This document shows, piece after piece, positions 1-41,498 of a stretch of DNA of 41,498 bases. The notes beneath the pieces are model-generated. The model was given only the letters and a program-made list of their open reading frames with translations. It did no database searches and had not been told where the DNA came from. Position 1 is the stretch's first letter. The number at the start of each line of letters is the position of its first letter. Origin of the DNA: Rickettsiales bacterium (GTDB lineage Bacteria > Pseudomonadota > Alphaproteobacteria > Rs-D84); contig JAITQO010000008.1 of the NCBI GenBank assembly GCA_031288835.1, forward strand, positions 1 through 41,498. The letters run 5' to 3'. Both the position numbers and the translations under genes were made by a program.

Positions 1-176
1 GTCCCGAATCCGAACAGTTCCGCGGGGTTCGTATTATTCGTAGAGATATAAATCGCTCCGACAGGATATATGCTCCTGATAGAACCGCTGTATAACTGGC
101 ACAGTTTCTCAGCAGGCGCATGCGATATTATCAACGCAAGAGCGAAAGTCAAAATCAATATCTTTGCTGTTCTCAT
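1..176 (-). CDS. Secreted protein, 5' part only (cut by window edge)
   Basis: The first 58 codons of a gene running off the left edge. The start is the ATG at 174-176. Residues 1-22 form a typical signal peptide (MRTAK, then a hydrophobic run ending SHAPA), so the product should be exported. The mature part contains YPVGAIYIS followed by NTNPAELFG, a motif I know from phage tail or baseplate-associated proteins, where it precedes a GTWE-type sequence. Finding it behind a signal peptide is odd. The gene lies about 40 bases downstream of a structured RNA with a terminator hairpin, so that element could control it. The function of the whole protein cannot be judged from this fragment. Confidence 0.6.
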   Translation of the reverse strand, partial: MRTAKILILTFALALIISHAPAEKLCQLYSGSIRSIYPVGAIYISTNNTNPAELFGFG

Positions 177-215
177 TATCTTTGGCCCTTTTTGCCCGTA
201 TTCACCAGATACGCA

Positions 216-243
216 TAAAAACCACCAAAAAACTGGTGGTTGG
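216..243 (-). terminator. Terminator hairpin ending the structured RNA
   Basis: Read on the minus strand, ACCACC (240-235) and GGTGGT (226-221) form a hairpin with a T-rich loop, followed by a run of T (220-217). It lies 40 bases before the ATG of the secreted protein. It can end a free-standing RNA or act as an attenuator. Its 5' arm overlaps bases that close the long stem of the preceding structured RNA, so the two folds compete. Confidence 0.55.
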
Positions 244-381
244 AGTTTAAGAACAATCCTGAGAATTGCGTGCATTATTCAATATATTCTGCACACTCCA
301 ACCATAAGTTGGAGTATTTTTTGTCCCTTCGGACACCCAGGATAGGGTTCTTAAGCCCAACACAGGAACGCCCTGCGTCAA
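244..381 (-). ncRNA. Structured RNA, four-way junction (unassigned family)
   Basis: Read on the minus strand from about 381. A closing stem pairs 363-347 (GTGTTGG, then CTTAAGAAC) with 254-236. It is continued by an inner stem, 343-336 (ATCCTGGG) with 263-256 (CTCAGGAT). Inside are three consecutive hairpins: 335-322 (TGTCC/GGACA, loop GAAG), 315-295 (ACTCCAAC/GTTGGAGT) and 294-270 (GTGCA/TGCAC). The long-range pairing is extensive and the hairpins abut, which is unlikely by chance. A promoter lies at 388-414 and a terminator at 216-243, giving about 165 nt. That length is close to 6S RNA, but the multibranched fold does not match the 6S rod. I found no SRP GGAAG/AGCAG motif, no tmRNA T-loop and no SAM-I box. 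It is either an independent small RNA or a switch controlling the secreted gene downstream. Confidence 0.5.
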
Positions 382-387
382 TTGAAT

Positions 388-414
388 ATTATAACTTTAT
401 TGAAAAAAATGCAA
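388..414 (-). promoter_or_regulatory. Promoter for the structured RNA
   Basis: Minus strand: a perfect -10 TATAAT (393-388) with -35 TTGCAT (414-409), or ATTGCA one base further, at a short spacing of 15-16. It lies just after the surA-like stop codon. Transcription would start near 381, at the 5' end of the structured RNA. Confidence 0.5.
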
Positions 415-424
415 TAAAAAAGTT

Positions 425-1255
425 TCAGTTGATCACTGCCTTGCGGCGCAATTGTTTCAGCAACTGGTCGGATTGAAACAACGCGCGTTTGTAAATCGCA
501 TTCTGCCTTACCGCTTCGTCCATTTTTTTCCATTCGTCGGTCTTTTTCCTATTGCAAACAAGAACCGTTTTCTTGCCTTTCAACGGGGACCATGTAAAAT
601 CCGCCAACCCGACGAACTGTTCGCGCAATTCGGGCGCCAATTCATACTCAAGCGCGGCGATTCTCTGCGGCTCGCCCCCCAGCTTTCTCGCCATCGCCTC
701 CGCCTCGGCGCAAGATTTCGGCTTTTCCAATTTCTTGTAAATATCCTTGGGCACATCGACCAAACGGATGAACGTCATGTCATACGGCAGACCCCGCGCG
801 CGCTCAAGGTCATTCATCTCATCGGCGATTTCCTTCTCGCCGACAGAAATGGACGGCACTATTGTCCGCATGATTGTCATCTGCCAGGCAAGCGTCGCGC
901 GAGTGAATAATTTCATCTGCGGATTGTCCTTGTGCTCTTTCATCGAAGCGGCGACTTCCTTTTCGTCGGGCTCAATCTTAAACTGCTTCGCATATTCAAG
1001 TTTTATGTAATCCTCGATAATCGCCTCTTTTGCCCTTTCGCGGTTATCCAGCGAAGCGGGCATTATTTTCGTCCGCTCGGTTATGTCGGCGTCGGTGACC
1101 GGGTTCCCGTTCACGCTCGCGACAACCTTCACCGCATTTGCGTCAAAAGAGACAAGGGACAAGAGGCAGAGGACAAGAACGAGCACACTCTTGTTTCTTG
1201 TTTCTTGTTTCTTCTCAGTCACCGCCTGTCTATTGCTCCTTGTCTTTTGTCCCAT
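425..1255 (-). CDS. SurA-like periplasmic chaperone, no clear PPIase domain
   Basis: A 276-residue exported protein. A charged N-terminus is followed by a hydrophobic signal segment (about residues 22-41, ending DANA), then VVASVNGNPVTDADI, the typical start of the SurA N-terminal chaperone domain. Helical segments follow, with IEDYIKLEYAKQF matching the usual SurA ID.LI...L sequence. I see no parvulin rotamase domain after it, and the protein is much shorter than E. coli SurA (428 aa), so it probably acts as a chaperone only. It starts two bases after lptD, the usual alphaproteobacterial neighbour, which supports a role in delivering outer-membrane proteins, LptD among them. The gene name is withheld because the catalytic domain is missing. 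Confidence 0.7.
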   Translation of the reverse strand: MGQKTRSNRQAVTEKKQETRNKSVLVLVLCLLSLVSFDANAVKVVASVNGNPVTDADITERTKIMPASLDNRERAKEAIIEDYIKLEYAKQFKIEPDEKEVAASMKEHKDNPQMKLFTRATLAWQMTIMRTIVPSISVGEKEIADEMNDLERARGLPYDMTFIRLVDVPKDIYKKLEKPKSCAEAEAMARKLGGEPQRIAALEYELAPELREQFVGLADFTWSPLKGKKTVLVCNRKKTDEWKKMDEAVRQNAIYKRALFQSDQLLKQLRRKAVIN

Positions 1256-1257
1256 GA

Positions 1258-3273
1258 TTATTTCCCCATTTTTATGGAAAACTTCAGCTTCAACGACTTT
1301 ACCCCCTTGAAGTCATACTCGCTGTTGCCGACGTATGTCTTCAAGGCATTGTCGACATTATACACCAATCCTATGATATAGCATGGATGCTCGTAATACA
1401 ACCCCGCGTTATACCTCTGCGCGATTCGGTTTGTGAAATTATAAACCCCGCTGGCGCGGAACGCCAGCCTGTCCGTAAAATGAGCGCCAACCCCGAACAC
1501 CGCCTCGGAAATGTCGGCGTCGTCGATATAGGCGTCGCTCGCCCGCGAGAAATGAACAGCCCAAATGTATCCAACGCTGACATAACTGCGGCCGCCGAGT
1601 CTCACATCGGTCTCCAAATGCCGCAGGCCCCAGTCGCCTTTGTCAAAGCGGAACCTGTTCGTTACGTTCAGCCATGCGGACGGACTGATGGAAACCCGCC
1701 CGACAACGTCGCTCGCGCCGTTGCGGTATCCGCTGTTTGTGTCCTCAGGCTCGCCCGCGGTATCGAAATCATAGGTCTGCCCGACAAACACCTCGGCGCT
1801 TCTGCCCTCGGAGTTGTATCCTGTCCACGACACGCCATAATCCGCATACGTTCCGTTCACCCACAAGTCGTATCCGGAATATCTGTTGTTCACAAACAAA
1901 GACGCGTCCGAAAGCAGGGCGCCGGTCGAATCCATGTTCGCAAAGCTGCTGTTGTTTGATTTGCCCATTATCGTCAGGCGCGCCTTGGGCTTTACGACCT
2001 GCGTCCAGCCGCCGCCGTCCTTCACGAACGGCATTTCCCAGTCGATATACCCGCTGGTCAGAATGCGACCGGCATCTCCGTCGGGCGCATTTGCAACATT
2101 GTCGTATTGATAGTAATCGCTGCGGACGGCCGCGGACAGCGTCCACTTCTGCCATGCCGCCTCAATCGGCGCGATGATACGCGCCTCGCCTATGGCGCGG
2201 TTCATTGAGGAGTCGTTCTTGACGTCGGATATGCGCATCACGTCGCCAACGAATTGCGAATACAGGTTGTCCGCAATTCCGACCTGATACGTCCCGTGTA
2301 TTTTGGGCAATATGTCGCCCTTTGGCAGCGGAATGCCGCTTGTGCCAATATCCTGGCGCAAGTCCTGGAATATGTTCGCTTCGACGGTCGCATATCCGCG
2401 CTCGGCGAACATTTCCAAGCGCGCGTTGGATTCCAAAAACGGCTGGTCGCCGTAAAATCCGTATTTTTGCAAATACGTGTCGTCCGACGTCTGCTGCACC
2501 GACGCCAAAAGGCGCATGTTCTCGCCAAGCTCGACGATTTCCTTGTGAAACAAATGCCATCGGTTCAGGCCGTCCTTTGTATACGTGTATGACCCCGCCG
2601 TATCGAAACTCGCATGCTCCAGGCGCAATCTGTGTTCGGCCATCAAAAGCGGATTTTCGCGCATCAGATACGCGCCCGTCAAAGTCATGTCATGATTTGC
2701 GGAAAAATTCAGATACAGCGGGACGTCTATCCGCGTTCCCAGGTCGGAAGCCGACCCGAACTCGGGAATCAGCAGGCCCGAGCGATACTTTACCGTCGGG
2801 TCCGGCTGCGCGAAATAAGGCAGATAAAAAACCGGAACGCCATACATGTCGAACCAAAAGTTATAAAAATACATGTTCTTTTTGTCGCTGTCGTGCTTCA
2901 TGTCGGTCGCGTGAACCGTCCAGGCGTTGCCGAACGAATCGCAGTTATGGCACGCGGTATACGTCACATTCTCCGCCCGCGTCAGATTTCCGGACTTGCT
3001 CAGGGTTTCGGCTGTCATCAGCGTGCGCTTATCCCATTCGACGAGCAGATGCTTTCCGTCGGCCCTGCCCTTGGACGCATATGCGTCCACAAGCGTCAGT
3101 TTCTCGCCGGACTTTCCGATGACCTCCGTCTTCCCGCCGGTTTTTATTTCTCCGGATTTCACATTGTAATTTATTTTTTCGGCATTGATTTCCTTGTATT
3201 CCACAACCTCGGCGCGGCACGCCGCGGAATAAAAAAAGAAAACCGAAAGGAAGATTATTTTCTTAAAAACCAT
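1258..3273 (-). CDS. lptD: LPS-assembly protein LptD
   Basis: A 671-residue outer-membrane protein that, with LptE, inserts lipopolysaccharide into the outer leaflet. It has a signal peptide (residues 1-21, ending CRA), then an OstA-type N-terminal domain (about 25-110) and the LptD hallmark region YTACHNCDSFGNAW (about 106-119), GVPVFYLPYFAQPDP and SGLLIPEFG. The rest is a long beta-barrel. The C-terminus ends in charged residues, not the usual aromatic. The start overlaps the end of lptG by 19 bases, and the stop is two bases before the surA-like gene, so the three form one envelope-assembly operon. LptD is usually 750 or more residues, so this is a compact version. Confidence 0.93.
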   Translation of the reverse strand: MVFKKIIFLSVFFFYSAACRAEVVEYKEINAEKINYNVKSGEIKTGGKTEVIGKSGEKLTLVDAYASKGRADGKHLLVEWDKRTLMTAETLSKSGNLTRAENVTYTACHNCDSFGNAWTVHATDMKHDSDKKNMYFYNFWFDMYGVPVFYLPYFAQPDPTVKYRSGLLIPEFGSASDLGTRIDVPLYLNFSANHDMTLTGAYLMRENPLLMAEHRLRLEHASFDTAGSYTYTKDGLNRWHLFHKEIVELGENMRLLASVQQTSDDTYLQKYGFYGDQPFLESNARLEMFAERGYATVEANIFQDLRQDIGTSGIPLPKGDILPKIHGTYQVGIADNLYSQFVGDVMRISDVKNDSSMNRAIGEARIIAPIEAAWQKWTLSAAVRSDYYQYDNVANAPDGDAGRILTSGYIDWEMPFVKDGGGWTQVVKPKARLTIMGKSNNSSFANMDSTGALLSDASLFVNNRYSGYDLWVNGTYADYGVSWTGYNSEGRSAEVFVGQTYDFDTAGEPEDTNSGYRNGASDVVGRVSISPSAWLNVTNRFRFDKGDWGLRHLETDVRLGGRSYVSVGYIWAVHFSRASDAYIDDADISEAVFGVGAHFTDRLAFRASGVYNFTNRIAQRYNAGLYYEHPCYIIGLVYNVDNALKTYVGNSEYDFKGVKSLKLKFSIKMGK

Positions 3274-4316
3274 AGCAATCCGGCAATAATCATCACCTGC
3301 CCCAGGCCCAGATAAAACAAGCCGCCCAGCGTTGAAATCGACGACGCTGTGGATATGAAGGCCATCTCCGCGCCGACCATCGCCACGGAGCCTATTGCCG
3401 CCGAATAACTCGCGTGGCGGCGCAATATGTTCGTTTTCAGAAGCGCCGCCATCGCAATCAGGACAAACAGCAAATCCAGCAGCGGCGATAAAAACCTATT
3501 CGCCGCTTCGGATACGATTTTCGTCCGCGACCGGACGGAATGGCCTTCCAGAGACGACATCATTTTCAGCAGTTCGCCAGTCGAAACACGGCGCGGGCGC
3601 AGGGATTTGCTCTCGTCCGCCCCACCCATGTCCATATCCATCTCCGCTCCGTCGAAAGTCCCGATTGTAACGCCGTATTTTCCCGCGGTCTGAAATCCGC
3701 CGGAACCCATCGCGATGGACATGCCCTTGGGCGTGCTGACCAGCTTGCCATTCTCCGCGGTTATGACCCTCTCGTCGCTGCTGCGCCGGTCGACCATTGT
3801 TATTCCGGCGAGGTCCTTGCGGTTGATTTGCTCAATATAAATCACGACGCCGGACGTCAGTTGGTTGAAGGCCGATTCCTTCAGTTTCAGGTTGCCCAAT
3901 CCATAGCGCAGATTCCACTGCGCGCTGTAAAACATGTCCTGCGACCTTGGCACAATCCACAGGTTCATCGCGAAATGCAAGGCCATGACTATTGCGCCTA
4001 TTGCAACGGCGGGGCGCGCGATTTCAAATGGGGACAGACCGCTGGCCATGCATACGGCGATTTCGTTGTTCTCAATCATCCTACTGTGGATGAACATGAC
4101 CGCGAGGAATATGACGAACGGCGCTATTATGCCGATCAGCATGGGGAACGTCCAGAATGACATTCCTATGAATCCGGCGACGTCGACGCCGTATTTGATA
4201 ATAAGTTTCATAAGCAGCAGGATCTGCACCATCCAGGACAGGCCGCCCAGCACCAGGCCGAACCCGACGAACGCCGTCCAAACCTGCCTCGAAAAATATC
4301 CGCCCAGCACTTTCAT
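3255..4316 (-). CDS. lptG: LPS export permease LptG
   Basis: A 353-residue inner-membrane permease of the LptF/LptG (YjgP/YjgQ) family, part of the LptBFGC transporter that lifts LPS from the inner membrane. Two N-terminal membrane segments (about residues 10-30 and 55-75), a periplasmic jellyroll-like middle (about 130-260) and three C-terminal segments (from about 265) fit the family. No lptF lies upstream, although lptF and lptG are usually adjacent, so its partner must be elsewhere. LptG is assigned over LptF because lptD follows directly. The promoter ends so close to the ATG that the transcript would have a leader of about ten bases. Confidence 0.87.
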   Translation of the reverse strand: MKVLGGYFSRQVWTAFVGFGLVLGGLSWMVQILLLMKLIIKYGVDVAGFIGMSFWTFPMLIGIIAPFVIFLAVMFIHSRMIENNEIAVCMASGLSPFEIARPAVAIGAIVMALHFAMNLWIVPRSQDMFYSAQWNLRYGLGNLKLKESAFNQLTSGVVIYIEQINRKDLAGITMVDRRSSDERVITAENGKLVSTPKGMSIAMGSGGFQTAGKYGVTIGTFDGAEMDMDMGGADESKSLRPRRVSTGELLKMMSSLEGHSVRSRTKIVSEAANRFLSPLLDLLFVLIAMAALLKTNILRRHASYSAAIGSVAMVGAEMAFISTASSISTLGGLFYLGLGQVMIIAGLLWFLRK

Positions 4317-4331
4317 ATACCAGTAATTTGA

Positions 4332-4360
4332 ATTATACCCTTGCGAATCGGAAAAAACAA
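4332..4360 (-). promoter_or_regulatory. Promoter of the lptG-lptD-surA operon
   Basis: Minus strand: -35 TTGTTT (4360-4355), a 17-base spacer and -10 TATAAT (4337-4332). The predicted start, near 4325, is only about ten bases before the lptG ATG. The whole element overlaps the oppositely directed nusA promoter, so the two should compete for RNA polymerase. Confidence 0.65.
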
Positions 4361-4369
4361 TATTATAAT
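4341..4369 (+). promoter_or_regulatory. Promoter of the nusA-infB operon
   Basis: Plus strand: -35 TTGCGA (4341-4346), a 17-base spacer and -10 TATAAT (4364-4369). It leaves a leader of about 147 bases before nusA and overlaps the divergent lptG promoter. Confidence 0.75.
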
Positions 4370-4375
4370 GGAGCC

Positions 4376-4522
4376 GTTCTTGAAAGTTTTTTTAAGAGCG
4401 GGGGCAAAAAACCTCCGCTTCTTTAATGAGGGAAGCGAATGAAAACTGGCTGCGCCGGGAAAAACAAGCCATAACCGGAAACAAAGAACAAGCGAAGCGA
4501 ACATAAAAAAGGAGCGTGAAAA
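4376..4522 (+). promoter_or_regulatory. nusA leader with strong hairpin and short upstream frame
   Basis: The leader carries a hairpin: AAGAGCGGGGG (4394-4404) pairs with CCTCCGCTTCTT (4412-4423) around an A-rich loop. It lacks a T-run, so it is not a standard terminator. A 26-codon frame starts just after it (ATG 4426, stop 4504-4506) but has no evident ribosome-binding site. nusA itself has AAGGAGCG eight bases before its ATG. A leader of this kind could allow autoregulation by NusA, which is inference. Confidence 0.4.
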
Positions 4523-6076
4523 ATGTCTGAAATAATATCCATGCCGCGCCAGGATTTGCTGCTTGGCATAAAATCAATCGCCACGGAAAAGATTATCGAC
4601 GAAGAAATCGTATTTGAATCGCTGGAGCAGGCGATTGTCAAAATAGCAAAGCAGAAATACGGCGAGGAATGGAATATTGACGTGAAAATAGACCGCAAGA
4701 ACGGCGCCATCATCGTGCGGCGGCTGTTCGACGTCATCAACAATCCCGCGGAAATCGGCGAGGAATACAACGCGTTCACAATGCTGACCGTCGATGAGGC
4801 GAAAAGATATGCCGAAAGCCCAAAAGTCGGCGATGTGATTTCGGACAGGCTGCCCGAGCCGGATTTCGGCCGTATGGCGTTCCAAACGGCAAAACAGATT
4901 ATGACCGCGCGCGTGCGCGACGCCGAAAAGGGGCGGCAGTATGAAGAGTTCAAAGATAACATCGGCGACATCGTTTCCGGCGTTGTGAAGCGCAACGAAT
5001 ATGGAAACGTCTTCATAGACATAAACGGCAAGGCCGAAGGGTATTTGCGCGCGACGGAACTGATTCCTGGCGAAAGGCTTCAGGTCGGAGACCGCGTGCG
5101 CGCGCTGATTCTCGACGTCGTGCGCTCGAACTCCCAGCCGCAAATCCTGCTCACCCGCACGCACCCGATGTTCATGGAAAGACTGTTCTTCCAAGAGGTG
5201 CCGGAAATATACGAGGGACTGATTAAAATCCGCTCGGTCGCTCGCGCGCCGGGCAGCCATGCGAAAATCGCCGTGTCGACGGACGACCCGTCCATCGACC
5301 CGGTCGGAATGACGGTCGGAATAAAAGGAACCCGCATCCAGCCGGTAATCAACGAATGTCATGGCGAGAAAATAGACGTGATATTGTATTCGGACGACCC
5401 GGCGCCATACATAGTGAACGCGATTTCGCCGGCAAAGGTCGCGCGAATTGTGGTCGACGAAGACACCCACACCGCGATTGTCGTCGTGAACGAAGACCAG
5501 CAGTCGTTGGCAATCGGACGCCGCGGGCAGAACGTGCGCTTGGCGTCCCACCTGACCGGATGGAACATCGACGTCATGAACGAGCAGCAGGAGCAGGAGC
5601 ATCGCGCGAAGGAGACCAAGGAAAAAACGGAACTGTTCATGGCCGGCCTGGACGTCGACGAGATGGTTGCGAAAATCCTGATTGGCGAGGGATTCCGGAC
5701 GATAGAGGAAATAGCGTTCGTCGATATTTCTGAACTGGCGGGCATAGACGGATTCGACAACGACCTGGCGGCGGAAATGCAGAACCGCGCCAAGGCGTTC
5801 ATCGCAAAGAAAGAGAAGGAGTATATTGAGCAGGCGAAGGAACTCAAAATCGAGGATTCGCTGCGCGATTTCGGATTCATAAAGCGCGAGGTCATCCTGA
5901 CGCTCGGGCGCAACGGCGTCCGGTCGATTGAAGACCTCGCCGATTTGGACACCGAGGAGCTGATTGCGATTCTGGGCGCCGACAACATGAGCGAGCATCT
6001 TGCCGGGCGCATAATCATGAAGGCGCGCGAAATCGCATACAATATCGGAGTAGAGGAAGAATCACAGGCGGAATAA
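4523..6076 (+). CDS. nusA: Transcription termination/antitermination factor NusA
   Basis: A 517-residue RNA polymerase-binding factor that controls pausing, termination and antitermination. In order: the N-terminal polymerase-binding domain (1-130), an S1 domain (about 140-200, with GNVFIDINGKAEGYL), KH1 with the GIKGTRIQPV loop (about 270) and KH2 with IGRRGQNVRLA (about 330). Two C-terminal helix-hairpin-helix acidic repeats follow (about 365-500), as in E. coli NusA and of similar length. The ATG follows a strong AAGGAG. infB begins two bases after the stop. The usual neighbours rimP (upstream) and ylxR (between nusA and infB) are absent. Confidence 0.96.
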   Translation: MSEIISMPRQDLLLGIKSIATEKIIDEEIVFESLEQAIVKIAKQKYGEEWNIDVKIDRKNGAIIVRRLFDVINNPAEIGEEYNAFTMLTVDEAKRYAESPKVGDVISDRLPEPDFGRMAFQTAKQIMTARVRDAEKGRQYEEFKDNIGDIVSGVVKRNEYGNVFIDINGKAEGYLRATELIPGERLQVGDRVRALILDVVRSNSQPQILLTRTHPMFMERLFFQEVPEIYEGLIKIRSVARAPGSHAKIAVSTDDPSIDPVGMTVGIKGTRIQPVINECHGEKIDVILYSDDPAPYIVNAISPAKVARIVVDEDTHTAIVVVNEDQQSLAIGRRGQNVRLASHLTGWNIDVMNEQQEQEHRAKETKEKTELFMAGLDVDEMVAKILIGEGFRTIEEIAFVDISELAGIDGFDNDLAAEMQNRAKAFIAKKEKEYIEQAKELKIEDSLRDFGFIKREVILTLGRNGVRSIEDLADLDTEELIAILGADNMSEHLAGRIIMKAREIAYNIGVEEESQAE

Positions 6077-6078
6077 AA

Positions 6079-8409
6079 ATGGCGACATTGACGTTAAAGA
6101 AATCGGTGAACAAGGATTCGGTCGTTTCGAAAAAAGGCGACACGGTTTTTGTGGAGCGCAAGCGGACGATAACGATGCCGGGGCAGAACCTGCTGCGCGA
6201 AGCGCCGAAAACTCCAAACTCGCAAAGGTCGGCGCAGGACGAAAAACTGCGCGCGATTCTGGCCGCGGCGAAGGAACGCGAGGACGAGCGCAGAAAAAAA
6301 CAAGAGGAAGAAGACGCCTTGCGCAACCAGCGCGACATGGAAATCGCGGCGGAAAAAGAAAACTACGCGGCGGTGAAGGAAAAATTGTCCCAATGGCAGA
6401 ACTCGGACAAGCCCGAGACGGACGAAGCCGCGCGCAGGTTCAGCCCGGTCGCCCCGAAAAAGTTCGAAGCCGAGGACGCGCAGAAAAAAGAAAAGAAAAA
6501 AACGACCGACTTTTCCAAACGAAAAATCTCCGTCCGCGACATCGTCATGGATGACGGCGCCGACGATGTGGAGCTGCGCGAAGAGCATCGCCGCAGCGAG
6601 GCGTCGATACGCAGATTCCGCGAAAAGGCGCGCGCGATGTTCAGACCGGCGCAGAAAATCGAGCGCGAGGTTACAATCGGAGATTCAATCACCGTGAAGG
6701 ACTTGGCGCTGGGAATGGCGGAAAAGGTCGGAAACGTCATAAAGAAACTGATGGAAATGGGCATGATGGCTTCGCAGAACCAGTCTCTCGACGCGGACAC
6801 CGCGGAACTGGTCGCGACGGAGTTCGGAGCGAAGATAAAGCGCGTTTCGGAAAAGCCGTTCGCGGATTTGCTGGAACAGGAGCCGAATCCGGAAAACATG
6901 AAGCGGCGCGCACCGATAATAACTGTTGTCGGCCACGTGGACCATGGAAAAACATCGCTTCTCGACGCGTTCCGCGACGCAAACGTGGCGGCGGGCGAGG
7001 CTGGCGGAATCACGCAGCATATCGCGGCATATGAGGTTAAATCAAAATCCGGAAAAATGATTACCTTCCTAGATACCCCGGGGCACGAGACATTTTCGGC
7101 GATGCGGGCGCGCGGCGCGCAACTTGCCGACATAGTCGTTCTGGTCGTCGCGGCGAACGATTCCGTAAAGCCGCAGACCATCGAAGCGCTGAACCATATC
7201 CGCGCGGCAAAGGTTCCGTTCATAATCGCGATAAATAAAATAGACCTGCCCAACGCGAATCCGCAAAAGGTGAAAACCGATTTGCTGCAGCATGAGGTTC
7301 AGGTCGAAGACATGGGCGGCGACGTCCAATCCGTCGAAATATCCGCAAAGGACAAAATCAATCTGGATAAACTGGAAGATGCGATTTTACTGCAGGCGGA
7401 CATGATGGACCTTAGGGCCGATTCGGACATGCCGGCGCAGGCGGTGGTGGTAGAGGCTAAAATGGACAAAGGGCTCGGCGCCACCGCGACGGTTCTGATG
7501 AAACAGGGAACCCTCAAAATCGGAGACGTGTTCGTCGTGGGCGAAACGTGGGGACGCGTCCGCGGGCTCGTCAGTTCCGCGGGCGTCCGGGTAAGGGAAA
7601 TAAAACCGGCCGAGCCGGCTGTGATTCTGGGATTGTTGGCTGTTCCGCTCGCAGGAGATGAATTGCGCGGGCTGGAAACCGAAGCGCAGGCGCGCGTGGT
7701 CGCCGCATACCGCGCCGAAAAGGCGAAGTCGCTGGCGAACGTCGCGAAGAAATCGTCGCTGGAGGAACTGTTCGCCCACAAGGACGAGGCGAAAAAAATG
7801 TCGCTGCCGGTGGTGCTTCGCGCCGACGCGCAGGGCTCGGCCGAGGCAATCCGCGACATGCTTTCCGACATCGAATCGGACAAGGCGAAGATTGAAATCA
7901 TGTCCGCCGGCGTCGGTCAAATCACCGAAAGCGACGTGCGCCTGGCCGCGGCGTCGAAAGGAATCATCATCGCGTTCAACGTGCGCGGCGACGGGACGGT
8001 GCGGGACCTTGCGCGGGAGCTTTCCGTCGACATCAGATACCATTCGATAGTATATCGAATAACTGACGAGCTGAAGGAAATACTTGCGGGCAAACTTGCG
8101 CCGGAGCGGAGGGAAAACTTCATCGGATATGCCGACGTCATTGCGCTGTTCACCGTCGGCAAGGGCGTCCGCGTCGCCGGCTGCCGCATCAGCGAGGGAA
8201 CCATAAAACGCGACGCGAACGTTCGGTTGCTCCGCGAGAACGTCGTAATTTACGACGGAAAAATCGGAATGATGAAACGCGAAAAGGACGAGGTGAAGGA
8301 GGCCGGCAAAGGGACGGAGTTCGGAATGAGCTTCGACAAATACAACGACCTCTCCGTCGGAGACCGCGTGGAATGCTATGAAATCGAACAGGTAAAGGCG
8401 ACATTATGA
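6079..8409 (+). CDS. infB: Translation initiation factor IF-2
   Basis: A 776-residue GTPase that brings initiator tRNA to the 30S subunit and promotes subunit joining. A highly charged N-terminal region (1-190) is followed by an IF2-N domain (about 195-250, starting [10 protein letters not shown]). The G domain has GHVDHGKT (about 285), DTPGHETF (G3) and NKID (G4). Domain II, domain III and the fMet-tRNA-binding C-terminal domain follow, with [12 protein letters not shown] and a final [10 protein letters not shown]. The length is normal. Translation appears coupled to nusA (two-base gap) and to the next gene (ATGA overlap). The usual followers rbfA and truB are not here. Confidence 0.97.
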
Positions 8410-8810
8410 TTTATGGAACGTTGCGGCGCGGTTCGGACATGCTGGGGGAAATAACGAAACTGGCGCGGAACAAAAACATAACCGCCGGAACATTTCAGGC
8501 GATTGGAACCCTCAGGCGCGCGGTCCTGGGATATTACGATTTCAGGCAAAAGAAATACCTTTACGCGACTGTTGATAAAAACGTGGAGCTGGTTTCCGCA
8601 ATGGGAAACTTCTCAATCAAGGACGACCTGCCCTTTCCTCACATTCATATCTCCGTATCGGACGAAAACGGAAACGTGCTAGGCGGTCATCTGTCGGATG
8701 GAAGCATAGTGAACGTATGTGAATTTTATATCTCGCCTGTCGGCGACGAATCGCTGGTCCGGAAATACGACGGGGAAACGGGACTGAGTTTATACGAAAA
8801 GAATCTCTGA
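8406..8810 (+). CDS. PPC/DUF296 domain protein
   Basis: A 134-residue protein made of a single PPC (plants and prokaryotes conserved, DUF296) domain. The marks are the N-terminal RRGSDMLGEITKLA helix, AGTFQAIGTLRRAVLGYYD, the PHIHISVSDENGNVLGGHL core and a C-terminal strand near YDGETGLSLY. The histidines in PHIH and GGHL match the metal-binding positions of bacterial members. Bacterial PPC proteins are trimers of uncertain function, and some plant members bind DNA through an extra AT-hook that is absent here. The ATG overlaps the infB stop as ATGA, so it should be made together with IF-2. This is an unusual pairing. Confidence 0.8.
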   Translation: MIYGTLRRGSDMLGEITKLARNKNITAGTFQAIGTLRRAVLGYYDFRQKKYLYATVDKNVELVSAMGNFSIKDDLPFPHIHISVSDENGNVLGGHLSDGSIVNVCEFYISPVGDESLVRKYDGETGLSLYEKNL

Positions 8811-8859
8811 TTATGCATATGAGAATGCGCGACGGTATTATAAACCAAAGAGTTGTATC

Positions 8860-9384
8860 ATGAGTATAGCATTGGAAATCGAGGATGTTGTTTCGGAATA
8901 CATGCTGGCCATGAAAACGACCAAAATGTATGGCTTTGAGTTCAGCCTAACGTGCGACGCGATTCGCGGGCTGCCGGAAGGCAAAGACATAATCATACTG
9001 TCAAACCGCGATTACTGGCGCCGATTTAAATCCAAATATCACGATATATTCAATATTGAAGAATGCGAAGACGATTTTTCTATTGAAATAACCCTGAACA
9101 ATCATTGTAATCATAATTCATTGCGACGACACTTCACAGCGTTTATGCCGACAAATCTGCATAACAGCATACTAAAAGCCTTGACAAGAGAAGAATTCAA
9201 AAGGCTGGCCGAAAGCAAAAAACTGGAACATAAGGAAAGTATCGGGCATTTAGAAAAGTCCATCAAAAATAAATATGCGTCCATATTATTGCAAAAGGAA
9301 CAAAAATTGAAAGAACTGCATCGCGAAGTCAAGCGGCTTAGAACGGCTGTCAAGGAACTGAATACGCCCCAGACGACGCATTAA
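8860..9384 (+). CDS. Unknown protein with C-terminal coiled coil
   Basis: A 174-residue soluble protein that I do not recognise. The N-terminal two thirds is a mixed alpha/beta sequence with aromatic and acidic residues (SNRDYWRRFKSKYHDIF, then IEECEDDFSIEITLN). From about residue 115 it is a continuous charged helix with heptad-like leucines, likely a coiled coil (KLEHKESIGHLEKS, LQKEQKLKELHREVKRL). It has no signal peptide or membrane segment. It lies 49 bases after the PPC gene, with only a weak AAGAG before the ATG, and is more A/T-rich than infB. It ends 31 bases from the convergent secG. Its origin may be recent or foreign, which is inference. Confidence 0.65.
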   Translation: MSIALEIEDVVSEYMLAMKTTKMYGFEFSLTCDAIRGLPEGKDIIILSNRDYWRRFKSKYHDIFNIEECEDDFSIEITLNNHCNHNSLRRHFTAFMPTNLHNSILKALTREEFKRLAESKKLEHKESIGHLEKSIKNKYASILLQKEQKLKELHREVKRLRTAVKELNTPQTTH

Positions 9385-9415
9385 AACCGCGGCGCACGAC
9401 AAACGCATATTCGTT

Positions 9416-9805
9416 TTAATTCTCCGGAACTGTTGGAACCTTCTGAGCATCCGGAATCAGAGATTCTGTTTCCGTATCTGCCGTAACGACGGCTTCGCCG
9501 GCCGCAGGCGCCGTCGCGGTGTCTTTTTCCAAAATCTCGCGCACTTCGGACGGGCTGTCCAACCCGCCGCCGCCCTGCTTCGACACTATGAACGCCAACG
9601 CGGCGCAAATCACAAAGAAAATCGTCGCCAGCCATGCAGTCAATTTTGTAAAAAAATTACCCGCCGACGCGCCAGTGAGCGCGCCGCCGAACATCGATGC
9701 CGCCTGCGAGCCGGACATTCCGCTTCCCTCGGATTTTTGCAATAATATCACGGCGACCATCAGCACCGCAATCACAATCAAACATGCAAGCAATATCGAA
9801 AACAT
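9416..9805 (-). CDS. secG: Preprotein translocase subunit SecG
   Basis: A 129-residue inner-membrane subunit of the SecYEG channel. Two membrane helices (about residues 2-22 and 53-73) flank the conserved cytoplasmic loop with LLQKSEGSGM and FGG. The start chosen is MFSILLAC, with AAGGA six bases upstream. A start eleven codons earlier has no better site. The C-terminal tail after about residue 75 is Ala/Glu/Thr-rich and low in complexity, as often seen in alphaproteobacteria. It follows rplQ by 57 bases on the same strand and may be the last gene of that transcript. Confidence 0.9.
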   Translation of the reverse strand: MFSILLACLIVIAVLMVAVILLQKSEGSGMSGSQAASMFGGALTGASAGNFFTKLTAWLATIFFVICAALAFIVSKQGGGGLDSPSEVREILEKDTATAPAAGEAVVTADTETESLIPDAQKVPTVPEN

Positions 9806-9862
9806 TCTTGTTCCTTTTTTTATCTCTTCTCGCGGCACAGGCCGTCGACAACGGAACGTTGA

Positions 9863-10396
9863 TTATTTGCCCATTGCCCGGCGTTTTACGGAAACTTCCT
9901 TTGCGCCCCTGGTCGCCTTGACATGCGTGTCCGTCTCTTTCACAACTTTTGCGGCGGGCGCTTTCTTCTCCTGCTTTTCCTTTTTCTCGCCTGTCTTTTC
10001 AGTCGCCGGCTTTGCGGCGGATTTCTTCGCCGAAACATCGCGGCCGACCAGTTCAATCACCGCCATTTCCGCCGCGTCGCCATAACGGAATCCGGCGCGT
10101 ATGACGCGGGTGTATCCTCCGGCGCGCTCCTTGTACCGAGGCCCCAAAACCGAAAACAGCTTCTTCACCGCTCCGTCGTCGTTCCGGAGCTCGCCCGCAA
10201 TCAGGCGGCGGTTTGCAACGCTGTCGGTTTTCGCGCGGGTAATCATTTTCTCAGCGATTCGCCTCAGCGCCTTTGCGCGCTCGAGCGTCGTTTTTATCTG
10301 CTCTTTTTCAATCAGCGATTTCGCAAGGTTCAAAAACAGCGCCTTGCGCGAATTCGCGTCGCGATTGAAATGATAATTTGCCTTTCCGTGCCTCAT
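9863..10396 (-). CDS. rplQ: 50S ribosomal protein L17 with long C-terminal tail
   Basis: A 177-residue large-subunit protein. The first 120 residues are standard L17 ([13 protein letters not shown], then [19 protein letters not shown] and a [20 protein letters not shown] motif ending VELVGRD). The last 55 or so residues are a Lys/Ala/Glu-rich extension that E. coli L17 (127 aa) lacks. It follows rpoA by ten bases and is the last ribosomal gene of the alpha operon here. Confidence 0.95.
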
Positions 10397-10406
10397 AATT
10401 CATGTC

Positions 10407-11435
10407 CTACGATTTGTATGGATTTTCGTATTTTTTCGCCAGCTTGTCAATGTTCTCCGGCGGCCATCCCGGAACCTCCATGCCGAGGTGGAATCCCATC
10501 GCCTCCAGCTGCTGCTTGATTTCATTCAGCGATTTGCGGCCAAAGTTCGGCGTTTTCAGCATGTCGACCTCGGTCTTCTGCACCAATTCGCCAAGCCAGT
10601 TGATATGGTCGTTTTTCAGGCAGTTGTTCGCGCGGACCGACAATTCCAATTCGTCGACATGTTTCAGCAGCTTCGGGTCGAACGGAAGAACTTCTTTCTT
10701 CACTTCCTCAACCTCCGGAACCACGACCTGCGTCGGGTCCTCGAAGTTTATGAACACCGTCAGCTGTTCGGTCAGAATCCGCGCGGCATACGCGACGGCG
10801 TCCTCGGGCGAAAGCGCACCGTTCGTCTTCACGCTCATCGTCAGTTTGTCAAAATCCGTCATCTGTCCGACGCGCGTTTCCTCGACCGAGGTCGATACGT
10901 TCAGAATAGGCGAATAAATCGAATCGACCGGGATTGTCCCTATCGGAGTATTCTGCTGGAACCTGGCCGCGACATAGCCGCGTCCGGTGTTCAGATTGAT
11001 TTCCATATTCAGCGACGCGCCGTCGGCCAGATTGCAAACTTCGAAATCCTTGTTGCACACGGAAACGCCGAGCGGGCATTCGATGTCGCCCGCAACTACG
11101 GCCTTCGGCCCCTTGACTTTCAAATACGCCTTTTTCGCGCCTTCGGTATCCGCCTTGAAATACACTCCCTTCAGGTTCAGAATCAAATCCGTGATATCCT
11201 CGACAACGCCCGGAATGGTCGTGAATTCGTGCTGGACGCCGTCAATCTTTATGCTTGTAATCGCGCATCCCTGCAGCGACGACAGCAGAATGCGCCGAAG
11301 CGCCGTGCCGAGCGTAAGCCCGAATCCCTTTTCCAACGGCTCCGCAATCATCGTCGCATGGTTGACGTTCTTTTCGTCGATATGCACGCTTATCTTTTTC
11401 GGCTTCAGCAAAGACTGCCAATTTTTTTCTATCAT
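10407..11435 (-). CDS. rpoA: RNA polymerase alpha subunit
   Basis: A 342-residue subunit that seeds RNA polymerase assembly and contacts UP elements and activators. The N-terminal dimerisation domain starts [15 protein letters not shown] and contains [25 protein letters not shown] (split: [10 protein letters not shown] and [12 protein letters not shown]). A linker leads to the C-terminal domain, with [12 protein letters not shown] (the DNA-contacting arginine) and [11 protein letters not shown]. The start at 11435 is preferred over one four codons earlier because GGAG lies at the right distance. The gene sits between rpsK and rplQ, the standard alpha-operon order without rpsD. Confidence 0.97.
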
Positions 11436-11479
11436 TTCGTTCTCCATAGGTTAGTTTATTATTTTCCCCTGGCGGCTTG

Positions 11480-11860
11480 TCAAACTCTGCGGACTTTCTT
11501 CGGGCGGCATCCGTTGTGCGGAACGCGCGTCGTGTCGGTAATCGTCTGGACAATCAGACCCGCGTTACCGAGCCCGCGCACGGCCGACTCGCGCCCCCCG
11601 CCTATTCCGCGCATCAGGACGTCAACAGTCTTCATGCCCATGTCGGCCGCCTTCTTGGCGATTGATTCCGCGACAATGGCCGCGGCGTATGGCGTCGATT
11701 TCTTCGCGCCCTTGAAGTTGTTCGCGCCGGCCGTCGCCCAGCACAGCACCGCGCCCGACTGGTCCGTGATGGTTATGCGCGTGTTGTTCATCGTCGCCAG
11801 AACATGCGCGATTCCGTGCGAAACTTTTTTAACGACTTTTTTCTTTGTCTTCAATGCCAT
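11480..11860 (-). CDS. rpsK: 30S ribosomal protein S11
   Basis: A 126-residue protein of the 30S platform, near the Shine-Dalgarno binding region. It has the family signatures GIAHVLATMNNTRITITD, AGANNFKGAKKSTPYAA and the C-terminal TRVPHNGCRPKKVRRV. MALKTKKK is taken as the start, with AGAAG upstream. An alternative start five codons earlier lacks a good site. It lies between rpsM and rpoA. The 84 bases before it are GC-rich with short inverted repeats of the type GACGC/GCGTC. Confidence 0.96.
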   Translation of the reverse strand: MALKTKKKVVKKVSHGIAHVLATMNNTRITITDQSGAVLCWATAGANNFKGAKKSTPYAAAIVAESIAKKAADMGMKTVDVLMRGIGGGRESAVRGLGNAGLIVQTITDTTRVPHNGCRPKKVRRV

Positions 11861-11944
11861 ATTTCTTCTCTTCATAATGCGTGACGCACGATGCGAAACG
11901 CGTGAACAATTTTCTTATTTTACGCGCGCCTCACGCGGAGCGCG

Positions 11945-12322
11945 TCATTTTCCTTTCACCGAACTGCCGGCGACAGCCACGCGCTTGCCCTTGCGCGTCC
12001 GCGCGTTCGTCTTGGTGCGCTGCCCGCGGACAGGCAGGCGATTGCGGTGGCGGATTCCGCGATATGCCTTCAAGTCCTGCAGGCGCTTGATGTTCATCGT
12101 GATTTCGCGCCTGACGTCGCCTTCGACCTTGAAGTTCTGCTCGATATATCGGGAAATCTCGGCAACCTGCCCGTCCGTCAGGTCTTTCGCCCTCAAATCG
12201 TCCGGAAATTTCAGCGCCGCGCAAATCTGCTTCGCGCGCGTCGGCCCGATGCCGAAAACATATCTTAGCGATATTTCAACCCTTTTTTCCGTCGGAATAT
12301 TCACCCCTGCGATTCGTGCCAT
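11945..12322 (-). CDS. rpsM: 30S ribosomal protein S13
   Basis: A 125-residue protein of the 30S head that touches the 50S subunit and tRNA. It shows [21 protein letters not shown] (split: [10 protein letters not shown] and KRVEISLRY), [10 protein letters not shown], the helix-two-turn-helix region and [25 protein letters not shown] (split: [14 protein letters not shown] and [10 protein letters not shown]). It follows secY by 50 bases that contain a promoter. adk, which often sits between secY and rpsM in alphaproteobacteria, is absent. Confidence 0.97.
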
Positions 12323-12348
12323 TTTTTCATCTGCCTTTTAGTTTCGTT

Positions 12349-12376
12349 ATTCTATCTTTTTCTTCCGAAAAGTCAA
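12349..12376 (-). promoter_or_regulatory. Promoter of the alpha operon (rpsM-rpsK-rpoA-rplQ)
   Basis: Minus strand: -35 TTGACT (12376-12371), a 16-base spacer and -10 TAGAAT (12354-12349). The -35 overlaps the secY stop codon. It resembles the rpsL and tufA promoters, which also have TTGACTTT. Confidence 0.6.
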
Positions 12377-13689
12377 ACCCGAAAGCGACTTTTCTTGTTT
12401 GCCTTTTTAATCACGCTCGCGTATTGCTTCGCGACGATATACGACTGAATCTGCGTGAAAGTATCCAGCACCACGCCCGCCACAATCAGAACGCTTGTCC
12501 CGCCGACCACAAGCGGCATTCCGAACCGCGTGTTCAGCACAATCGGCAGACAGCATACCAGCACGAGATAAGCGGCGCCGATTGCCGTCGTCCGTGCCAC
12601 GATATTGTCCAGGAACGTCTGCGTCTGCTCTCCGGGCCGCACGCCGGGAATGTATCCGCCGGCGTTTTTAAGCTGCGTCGACGTTTCTTCGGAATTGAAT
12701 ACTATCGCCGTCTGGAAATATGAAAAGAAAACTATCAATGCCGCGTATAGCGCGACATACGGCCACGTCCCGTATGTGAAGAACGCCATCAAATGCTGAT
12801 ACCACAGAGCGTCCGACTGCGCGAACTTTGTCACGAATGCCGGCAGCATCATAATCGACGACGCGAACACCGGCCCCATCACCCCGGCCATATTCAGTTT
12901 CAGCGGCAGATAGGACGACTGCGCGTTCGTCATTCCGGCAAGACCGGCCTGGCGGGGATATAGAATCTGAATGCGGCGCTGCGACTGCTCCATAAAGACA
13001 ATCAGGGCAACCAGCCCGATGACGAACGCCAGAATCAGGAACAGCATGAAGGGAGACGCGCTGCCCGCGCCGGCAAGGGATGCGAGTTTTGTGATTCCGG
13101 ACGGCGCCTCCGCGACGATTCCGGCAAAAATCAGCAATGACGAGCCGTTGCCGAACCCGCGCGCCGTAATCTGTTCCGCCAGCCACATAACGAACGCCGT
13201 GCCCCCGACCAGCGCGACAATCGTCGAAACCTCGAACCCGAGCCCAGGATTCACAACCGCGGCGACGCTCCCGACCGCAGGCATCGATTCCAGCCCGCGC
13301 GCGACGGCCCATCCTTGGACAATGCACAGAACGATTGCGAGATAGCGCGTGTATTGGTTGATTTTAATGCGGCCGGATTCGCCCTCTTTCCTGAGCTCGT
13401 TCAGCGACTTCGACGCGGTTGACAACAATTGGATGACGATTGACGCCGATATGTACGGAAAAATGTTCAGCGCGAGGACGGACATCCTGGACAGCGAGCC
13501 GCCGGCGAACACGTCGAACATGCCCAGCATTCCGTTGCCGCCGTCGAAAAGGCTCAGCACCGCGGACGCATTCACTCCCGGCAGCGGAATGAACGAGCCG
13601 ATGCGGTAAATCACCAGCGCGAATAACGTGAACAGCAGCCGTTTTTGCAAATCGCCCATATTTCCGAAAAACTTCTTTATCTTTCCCAT
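12373..13689 (-). CDS. secY: Preprotein translocase subunit SecY
   Basis: A 438-residue polytopic inner-membrane protein forming the Sec channel. It starts with an amphipathic region and a first helix containing IGSFIPLPGV. Ten membrane helices are recognisable, with the plug region after GNGMLGMFDVFAGGSL. The cytoplasmic loops include YTRYLAIVLC, MEQSQRRIQI (before helix 7) and the GIRPGE-type motif, here GVRPGEQTQTFLD. The length matches the family (E. coli 443). The upstream 96-codon frame ends one base before its ATG, where secY would normally follow rplO directly. Confidence 0.97.
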   Translation of the reverse strand: MGKIKKFFGNMGDLQKRLLFTLFALVIYRIGSFIPLPGVNASAVLSLFDGGNGMLGMFDVFAGGSLSRMSVLALNIFPYISASIVIQLLSTASKSLNELRKEGESGRIKINQYTRYLAIVLCIVQGWAVARGLESMPAVGSVAAVVNPGLGFEVSTIVALVGGTAFVMWLAEQITARGFGNGSSLLIFAGIVAEAPSGITKLASLAGAGSASPFMLFLILAFVIGLVALIVFMEQSQRRIQILYPRQAGLAGMTNAQSSYLPLKLNMAGVMGPVFASSIMMLPAFVTKFAQSDALWYQHLMAFFTYGTWPYVALYAALIVFFSYFQTAIVFNSEETSTQLKNAGGYIPGVRPGEQTQTFLDNIVARTTAIGAAYLVLVCCLPIVLNTRFGMPLVVGGTSVLIVAGVVLDTFTQIQSYIVAKQYASVIKKANKKSRFRV

Positions 13690-13690
13690 T

Positions 13691-13981
13691 TTATCTCACG
13701 AACGCCTTTTCAAACCTTTTCTCAAACCTTTTCGATATCCTCCGCTCTTCCTCAAGAATCCATATCACTACGTTATTTCTTCTTCCGTTGCTGGCCTTGG
13801 TTCTATTCAATAGCACATTTTCAACCCGATTTCTGTCCAACAAGTCGAACACTTCTTCCGCATCGGCGGCCACTTTCCACGCTTCGTCCGAACCGCCAGC
13901 GCACGTTTCCTGTACTCTTTCACGAATGCCGTCTGTCATTTCGTTTTTCTTCTTGCTGTCTCCCCCCTTCGCTCTCTCCAT
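13691..13981 (-). CDS. Small unknown charged protein between rplO and secY
   Basis: A 96-residue frame filling the gap between rplO and secY. Its stop is one base before the secY ATG, so translation may be coupled. It is rich in Glu, Arg and Lys, with no signal peptide or membrane segment. The middle (SDEAWKVAADAEEVFDLLDRNRVENVLL) looks like helices; a VIWILEEERRISKR segment and a repeated RFEK follow. A start at codon 15 (13939, with AAGAAG upstream) is also possible. It has no recognised family. It is one of many extra small frames in this superoperon. Less certain than the others because both start sites are weak. Confidence 0.5.
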   Translation of the reverse strand: MERAKGGDSKKKNEMTDGIRERVQETCAGGSDEAWKVAADAEEVFDLLDRNRVENVLLNRTKASNGRRNNVVIWILEEERRISKRFEKRFEKAFVR

Positions 13982-14009
13982 CCGTTGTTATTTCATTTCC
14001 AGCCGTTGC

Positions 14010-14471
14010 TTATCCGACGCTCTTAATGGTTCCGCCTGCTTTAATAATCGCCTCTTCCGCGCTTTTCGACCATTTCGTCGCAACGACGTTTATCTTCGAC
14101 TTCAACTCTCCGCGGCCAAGAACTTTCAGTCCGTCTTTTTTGCGATTCAGGACCCCGGCGTCAATCAGCGAGTCAATCGTGACTTCCTTCGATGGGTCTA
14201 CGCGCTTCGCGGCGACGAACTTTTCAATCGTCTCCAGATTGATTTCGGCATAGCGCTTCGCGAACGGATTTACGAATCCGAACTTTGGAAATCGCTTCAG
14301 AATGTTCATCTGGCCGCCCTGGAACGTCGCGAGTTTCCGCGCGCCCGCCCGTGCGCCCGCGCCCTTCGCGCCGCGCCCGGCGGTCTTGCCCTTGCCCGAG
14401 CCTATGCCGCGCCCGACGCGCTTTTTATAATGCGTCGCGCCCAAATTGCTTTTCAGTTCGTTCAGCCTCAT
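14010..14471 (-). CDS. rplO: 50S ribosomal protein L15
   Basis: A 153-residue large-subunit assembly protein. It starts MRLNELKSNLGA and shows the glycine/arginine-rich region RVGRGIGSGKGKTAGRGAKG, FQGGQMNILKRFPKFGF and a final IIKAGGTIKSVG. Its start is only three bases from the rpsE stop, leaving no room for rpmD, which lies between them in most bacteria. Confidence 0.97.
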   Translation of the reverse strand: MRLNELKSNLGATHYKKRVGRGIGSGKGKTAGRGAKGAGARAGARKLATFQGGQMNILKRFPKFGFVNPFAKRYAEINLETIEKFVAAKRVDPSKEVTIDSLIDAGVLNRKKDGLKVLGRGELKSKINVVATKWSKSAEEAIIKAGGTIKSVG

Positions 14472-14473
14472 GA

Positions 14474-15028
14474 TTATTCACCTTGTGTTTCTTCTTTCGC
14501 AGCCTGGCGTCCGTCGCGGTTCGCGACGATTTCCGCAACCGGCTTCGAGCGACGCGACGCGACGCTCTTCGGACTGTTCATTTTTTCGAATGCGAGAAAC
14601 GCCGCCCGGACCATGTTGTGCGGATTGTTCGAGCCCTTCGATTTAGCCACGATATCCTGGACGCCGAGGCAGTCGAACACGGCGCGAAGCGCCCCGCCCG
14701 CGATGATTCCGGTTCCCGGAACCGCCGCGCGCATGACAACCTGGCCCGCGCCGAACTTCGCGGTCGCGTCGTGATGAAGGGTGCGCCCCTCCTTCAGAGG
14801 AACGCGAATCATTCTTCTTTTCGCCTCTTTGGTCGCCTTTTGCACGGCCGCCTGAACCTCGTGCGCGTGCCCCTTGCCGAACCCGACCCTGCCGGCCTTG
14901 TCGCCGACGACCACAAGGGCAGAGAACGACATTGTGCGACCGCCCTTCACAGTTTTCGACACGCGGTTGATGGCAATCAGTTTGTCGACCAAATTGTCCG
15001 TCTGAAAATCCTTGCTGTCATATGCCAT
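14474..15028 (-). CDS. rpsE: 30S ribosomal protein S5
   Basis: A 184-residue protein of the 30S decoding and mRNA entry region. It has the dsRBD-like N-terminal half ([37 protein letters not shown]) and the C-terminal half with [19 protein letters not shown] and [13 protein letters not shown]. The start MAYDSKDFQ is chosen because GGGGA lies seven bases upstream and because it matches the family. A longer frame upstream only reads through rplR in another frame. Confidence 0.97.
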
Positions 15029-15042
15029 ATTTTTTCCCCATA

Positions 15043-15396
15043 TTAAAAGTTTATCCCGCCGGCGCGGATTGCGTCCGCCAGCGCCTTGACCCGGCCGTGA
15101 TATTTGTATCCGCCGCGGTCGAAATACATATCGCCCAGCTTCGCCTTTTTCGCGCGTTCGGCAAACAGCGCGCCGACCTTCGCGGCGCCCGCCGCGTTCC
15201 ATCCGTTTTCCTTGAAATCTTTCTCCTTGCTGGAAGCCGCGCAAATCGTCGCGCCCTTCAGGTCGTCAATCGCCTGAACCTCTATATGGCGGCCGCTGCG
15301 TAACACCGACAGGCGGACCTTGCCGTGATTTTTCTTTTTCAGCGCCGCGCGGTTTGCAAATCTCCGCCGTTCCGATGTCGTCAAATGCTTTATCAT
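15043..15396 (-). CDS. rplR: 50S ribosomal protein L18
   Basis: A 117-residue 5S rRNA-binding protein of the central protuberance. It shows the basic N-terminus ([20 protein letters not shown]), [32 protein letters not shown] and the C-terminal [19 protein letters not shown] signature. It lies in the usual order between rplF and rpsE. Confidence 0.97.
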
Positions 15397-15425
15397 TTCT
15401 TTACCCTTCGTAATGCGTCGCGTTC

Positions 15426-15974
15426 TTATTTTTTCTTGCCTTCTTTCCGCCGGATTGTTTCGTCCTTGTAGAATATGCCCTTGCCTTTGTATGGTTCCGG
15501 TTTTCTGACCTTGCGCACCTTGTCGGCGAACTGTCCGACCGCGTTCTTGTCGCCGCCCCTTATATTGAACTCCGTCGGCGACACAACCTCGACGGTCAGG
15601 CCGTCCGGAATCGGAACAATCACGTCATGCGAATATCCGGCCGTCAGCACCAAATCCTTTCCTTTCACAACCGCCTTGTATCCGACTCCCTTCATTCCCA
15701 TTTCCTTGACAAAGCCATCCGTGACGCCGAGAATCGCCTGCCTTATGTTCCGCGCCATGGTGCCCCACATCGCGCGCGTCGCCTGGTCGTCCTTGTTTTT
15801 CGGCGACACCGCGACAGATTTGTCATCGATGCCGACATCGACCAGTCCGGCGTTCGCCGTGTCCAGGCGAACGCGCAGCTCGCCCTTCGGCCCTTTGACG
15901 ACAATCGCCGAATCAGTCCTGGAAACGGAAACGCCGTTTGGAATCCCTATGCTGTTCTTGCCTGCACGTGACAT
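15426..15974 (-). CDS. rplF: 50S ribosomal protein L6
   Basis: A 182-residue protein near the factor-binding site. It starts MSRAGKNSIGIPNGV and has the two tandem L6 folds, with MWGTMARNIRQAILGVTDGF and VGYKAVVKGKDLVLTAGYSH, and the C-terminal signature PEPYKGKGIFYKDETIRRKEG (split: PEPYKGKGIFY and DETIRRKEG). It lies between rpsH and rplR. Confidence 0.97.
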   Translation of the reverse strand: MSRAGKNSIGIPNGVSVSRTDSAIVVKGPKGELRVRLDTANAGLVDVGIDDKSVAVSPKNKDDQATRAMWGTMARNIRQAILGVTDGFVKEMGMKGVGYKAVVKGKDLVLTAGYSHDVIVPIPDGLTVEVVSPTEFNIRGGDKNAVGQFADKVRKVRKPEPYKGKGIFYKDETIRRKEGKKK

Positions 15975-16001
15975 GATTCATTCCTTGCCTTAATTGCCTG
16001 T

Positions 16002-16400
16002 TTACACAACCCTGCACAAAACCTCGCCGCCGACATTCTGCGCGCGCGCCCTGGCGTCCGTCATCACGCCGTTCGGCGTCGACACAATCGCAATGCCGAG
16101 CCCGCTCATAACGCGCGGCATTTTCTTGATGCCGAAATACGCGCGGCGGCTGGGCTTTGATACAACCGCTATTTCCTGAATCGCGGGAGCGCCGTCGACA
16201 TATTTCAACTGAACCTCCAAATCGGACTTGTTTTCGCCGGCCCCGACTTTCCTAAAGTCGGCTATGAATCCCTCGTCCTTCAGAACGGAAAGAACATTCG
16301 CGCGCAAAGACGAATACGGCGTCGAAACCGTTTCCTTTCCGGCATCCTGCCCGTTCCTGATTCTCGTAATCATATCCCCAATCGGATGCGTCAAAGCCAT
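16002..16400 (-). CDS. rpsH: 30S ribosomal protein S8
   Basis: A 132-residue 16S rRNA-binding protein, which in E. coli also represses the spc operon. It starts MALTHPIGDMITRIRNGQ and ends with a GLGIAIVSTPNGVMTD-type signature, though the last residues read GGEVLCRVV; the family usually ends GGE(V/L)L..VW, so this is close to standard. It follows rpsN by 47 bases. Confidence 0.97.
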   Translation of the reverse strand: MALTHPIGDMITRIRNGQDAGKETVSTPYSSLRANVLSVLKDEGFIADFRKVGAGENKSDLEVQLKYVDGAPAIQEIAVVSKPSRRAYFGIKKMPRVMSGLGIAIVSTPNGVMTDARARAQNVGGEVLCRVV

Positions 16401-16447
16401 TTCATATTACCCTTTGTTCTTCCGTGATTCTATTTCCCATCGCCGCC

Positions 16448-16750
16448 CTACCAGCTTGATTTCCGGACGCCCGGCAGTTTTCCTTCGCTCGCCAGCTGGC
16501 GCATCTGCTGGCGGCACAGGCCGAACTGCCCCATATACGAGCGCGAGCGCCCCGTAATCGCGCATCGATTGTGAAGTCGCGTCTTGTTCGCGTTTCGCGG
16601 CATCTTCGCCATTTTCTTCATGGCGTCGATGCGTTCTTCCGGCGTCGCTGTGACGGACATTTTCTCTTTCAGCGCATCATGCTTTTTCGCATATTTCCGC
16701 ACCATATTCACGCGCTTTTCCTGTCTTAAAATCAATGATAGCTTCGCCAT
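16448..16750 (-). CDS. rpsN: 30S ribosomal protein S14 (zinc-free type)
   Basis: A 100-residue S14 of the long form without the CxxC zinc pairs of short S14. It shows RKYAKKHDALKEKM, LPRNANKTRLHNRC-type (here MPRNANKTRLHNRCAITGRS) and the C-terminal GKLPGVRKSSW. It lies between rplE and rpsH as expected. Confidence 0.97.
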   Translation of the reverse strand: MAKLSLILRQEKRVNMVRKYAKKHDALKEKMSVTATPEERIDAMKKMAKMPRNANKTRLHNRCAITGRSRSYMGQFGLCRQQMRQLASEGKLPGVRKSSW

Positions 16751-16762
16751 TTCGTTTCCTTG

Positions 16763-17308
16763 TTATTTCAGCACCAGCGGCAATCCCAATTTGGACAAGA
16801 GCGCCATGCCCTCGCCGTCGGTCTTCGCAGTCGTCGCAATCACGATGTCCATGCCGCGTATTGACTCCAGTTTGTCGACCGATATTTCCGGAAACACCAA
16901 ATGCTCCCTTATTCCGAACGCATAGTTTCCGCGCCCGTCGAATTTCGACTTTGACAACCCTTGGAAGTCCTTGATTCTCGGCAGCGCGACCGTAATCAGT
17001 TTGTCCAGAAAATCATACATTCTTCTTCCGCGCAGCGTCACCATCGCGCCGATTGCCTGCCCCTCGCGCAGCTTGAAGTTCGCGATTGATTTCCGCGCGA
17101 ACGTCGTTTTCGGCTTTTGCGCCGCAATCAGCGTCAGGTCCGCGATTGCCACGTCCAGTTTTTTCTTGTCGCCCGCGCCCTCGCCGACGCCCATGTTCAG
17201 AACGATTTTAGAAAGTTTCGGAACGGACATATCGTTTCTGTATCCGAACTCCTTTTTAAGTTCCGGAACGATTTTCGTCTTGTAAATATCGAACAATCTT
17301 GCTTTCAT
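16763..17308 (-). CDS. rplE: 50S ribosomal protein L5
   Basis: A 181-residue 5S rRNA-binding protein. It has LSKIVLNMGVGEG, the RKSIANFKLREGQAIGAMVTLRG core (split: SIANFKLREGQAIG and MVTLRG), MYDFLDKLITVALPRI, FDGRGNYAFGIREH and a final RGMDIVIATTAKTDGEGMALL. Its ATG overlaps the stop of a 31-codon frame as ATGA, where a plain gap to rplX would normally be. Confidence 0.97.
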   Translation of the reverse strand: MKARLFDIYKTKIVPELKKEFGYRNDMSVPKLSKIVLNMGVGEGAGDKKKLDVAIADLTLIAAQKPKTTFARKSIANFKLREGQAIGAMVTLRGRRMYDFLDKLITVALPRIKDFQGLSKSKFDGRGNYAFGIREHLVFPEISVDKLESIRGMDIVIATTAKTDGEGMALLSKLGLPLVLK

Positions 17309-17400
17309 TTCTTTTCACCTTTTGCCATCCGTATCAGCGGCCTAGCGGGTTCAGGGGCAATTCTATCACCTATTTTCAGAATTGCAACCTTTATAATCAT
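17305..17400 (-). CDS. 31-residue microprotein coupled at both ends
   Basis: A 31-codon frame that fills the gap before rplE. Its ATG (17400-17398) overlaps the stop of the preceding small gene (ATGA), and its stop overlaps the rplE ATG (ATGA). It starts MIIKVAILKIGDRIAP and ends RMAKGEKK: one short hydrophobic strand and a basic tail. Two precise overlaps make it more likely to be translated than its size suggests, perhaps mainly to pass ribosomes on to rplE. It has no Shine-Dalgarno of its own beyond sequence inside the previous gene, and no recognised family. Confidence 0.5.
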   Translation of the reverse strand: MIIKVAILKIGDRIAPEPARPLIRMAKGEKK

Positions 17401-17621
17401 CCGCCGTATCGGCGCCCATAGCCGCCTTTTACGAGATGTTCCGACAGAAAATCATGTTTGGCCTCCACCTCTTTTATCTGCTGAATCGTCGGCTCTTCAT
17501 TTTTCTTCACGACCAGATTCGGATAATCCCTGGACAATAACTTCTTCACTCCGTAGACTGCCTTTTCCGCCAGCAGCATCTCATAGCACATTCTTCTGAA
17601 TTCGCGCGTTGAAATTTTCAT
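17397..17621 (-). CDS. Small unknown basic protein between rplX and rplE
   Basis: A 74-residue frame in the rplX-rplE junction. The start chosen is MKISTREFRRM, with AGGGA eight bases upstream. An ATG two codons earlier is too close to that site. It reads as mostly helical, with a basic N-terminus, LLAEKAVYGVKKLLSRDYPNL, an acidic helix (IQQIKEVEAKHDFLSEHL) and a GGYGRRYGG end that could bind RNA. It has no membrane segment. It starts about eleven bases after rplX and is coupled to the next frame by ATGA. I do not recognise it. Confidence 0.6.
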   Translation of the reverse strand: MKISTREFRRMCYEMLLAEKAVYGVKKLLSRDYPNLVVKKNEEPTIQQIKEVEAKHDFLSEHLVKGGYGRRYGG

Positions 17622-17632
17622 TCTCATATCCC

Positions 17633-17938
17633 TTATTTTATTTCCGTTCCGGATTTTTTCGCGACGCGGACTTTTTTTCCGCCATCGATTTTATACCCGA
17701 TGCGCGTGGGCTTTTTTGTCTTCTGGTCGACGAGCGCGACATTGGACACATGTATAGGGGATTCGACATCCTCTATATGCCCCGGCTTGTCCTGCGTCGG
17801 CTTTATATGCCGCTTCTGGCGCGCGACGCCGGAAACCACGACCTTTGATTCGGCCGGATACGCGGCGACAACCTCGCCCTTCACGCCCTTGTATTTTCCA
17901 GAAATGACAACAACTTCGTCGCCTTTTTTGATTTTCAT
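17633..17938 (-). CDS. rplX: 50S ribosomal protein L24
   Basis: A 101-residue assembly-initiating protein. A KOW motif lies at residues 1-30 (MKIKKGDEVVVISGKYKGVK), followed by VSGVARQKRHIKPTQ, KPGHIEDVESPIHVSNVALVD (split: KPGHIEDVESPIH and VSNVALVD) and a Lys-rich C-terminus. It has no Shine-Dalgarno of note; its ATG overlaps the stop of the preceding 64-codon frame as ATGA, suggesting translational coupling to an unknown protein. Confidence 0.96.
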   Translation of the reverse strand: MKIKKGDEVVVISGKYKGVKGEVVAAYPAESKVVVSGVARQKRHIKPTQDKPGHIEDVESPIHVSNVALVDQKTKKPTRIGYKIDGGKKVRVAKKSGTEIK

Positions 17939-18129
17939 CTGGCATTTCCTTTTACGTTCTCCTGAGCACTCTGCTTAACACGCGGATATATCAGAGTTAC
18001 CGTCTTTTTATCTCCGTCGCAGATTGCTCCCAAAATAATTCCATTCCTATAGAGAGAGTCCACCCTTTGAACGGTCACCGCGTCATATGACAAAGTTTCC
18101 TTGTAGTTGTTTTCATAAATATCTGACAT
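17935..18129 (-). CDS. Small unknown protein between rpsQ and rplX
   Basis: A 64-residue frame with a good ribosome-binding site (AAGGATGAAAA before the ATG). It starts MSDIYENNYKETLSYD. The middle, DSLYRNGIILGAICDGDKK followed by TVTLIYPR, reads as beta strands, and the tail is polar and basic. It has no signal peptide or clear membrane helix. It overlaps the rplX ATG, so L24 synthesis probably depends on it being translated. It is not a known ribosomal protein to me. A GAIC-x-x-GK-type stretch also occurs in the 63-residue frame between rpsL and rpsG, though this is too short to prove kinship. Confidence 0.65.
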   Translation of the reverse strand: MSDIYENNYKETLSYDAVTVQRVDSLYRNGIILGAICDGDKKTVTLIYPRVKQSAQENVKGNAR

Positions 18130-18153
18130 TTTTCATCCTTTTTTTATAAATTG

Positions 18154-18420
18154 TTATTCCACATCCACAGTTTTGTCCTCAGAGACGCCGACCTTGGATT
18201 TAAGAATCCATTTCTTTGTCTTGGAAATCGGGCGATGCTCCTCAATCGTCACGATATCGCCGACATTGCCGGAATTGTCCCCGTCGTGCGCCTTGTATTT
18301 CTTGTTTTGCTTCACGAACTTTCCGTATAGCGGATGACGGAACTTGCGCTCCACCTCCACGACGACGGTTTTGTCGTTTTTATTGCTCACAATGGTTCCC
18401 TGCAACACTCTTCTTGGCAT
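18154..18420 (-). CDS. rpsQ: 30S ribosomal protein S17
   Basis: An 88-residue primary 16S rRNA-binding protein with an OB fold. It shows [56 protein letters not shown] and a short C-terminal extension. It follows rplN, whereas in the canonical order rpsQ comes before rplN. The ATG has AAGGA upstream. Confidence 0.97.
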
Positions 18421-18469
18421 AATTTATCCTTTTAATTTAAAGCCAGCCGATAGCCTGATGGCAAATTGA

Positions 18470-18844
18470 CTACAAAACCTCCGGCGCAAGAGACATAATC
18501 TTTTGCACGTCGTATTTCCTCCGCGCTTCGCGCGCGACGGGCCCGAAAATGCGCGTTCCAATCGGCTCGAAATTATTTTTGTTTATCAAAACCACCGCGT
18601 TGTCGTCAAAGCGGATAATGCTGCCATCCGAACGCTTCACCGGAAATTTCGTCCGGATGATAATCGCGCGCTGAACCGTCCCCTTCTGCACCTTGCCGCG
18701 CGGAATCGCGTCCTTTATAGCGACGACGATTTTGTCGCCCACCGTCGCATAGCGCCGGTGCGAGCCGCCCAGCACCTTTATGCACAGGCATTTCTTCGCG
18801 CCGCTATTGTCCGCAACATTCAATATAGTTTCCGTCTGTATCAT
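18470..18844 (-). CDS. rplN: 50S ribosomal protein L14
   Basis: A 124-residue interface protein. It starts [20 protein letters not shown] (consensus MIQxxTxLxVADNSGA) and has [35 protein letters not shown] and [13 protein letters not shown]. It precedes rpsQ, reversing the usual order, and a 54-codon membrane microprotein separates it from rpmC. Confidence 0.97.
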
Positions 18845-18850
18845 TCTTCT

Positions 18851-19015
18851 TTACCTTGTTTTATCCTTTATCGCCCTCACTATGTCTTTTATGGTAAAAA
18901 CCGCGAATCCGAACAGCCCCAGCCCGACGATGCCGGCGGTGAGATAAGAAAGCATGTTCCTAACCTCTTCATTCCGGGCGGCCATTTCCGATAAAAATTT
19001 TTCCGTCTCATCCAT
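18851..19015 (-). CDS. 54-residue single-pass membrane microprotein
   Basis: A 54-codon frame between rpmC and rplN. Its ATG (19015-19013) is two bases after the rpmC stop and its TAA (18853-18851) six bases before rplN. A charged N-terminal helix (MDETEKFLSEMAARNEE) is followed by a glycine-rich hydrophobic stretch of about 20 residues (about 22-42, LSYLTAGIVGLGLFGFAVF) and a basic end (RAIKDKTR), the layout of a small inner-membrane protein. It has no strong Shine-Dalgarno, so coupling to rpmC is likely. The family is unknown. Confidence 0.6.
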   Translation of the reverse strand: MDETEKFLSEMAARNEEVRNMLSYLTAGIVGLGLFGFAVFTIKDIVRAIKDKTR

Positions 19016-19017
19016 TT

Positions 19018-19200
19018 TTATTTCTTGTTCAATTCCGTCTTGACCCGGGCGGCCTCGCGGCGGTTGGCGCGCAAGACGTGCGTTTTCGGCAGCTGCCCCG
19101 ACGCATGCTGAAAGCGCAGGTTCATCCCCTGTTTTTTCAGGTCGACCAATTTCGATTCCATCGCCTCTTTGTCCAAGTTTATTTCTTTCGTCTTAGCCAT
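19018..19200 (-). CDS. rpmC: 50S ribosomal protein L29
   Basis: A 60-residue protein at the polypeptide exit, next to the docking site for SRP and trigger factor. Two helices contain KLVDLKKQGMNLRFQHASGQ (consensus ELLELRKEQFNLRFQ-type) and THVLRANRREAARVKTEL (consensus R.VRRDIARIKT-type). Unusually, small unknown frames lie on both sides of it, where rplP and rpsQ normally flank it. Confidence 0.95.
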   Translation of the reverse strand: MAKTKEINLDKEAMESKLVDLKKQGMNLRFQHASGQLPKTHVLRANRREAARVKTELNKK

Positions 19201-19209
19201 GATATAATC

Positions 19210-19398
19210 CTAATTTTCTTGTTGGGCGGCGTCCGCGCTTATCTTGCCGAACAAATTTTGAAGCAGGTCGCATGATTCGGAATAAATCTCTCTCAACAGA
19301 GACCTGCTTTTGACATCGGCGCCCGGATTGTCCTTTCCCTCGGAAGAAAGCCGCATCGTTTTTTGAAGATAATTTTTCAAGTTTACTTTCTCCGCCAT
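19210..19398 (-). CDS. 62-residue unknown protein between rplP and rpmC
   Basis: The chosen start is MAEKVNLKNYLQ (ATG 19398-19396), one base after the rplP stop, with AAGG eight bases upstream. An earlier in-frame ATG at 19419 lies inside rplP. The sequence is polar and probably helical, with a disordered middle (SSEGKDNPGADVKS) and LLREIYSESCDLLQNLFGKI near the end. It has no membrane segment. It ends ten bases before rpmC. The MAEK opening is shared with other small frames and with L23 in this operon. The function is not recognised. Confidence 0.6.
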   Translation of the reverse strand: MAEKVNLKNYLQKTMRLSSEGKDNPGADVKSRSLLREIYSESCDLLQNLFGKISADAAQQEN

Positions 19399-19399
19399 T

Positions 19400-19813
19400 T
19401 TAATTCGCCTTTCTTTCAACGATTTTTGTTTTTACCGGCAGCTTCGCGGCCGCAAGCGTCAGCGCCTCGATTGCGATTTCCGGCTTTACGCCGTCCATTT
19501 CGAACATGACGCGGCCCGGCTTCACGCGGCAAATCCAGTATTCCACCGCGCCCTTTCCCTTTCCCATGCGGACGCCCAACGGCTTCGCCGTCACGGGAAC
19601 GTCCGGAAAAATCCGAATCCACAGGCGCCCGAGCCGCCGCATGCGGCGGGTAATCGCGCGCCGCGCCGCCTCGATTTGCCGGCTGGTGACGCGTTCCGGC
19701 GTCAGCGCCTTCAACCCGTATGAGCCGAACGCCAGCTCCGAGCCGCCTTTGGCCAGCCCGTGGATGCGCCCCTTGTGCTGTTTCTTAAACTTCGTCTTCT
19801 TTGGCTGCAGCAT
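19400..19813 (-). CDS. rplP: 50S ribosomal protein L16
   Basis: A 137-residue protein at the A-site side of the peptidyl transferase region. It shows [71 protein letters not shown] and [12 protein letters not shown]. It lies between rpsC and the 62-codon frame. Confidence 0.97.
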
Positions 19814-19824
19814 TTTGTTATTCC

Positions 19825-20532
19825 TTATTCCGCTCTGACATGTTTTTCAGACGATGCGGCGAACTCGGTCGGACGCGACAATTCCGCATTCATTTTTTCC
19901 TTATTCACGACATCGCCGGTGTAAATCCAAACCTTTACCCCGATGACCCCGTATGTCGTTTTTGCCTGAATCGACGCATAGTCGACGTCCGCGCGCAAAG
20001 TGTGCAGCGGTATCTGTCCCTCGCGCATGGATTCGGCCCGCGCGATTTCCGCGCCGTTCAGCCGGCCGCTGCATGTGATTTTGATTCCCTTCGCCCCAGA
20101 TTTCTCGGCGTTCTGCATGGCCTTCTTCATGGCGCGCTTGAACGACACGCGCCCCTCGATTTGCTGCGCGATGTTCTTCGCGACCAGATGCGCGTTCAGG
20201 TCCGGCCTTCTGACCTCGAATATGTTCACGACAACCTGCTCGTTTTTCACAAGTCTTTTAATCGCGTTCCTCAGCGCCTCGATATCGGCGCCGTTCTTTC
20301 CGATAATCATTCCCGGGCGCGAAGTGTGAATCGTCACGACCAGTTTCTTCGCAAACCGTTCGATAACGATTTTCGCCAGCCCCGCCCGCGCCAACTTCTT
20401 TTCGATGAAATTGCGAACCTTGACGTCTTCGAGCAACAAAGCCGGATATTCCTTCTTGGATGCAATCCAGCGGGAATCGGGCGTTTTGTTTATAAACTCG
20501 CGCAATGAAACCGGTGATACTTTCTGTCCCAT
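19825..20532 (-). CDS. rpsC: 30S ribosomal protein S3
   Basis: A 235-residue protein at the mRNA entry of the 30S head. [11 protein letters not shown] is taken as the start because GGAG lies eight bases upstream; an ATG seven codons earlier is less conserved. The KH domain carries [20 protein letters not shown] (split: [10 protein letters not shown] and IEALRNAI). The C-terminal half has [20 protein letters not shown] and [15 protein letters not shown]. Confidence 0.97.
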
Positions 20533-20560
20533 GTTTTTTACTCCGTAATTCATGGTTCGC

Positions 20561-20589
20561 GGTTCGTGTTCGGCGAAGCGTCACGAACC
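20561..20589. repeat. Inverted repeat between rplV and rpsC
   Basis: GGTTCGTG (20561-20568) and CACGAACC (20582-20589) are exactly complementary around a 13-base loop, in the 63-base gap between the rplV stop and the rpsC ATG. It has no T-run, so it is not a standard terminator. It may be a processing or translational-control hairpin, or the remains of a repeat. Confidence 0.4.
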
Positions 20590-20595
20590 ACGAAA

Positions 20596-21057
20596 CTATT
20601 TCTTGTCCTTTGCCTCTTTCTTCGTTTCTTTTTTAACTTCTTTCTTTTCCGATTTCGGCGCCGTCTTTTTCGCGGCCTTTTCCGCGGCAGGCGCGCCGGC
20701 CTCGAGAATAATCGTCAGATGCGAAAACGGCTTCAGAAACGGCTTGGCCTGGCCGCGCGGACCGGCGCGATAACGTTTCATGGCAACCGCCTTGCCGACC
20801 CAAATCTCCTTCACGAACAGAGAATCGACCGACAGTTTCTTGTTGTTTTCCGCATTCGCGACGGCGGACAATAGGGTTTTCAGCACCTCGCCCGCAACGC
20901 GCTTCTTGGAGAACTTTAATATGTCGACCGCCCGCGCGACCGTTTTTCTCCGAATCAAGTCCGCCACCAGCGACAGCTTGGACGCCGATATGCGAATCAG
21001 TTTGTTGAACGCCCTGACCTGATTGTCCGCCAAATTGTATCTAGTTTTCTTTTCCAT
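20596..21057 (-). CDS. rplV: 50S ribosomal protein L22 with Lys-rich tail
   Basis: A 153-residue protein lining the exit tunnel. The core has RAFNKLIRISASKLSLVADL (consensus R.SP.K.R.V.D.IRG-type), VLKTLLSAVANAENN, LFVKEIWVGKAVAMKRYRAG (split: LFVKEIWVGKA and KRYRAGPRGQA) and SHLTIIL. About 35 C-terminal residues are an Ala/Lys/Glu run that E. coli L22 (110 aa) lacks. Its ATG is two bases after a small unknown frame, where it would normally follow rpsS. Confidence 0.96.
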   Translation of the reverse strand: MEKKTRYNLADNQVRAFNKLIRISASKLSLVADLIRRKTVARAVDILKFSKKRVAGEVLKTLLSAVANAENNKKLSVDSLFVKEIWVGKAVAMKRYRAGPRGQAKPFLKPFSHLTIILEAGAPAAEKAAKKTAPKSEKKEVKKETKKEAKDKK

Positions 21058-21058
21058 T

Positions 21059-21283
21059 TTATCTTCCGCCGTTTTCCGCCATCTGTTTCAAATATGGAGC
21101 CAATCGATTTATCGCATCCACAGCTTTGTAAATCCCAACCATTATACCTACCCTTATTGCAAAATCAATACCAGCTTTGATAGCACCAACCATCGCACCA
21201 GTCGCGCTTTTTTCCACCTCCACTTTAAGTGGGGATAAACCTTCATTTTTAACCTCAACTTTTTCTGCCATCTTTTCCGCCAT
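21059..21283 (-). CDS. 74-residue putative membrane-associated microprotein
   Basis: The frame starts MAEKMAEKVEVKNEG; the second Met (21271) has GGCGGA upstream and may be the true start, while the first is coupled to the preceding gene by a TAATG overlap. After a charged N-terminus comes a small-residue-rich hydrophobic stretch (about residues 27-50, ATGAMVGAIKAGIDFAIRVG then IMVGIY) that could be one membrane helix or an amphipathic helix, then a basic, polar end. It stops two bases before rplV. No family is recognised. Confidence 0.6.
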   Translation of the reverse strand: MAEKMAEKVEVKNEGLSPLKVEVEKSATGAMVGAIKAGIDFAIRVGIMVGIYKAVDAINRLAPYLKQMAENGGR

Positions 21284-21531
21284 TATTTTCTTGATTTCGC
21301 CGCTGGTTTCTTACTCGTTTTGCTCTTGCCGGAATCCTCCTTTCCAAACGCCGCCTTGACTAGGAACACCAACGAAATGATATAGAAAATCTGCTGCCCA
21401 ACGAACAAGCAACGGACAACGTCGGCAGGAATCTGAATCACGAACCCGACGACAGTCGCGATTGTAAGGGACATAATGCCTATCATCATAAAAATATTCG
21501 AGACAAGATAAGTTCTGAATCTTTTATCCAT
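21283..21531 (-). CDS. 82-residue two-helix membrane protein with Lys-rich tail
   Basis: An unknown inner-membrane protein between rpsS and the 74-codon frame. It has two hydrophobic helices (about residues 9-31, VSNIFMMIGIMSLTIATVV, and 41-60, CLFVGQQIFYIISLVFLV) and a highly basic 20-residue C-terminal tail rich in Lys and Ser. Both ends should be cytoplasmic by the positive-inside rule, putting the basic tail where it could touch rRNA. The ATG has a normal A/G-rich site (AAAGAGGAAAC) upstream, and the stop overlaps the next ATG. No family is recognised. Confidence 0.65.
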   Translation of the reverse strand: MDKRFRTYLVSNIFMMIGIMSLTIATVVGFVIQIPADVVRCLFVGQQIFYIISLVFLVKAAFGKEDSGKSKTSKKPAAKSRK

Positions 21532-21546
21532 TTTGTTTCCTCTTTG

Positions 21547-21828
21547 TTACTTTTTCTCGGACGCCTTTTTGTTCGCGGCGTGCCCCTTAAAAGTCCTAGT
21601 CGGCGCGAACTCGCCCAGCTTGTGCCCAATCATATCCTCGACGACCGGCACCGGAATGAACCTGCGCCCGTTGTGGACATCGAAAGTCAGCCCGACCATC
21701 TGCGGGATTATCGTGGACCCGCGCGACCATGTCTTGATGGGCTTTTTGTCATTTGCCTCGACCGCACGCGCCGATTTCTTCAGGACGGACGGATGAACAT
21801 ACGGACCTTTCCAAACGCTTCTTGCCAT
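21547..21828 (-). CDS. rpsS: 30S ribosomal protein S19
   Basis: A 93-residue protein of the 30S head. It shows [58 protein letters not shown] and [14 protein letters not shown]. It is flanked by unknown small genes on both sides, while the canonical neighbours rplB and rplV are displaced by them. Confidence 0.97.
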
Positions 21829-21829
21829 T

Positions 21830-22183
21830 TTATTTCATTCCTTCTTTACATTTGCAAACGCGGCCGCTCAAGCCCGCATTCGCGCGCATCAAATCTTCCC
21901 ATGTTTTTCTTTTTTTTAACATCCGAACGTTTTTCGGCTCTTTCCACTCGAAATAGCGGCACATAAAGCCACCGTCGGATTTTGTAATATCTTTCAGCGT
22001 TTTAATCCGCATTGCCTCGCCGTCTGCGACCAGTGTAGCACACGAACTGGCGACAATCTTTTCATGAATGCAGAACGTGGTCTGCCGACCTCCATAATTA
22101 GCAGCCCAATCCGATATATCTCTTAGGTACTTGCAATCATTGTGATTCGGAATCTCGACAAAATCTCTTTTATTCAGCGGCAT
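21830..22183 (-). CDS. Cys/His-rich small protein B, paralogue of its neighbour
   Basis: A 117-residue soluble protein in the rplB-rpsS junction, ending one base before the rpsS ATG. It has six cysteines. The pattern P12-x-H14-x-x-C17-K-Y, then C-x-x-FEW (C75 to W80) and a C-terminal CxC (110, 112) is shared in order with the 110-residue protein just upstream, with the His and first Cys at identical positions. Otherwise identity is low, so the pair looks like an old duplication. Together with extra cysteines at 38 and 48 this suggests metal binding, probably zinc (inference). The ATG has AGGTAAAA upstream. I do not recognise the family. Confidence 0.65.
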
Positions 22184-22185
22184 TT

Positions 22186-22518
22186 TTACCTAGCCCCTTC
22201 TTTGTTTTTTCCGCAGGCGCAAATATTCAACACCACGCTGCTTATAAGCTCCTGTACTTCCAAGCGTCTGTCATTATACCTGTCATTCCATTCAAAACGC
22301 TGGCACAAGCTGTGCTCATGCCACCCATCAATCAAATGAACTTTCTCGGCTTCCTTGCATCCGTCAGGCACAATATCGGTCCCGCCCAACTGCTTCACGA
22401 CATCGTCGCAACGACATCCCCCGACTAGCAGGAGACCGCTTGAAGTCACCCCCGCCGTCCAGTATTTGCAATCGGAGTGTTTAGGCATGCGAATAAAATC
22501 AATCTGTTTTTCCGCCAT
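22186..22518 (-). CDS. Cys/His-rich small protein A, paralogue of its neighbour
   Basis: A 110-residue soluble protein starting two bases after rplB, with AGAGAT upstream of the ATG. It has seven cysteines: C17 in MPKHSDCKYW, C35 and C37 (CRC), C54, C72 in CQRFEW, and C100 and C102 (CAC) near the end. H14, C17, the C-x-x-FEW box and the C-terminal CxC line up with the 117-residue protein downstream. The sequence also has histidines in DGWHEHS. A zinc-binding fold is likely but unproven. It is less GC-rich than the flanking ribosomal genes. The function is unknown, and its place next to rplB and rpsS suggests a tie to ribosome production. Confidence 0.65.
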   Translation of the reverse strand: MAEKQIDFIRMPKHSDCKYWTAGVTSSGLLLVGGCRCDDVVKQLGGTDIVPDGCKEAEKVHLIDGWHEHSLCQRFEWNDRYNDRRLEVQELISSVVLNICACGKNKEGAR

Positions 22519-22520
22519 TT

Positions 22521-23354
22521 TTATCTCTTTTTGCTCAAGTGTCTGCTCCGAATAATAAACTTTTGAGTCAGCTTGTTTTTCCGCGTGCGGAATCCTTTTG
22601 CCGGAACGCCGGTGCGGGACTGCGGTATGTGCCCCTTGCCCCTTCCGTTTCCGCCGCCGTGCGGATGGTCGACCGGGTTCATCGCGACGCCCCGCGTGGT
22701 CGGACGGACGCCTTTCCAGCGCGCGCGGCCGGCCTTGCCCAATTTAACGTTTCTTTGGTCCTGATTGGACACGGCGCCGATTGTGGCGATGCAGTCCGAA
22801 TGAACCCTGCGCAATTCGCCAGAACCCATCCTGATTTGCGCGTAAACGCCGTCCTTTCCCATCAGCTGGACGCTGCATCCGGCGGAGCGCGCGAATTGCG
22901 CGCCCGCTCCGGGCTTTGTCTCCACATTGTGAATCACGGTTCCAATCGGAATATTTTTCAGCGGGATTGCGTTTCCCGGGATTATATCCGCGCGTTCGGA
23001 CGCAATCACGGTGTCGCCGGCCTTCAATTTTTGCGGCGCGAGGATATATGACTTCTCGCCGTCTTTGTATTCCAAAAGGGCGATGAAGCCGGTGCGGTTC
23101 GGGTCGTATTCAAGACGCACGACTGTCGCCGGAACATCCTTTTTCGCGCGTCTGAAGTCAATCATGCGGTATTTCTTCTTGTGTCCGCCGCCCTGATGCG
23201 GAACGGTCAGCTGCCCGAAGTTATTGCGCCCGCCGCGCGATACAATCCCGCGCGTCAGAGACTTTTCCGGATTGCCCTTGTGCAGTTCCGAATGGTCGAC
23301 CAGCACGGTTCCGCGCGTCGATTTCGTATAAGGTTTATAACTTTTAAGTGCCAT
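22521..23354 (-). CDS. rplB: 50S ribosomal protein L2
   Basis: A 277-residue protein needed for subunit joining and peptidyl transfer. It shows [70 protein letters not shown] and the C-terminal signature [20 protein letters not shown] (including the key histidine region). It follows the 69-codon frame by 60 bases. Confidence 0.98.
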
Positions 23355-23414
23355 TTCTTTTACCTTTTTGACCCGACTCTGGCATCACTTTGGATTATCA
23401 GCCGGATGTTTTCC

Positions 23415-23624
23415 CTACTTGCTTCTCATCGACTTCTCGACATTGAGCAGATGAGTCTCCGCCTGCTGAAGTTTATCGCACGCCTCATGCAATTCCCGAT
23501 ACCCTTCCGGAGTCAGTCCGTTTCCGTTCTTTTGACTCAGCAATAAATTGTTCGCGGCAAAGCATGCCACTTTCACTTTATCGTGGACTCCAAGCACACC
23601 CGCAAACTCAATCAATACCGCCAT
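23415..23624 (-). CDS. 69-residue unknown helical protein between rplW and rplB
   Basis: The frame starts MAVLIEFAGVLGVHDKVK with a GGAAG upstream. The first half is fairly hydrophobic (VACFAANNLLLSQ) but too short and mixed for a clear membrane helix. The second half (TPEGYRELHEACDKLQQAETHLLNVEK) looks like a helical hairpin or coiled coil. It stops 60 bases before rplB. No family is recognised, though the layout is like small chaperone- or phage-type helical proteins. That is a loose impression only. Confidence 0.6.
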   Translation of the reverse strand: MAVLIEFAGVLGVHDKVKVACFAANNLLLSQKNGNGLTPEGYRELHEACDKLQQAETHLLNVEKSMRSK

Positions 23625-23644
23625 ATTTACACCGTCTTCCTATG

Positions 23645-23968
23645 TCACTTCTTCGCGCTTTCCGCCAAGATGTCTATTGTTTTGCCTTTCGGCAGCGTTA
23701 TATACGCTTTTTTTACCGCCCTTTGCGTTCCCTTGCTCTTATTGCGAAAGGATTTTACCTTTCCCTTAACGTTCACAATGTTCACCCGCTCGGGCTTTAC
23801 ATTGTAAATCGCCGAAACCGCGTCCGAAACGTCTTGTTTCGTCGCAGCCGGCGCGACCTCGAACACCAGGCCGTTATGCTCGGCCAACTTCGCCGCTTTT
23901 TCCGAAATAATCGGACGCTGCAGAACATCGTAATGCTTCGCCGTCAAAGATATTTTTTTCTCCGCCAT
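23645..23968 (-). CDS. rplW: 50S ribosomal protein L23
   Basis: A 107-residue protein at the tunnel exit, the docking site of trigger factor and SRP. It shows LTAKHYDVLQRPIISEKAAKL, FEVAPAATKQDVSDAVSAIY, VKPERVNIVNVKGKVKSF and KKAYITLPKGKTIDI. The MAEKK start is unusual but has a normal upstream site. A 51-codon frame separates it from rplD. Confidence 0.96.
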   Translation of the reverse strand: MAEKKISLTAKHYDVLQRPIISEKAAKLAEHNGLVFEVAPAATKQDVSDAVSAIYNVKPERVNIVNVKGKVKSFRNKSKGTQRAVKKAYITLPKGKTIDILAESAKK

Positions 23969-23978
23969 TTTATTCCGC

Positions 23979-24134
23979 CTATTTTACAGCAACTTTTCGT
24001 TTTCTTGCCAGAATATGCGAGATGTCTTCCCAGTATTTGTATTCCCTCATATTCTTATCCGCCTGCGCTTCCGCCATCTTTTCTTCCGCATACCGAATCT
24101 TCATACCAATAACGCTGCGCGTTTCGTTCGACAT
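23979..24134 (-). CDS. 51-residue unknown charged microprotein between rplD and rplW
   Basis: A 51-codon frame whose ATG (24134-24132) comes one base after the rplD stop and whose TAG (23981-23979) is ten bases before rplW. It starts MSNETRSVIGMKIRYAEEKM and ends ARKRKVAVK. It is highly charged, likely helical throughout, with aromatic residues in the middle (REYKYWEDI) and a strongly basic end that could contact RNA. It has no membrane segment. It is too short for most automatic calls, but it fits the pattern of filled junctions in this operon. Confidence 0.55.
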   Translation of the reverse strand: MSNETRSVIGMKIRYAEEKMAEAQADKNMREYKYWEDISHILARKRKVAVK

Positions 24135-24135
24135 C

Positions 24136-24759
24136 TTATTCACCCAGCCTTTTTTCCAGCGCCTTCGCGCCGTCCGCCGTCAGAACCAGAGTCCTATGCC
24201 TCAAGACATCGCGGACATTCGCGCCGAGCGCCGGCAGCGCGTCGATATTTTTTATGTTCGCGATTGACTTCTTAAAGTTCGCGTCCAACGCCTCGCCGCC
24301 AATGAACAGCGCGGAATCCAGTTTCAGTTTCGCAAGCTGCTTCGCGACCGCATTTGTTTTCGCCGCCGGAACCTTTTCGGAATCCAAAACAACCAGCGTC
24401 TTTTCCGCCGCATGGGACGACAGCGCCATTTTAAGCCCGAGCGCGCGGATTTTTTTCGGCAGGTCCGAATGGTGGTCCCGCAGAACCGGCCCGTGAATCA
24501 CTCCGCCTCCGCGCATATGGACGTTGCGCTTCTCGCCCTGGCGCGCGTTCCCGGTCTTCTTTTGGCGATATACCTTCTTCCCGCTGCCCGAGACATCGGA
24601 AACGGTTTTCACAAGATGCGTTCCCTGCCGCGCGTTTGCCAATTGCCAATGAACCACGCGCTGCAGAATGTCGGCGCGCGGCGCGACTCCGAAAACCGCA
24701 TCGCTCAGTTCGACCGAGCCAGCGTTTTTCCCGTCAAGATTTATCACGTCAAACTTCAT
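24136..24759 (-). CDS. rplD: 50S ribosomal protein L4
   Basis: A 207-residue tunnel protein that in E. coli also represses the S10 operon. It shows MKFDVINLDGKNAGSVEL, RQGTHLVKTVSDVSGSGKK (consensus RQGT...K.R.EV.G.G.KP), GGGVIHGPVLRDHHSDLPKK and a C-terminal VLRHRTLVLTADGA. MKFDV is taken as the start because GGTGG lies six bases upstream. An ATG two codons earlier overlaps the rplC stop as ATGA and cannot be ruled out. Confidence 0.97.
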   Translation of the reverse strand: MKFDVINLDGKNAGSVELSDAVFGVAPRADILQRVVHWQLANARQGTHLVKTVSDVSGSGKKVYRQKKTGNARQGEKRNVHMRGGGVIHGPVLRDHHSDLPKKIRALGLKMALSSHAAEKTLVVLDSEKVPAAKTNAVAKQLAKLKLDSALFIGGEALDANFKKSIANIKNIDALPALGANVRDVLRHRTLVLTADGAKALEKRLGE

Positions 24760-24761
24760 AA

Positions 24762-25538
24762 TCATCCACCCTGCTTTTCTTCCGCCGCGGTTTCGGCAGG
24801 CTTCGCTTCGGATTTACCCTCCGAAACTTCTTCAACGGCCGAATTCTCTTCCGATTTTGGATTATCGGCCGCCGATTTCGTCGGAACGGGCAATCCGGAC
24901 TGCTCTTTCTTGATGGCGTCCGTCACCATTATGAACGAGCCGTTCGCGCCCGGAACAGCGCCCTCGATAAAAATCAGGTTCTCGTTCTCGTCGACTCCGA
25001 AAACCTTCAGGTTCTGAACGGAAACCGTTTCGTTTCCCATCTGCCCCGCCATTTTGCGCCCTTTGAACACCTTGCCGGGCCATTCCCGGTTACCGACCGA
25101 GCCGAGCGCGCGGTGCGTTTTAAGCGTCCCGCGCGATGCGGAATCGCCCGAAAAATTATGCCGCTTCATCGCGCCCTGAAATCCCTTGCCCTTGCTTGTT
25201 CCCCGAACGTCGACGAACGAGCCGGCAACAAAATGCCCTGCCGACATCACCGTGCCGACAGGGATTACGCAATCTTCCGACACCCTAAACTCGCAGACTT
25301 TGCGATACAACTTCACCCCGTCTTTTTTCGCCGCCGCAATCTGCGGCCGCGCCATGTGTTTCTCTTTCGCTTCGTTCATGCCGAGGACGACGGCGTTGTA
25401 TCCGTTCTTCGCCATGGTGCGGCTGCCGATGACGGCGCAATCGCCGACCGCAAGGACGGTCACGCCATGCGCCACGCCGCTGTCGTCAAACAGCCGCGTC
25501 ATCCCTATCTTTTTCGTTATCAATCCCGCACGTCTCAT
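24762..25538 (-). CDS. rplC: 50S ribosomal protein L3 with acidic tail
   Basis: A 258-residue protein near the peptidyl transferase centre. It has GLITKKIGMTRLFDDSGVAH, FVDVRGTSKGKGFQGAMKRH (consensus VDV.G.SKGKGF.G..KR), HRALGSVGNREWPGKVFKGR and MAGQMGNETVSVQNLKVFGV. The last 45 or so residues are an Ala/Glu/Ser-rich tail beyond the usual end (E. coli 209 aa). The rplD start overlaps or nearly touches its stop. Confidence 0.97.
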   Translation of the reverse strand: MRRAGLITKKIGMTRLFDDSGVAHGVTVLAVGDCAVIGSRTMAKNGYNAVVLGMNEAKEKHMARPQIAAAKKDGVKLYRKVCEFRVSEDCVIPVGTVMSAGHFVAGSFVDVRGTSKGKGFQGAMKRHNFSGDSASRGTLKTHRALGSVGNREWPGKVFKGRKMAGQMGNETVSVQNLKVFGVDENENLIFIEGAVPGANGSFIMVTDAIKKEQSGLPVPTKSAADNPKSEENSAVEEVSEGKSEAKPAETAAEEKQGG

Positions 25539-25578
25539 TTTTTATGCCTTTTCAAGCGATATGCGAAACGTAATGCGC

Positions 25579-25623
25579 GATATGATTCTTTTTTTCTGGG
25601 CGTTATAGCCCTCGCTTCATATC
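25579..25623. repeat. Hairpin-forming inverted repeat between rpsJ and rplC
   Basis: In the 104-base gap between rpsJ and rplC, GATATGA (25579-25585) pairs with TCATATC (25617-25623), enclosing GGGC (25598-25601) and GCCC (25608-25611). Weaker complementarity continues outward. The bases resemble other degenerate intergenic words in this operon (TAATGCG, GCGAAACG). It may be leader structure for L4-type control or a decayed repeat. Confidence 0.4.
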
Positions 25624-25642
25624 ATGCTTCACATACTGCATA

Positions 25643-25951
25643 TCATAATTTAATTTTCACATCCACTCCGCTCGCTAGGTCCAACTTCATCAGGGCATCC
25701 ACTGTCTGAGGGGTTGGATTCACAATGTCGATGACCCTCTTGTGATTGCGAATCTCGAACTGCTCGCGCGATTTCTTATTCACGTGAGGCGAGCGGTTCA
25801 CCGTGAACTTCTGAATCCATTTCGGCAACGGAATCGGCCCCACGACCTCGGCGCCGGTGCGGTTCGCGGTCTTCACAATCTCGTCCGTCGCGGCGTCCAG
25901 AATCCTGTGGTCATAGGCGGTCAGTTTAATTCTTATCTTTTGCGATTCCAT
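25643..25951 (-). CDS. rpsJ: 30S ribosomal protein S10
   Basis: A 102-residue protein of the 30S head, also the NusE antitermination factor. It shows [60 protein letters not shown] and [19 protein letters not shown]. It is the first gene of the S10 group and follows tufA, as in most alphaproteobacteria. A perfect 18-bp hairpin lies in the gap upstream. Confidence 0.98.
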
Positions 25952-25978
25952 TTTTTCAATCCCTGCGAAATCCGAGAC

Positions 25979-26020
25979 CCGGCGTCCGGAATCCGATTCT
26001 TTTCGGATTCCGGACGCCGG
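25979..26020. repeat. Perfect 18-bp hairpin between tufA and rpsJ
   Basis: The 18 bases at 25979-25996 are exactly complementary to 26003-26020, with a six-base loop (TTCTTT on the plus strand). It sits 14 bases after the tufA stop. There is no T-run on the minus strand, so a simple terminator is unlikely. An RNase III site, an mRNA 3'-end stabiliser or an inserted palindromic element are options. Its flank shares the 10-mer CCGGATTTCG with the end of mltG (31831-31840). Confidence 0.75.
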
Positions 26021-26034
26021 ATTTCGGACAACGA

Positions 26035-27222
26035 TTACTTAATCACCTTCGACACTACTCCCGAGCCGACCGTGTGCCCGCCCTCGCGTATGGCAAAGCG
26101 GCGGCCTTCGTCCATCGCAATCGGCGCATTCAGCTGAACCGTGATTTTCACATTGTCGCCCGGCAGAACCATTTCCTTGCCGGCCGGCAGCGTGATTGTT
26201 CCGGTCACGTCGGTCGTCGAGAAATAGAATTGAGGACGATAGTTCGTGAAGAACGGCGTGTGCCGCCCGCCCTCGTCCTTGGTCAGAATATAGACCTCGG
26301 CCTCAAACTCGGTGTGCGGGGTGATGGAGCCCGGTTTGCAGACAATCTGTCCGCGCTCGACTTCCTCTTTTTTCGTTCCGCGCAGCAAAAGGCCAACGTT
26401 GTCGCCGGCTTCGCCCTGGTCCAAAAGTTTGCGGAACATCTCGACGCCGGTAATCGTCGTCTTCTGCGTCGGGCGCAGCCCCACGATTTCGACTTCGTCG
26501 CCAACATGGATGACGCCAGTGTCGATGCGTCCTGTCACGACCGTGCCGCGGCCGGTAATCGAGAACACGTCCTCAATAGCCATCATGAACGGCTTGTCCG
26601 TCGGACGCTGCGGAGTCGGAATGTATTCGTCGACCGCCTTCAGCAGCGCGTCGATGGATTCCTTTCCAAGCCCGTCCGATTTGCCGTCCACCGCCGAAAC
26701 GGCCGAGCCGTGAATAATCGGAGTGTTCGCCCCGTCGAATCCGTTCGCGGACAAAAGTTCGCGTATCTCCATTTCGACCAATTCCAACAGCTCCTTGTCG
26801 CTCGCCAAATCGCACTTGTTGAGGTACACGATGATTTTGCCGATTCCGACCTGGCGCGCCAAAAGGACATGCTCGCGCGTTTGCGGCATCGGGCCGTCGG
26901 TCGCCGCGACCACCAGAATCGCCCCGTCCATCTGCGCGGCGCCGGTAATCATGTTCTTTACATAGTCGGCGTGCCCCGGGCAGTCGACGTGCGCGTAGTG
27001 GCGCGCCTCCGTCTCGTATTCCACATGCGCCGTGTTGATTGTTATTCCGCGCGCCTTTTCCTCCGGCGCGTTGTCGATGTCGTCAACGCTTTTGTTCCTG
27101 TCCGCGCCGACCCCGTAATAGTGGACGATTGCCGCGGTCAGCGTGGTTTTCCCATGGTCCACGTGCCCGATTGTCCCAATGTTGACATGGGGTTTGCTGC
27201 GTATGTATTTTTCTTTTGCCAT
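26035..27222 (-). CDS. tufA: Elongation factor Tu
   Basis: A 395-residue GTPase that carries aminoacyl-tRNA to the ribosome. It has [17 protein letters not shown] (G1, about residues 16-32), [20 protein letters not shown] (G3), NKCD (G4), the effector region with [16 protein letters not shown], and domains II and III ending [15 protein letters not shown]. The family normally has GRTVGAGVV at the end, so Gly-His and Ser are small variants. It has its own strong promoter after fusA and is the only tuf copy in the window. Confidence 0.98.
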
Positions 27223-27281
27223 AACCTTTCTCCTTTGGTTGGTTATATTATTTTCTTGATTTCAGAATTTCTGACGCTGCT

Positions 27282-27309
27282 ATTATATATGCAAAAATCA
27301 GAAAGTCAA
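27282..27309 (-). promoter_or_regulatory. Promoter of tufA and the S10 genes
   Basis: Minus strand: -35 TTGACT (27309-27304), a 16-base spacer and -10 TATAAT (27287-27282). It lies in the 115-base fusA-tufA gap and would allow extra EF-Tu and S10-operon transcription. The leader contains the near-palindrome TCAGAAATTCTGA (27274-27262), followed by a strong AAAGGAG before the tufA ATG. Confidence 0.8.
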
Positions 27310-27337
27310 AAAATCAAAGCCCTTTTCTTCGCCGTCC

Positions 27338-29419
27338 TCACTTTGTCATCTTTTTGACGACCTCGTCCGCCACGTTCTGCGGAACATCCGAATAATGCGA
27401 CAGTTCCATATACGGATTCGCGCGCCCCTGCGAGAGGGAACGCAGCGTCTTCACGTATCCGAACAGGTTCGCCAGCGGGACATACGCGCTGACCAGCTGG
27501 TTTCCGAACTGCGTGTCTATTCCGTTGATTTGCCCGCGCCGGCTGTTCAGGTCGCCGATGATGTCGCCGACGTATTCCTCCGGAGTGTTTACCGAAAGTT
27601 TCATGATGGGCTCCATGATTTTCGGCGCCGCCTTTCTGATTGCCTCGCGGAAGCACGCCCGCGCCGCTATTTCAAAGCACAGGACGTTGGAATCGACCTC
27701 GTGATATTTTCCGTCGACCAGCGTCGCCTTGAAATCCACAGTCGGGTATCCGATTAAGACGCCCGTTTCCTGCGCGATGCGAAGCCCTTTTTCCACGCCC
27801 GGAATGAACTCTTTCGGAATCGCGCCGCCGACGATTTTGTTTTCGAACTCGTATCCGGCGCCCGGCTCCAGGGGCTCGAACGTAATCTTTACCTGCGCGT
27901 ATTGGCCGGAGCCGCCCGACTGCTTCTTGTGGGTGTATTCTTCGGTCACGGTCTTCGTAAAGGATTCGCGGTACGCGATGCGCGGCTCGCCCACGTTCAC
28001 CTCGACCTTGAACTCGCGCAACAGTCTGTCGACCAGGATTTCAAGATGCAATTCCCCGACGCCCTGCAGAATCGTCTGCCCGGATTCCTGGTCTACGGAC
28101 ACGCGGAACGACGGGTCTTCCTTTGCCAGCGCCTGCAGGCCCAGCGACAGTTTTTCAATATCGTTTTTCGTCTTCGGTTCGACGGCGATGGACATAACGG
28201 GCTCGGGAACATGAATCTGCCCCAGGATAATCGGCTTGTTCTCGTCGCACAAAGTATCGCCGGTAATCGTGTCCTTCAGCCCGACCAGAGTGATGATGTC
28301 GCCGGCGGACGCCTCCTTGATTTCCTCGCGGTTGTTCGCGTGCATCAGCAGCATGCGGCCGACGCGCTCGCGCCTGTCGCGGGTGGAATTGTAGACATAC
28401 GAGCCCGCCGATAGTTTTCCCGAATAAATGCGGACGAACATCAGGTTTCCGACGAACGGGTCGTTCGCGACCTTGAACGCCAGCGCCGAGAACGGCTCGG
28501 ACGCGGACGGATGCCGGACTTCTTCCGTCTCCTTGTCCATCCTGACGCCCTCGATTGCCGGAATATCGACCGGCGAGGGCAGATAATCCACAATCGCGTC
28601 CAGAAGAGGCTGCACGCCCTTGTTCTTGAACGCGCTTCCGCAAATCAGGGGAACGAAGTTTTGCGCGATTGTCCCCTTGCGCAATAGTTTCTTGAGCGTC
28701 GCGACATCCGGAGCCGTTCCGTTCATATACGATTCCATGGCCTCGTCGTCCAGCGTGACAACCTCTTCAACCAATTTGGTATGCAATTCGGCGGCCTTTT
28801 CCTTCAAATCGTCCGGAATATCGATTATTATCGGATTGCTGCCGGTTTCGTCCTCCCATACGATTCCCTTCATCTCGACGATGTCGACGACGCCGCGAAA
28901 GTCCGCCTCGTTTCCGATTGGAAAATTTATGACCAGGGGATTCGCGCCCAGCCGTTCGCGTATCATGTCCACGCAGCGGAAAAAGTTGCTGCCCACCCTG
29001 TCCATCTTGTTTATGAAGCAAATGCGCGGAACATTGTATCTGTCCGCCTGGCGCCATACGGTTTCCGTCTGCGGCTGCACGCCCGACACGGATTCGAACA
29101 CCGCGACGGCGCCGTCCAGAACGCGGAGGGACCGCTCCACCTCCATGGTGAAGTCCACATGCCCCGGGGTGTCAATCAGATTTATGCGGTGGTCGCGCCA
29201 AAAGCACGTCGTCGCGGCGGATGTAATCGTAATCCCGCGCTCCTGCTCCTGCACCATCCAGTCCATGGTCGCCGCCCCGTCGTGCACCTCGCCGATTTTA
29301 TAATTCTTTCCGGTATAGAACAGAATGCGCTCGGACGTAGTCGTTTTGCCGGCGTCGATATGCGCCATGATGCCGATGTTCCTATACATGTGAAGAGGCG
29401 CTGTTTTTCCAACTGACAT
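27338..29419 (-). CDS. fusA: Elongation factor G
   Basis: A 693-residue translocation GTPase. It has [20 protein letters not shown] (G1, about residues 14-33), [14 protein letters not shown] (switch I), [20 protein letters not shown] (G3), INKMDRVG (G4) and domain IV with [10 protein letters not shown]. The C-terminus has [20 protein letters not shown] (consensus GYAT.LRS.TQGR). The length is normal. It follows rpsG by 170 bases that contain a short frame and a small hairpin. Confidence 0.98.
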
Positions 29420-29492
29420 TTGTTATTTTTCCTTGCTCTTTGCTTTTATTTCATGTGCTTTATCGACAAGCACCGTCCTGAATAATGACCTT

Positions 29493-29561
29493 TTATATCT
29501 TTAGAGTCTCAAAATCCGACCTCTTTTTCACCCTGCCCTTGACATCTACCTTTTTTGCCAT
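29493..29561 (-). CDS. 22-residue basic microprotein (tentative)
   Basis: A very short frame in the 170-base rpsG-fusA gap. The ATG (29561-29559) has GGA six bases upstream, and the TAA is at 29495-29493. The product starts MAKKVDVKGRVKKRSDFE, a basic peptide that could bind RNA. A second, overlapping 23-codon frame starts at 29580. Neither can be proven from sequence. Downstream, GTGCTT/AAGCAC (29475-29456) can form a hairpin before fusA. Confidence 0.25.
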   Translation of the reverse strand: MAKKVDVKGRVKKRSDFETLKI

Positions 29562-29589
29562 CTTTATTCCGCATTGTCATTTTCGGTCC

Positions 29590-30063
29590 TTACCATCTGA
29601 AATGCGCGAAGGCCTTGTTGGCGTCCGCCATTTTGTGCGTGTCGACCTTTTTCTTGAACGCCCCGCCCTGCCCGGACAGCGCGTCCCTCATTTCCGCGAA
29701 CAGCTTTTCTTCCATGCTTCGCTCGCCGCGCTTCCGCGCGAATTGGACAAGCCAGCGCAGGGCCAGCGTTTGTTGCCGCTCTTTCCTGACTTCGACCGGA
29801 ACCTGATAGGTGGCTCCGCCGACGCGGCGCCCCTTTACCTCGACCGACGGCTTCAACGCCTCGACCACATCCAGGAATCCCGCCAGTTCGTTTCCGTCCT
29901 TGGCAATCTTTTTCAACCTTTCCAGCGCGCCATAGACTATGTTTTCCGCGACTTCCTTCTTGCCGTCCCACATCACGACATTGATGCACTTCGCCACGAC
30001 CAGATTGTTGTATTTCGAATCCGGCAAAATCGCCCTCTTCTCTGCCTGTTTCCGTCTGCTCAT
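29590..30063 (-). CDS. rpsG: 30S ribosomal protein S7
   Basis: A 157-residue assembly-initiating protein of the 30S head. It shows MSRRKQAEKRAILPDSKYNN, VAKCINVVMWDGKKEVAENI, VKGRRVGGATYQVPVEVRKE (consensus V.SRRVGG..YQVP.EV) and RGERSMEEKLFAEMRDAL. The start at 30063 has AAAGGAAAT upstream and matches the family. The longer frame is only readthrough of the upstream gap. Confidence 0.97.
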   Translation of the reverse strand: MSRRKQAEKRAILPDSKYNNLVVAKCINVVMWDGKKEVAENIVYGALERLKKIAKDGNELAGFLDVVEALKPSVEVKGRRVGGATYQVPVEVRKERQQTLALRWLVQFARKRGERSMEEKLFAEMRDALSGQGGAFKKKVDTHKMADANKAFAHFRW

Positions 30064-30116
30064 TTTTATTTCCTTTATGCTTCGCCCTTTCAGATTGCTC
30101 AATCCCTTGGCATTGT

Positions 30117-30308
30117 CTATCCGCCGTAGCACCTCCGCAGGAAAGTATCGCCCCAATACAGCCTGAATTTCGCGCCCGGGCGCGATTTGCGCGCCTCGGC
30201 AAACAGCTCTTCCGCGGATTTGCCCGTCTTTCCTATGCTACAAATCGCGCCTATTTTCGAATCTCCCAAAACGTATTTCTTTTCATTATTCTGCATGTTA
30301 GTTTCCAT
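30117..30308 (-). CDS. 63-residue unknown protein between rpsL and rpsG
   Basis: A small frame in the str operon, where rpsL and rpsG are normally adjacent. The ATG at 30308 has GGCGGGAC upstream, and a second Met four codons in is possible. It is polar and basic: KYVLGDSKIGAICSIGKTGK, then an acidic helix (SAEELFAEARKSR) and RLYWGDTFLRRCYGG. It has no membrane segment. It ends 53 bases before rpsG. It shares a GAIC stretch with the 64-residue frame before rplX and a Tyr-Gly-Gly end with the 74-residue frame before rplE. Both are too short to prove kinship. Confidence 0.6.
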   Translation of the reverse strand: METNMQNNEKKYVLGDSKIGAICSIGKTGKSAEELFAEARKSRPGAKFRLYWGDTFLRRCYGG

Positions 30309-30320
30309 TATGTCCCGCCT

Positions 30321-30695
30321 TTATGCCTTTTTGGCCTTCGCGCCATACAGCGAGCGCCCCTGTTTCCGCGCCGCCACGCCCTGCGTATCCAGCACGCCGC
30401 GGATGATATGGTATTTCACGCCCGGCAGGTCTTTGACGCGCCCGCCGCGAATCATGACCACGCTGTGTTCCTGCAAATTGTGCCCTTCGCCCGGAATATA
30501 CGCCGTGACTTCGTTTCCGTTCGCCAATTTCACGCGCGCAACCTTGCGCATGGCGGAGTTCGGCTTTTTCGGCGTCGTTGTATAGACGCGCGTGCAAACG
30601 CCGCGCTTTTGTGGATTGCCCTTCATATCCGGCGCCTTGGACTTCGCGATTTTCGGTTTTCTCGGTTTCCTAATCAGTTGGTTCACTGTCGGCAT
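30321..30695 (-). CDS. rpsL: 30S ribosomal protein S12
   Basis: A 124-residue decoding-centre protein. It shows [35 protein letters not shown] and [17 protein letters not shown], with lysines at both positions (KKPNS and RVKDL) whose change gives streptomycin resistance, so the sensitive form is present. MPTVNQL is the conserved start. An ATG nine codons upstream (30722) has a strong GGCGGGG site, so a short N-terminal extension is possible. It is the first gene of the superoperon in this window. Confidence 0.97.
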
Positions 30696-30834
30696 CGTAT
30701 TCTCTTTCTTTTTGTTTTGCATTATCCCCGCCTTTCTGTTTCACATCCCCGAATCTATTTTTCGGTTAAAACAGGCAGATTTCTGCGAGAAAAATGCTTT
30801 AAAGCCCTGCAAACGATTCATGCAAAGCGGATGA

Positions 30835-30863
30835 ATTATAATGACGAAACACAGGAAAGTCAA
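30835..30863 (-). promoter_or_regulatory. Promoter of the str-S10-spc superoperon
   Basis: Minus strand: -35 TTGACT (30863-30858), an ideal 17-base spacer and -10 TATAAT (30840-30835). It gives a leader of about 130 bases before rpsL, with two small hairpins (GCAGA/TCTGC and CCGAA/TTCGG). rpoB and rpoC, the usual upstream genes, are not in the window. Confidence 0.85.
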
Positions 30864-30870
30864 GGGGAAA

Positions 30871-30985
30871 TTATAAGCTGTTAGTTAGAGGTTATAAGCC
30901 GGTGCGGCGCGTATGCATGTTTTCTATCTGGGATGCACTGCGGTTAAGCAACATCGGCTTATAATTTATAACTAACAGCCTATAA
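30871..30985. repeat. 115-bp element with 31-bp terminal inverted repeats
   Basis: Bases 30871-30901 and 30955-30985 are inverted copies with about five mismatches (both contain GCTGTTAGTTA and TTATAAGCCG when read from outside in). They flank 53 bases with no reading frame. It has no transposase and no obvious target duplication. It sits between the bidirectional terminator and the -35 box of the rpsL promoter. It could be a miniature inverted-repeat element or a long-armed cruciform. Confidence 0.65.
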
Positions 30986-30988
30986 CTG

Positions 30989-31016
30989 AAAAAATCCCGC
31001 TTTCGCGGGATTTTTT
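30989..31016. terminator. Bidirectional intrinsic terminator
   Basis: TCCCGC (30995-31000) and GCGGGA (31005-31010) form a hairpin with a TTTC loop, flanked by an A-run on the left and a T-run on the right, so it works on either strand. It directly follows the stop of the outer-membrane protein gene on the minus strand. Confidence 0.85.
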
Positions 31017-31574
31017 TTAGAACTTGTATATTGCGCCAAGTTTGAACACATTCACTCCATTATACGAGTTGTTGACGTTCTCGCCATTGGAATTATAGTA
31101 GAATGTGCGGTTATACTGCAAATCCAGCGACAATTTGTTGTTCAAGGCATACGACACGCCCGCAACGCCGACGACATGGAATGTGGCCAATTTACTTACA
31201 TTGATATATTCCAAATCTATCAGCCCTGCGCCGACATACGGAGTAAATCCGCCCGCCGTCGCGAAGTCATAGATACCCTTCACGGCGCCGACATGGAACT
31301 GGGCGAAGAAAGAATCTCCGAAATCCACATCTTTCTTATACAGTCCTGTCGTGAAGATATCCGCCTCGACGCGAACACCGTTGCTGAGCGCGTATCCGAC
31401 CGTCACGTCAAGGTCCAGCTCGTCAAGGAATCCGACTTCGTTCTTGTAATCGTTTCCGTTGCTCACTCCTTCCGAGTCGGTCGTGGTCTTCAGGTATCCG
31501 GACACATACGCGCCGGCATTTGCCGAAGTCGCCAGCAATATTGCCGCCAGAGATGTTAATATTATTTTTTTCAT
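31017..31574 (-). CDS. Small outer-membrane beta-barrel protein
   Basis: A 185-residue protein with a clear signal peptide (residues 1-20, MKKIILTSLAAILLATSANA). The rest alternates polar and hydrophobic residues as in an eight-strand barrel of the OmpA/opacity (OMP_b-brl) type, with glycine- and aromatic-rich strands (GGFTPYVGAGLIDLEY, GVAGVSYALNNKLSLDLQYN) and a terminal Phe (GAIYKF), the usual BAM signal. It has a consensus promoter, AAAGGAG before the ATG and a strong terminator, so it is a highly expressed single gene. The exact family and role (adhesin, structural porin-like) cannot be told. Confidence 0.85.
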   Translation of the reverse strand: MKKIILTSLAAILLATSANAGAYVSGYLKTTTDSEGVSNGNDYKNEVGFLDELDLDVTVGYALSNGVRVEADIFTTGLYKKDVDFGDSFFAQFHVGAVKGIYDFATAGGFTPYVGAGLIDLEYINVSKLATFHVVGVAGVSYALNNKLSLDLQYNRTFYYNSNGENVNNSYNGVNVFKLGAIYKF

Positions 31575-31632
31575 ATATTTCTCCTTTGTAGAAATGATTG
31601 TTACCGAAAAGTTTTTCCTTTCGATTAACTTG

Positions 31633-31660
31633 ATTATAGCAACACGTATGCGGATGTCAA
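31633..31660 (-). promoter_or_regulatory. Promoter of the outer-membrane protein gene
   Basis: Minus strand: -35 TTGACA (31660-31655), a 16-base spacer and -10 TATAAT (31638-31633), with A/T-rich bases just upstream of the -35 that could act as an UP element. It is the closest match to consensus in the window together with that of efp. Confidence 0.85.
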
Positions 31661-31763
31661 AGTTTTTTTATCAAAAAAAATAACAGTTTTTAACGGAATA
31701 AATTGCTATCCTGCGCCAAAATCAGCGGGATTCGGGCAAACTGGGAAACGCGCGGCGACATCC

Positions 31764-32996
31764 TCACCTGGCTCTCGGCGCCACGGCCGGCCGCCGGGCC
31801 TCCGGAATGGCGGATTTCGGGTTTTGGGAGCCGGATTTCGAATTATTAAACTTGATTTCCCGCCAAACGCTTCTTTTCTGATTATGCTCGTCCAGCGTCC
31901 TAGAGAAGGTGTGCCCTCCGTCGCCGTCCGCGACGAAATAATAATAGTTCGTATCCGCGGGATTCAGCACCGCGCGGATTGCATCCAGCCCGACGTTCGC
32001 AATCGGCGCCGGCGGCAGCCCGACCTTTCTGTATGTGTTATAGGGGCTGGCCGCGCGCAAATGCTTCTCATACAGACGCCGCTCCTGCATGTCGCCGAGC
32101 CCGTTGGTGATGGCATAGACGACTGTCGGGTCGGCCTGCAGGCGCATTTTTTTTCTCAGCCGGTTCAGATACACGGACGCCACCAGCGGCATTTCGCGCG
32201 TCTTCGCCGTCTCCTTCTGGACAATCGACGCCAAAGTCATCACTTCGTTCCAATCTTTGAGCGGACTTGGCAGCAGGAACGAGGCGCGCGCGTCCGTATA
32301 CCTGTTTTTAATCTGCTCCATTTTCCTCGCCATCAAATCCATCGTCGCCGCCCGTCCAGTTCCCTTCGGAACGACATAGGTGTCGGGAAATAAATCCCCG
32401 TCTTTATAATTATGCTTCGCATCGCCGGTAAGAAACCGGTTTTCATTCAGCAGGTTGACGATTTGCCTGACGGTCAGGCCCTCCGGAATCGTGATTGAAA
32501 CGCCGGCGACTTCTCCGCGCGCGAGCATCCGCGCGAGGCGCCAAACGCTCGCGCCCGCGGGCAGGTCATACGTTCCGGCCATCACCTTGTTTCCGTTCAG
32601 CATGACCACAAGCTTGAACGCCGCGCCCTGCCCCAAATCGCCGGCGACCCTGGATACGCTGGCGCCCTGCGGCACGACATGCGGGCGCGGTTCCGGAACG
32701 ACGGAATAAACGAACAGGAAATAGTAGGCGACGGCCGATAATACAAGCAGCGGCAAGCCGAAAATGGCAAGAATGCGCCAAATTATTTTTTTGGCCTGTC
32801 TTTTGATTTGCTTCTTTTTAGCAACTGGCTTTCGGCGGGCGGACGGCGGACGGCGGACGACGGCCCCGGGCTTTTTATTCTTCACAGCCGCCGGCTTTGC
32901 CCTCGGCCGCGCCGCAGTTCGCCGAACGGCGCCCCCGGCCTTCGGGCCGGCAGCCTTCGATTTTGTTCTTTTAACAGGTTTCACCATCTTTGACAT
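31764..32996 (-). CDS. mltG: Endolytic murein transglycosylase MltG
   Basis: A 410-residue inner-membrane enzyme that cuts nascent glycan strands and sets their length. An unusually long Lys/Arg/Ala/Pro-rich cytoplasmic region (about 1-70) precedes one membrane helix (about 73-96). Then come a LysM-like domain and the catalytic YceG/MltG domain with SIVQKETAKTREMPLVASVY (catalytic Glu in QKE), NRLRKKMRLQADPTVVYAI, YNTYRKVGLPPAPIANVGLD and NYYYFVADGDGGHTFSRTL. The family is usually about 340 residues. Extra residues lie at both ends, and the C-terminal tail (after about 385) is coded by repeat-like DNA. The start could also be Met4. It follows dnaN by about 120 bases. Confidence 0.92.
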   Translation of the reverse strand: MSKMVKPVKRTKSKAAGPKAGGAVRRTAARPRAKPAAVKNKKPGAVVRRPPSARRKPVAKKKQIKRQAKKIIWRILAIFGLPLLVLSAVAYYFLFVYSVVPEPRPHVVPQGASVSRVAGDLGQGAAFKLVVMLNGNKVMAGTYDLPAGASVWRLARMLARGEVAGVSITIPEGLTVRQIVNLLNENRFLTGDAKHNYKDGDLFPDTYVVPKGTGRAATMDLMARKMEQIKNRYTDARASFLLPSPLKDWNEVMTLASIVQKETAKTREMPLVASVYLNRLRKKMRLQADPTVVYAITNGLGDMQERRLYEKHLRAASPYNTYRKVGLPPAPIANVGLDAIRAVLNPADTNYYYFVADGDGGHTFSRTLDEHNQKRSVWREIKFNNSKSGSQNPKSAIPEARRPAVAPRAR

Positions 32997-33115
32997 GAAA
33001 GAAAATCCCGAAAATTAATAGAAGACCGTCAATTGCCTGATAACGATTCGTCGATGAAATCGATGTTCTTGCAAAATCTCATGACCATTGGCTACCGGGG
33101 CTTGTTGACCAATAA

Positions 33116-34246
33116 TTACGCCCTCATCGGCATCAGGATGAAGATTGAATCGGCGTCCTTCGCGGCGCTTTTCATCAGCGTGGGCGACAGCGCGTCCTGC
33201 ATCGCAATCTGCATTTTGTCGCCCCCGTCAATCTGATTCGCTATATCCATCAGAAAGCGCAGATTGAACGACACGCTGAACTGCTCGTCGCTGTTGTATT
33301 CTATGTCCATCTCCTCCGTTCCGGCGACGGAGTTCCCGTCCTCTCTGCTCGACACGCTGGCGACCAGCCTGTTCATCGAGAACGCCAGCGCGACGACCTT
33401 GGTCTTGTCGCTCGACGCGGCCGACACCAAATCAATCGCGTGCGCGAATCCCTTGGTTTTCAGCGTGGCGATTTTCTCGTTCTGCTTTGGAATCACGATT
33501 TTATAGTTCGGATACTGCGCGTCGACGAGCTTGCTGGTCAAAACGGCGTTTCCGAGCGTGAACCTGGCCTTTGTATCCGACAATTCCACCGTCACGTCGT
33601 CGACCTTCACGTCGGACAGCAGGGATGACACCTCTGCCACCAGGCGGCGCGGCAAAATCACGGACGGCATGTTTTCGCTGCCCGCCGGCGCGGCCATCGA
33701 GCACAGCGCCAGCCGCTGCGAATCAGTCGCGACGGCGGCCAGCTTCTTGTCGTCCGCGATATGGAAATAAATGCCGCCCAAATGATAGCGCACGTCGTCC
33801 GCCGGAATCGCGAATTTCGTCTGGTTCACCAGGCGCGCCAAATCGTCCGTATTCATGTTGAACTTGACAATCGCGGACGGCGCGACCATCGTCGGAAAAT
33901 TGTCGGCCGGCATTGTCTGGAATTTGAAGACCGAGCGGCCGCTTGACGCGACCAGGTCGCCGCCCTCCAGTTTTACCTTTATTTCCGCGTCTTCCGGCAG
34001 TTTCCGGACAAAATCGTAAAACATCTGCACCGGAATCGTAATGGAGCCGCCCGCCGTGACGTCGGCGGCCACATGCTCGACCAATTCCAAATCGACGTTC
34101 GTCGCGGTCAGAACCAAATCGCCCGACGTCGCCTCGATTTTCACGTTCGACAGAATCGGCAGGGTGTTTCTTTTCTCAATAATCGACTGCATGTGCCCCA
34201 ACGCGCCGGCCAACACCTGTCTAAAAACCGAAAACTCCAAATTCAT
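33116..34246 (-). CDS. dnaN: DNA polymerase III beta sliding clamp
   Basis: A 376-residue clamp that dimerises into a ring and tethers polymerase III. It starts MNLEFSVFRQVLAGAL with AAGGAG seven bases upstream; a longer frame upstream lacks a site and conservation. Three repeated clamp domains are seen (SIIEKRNTLPILSNVKIEA, TKFAIPADDVRYHLGGIYFH, and a C-terminal NLRFLMDIANQ). It ends SIFILMPMRA, the usual clamp C-terminus (consensus YVIMPMRL). Here it is separate from dnaA and recF. Confidence 0.97.
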   Translation of the reverse strand: MNLEFSVFRQVLAGALGHMQSIIEKRNTLPILSNVKIEATSGDLVLTATNVDLELVEHVAADVTAGGSITIPVQMFYDFVRKLPEDAEIKVKLEGGDLVASSGRSVFKFQTMPADNFPTMVAPSAIVKFNMNTDDLARLVNQTKFAIPADDVRYHLGGIYFHIADDKKLAAVATDSQRLALCSMAAPAGSENMPSVILPRRLVAEVSSLLSDVKVDDVTVELSDTKARFTLGNAVLTSKLVDAQYPNYKIVIPKQNEKIATLKTKGFAHAIDLVSAASSDKTKVVALAFSMNRLVASVSSREDGNSVAGTEEMDIEYNSDEQFSVSFNLRFLMDIANQIDGGDKMQIAMQDALSPTLMKSAAKDADSIFILMPMRA

Positions 34247-34297
34247 AACAATTCTCCTTATCGGGCTGTCTCTCAGCTCCCTGTCCAGGCAAGAATA

Positions 34298-34334
34298 CCA
34301 AAAAAAACGCCTGTCTTGCAAGCGTTTTTTTTGG
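34298..34334. terminator. Intrinsic terminator after the SPEY-repeat gene
   Basis: The 13-base arm at 34298-34310 (CC, eight A, CGC) is exactly complementary to 34322-34334, with an 11-base loop. Read on the minus strand it ends in a T-run, so it should stop transcripts of the 34390-35286 gene before dnaN. A possible weak dnaN promoter (TTGCAA, 18 bases, TATTCT) overlaps it (34320-34292). Confidence 0.7.
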
Positions 34335-34389
34335 CAATCATGCGGCTGACGGGAGAAATGGCGTTTCCGGCCATAAAATAATAATCGGA

Positions 34390-35286
34390 TTACCGGCCGT
34401 TGTTAAAACAAGATGACAGCGCCACAACCTCCAAGACATTCGCCGGCCTGGCGTCGGTCTTTGCGACAACACCCGGCGCAACGGGCACGACATTTGTCTT
34501 TTCGATGGTGTCAGCGGGCGGAAGTTTGCCTATCTCCGCTTCAACCTCTTTATTCAGAGATTCCTTTTTTGAACTCCATTGCTTTTTCGCCGCCTTGCTC
34601 ATTTTTTCTTTGTATTCCGGCGAATTATACCTTTCTTTCATTTTTTCTCTGTATTCCGGCGAATCCCACATCTCTTTTGTTGCCTTACTCATTCTTTCTT
34701 TGTATTCCGGCGAGCTATGACTTTCTTTCGCCGCCTTGCTTATTTTTTTCCTGTATTCCGGCGAATTATATCTTTCTTTCGCCGCCTTGCTTATTTTTTT
34801 CCTGTATTCCGGCGAACTATGACTTTCTCTCGCCACCTTGCTTATTTTTTCCCTGGATTCCATCAGTAAGAAACCTGACGGCAGGAGCGTCGAAGCCAGT
34901 TCGTAAAACTCATAATTGAAATATCCCGTCCAATTTGTAATGCCCGCCTCGAAAGGTCGCAATTGACTAGGCGAAATATCTGATATGGACAGGTCTCTTG
35001 GTATGCCGGCCTCTCTGTTGCATGTACGGTTGGGATTAATTCTTTTACTAAACGCATCTATACAACACCTCAACCCTTTTGCCTTCAATGCCCTGTATAA
35101 AGACCGTATATTTGCAAACTCTGGTGGGGCGTTTTCATCGTCAAGCAATTTCTTGAACGTCGCCCTGATGTTAGAATCCACTATAAACGCCCTTTCTTCG
35201 GGGGCATATTGTCTTATGTCTCCGACAGTGTCGTCCCAGCCAAGATTATTCAGATTCTCTACATGTTCGGTTGTTAAAGTTTCCAT
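34390..35286 (-). CDS. Unknown protein with tandem SPEY (NUMOD-like) repeats
   Basis: A 298-residue protein. METLTTEHVENL is chosen as the start because GGGGG lies six bases upstream. The N-terminal half (1-140) is soluble and not recognised (GWDDTVGDIRQYAPEERAFI; RSLYRALKAKGLRCCIDAFS). Residues about 160-245 are basic repeats of the form K-A-A-K-E-[RS]-x-x-SPEY-[RK]-x-K-[IM]-S, five SPEY copies, four at 17-residue spacing and the last two at 13. Such repeats resemble NUMOD-type DNA-binding modules found beside HNH or GIY-YIG nucleases, but I see no nuclease motif. The C-terminus is acidic and Pro/Val-rich. It has its own promoter and terminator and lies alone between dnaN and the AsmA gene, so recent acquisition is plausible. 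Confidence 0.75.
   Translation of the reverse strand: METLTTEHVENLNNLGWDDTVGDIRQYAPEERAFIVDSNIRATFKKLLDDENAPPEFANIRSLYRALKAKGLRCCIDAFSKRINPNRTCNREAGIPRDLSISDISPSQLRPFEAGITNWTGYFNYEFYELASTLLPSGFLLMESREKISKVARESHSSPEYRKKISKAAKERYNSPEYRKKISKAAKESHSSPEYKERMSKATKEMWDSPEYREKMKERYNSPEYKEKMSKAAKKQWSSKKESLNKEVEAEIGKLPPADTIEKTNVVPVAPGVVAKTDARPANVLEVVALSSCFNNGR
34612..34860 (-). repeat. Tandem 51-bp coding repeats
   Basis: GTATTCCGGCGA (plus strand) recurs at 34612, 34651, 34702, 34753 and 34804, spacings 39, 51, 51 and 51. Each unit encodes one SPEY repeat. Adjacent units differ at only a few bases, which points to recent unit duplication and likely copy-number change. The 39-base unit has lost four codons. 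Confidence 0.85.
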
Positions 35287-35316
35287 TTCATACCCCCGTA
35301 TTTTAGCATCGGATAA

Positions 35317-35344
35317 ATAATATGACAAAATTATAAAATGTCAA
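35317..35344 (-). promoter_or_regulatory. Promoter of the SPEY-repeat gene
   Basis: Minus strand: -35 TTGACA (35344-35339), a 16-base spacer and -10 TATTAT (35322-35317). An overlapping alternative, TTGTCA, 17 bases, TAAAAT, lies slightly downstream. The gene therefore does not depend on the operon upstream. Confidence 0.65.
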
Positions 35345-35350
35345 GTATAA

Positions 35351-35381
35351 GGCCGATAATTATTTGTTTGGCTTATCGGCC
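35351..35381. repeat. Hairpin at the end of the AsmA-like gene
   Basis: GGCCGATAA (35351-35359) and TTATCGGCC (35373-35381) are exactly complementary around the stop codon of the AsmA-like gene. No good T-run follows on the minus strand. It may be a weak terminator or a 3'-end stabiliser for the uvrC-pgsA-rlu-asmA transcript. Confidence 0.5.
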
Positions 35382-37459
35382 ATAAACTCCGCCGCCAATT
35401 CATCCACCGGTCTGTCCATAAAGTCCGGATCTCCGCGGCGTCTTTCCGGCGCGCCGTCCCTCAGCGCCGTTCTGCATGGAGTTTCGTCCGCGGCCCAGTT
35501 GCTGAGCACGTCGCCGCCGACCAGGCCGACGCCGGCGCCGACCAAAAATCCCACCCCGCCCGTCAATATGCCGACAGTCGTGCCGACGCTGGCCGCGGTC
35601 GCGAGTTTTTCCATCACCGCGCCGCGTTTCAGATTCAACTCCGGCTCGGCCAGGCTGCCGGTAAACGCCATAGAGTTCGCAAGATTTCCGGAAACCGATA
35701 TCCGAAGGCCGTCCACGGGGTGCGTATCCAGCGCCAGATTCATCCTTTCCAGCCCGAAATCCACGCTACCTACGACGCGCATGTTCACCGCCGCCAGCTG
35801 AACCGCGACGTTCCTGTCCAGCTCCGCCTTTCCGTTCCGGATTTTCAGATTCGCGACCGCGCACGAGATTTTCATCTTGTTGTTTTTCTTGCCGCTGAAA
35901 ATATCGGCCGCGCCGTCGCGCAGCGACGTCAGAAGGTCGCGTCCGTAAATGAAACCGAGCAACCCCTCGTGCGCATATCCCGCGGAGCTCGAAACTACGC
36001 GGGCAAGCCCGGTCGTATTCCGAACCACCTCGGACAAATCGCGGCCGGACGCCTCCGCGTAAAAGTCAAAATTCGCCGGCAGCTCCGACACATAATCGGA
36101 TTCCTCCACAGAATCCAAAATATTGCCGACGACAATATCCGCGCCCGTTCCGGCCGCCTCGATTCGGAGCATGCCGCCGCCGGTGTCGCGCAGGCTCGTC
36201 TTCGCCTTCACGCTTCCGCCCGCGAACTTGGAATCGGCAGAAATCAGGCCGAGGCCGTCCTTCACGTTTATCGCGACATTCGCGTCGCGAACCGAAAGCT
36301 CGCGGTATATTTTAAGATTCTTCGCCTCTATTTTCACATCCGCGTCCAGAGCGGACAGCATTTCGCCGAACAAAGGTATGTCTTTGAAGACGTTCAGGTC
36401 TCTGTCCGGATGAACCCACTTCGTCCTGCCGCCGTATAGGTTCGGAAAAAACTCCGTCAAATCGAATCTGTTCGACTTTACGCTTGCGGCAAGTTTCGGC
36501 TTTTTGCGAGATAAATCGTATTTTCCGGAAATCAGGACGTCCCCGCCTTTCGATTTGATGGAAAGTTTTTTCAGATTCACCGACTTTTTTCCCATCGACG
36601 CTTGCAAAACGAACTCAGAACGCGCGATTTCCGGAAAATCCAGCCCGAAACTCTCTCCGATTGGAGGCAGCCTGTTCACCGCGCCCTTCGCCGAAATATC
36701 AACCGGCGCCCTGGTTTTCCCGTCCAGCGCGATGTCCGCGACCAGCGGAATGACGTTGCCCGCGACGGTCAGATTCACAGGATAAACATCCCGCGCGGCG
36801 TCGTATTTGGAAAACGACAGGATAAACGGATAACTTCCGTCCCGGTCTATCAGGTGCCCGGAATATCCGAGCGTCTCGTCCCTTTCCTGCAGGGCGATTT
36901 TAATACTGTCCGGGGTGAACGATTCAATCGATTCTGGCGCGATAAAAAAAATCTCGGGATGCTCCAGTTCGACGGAGCCGACGCCGAAATCGAAGTCGAA
37001 CGCGAAATCGCTCTTTTTAATCGCACGCGGGATTCTGATTTCCCGCCTCATGCTCAGCGACAATTCGCCCTTTTCATTCTCTTCTATGTTCACTACCGGA
37101 CGAATCATCTTCACCGACTGAATCGTCGGAGAATCGCGCAGCAGCGAAATCAGATTGATTTGAACGCGCATTTCGGGGATTTGAACGGCGTATTTGTGCC
37201 TTGCCCATGGGGCGTTTTTAATTCTGACGTCCTTTATTATAATCTGGGGGCGCAGGGACAATTTTCGGGATATTTTGCCGTTGATTTCTATGTGCAGTCC
37301 AACCATCGACTCCAAAGTCTGAACCAGTTCCGATTTCAGCGTGTTGACATCCAGCTGCGACAGGGCGACAATCGCGGCCACGGCAAGCCCGGCGAAGAAC
37401 ATCATGATTATCCGCGCCAGATGAATCAGGCTCTTTTTTTTCCGTCTTCTCAGCATCAT
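35360..37459 (-). CDS. AsmA family inner-membrane-anchored protein
   Basis: A protein of about 699 residues. A basic N-terminus and one membrane helix (about 15-35) are followed by a long periplasmic beta-rich region. The family sign is near the start: LESMVGLHIEINGKISRKLS, RPQIIIKDVRIKNAPWARHK and VQINLISLLRDSPTIQSVKM. The C-terminal AsmA_2-like part (about 490-640) contains SCAVANLKIRNGKAELDRNV and LDTHPVDGLRISVSGNLANS. AsmA-like proteins are thought to help move phospholipids between membranes. A glycine-rich segment (GTTVGILTGGVGFLVGAGVG) lies near the C-terminus. The start is coupled to the rlu stop (ATGATG with GAGG), and either Met may be used. Confidence 0.85.
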   Translation of the reverse strand: MMLRRRKKKSLIHLARIIMMFFAGLAVAAIVALSQLDVNTLKSELVQTLESMVGLHIEINGKISRKLSLRPQIIIKDVRIKNAPWARHKYAVQIPEMRVQINLISLLRDSPTIQSVKMIRPVVNIEENEKGELSLSMRREIRIPRAIKKSDFAFDFDFGVGSVELEHPEIFFIAPESIESFTPDSIKIALQERDETLGYSGHLIDRDGSYPFILSFSKYDAARDVYPVNLTVAGNVIPLVADIALDGKTRAPVDISAKGAVNRLPPIGESFGLDFPEIARSEFVLQASMGKKSVNLKKLSIKSKGGDVLISGKYDLSRKKPKLAASVKSNRFDLTEFFPNLYGGRTKWVHPDRDLNVFKDIPLFGEMLSALDADVKIEAKNLKIYRELSVRDANVAINVKDGLGLISADSKFAGGSVKAKTSLRDTGGGMLRIEAAGTGADIVVGNILDSVEESDYVSELPANFDFYAEASGRDLSEVVRNTTGLARVVSSSAGYAHEGLLGFIYGRDLLTSLRDGAADIFSGKKNNKMKISCAVANLKIRNGKAELDRNVAVQLAAVNMRVVGSVDFGLERMNLALDTHPVDGLRISVSGNLANSMAFTGSLAEPELNLKRGAVMEKLATAASVGTTVGILTGGVGFLVGAGVGLVGGDVLSNWAADETPCRTALRDGAPERRRGDPDFMDRPVDELAAEFMADKPNK

Positions 37460-38352
37460 AGCCTCACATCGCACAAATCGGCGACGCTTCTCAGCCATTC
37501 TGGCACAGCGGCGCTTATTGTCAAGAGTTTTCCGGTTTTTGGATGGCGGAAAGTGATTTTTGAGGCGAACAGATGCAGGCGGTTCGGCGAAAGAACCGTC
37601 TTCAATTTACCGTCGAGCCTGCGCGAGCCGTAAACGTCGTCGCCGACAATCGGCGCGCCCAGGGCGCCGGCGGAATGAACGCGCAGCTGGTGCTTGCGCC
37701 CGGTTTCCGGCGAAAAGCGAACGAACGAGAGATAATCTTTCAATTCGCCCAGAACATCGTATCTCGTAACCGCTTTTTTTCCGTCAACCGGCTCGTCGAT
37801 TATTCCTTTTTTCGGGCGGACGCCGCCGGCAAGCAGCGCGATATAGGTTTTCTTCACATCCTTGGTCTGAAAATCCCGCGCGAGTTTCTGCGCCGCCGCG
37901 TGATTCTTCGCGACGACGATGATTCCGGACGTTTCCTTGTCCAAACGGTGAACCAAAAGAACGGTGTCGTTCGGAAACAGCGCCGCCGCCATTTTGTCCA
38001 GCGGTTTCCTTATGCCGCCGCCGCCCTGGGCGGCCATTCCGGCCGGCTTGTCGAATACGACGACGTCCTCGTCGTCATGAATGATGCGCTGGCGCAGTTT
38101 TTCCAAATCGGCAAGGGAAAATCCCGTCCTCGCCGTTTCCGTCCTGCGGTTTTGTATTACCGGCGGAACGCGCACCAAGTCGCCGGACTTCAACGTCGCG
38201 TTCTCGCCGCATCTTTTGGAATTGACCCTGATTTCGCCGCTGCGGCAAAGCCGGCGGACAAGAATCATGTTGCTGCCCGGATAGTGGCGCAGCAAGAACC
38301 GGTAAAGCCGCGTTCCGTCTTCCGTAGCGGAAACTTTGATTGGCGCAATCAT
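37456..38352 (-). CDS. RluA-family rRNA pseudouridine synthase (RluC-like)
   Basis: A 298-residue enzyme that isomerises uridine in 23S rRNA. An N-terminal S4 RNA-binding domain (about 15-75, LVRRLCRSGEIRVNSKRC) precedes the catalytic domain, with VVFDKPAGMAAQGG, LLVHRLDKETSGIIVVAKN (the catalytic Asp lies in HRLD) and FSPETGRKHQLRVH. The layout and N-terminal loop fit RluC more than RluD, but the target site is not certain. Both ends overlap their neighbours by ATGA-type junctions with pgsA and the AsmA-like gene. Confidence 0.88.
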   Translation of the reverse strand: MIAPIKVSATEDGTRLYRFLLRHYPGSNMILVRRLCRSGEIRVNSKRCGENATLKSGDLVRVPPVIQNRRTETARTGFSLADLEKLRQRIIHDDEDVVVFDKPAGMAAQGGGGIRKPLDKMAAALFPNDTVLLVHRLDKETSGIIVVAKNHAAAQKLARDFQTKDVKKTYIALLAGGVRPKKGIIDEPVDGKKAVTRYDVLGELKDYLSFVRFSPETGRKHQLRVHSAGALGAPIVGDDVYGSRRLDGKLKTVLSPNRLHLFASKITFRHPKTGKLLTISAAVPEWLRSVADLCDVRL

Positions 38353-38930
38353 TTAATCTTTTTCAGTTTTCCGACGAACGCGGCCGTGTATTGCGCCGCC
38401 GAAACCAACGAGCAGACAAGCGCCAGCCACAACCCGCCGATTGACGCCCACAACAGCTCGTATGTCAGAAATTCGCTGCTCCAATCGGCGTTCACGGCCC
38501 AAATCCACAGCATCATGGCGGAAATCGAAATCATCTGCGCGAACGCCTTGATTTTGCCAAAAGAGAAGCGGCTTTTCGGAACGGGCATCTCGATTTTCTG
38601 CGTGCCCAGGAACTCGCGCAGCCCCGACACGTATAGTTCGCGGCAAATCATCAGAATCGCCGGAACGATTACATACCAAATCTGCAGGAACATGACCAGC
38701 ATGACCAGCGCGTTCGCGACCAGGAACTTGTCGCCGATATGGTCTATGACCCCGCCGATTTTCGTCGCGACGCTATACCTGCGCGCCAGAAATCCGTCCA
38801 GCCAGTCGGACACGGACGCCAGAACGAACGCCGAGAACGCCGGCGCGAACATCTGCTCCATCAGCAACGGCACAATCGCGAACGCGGCGAAAATGCGGAA
38901 AACGGACAAAAAGTTCACAAAAAACTTCAT
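38349..38930 (-). CDS. pgsA: CDP-diacylglycerol-glycerol-3-phosphate phosphatidyltransferase
   Basis: A 193-residue inner-membrane enzyme that makes phosphatidylglycerol phosphate. It has the complete CDP-alcohol phosphotransferase motif (DGxxARx8GxxxDxxxD) in SDWLDGFLARRYS, GGVIDHIGD. There are about five to six hydrophobic helices. It overlaps the uvrC-like gene at its start and the rlu gene at its end (ATGA both times). Close uvrC-pgsA linkage is common in alphaproteobacteria. Confidence 0.93.
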   Translation of the reverse strand: MKFFVNFLSVFRIFAAFAIVPLLMEQMFAPAFSAFVLASVSDWLDGFLARRYSVATKIGGVIDHIGDKFLVANALVMLVMFLQIWYVIVPAILMICRELYVSGLREFLGTQKIEMPVPKSRFSFGKIKAFAQMISISAMMLWIWAVNADWSSEFLTYELLWASIGGLWLALVCSLVSAAQYTAAFVGKLKKIK

Positions 38931-39724
38931 TTCTTTCCCTCGCTTTCGCGTATCCTAGCAATTTTTGCGGTGGATTGTAAAGATTCAATTTGCCCCCGGT
39001 ATTTCGCCGCGGACTCATAGTCCCGCGCGGCGGACGCCGCCTTCATTTTCTTTGTTAAATCCGACACGACCGCCCTTATGTGCCCGCCGAGAATGCGGCG
39101 CGCCAGCCTGACCTGCCCCCTGTAATTCGTCGTTTCCAGACAGCACGGCGCGGTGCAGAGCCCGGTTTGATAAAACAGGCACGGCCGCCTGCGGCCGGCG
39201 AACGTCGAATCCGAGCAGGTCCGGACCTGCGCGACTTTCCGAACCAATCCAATCGTCTCGTTCAGGTCCGAAACGAACGGGAACGGCCCGAACACATTTC
39301 CGCGCGATTTTCGGTTCGACCTGCCATTTCCGCGAATGCGGGAACCGGATTCGTGCATCATCTTGTCGCGGAATTTGCAAAGGCGCGGATATTCGCCGTC
39401 CGACAGCGCCAGGAACGGGTACATCTTGTCGTCTTTCAGAATTATGTTGTATTTCGGTTTTTCCGTCTTGATAGAATGCTGCTCGAGAATCAGCGCGTCC
39501 GATTCCGTCGCCGTCGTCGTCCATTCGACGCGGGCGACCTGGCGGCGCATGATGATTTTGTGATATTCCAGCTTCTCGACGTCCGCGTATTGTTTCAGGC
39601 GCCTCGCCAAATCCTTGGCCTTGCCGACATACAGAAGCTTCCCGCCAGCGTCGAGCATCCTGTAAACGCCTGGCGAACGTGGCGCCGGCGCAATCATCTC
39701 GTCAAAGGATATTTTTCTTGTCAC
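38927..39724 (-). CDS. Half-length UvrC: GIY-YIG nuclease with UVR domain
   Basis: A 265-residue protein equal to the N-terminal half of UvrC. The GIY-YIG nuclease core (SPGVYRML, LLYVGKAKDLARRLKQY; about 15-95) is followed by FGPFPF, the cysteine cluster with CLFYQTGLCTAPCC (about 190-203) and a UVR helix hairpin (MKAASAARDYESAAKYRGQI; about 233-258) that binds UvrB. The C-terminal RNase H-like nuclease and helix-hairpin-helix domains (about 300 more residues in UvrC) are missing. The stop overlaps the pgsA ATG, so this does not look like a recent break. E. coli Cho is also a UvrC N-half homologue. A GTG start is used here, and ATG at 39697 is the alternative. Residues about 124-140 are an insertion coded by REP-like DNA. 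Confidence 0.8.
   Translation of the reverse strand: MTRKISFDEMIAPAPRSPGVYRMLDAGGKLLYVGKAKDLARRLKQYADVEKLEYHKIIMRRQVARVEWTTTATESDALILEQHSIKTEKPKYNIILKDDKMYPFLALSDGEYPRLCKFRDKMMHESGSRIRGNGRSNRKSRGNVFGPFPFVSDLNETIGLVRKVAQVRTCSDSTFAGRRRPCLFYQTGLCTAPCCLETTNYRGQVRLARRILGGHIRAVVSDLTKKMKAASAARDYESAAKYRGQIESLQSTAKIARIRESEGKK
39324..39352. repeat. REP-like palindrome inserted in frame in the uvrC-like gene
   Basis: The bases around TTCCGCGAATGCGGGAA (39328-39344) followed by CCGGATTC resemble the common bacterial intergenic palindrome of the CATTCCCGCGAATGCGGGAA type. It is read in frame as HESGSRIRGNG, a peptide that recurs wherever such elements are translated. Compared with E. coli UvrC this makes a gap about 16 residues longer between the nuclease core and FGPF. 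A related palindrome is at 41336-41355. Confidence 0.6.
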
Positions 39725-39748
39725 TTCCTGTCCGTTTTATGATATAAT
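39718..39748 (+). promoter_or_regulatory. Promoter of the pseudopilin region
   Basis: Plus strand: -35 TTGTCA (39718-39723), a long 19-base spacer and an extended -10 TGATATAAT (39740-39748). The TG extension may offset the poor spacing. It overlaps the start of the divergent uvrC-like gene. Confidence 0.6.
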
Positions 39749-39772
39749 AGCAAAGTAAAAAGGAGAAGCAAA

Positions 39773-39826
39773 ATGATAAAAACTCATCACGAGCCGAAAA
39801 TGCCCGCGCCGGGGCCGCAATTCTGA
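39773..39826 (+). CDS. 17-codon frame resembling the pseudopilin leader
   Basis: A very short frame with a strong AAGGAG seven bases before its ATG. It reads MIKTHHEPKMPAPGPQF and stops. The HHEPK stretch resembles RHEPK at the start of the pseudopilin 110 bases downstream, and the bases after the stop reach a GGCCGC run (39831-39846, a 16-base palindrome) comparable to the GGCCGC that codes Gly-Arg at the pilin cleavage site. It is best read as the broken 5' end of a duplicated pilin gene. A leader peptide is the alternative. Confidence 0.4.
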   Translation: MIKTHHEPKMPAPGPQF

Positions 39827-39886
39827 GAACGGCCGCGGCCGCGGCCAAACATATGTTTTAAAAAACAAGCGCCATAAGGAATAATG

Positions 39887-40402
39887 ATGACAACAATGCG
39901 CCACGAACCGAAAACGGCGGGGGAAAAATCGCGCCAAGAAAGCGGCCGCTCGATGATAGAAATGCTCGGCGTGCTGATGATAATGGGGGTGATTACGGTT
40001 GCCGCCGTGCAGATGATATCGGCGGCGATGCGCTCGTCAAAGAGGACGACCGTCCAGGACGAAGTCGCGCAAATAACGACTGGCGTCCGCCAGCTGCTCG
40101 GCGAATACGACGACTTTTCCGGAATCGACAGCAACACGATTTTCGCCGCAATCGGAATCAGCAGCAAAAATCCGTATGGCGGAAAATACGAACTGCAGAC
40201 GAATCCAGCGGACAAAAGGCAGTTTGTCGTGTCAATCGCGGGACTCGGCGGCTCGGACTGCGAATATTTCAAGACCAAGGCGTGGCCTGATTCCGCCGCC
40301 TATCGCTCGTCGAACGGGAAAATCGGCGGCGCGACGGCCAGTCCGGCGGACTGCGGCGATGCCGGCGGCAAGAATACGATTCGGATTGTGTATGGCGAAT
40401 AG
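39887..40402 (+). CDS. Type IV pilin-like (pseudopilin) protein
   Basis: A protein of about 171 residues. A short basic leader ends in Gly, followed by RSMIEMLGVLMIMGVITVAA, a type IV prepilin signal with Glu at position +5 and a hydrophobic helix, cut by a PilD-type peptidase before Arg. The rest is a small globular head with three cysteines (SDCEYF, PADCGDAG). The second of two adjacent ATGs (39887) is chosen for its distance from AAGGA. It could be a pilus, secretion-system or competence pseudopilin. No assembly genes are nearby. Similar GRSMIEMLGVL proteins are, to my knowledge, common in gut alphaproteobacterial genomes. Confidence 0.85.
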   Translation: MTTMRHEPKTAGEKSRQESGRSMIEMLGVLMIMGVITVAAVQMISAAMRSSKRTTVQDEVAQITTGVRQLLGEYDDFSGIDSNTIFAAIGISSKNPYGGKYELQTNPADKRQFVVSIAGLGGSDCEYFKTKAWPDSAAYRSSNGKIGGATASPADCGDAGGKNTIRIVYGE

Positions 40403-40430
40403 TTGACAAAAAGATATTTGCATTTATAAT
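40403..40430 (+). promoter_or_regulatory. Promoter of efp
   Basis: Plus strand: -35 TTGACA (40403-40408), a 16-base spacer and -10 TATAAT (40425-40430), both perfect. The -35 follows the pseudopilin stop codon directly. Confidence 0.85.
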
Positions 40431-40456
40431 CCCGAAAACCAATCAAAGGTGAAGAC

Positions 40457-41023
40457 ATGGCGAAGCAAACGGCGAACGATATGCGCGTCGGATGGATTAT
40501 CCAGCACAACGGCAAGCGGTATAGCATATTGTCGACAACGAAAGTAAAGCCCGGAAAGGGCGGCGCGTTCGTCGTCGCGGACATACGGGACATCGATTCC
40601 GGGAACAAGGGAAACAACCGCTGGCGCGCGGAGGACGCGGTGGAGAAACTGACGGCCGAGGACATATCGTGCCAGTTTCTATATTCCGACGGAACGAACG
40701 CGTCGTTCATGCGGCTGGACGATTACGAACAATTCGTGCTTGCCGAAGAAGACCTTGGCGAGCAGGCAAAGTTTTTGCAGCCGGACATGAACGTCACGGT
40801 CAATTTCATCGACGGGAAGCCCGTGGCCGTCGCGATTCCGAAAACCGTTATGGCGACGGTTGCGGAAACCGAGCCGGCCCTGAAGGGGCAGACCCAGTCG
40901 GGCAGCGGCAAGCCGGCGATTCTGGATAACGGCGTCCGAATAACCGTTCCGACGTTCATCGAAGCCGGCGAAAAAATAATCGTGAATACGGAAACGCTGG
41001 AATACAGCGAGCGAGCGAAATAA
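40457..41023 (+). CDS. efp: Elongation factor P
   Basis: A 188-residue protein that relieves stalling at proline runs. It has the three EF-P beta-barrel domains: domain I with STTKVKPGKGGAFVVADIRD, domain II (SDGTNASFMRLDDYEQF) and domain III with NGVRITVPTFIEAGEKIIVN. The modified residue is Lys34, in PGKGGAF, the site used for beta-lysylation by EpmA/EpmB in many proteobacteria. The start has AAGGTG upstream and its own strong promoter. Confidence 0.97.
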   Translation: MAKQTANDMRVGWIIQHNGKRYSILSTTKVKPGKGGAFVVADIRDIDSGNKGNNRWRAEDAVEKLTAEDISCQFLYSDGTNASFMRLDDYEQFVLAEEDLGEQAKFLQPDMNVTVNFIDGKPVAVAIPKTVMATVAETEPALKGQTQSGSGKPAILDNGVRITVPTFIEAGEKIIVNTETLEYSERAK

Positions 41024-41088
41024 AACCCGCCCAAAGGGACGAAGGAAAAAGGAAAAGGGACGGAAAAGTGACATTGTGACAAAGTTAA

Positions 41089-41360
41089 CGTCATTCCGGG
41101 GTTCGCACCGGAGGGCGCCGACAACACCTCTTTTTCATCCGAAGGATATTGATAGTGCCGTTCTCGTCATTCCGTTGCGCCTTTTTCCTTGTCTTTCCCC
41201 AATACTCTTTCTCTTTGTCATTCCCGCTGCCTTCTCCTTGTCATTCTCATGCTTCTCCCCTTGTCATTCTGCCACTTTCTACACTTGTCATTCCCGCACC
41301 TTTCCCCTTGCCATTCCGCCACTTTTTATACTTGTCATTCCGGCGAAGGCGGGAATAGGG
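41089..41360. repeat. Cluster of degenerate TTGTCATTCC repeats ending in a REP-like palindrome
   Basis: Variants of (C/T)TTGTCATTCC(C/G)GC occur near 41089, 41165, 41189, 41216, 41238, 41261, 41285, 41308 and 41332; the last seven are 22-27 bases apart. The final copy joins GGCGAAGGCGGGAAT to make a REP-like palindrome (41336-41355). Frames crossing it are repetitive and not genes. From 41361 to the window end I see no gene or clear signal. Confidence 0.7.
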
Positions 41361-41498
41361 TCTTTCAATCCTGCAAGCAAAAACTCTGTTTGAACAACGA
41401 TATAACGTGCAAGCAAGTATACAGGGTGCGGCTGTTTCATGCACTCTGTTACCTACTCTTTGTTATTTTGTTCTATAAATAAAAAGGCTCGCTTCGCT

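Follow-up and report, generated by a model that had tools for sequence, protein, structure and literature searches.

In the ZTP and fluoride riboswitches, a long-range pseudoknot strand and the terminator compete for one segment of the RNA. The C4 antisense RNA of phages P1 and P7 is a leader RNA located 5′ of antirepressor genes, and it contains two short complementary segments. Another small RNA, sRNA-Xcc1 (Rfam RF02221), has been mapped in Xanthomonas with a length of 88 nt (PMC2996969). It forms a tandem of five copies in Xylella (PMC12189769), and is found upstream of symE in Xanthomonas integrons as well as in integron cassettes (PMC12444791).

We analyzed a 41,498-nt stretch of DNA (the window; contig JAITQO010000008.1 of assembly GCA_031288835.1) from a Rickettsiales bacterium of the Rs-D84 lineage, and found a predicted leader RNA of about 190 nt on the minus strand, in the interval bounded by the end of a SurA-like ORF (whose stop codon is at 425) and the start of a secreted-protein gene (176). 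With a probability of roughly two in three, this RNA acts in cis as a transcription-attenuation leader, belongs to a set of about a dozen or more paralogues in the genome and is a distant, longer relative of sRNA-Xcc1. Its parts and the adjoining gene are as follows.

388–414, minus strand: promoter, read from the sequence as TTGCAT (414–409), a 15-nt spacer and TATAAT (393–388)
359–379, minus strand: 5′ hairpin H0, with an 8-bp stem and the pentaloop GCGUU (family consensus GUGUU)
345–358, minus strand: a-b-a′ element, GGG-C-UUAAGAAC-CC, in which a is GGG (358–356), a′ is CCC (347–345) and b is the 5′ strand of the closing stem P1
257–342, minus strand: stem P2, c (342–338) with c′ (261–257)
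322–335, minus strand: hairpin H1, variable and missing in some homologues (for example L047 and L026)
308–315, minus strand: segment A (ACUCCAAC), which forms hairpin H2 as A:B in the predicted terminated state
295–303, minus strand: segment B (GGTTGGAGT, GGUUGGAGU), the exchanged strand, which can pair either with A (upstream) or with C (downstream)
270–294, minus strand: hairpin H3, with the near-invariant loop GAAUAUAUUGAAUAA
254–268, minus strand: d-d′ stem, CAAU (268–265) with AUUG (257–254), enclosing c′
247–254, minus strand: b′ (GUUCUUAA), the 3′ strand of P1
238–246, minus strand: segment C (ACTCCAACC, ACUCCAACC), predicted antiterminator with B or base of the terminator
216–241, minus strand: intrinsic terminator, AACCACCAG-UUUU-UUGGUGGUU-UUUA, with the hairpin at 241–220 and the U tail to 216
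3–176, minus strand: putative regulated gene for a secreted protein, with a signal peptide and then a Gp10_C-like start (PF21939, 5e-8), cut by the contig end

A preliminary description of this DNA had proposed an RNA with its own promoter and terminator, exact complementarity between B and C, an overlap of C with the terminator arm and a position before a secreted-protein gene. All of these held: the coordinates of B and C were confirmed exactly, C supplies the terminator base, and the ATG at 176 lies 40 nt past the U tail. C had been placed within the closing stem, which was wrong, because it directly follows the closing-stem strand b′. The proposed junction of a closing stem and three hairpins stood, and hairpin H0 and the a-a′ pairing were added to it. 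The promoter spacing is suboptimal in the window copy (15 nt, with a poor −35 box) compared to 17 nt in other copies, and across homologues the position of a TATAAT-like box peaks 32–34 nt 5′ of the core. H0 is present in 178 of 189 copies. The minimum free energy of the leader is −68.1 kcal/mol, against −40.5 ± 3.8 kcal/mol for shuffled sequences (z = −7.3), and 0/200 shuffles were as stable. The SurA-like label of the ORF ending at 425 comes from its context and a signal peptide, and the Pfam search of this ORF gave no match. Near the start of the same ORF (425–1255), low-complexity GACAAGAG / TTGTTTC repeats at 1143–1222 render its start codon uncertain and gave chance miRNA matches.

The RNA had been described as a single one; it is real, and it is one of 13 copies that a search with R1, a covariance model built from 41 copies, found in the window genome. 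When 60 relatives were searched at the DNA level, 9 copies turned up in the window genome and many per genome across the family. With R1, at least one copy was detected in 137 of the 142 genomes of the family (the Enterousia/Rs-D84 gut alphaproteobacteria), in all 13 genera, and the highest copy number was at least 30 in one genome (30 candidates scored); the genome searches are species samples, and the copy numbers are lower bounds. Weaker R1 matches were found in 11/18 genomes of the rest of the order, matches in 5 other genomes in the rest of the class, and in the phylum sample 2/299 genomes matched, both of them family members. The carriers are gut, rumen and termite Alphaproteobacteria, including Candidatus Enterousia intestinigallinarum. 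Enterousia is placed in the order Rs-D84, whose bacteria have genomes of about 1 Mb and lack the TCA cycle and the respiratory chain (PMC12306168). A search for similar DNA among plasmid sequences found none. Three IMG/VR matches looked like host genes adjoining prophage genes, and a viral origin of the window-type copies was rejected. At 9000–12000 of L246, a prophage-like stretch with lysozyme-like and methylase-like ORFs and a phospholipase-D-like nuclease adjoins a leader copy. Tandem arrays of up to five promoter–RNA–terminator–RBS units (~240 nt each) precede one small HTH gene at L110 3958–5043, and arrays also occur in L147, L135, L081, L104, L092 and L009, with neighbouring units differing in their b and c codes. 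Such arrays of complete promoter/terminator units (five in L110) are odd for a simple leader.

A gene with an SD sequence and an ATG was located downstream on the same strand in 128 of the 165 copies with enough flanking sequence, versus 21 in the mirror control, and the start codons clustered 35–55 nt (about 45 nt) past the motif. In G035, a single-contig genome in which every copy was read, nearly all of the about 26 copies lie immediately 5′ of a gene. By a simple signal-peptide rule, 81 of 151 distinct downstream proteins look secreted, and the Pfam matches are mainly to small helix-turn-helix (HTH) proteins and to outer-membrane or surface-antigen domains. Judged by their position, the copies mostly appear to act as gene leaders for secreted or outer-membrane proteins or small HTH regulators. 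The window gene has paralogues with the same leader on contigs 5, 9, 11 and 13 of G000. These secreted paralogues, like the window gene (3–176), begin with AxKLCQL, and two have a phage Gp10_C-like part. Several contigs end inside AxKLCQL paralogues; the assembly is thus interrupted by these repeats.

We evaluated covariation in alignment A5 (73 copies), in which B was not used for selection and which is the basis for the conservation of B; alignment A2, whose copies had been retrieved by a pattern fixing B, was left out of that judgement. The results showed that P1, P2, H1, H2 and H3 were jointly 94.8% paired, with changes on both sides in 28/29 pairs, and that no shuffled or slid control came near the observed stem covariation score. 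For single stems, P1 was 92.9% paired (both-side changes in 7/7 pairs), P2 93.7% (5/5 pairs covarying) and H3 97.5% (5/5). A:B was 96.6% paired with 6/7 pairs covarying, B:C was about 97% paired with covariation in 7/8 pairs of its main run, and the A:B and B:C covariation score was reached by 0/500 shuffles. At four columns, A, B and C changed together among the 73 copies: from A-U-A (49 copies) to G-C-G (14) at column 59, from A-U-A (55) to U-A-U (12) or C-G-C (1) at column 60, from U-A-U (65) to C-G-C (4) at column 63, and from C-G-C (47) to U-A-U (8) at column 64. Since the three segments covary in concert, selection keeps both A:B and B:C. This covariation bears out the mutually exclusive folds of the preliminary description, which involve a strand shared with the terminator, and the compensatory changes that this description had suggested looking for in relatives were strong across 73 to 127 homologues. 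Two further pairings lie outside the model used for alignment: a and a′, which flank the 5′ strand of the closing stem, covary and are 94–97% paired, and d-d′ covaries with a pair swap from A-U (42) to U-A (25) in A5 and from U-A (68) to A-U (48) in A2. Either these stems form two interlocking pseudoknots or they replace P1 and P2 in an alternative fold, and covariation does not tell these options apart.

A terminator was found in 172 of 186 homologues, and in 155 of these 172 it overlaps C by 3–4 nt. In the window, the terminator hairpin has a computed energy of −12.2 kcal/mol with C and −3.8 kcal/mol without it, A:B has −10.9 kcal/mol and the B:C duplex −13.9 kcal/mol. As in a riboswitch, to which the preliminary description had compared it, the RNA is the 5′ leader of a gene and contains an expression platform; a ligand is hypothetical. 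We propose that these observed features (the elements and their conservation, the concerted A/B/C covariation, the overlap of C with the terminator and the position before genes) would work as a switch, to which a default-off state, a direction and a driving ligand or factor are added by inference. The RNA would be transcribed from its own promoter, and A would pair with B on emergence, leaving C free to build the terminator. The segments are transcribed in the order A, B, C; therefore the default should be A:B plus the terminator, that is, off, and from the energies and the folding order transcription is expected to stop before the gene. In unconstrained nested folding the probability of B:C was zero, so the antiterminated state would be reachable only with help. 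A signal may stabilise the pseudoknotted core (a-a′, b-b′, c-c′, d-d′ and H3) and release B, the freed B would pair with C, and the terminator would lose its base, allowing the polymerase to continue into the secreted-protein or HTH gene.

Several candidate signals and factors were rejected. GGDEF was absent in 9/9 and RelA/SpoT in 8/8 of the family genomes tested, which removes c-di-GMP and ppGpp as universal signals. The DAC domain, unusual for Alphaproteobacteria, occurs in 83/142 family genomes and is absent in the copy-rich, 97–98% complete genomes G032, G060 and G064; because it is patchy and missing from such genomes, c-di-AMP was rejected as a universal signal as well. This patchily distributed c-di-AMP synthase domain is located at 431071–431421 of contig C1 in G035 and occurs in 82 other family genomes. 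A leader for antitermination by a NusG paralogue (RfaH/LoaP) was rejected on finding a single NusG in each of 11 genomes.

The Rfam search proposed in the preliminary description placed the window RNA in no family at threshold. Its label of an unassigned RNA holds in this respect, but it missed the distant link to sRNA-Xcc1. The window copy itself gave no RF02221 match at E ≤ 10. Divergent copies from other families matched RF02221 over the full length with 27.5–35.7 bits (E 0.0045 to 0.38; threshold 53), as in the full-length model alignments of L181, L178 and L182, and the 3′-half architecture of RF02221, namely the B:C stem, H3 with AAUA/GAAUA and the d-d′ hairpin, was found. RF02221-like matches occurred in 10/10 copy-bearing genomes, the best with 50.4 bits (E = 2e-8 for the genome), against 2/14 control genomes with matches below the cut-off. 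Some of these matches fall on R1 copies, such as the one at 5450–5525 on contig 1 of G006 (E = 6.2e-6), which coincides with the R1 copy at 5455–5583. Because RF02221 does not recognise the window copy, the connection to sRNA-Xcc1 runs through intermediates. Homology at the superfamily level is well supported but formally below the Rfam threshold, and for this reason the window RNA is not filed as a member of sRNA-Xcc1. G035 also contains a second RNA type with the same layout, nearer to sRNA-Xcc1 (30187–30271, 111251–111341, 343001–343092, 448390–448481 and 6061–6153). Among the five read, a gene starts on the same strand at 36–40 nt in three (two secreted) and at 118 nt in one, and one has no gene by the start rule.

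Phage and plasmid sRNA-Xcc1 cores scored 63–86 bits. In annotated phages an antirepressor gene follows about 40–45 nt after the core (ant in Aaphi23, KilA-N in Acinetobacter phage 4316, ant in Rac-SA53). In IMG/VR contigs and annotated phage records together, 76 distinct downstream proteins start 35–77 nt after C, and most of them are P22_AR, KilA-N, pRha, AntA, ORF6N or Bro-N proteins. Upstream of these cores we found the a-b-a′-c element of the window type again: a:a′, b:b′ and c:c′ pair jointly (≥5 bp) in 41 of 63 unique loci, whereas 40 partner swaps gave 9.2 on average and never more than 14. A promoter-like site is located mostly 12–21 nt before this 5′ half (31/47 loci vs 8% in shuffles). 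Loci with an antirepressor-type gene ~45 nt on and an unannotated 5′ half include L257 1198–1282, L258 1186–1269, L259 1186–1269 and L261 1185–1270, and more than 70 IMG/VR loci (L265–L384) have the 5′ half and antirepressor context. R1 gave one weak in-place match on the phage loci (L315, E = 0.068), so the phage link rests on the RF02221 matches and the shared layout. From these data, the Rfam family looks like the downstream (3′) half of a longer leader that acts in cis, and the window RNA would represent a lineage of it that has been expanded and rearranged. A literature search for sRNA-Xcc1 together with antirepressors found no paper in the collection searched. We would put forward only tentatively the wider possibility of a new class of metabolite- or signal-sensing leader, with sRNA-Xcc1 as its 3′ half, that gates antirepressors and so prophage induction in temperate phages and was co-opted in Rs-D84 gut bacteria to switch the secreted and surface proteome genome-wide.

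In the phages, a terminator-like hairpin with a T-run lies between the two halves in 80/95 loci, usually without a T-run after C. Its loop is most often CCCGUYAGY. This conserved 9-nt loop, followed by T5–T7 (for example in L262 and L259), is kept independently of B; as a counterpart of A it was rejected because it stays unchanged when B changes. With the terminator between the halves and not after C, the phage mechanism may differ. The arrangement would suit antisense control like that of C4, in which a short leader RNA silences the gene by pairing through b/b′ and c/c′ with a target mRNA leader, whether in cis or in trans; variable yet complementary b and c codes would then give immunity or paralogue specificity. 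The parting of b and c from b′ and c′ by the hairpin, the antirepressors downstream, the specificity of the codes for their own partners (the 41/63 against about 9 expected) and the differing b and c of tandem copies all agree with it. Nevertheless, the window type has both halves before its only terminator, where a short RNA would form these pairs internally, one and the same b code recurs in many G035 copies, and no C4 Rfam match at E ≤ 0.1 was obtained among eight phage and plasmid relatives. We regard antisense control as unlikely.

A small RNA that stands alone, acts in trans and is multicopy by chance, in line with how sRNA-Xcc1 has been published, is somewhat less probable still. The promoter and terminator of its own, the tandem copies and the mapped 88-nt species (PMC2996969) fit such an RNA, but the near-constant 35–55 nt to an SD sequence and start codon on the same strand, in bacteria and also in phages, does not, and the concerted A/B/C covariation is unexpected for a target-pairing RNA. 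A DNA repeat that is mobile or serves as a recombination site (similar to integron attC or to MITEs) and folds as single-stranded DNA would account for the many copies per genome, the tandem arrays, the contig breaks at copies and the occurrence of sRNA-Xcc1 in integron cassettes (PMC12444791). Multicopy repeats are told by inconsistent orientation and transposase neighbours (PMC11109978), whereas here the orientation to the gene is consistent (128 vs 21), the promoter spacing is fixed and the terminator is U-tailed; this very improbable reading is already largely refuted. Leader-peptide attenuation of the trp type, with a ribosome stalling on A to free B for C, follows from the logic of A:B plus C:terminator versus B:C, but has practically no likelihood, as an SD-preceded ORF ends near A in just 4/186 copies and the core lengths fall across all three residues modulo 3.

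If the attenuation leader is confirmed, what Rfam lists as a trans-acting sRNA would belong to a larger switch that acts in cis, the many copies of sRNA-Xcc1 in phages, plasmids and integrons would have to be reinterpreted, and antirepressor genes would gain a common RNA control element. In Rs-D84 bacteria, a single RNA logic would govern some 3% of the genes, the regulon consisting of secreted proteins and HTH regulators, and what these dependent bacteria sense would become directly testable by a cell-free transcription assay.

Compared with known systems, 6S RNA (RF00013), a match to which the preliminary description had named as evidence against its claim, is alike in a length near 190 nt and a long closing stem, but the test with RF00013 gave no match. 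The trp-type attenuators share the four-segment logic of 1:2 and 3:4 versus 2:3, whereas the leader described here has no leader peptide. ZTP and fluoride riboswitches resemble it in the competition between pseudoknot and terminator; their sequence and layout are unrelated, and the window-type leader differs in preceding surface and HTH genes. From C4 it differs in having both halves before one terminator, without Rfam similarity. With sRNA-Xcc1 it has in common the B:C closing stem, H3 flanked by AAUA...GAAUA, the d-d′ hairpin whose loop holds c′, a b′ strand that immediately precedes C, the occurrence in multiple copies and in tandem arrays, and the position upstream of a gene. The Rfam model of sRNA-Xcc1 comprises 87 nt and is described as a trans sRNA, whereas the window type, at about 190 nt, adds H0, a-b-a′, c, A and the terminator after C to that model.
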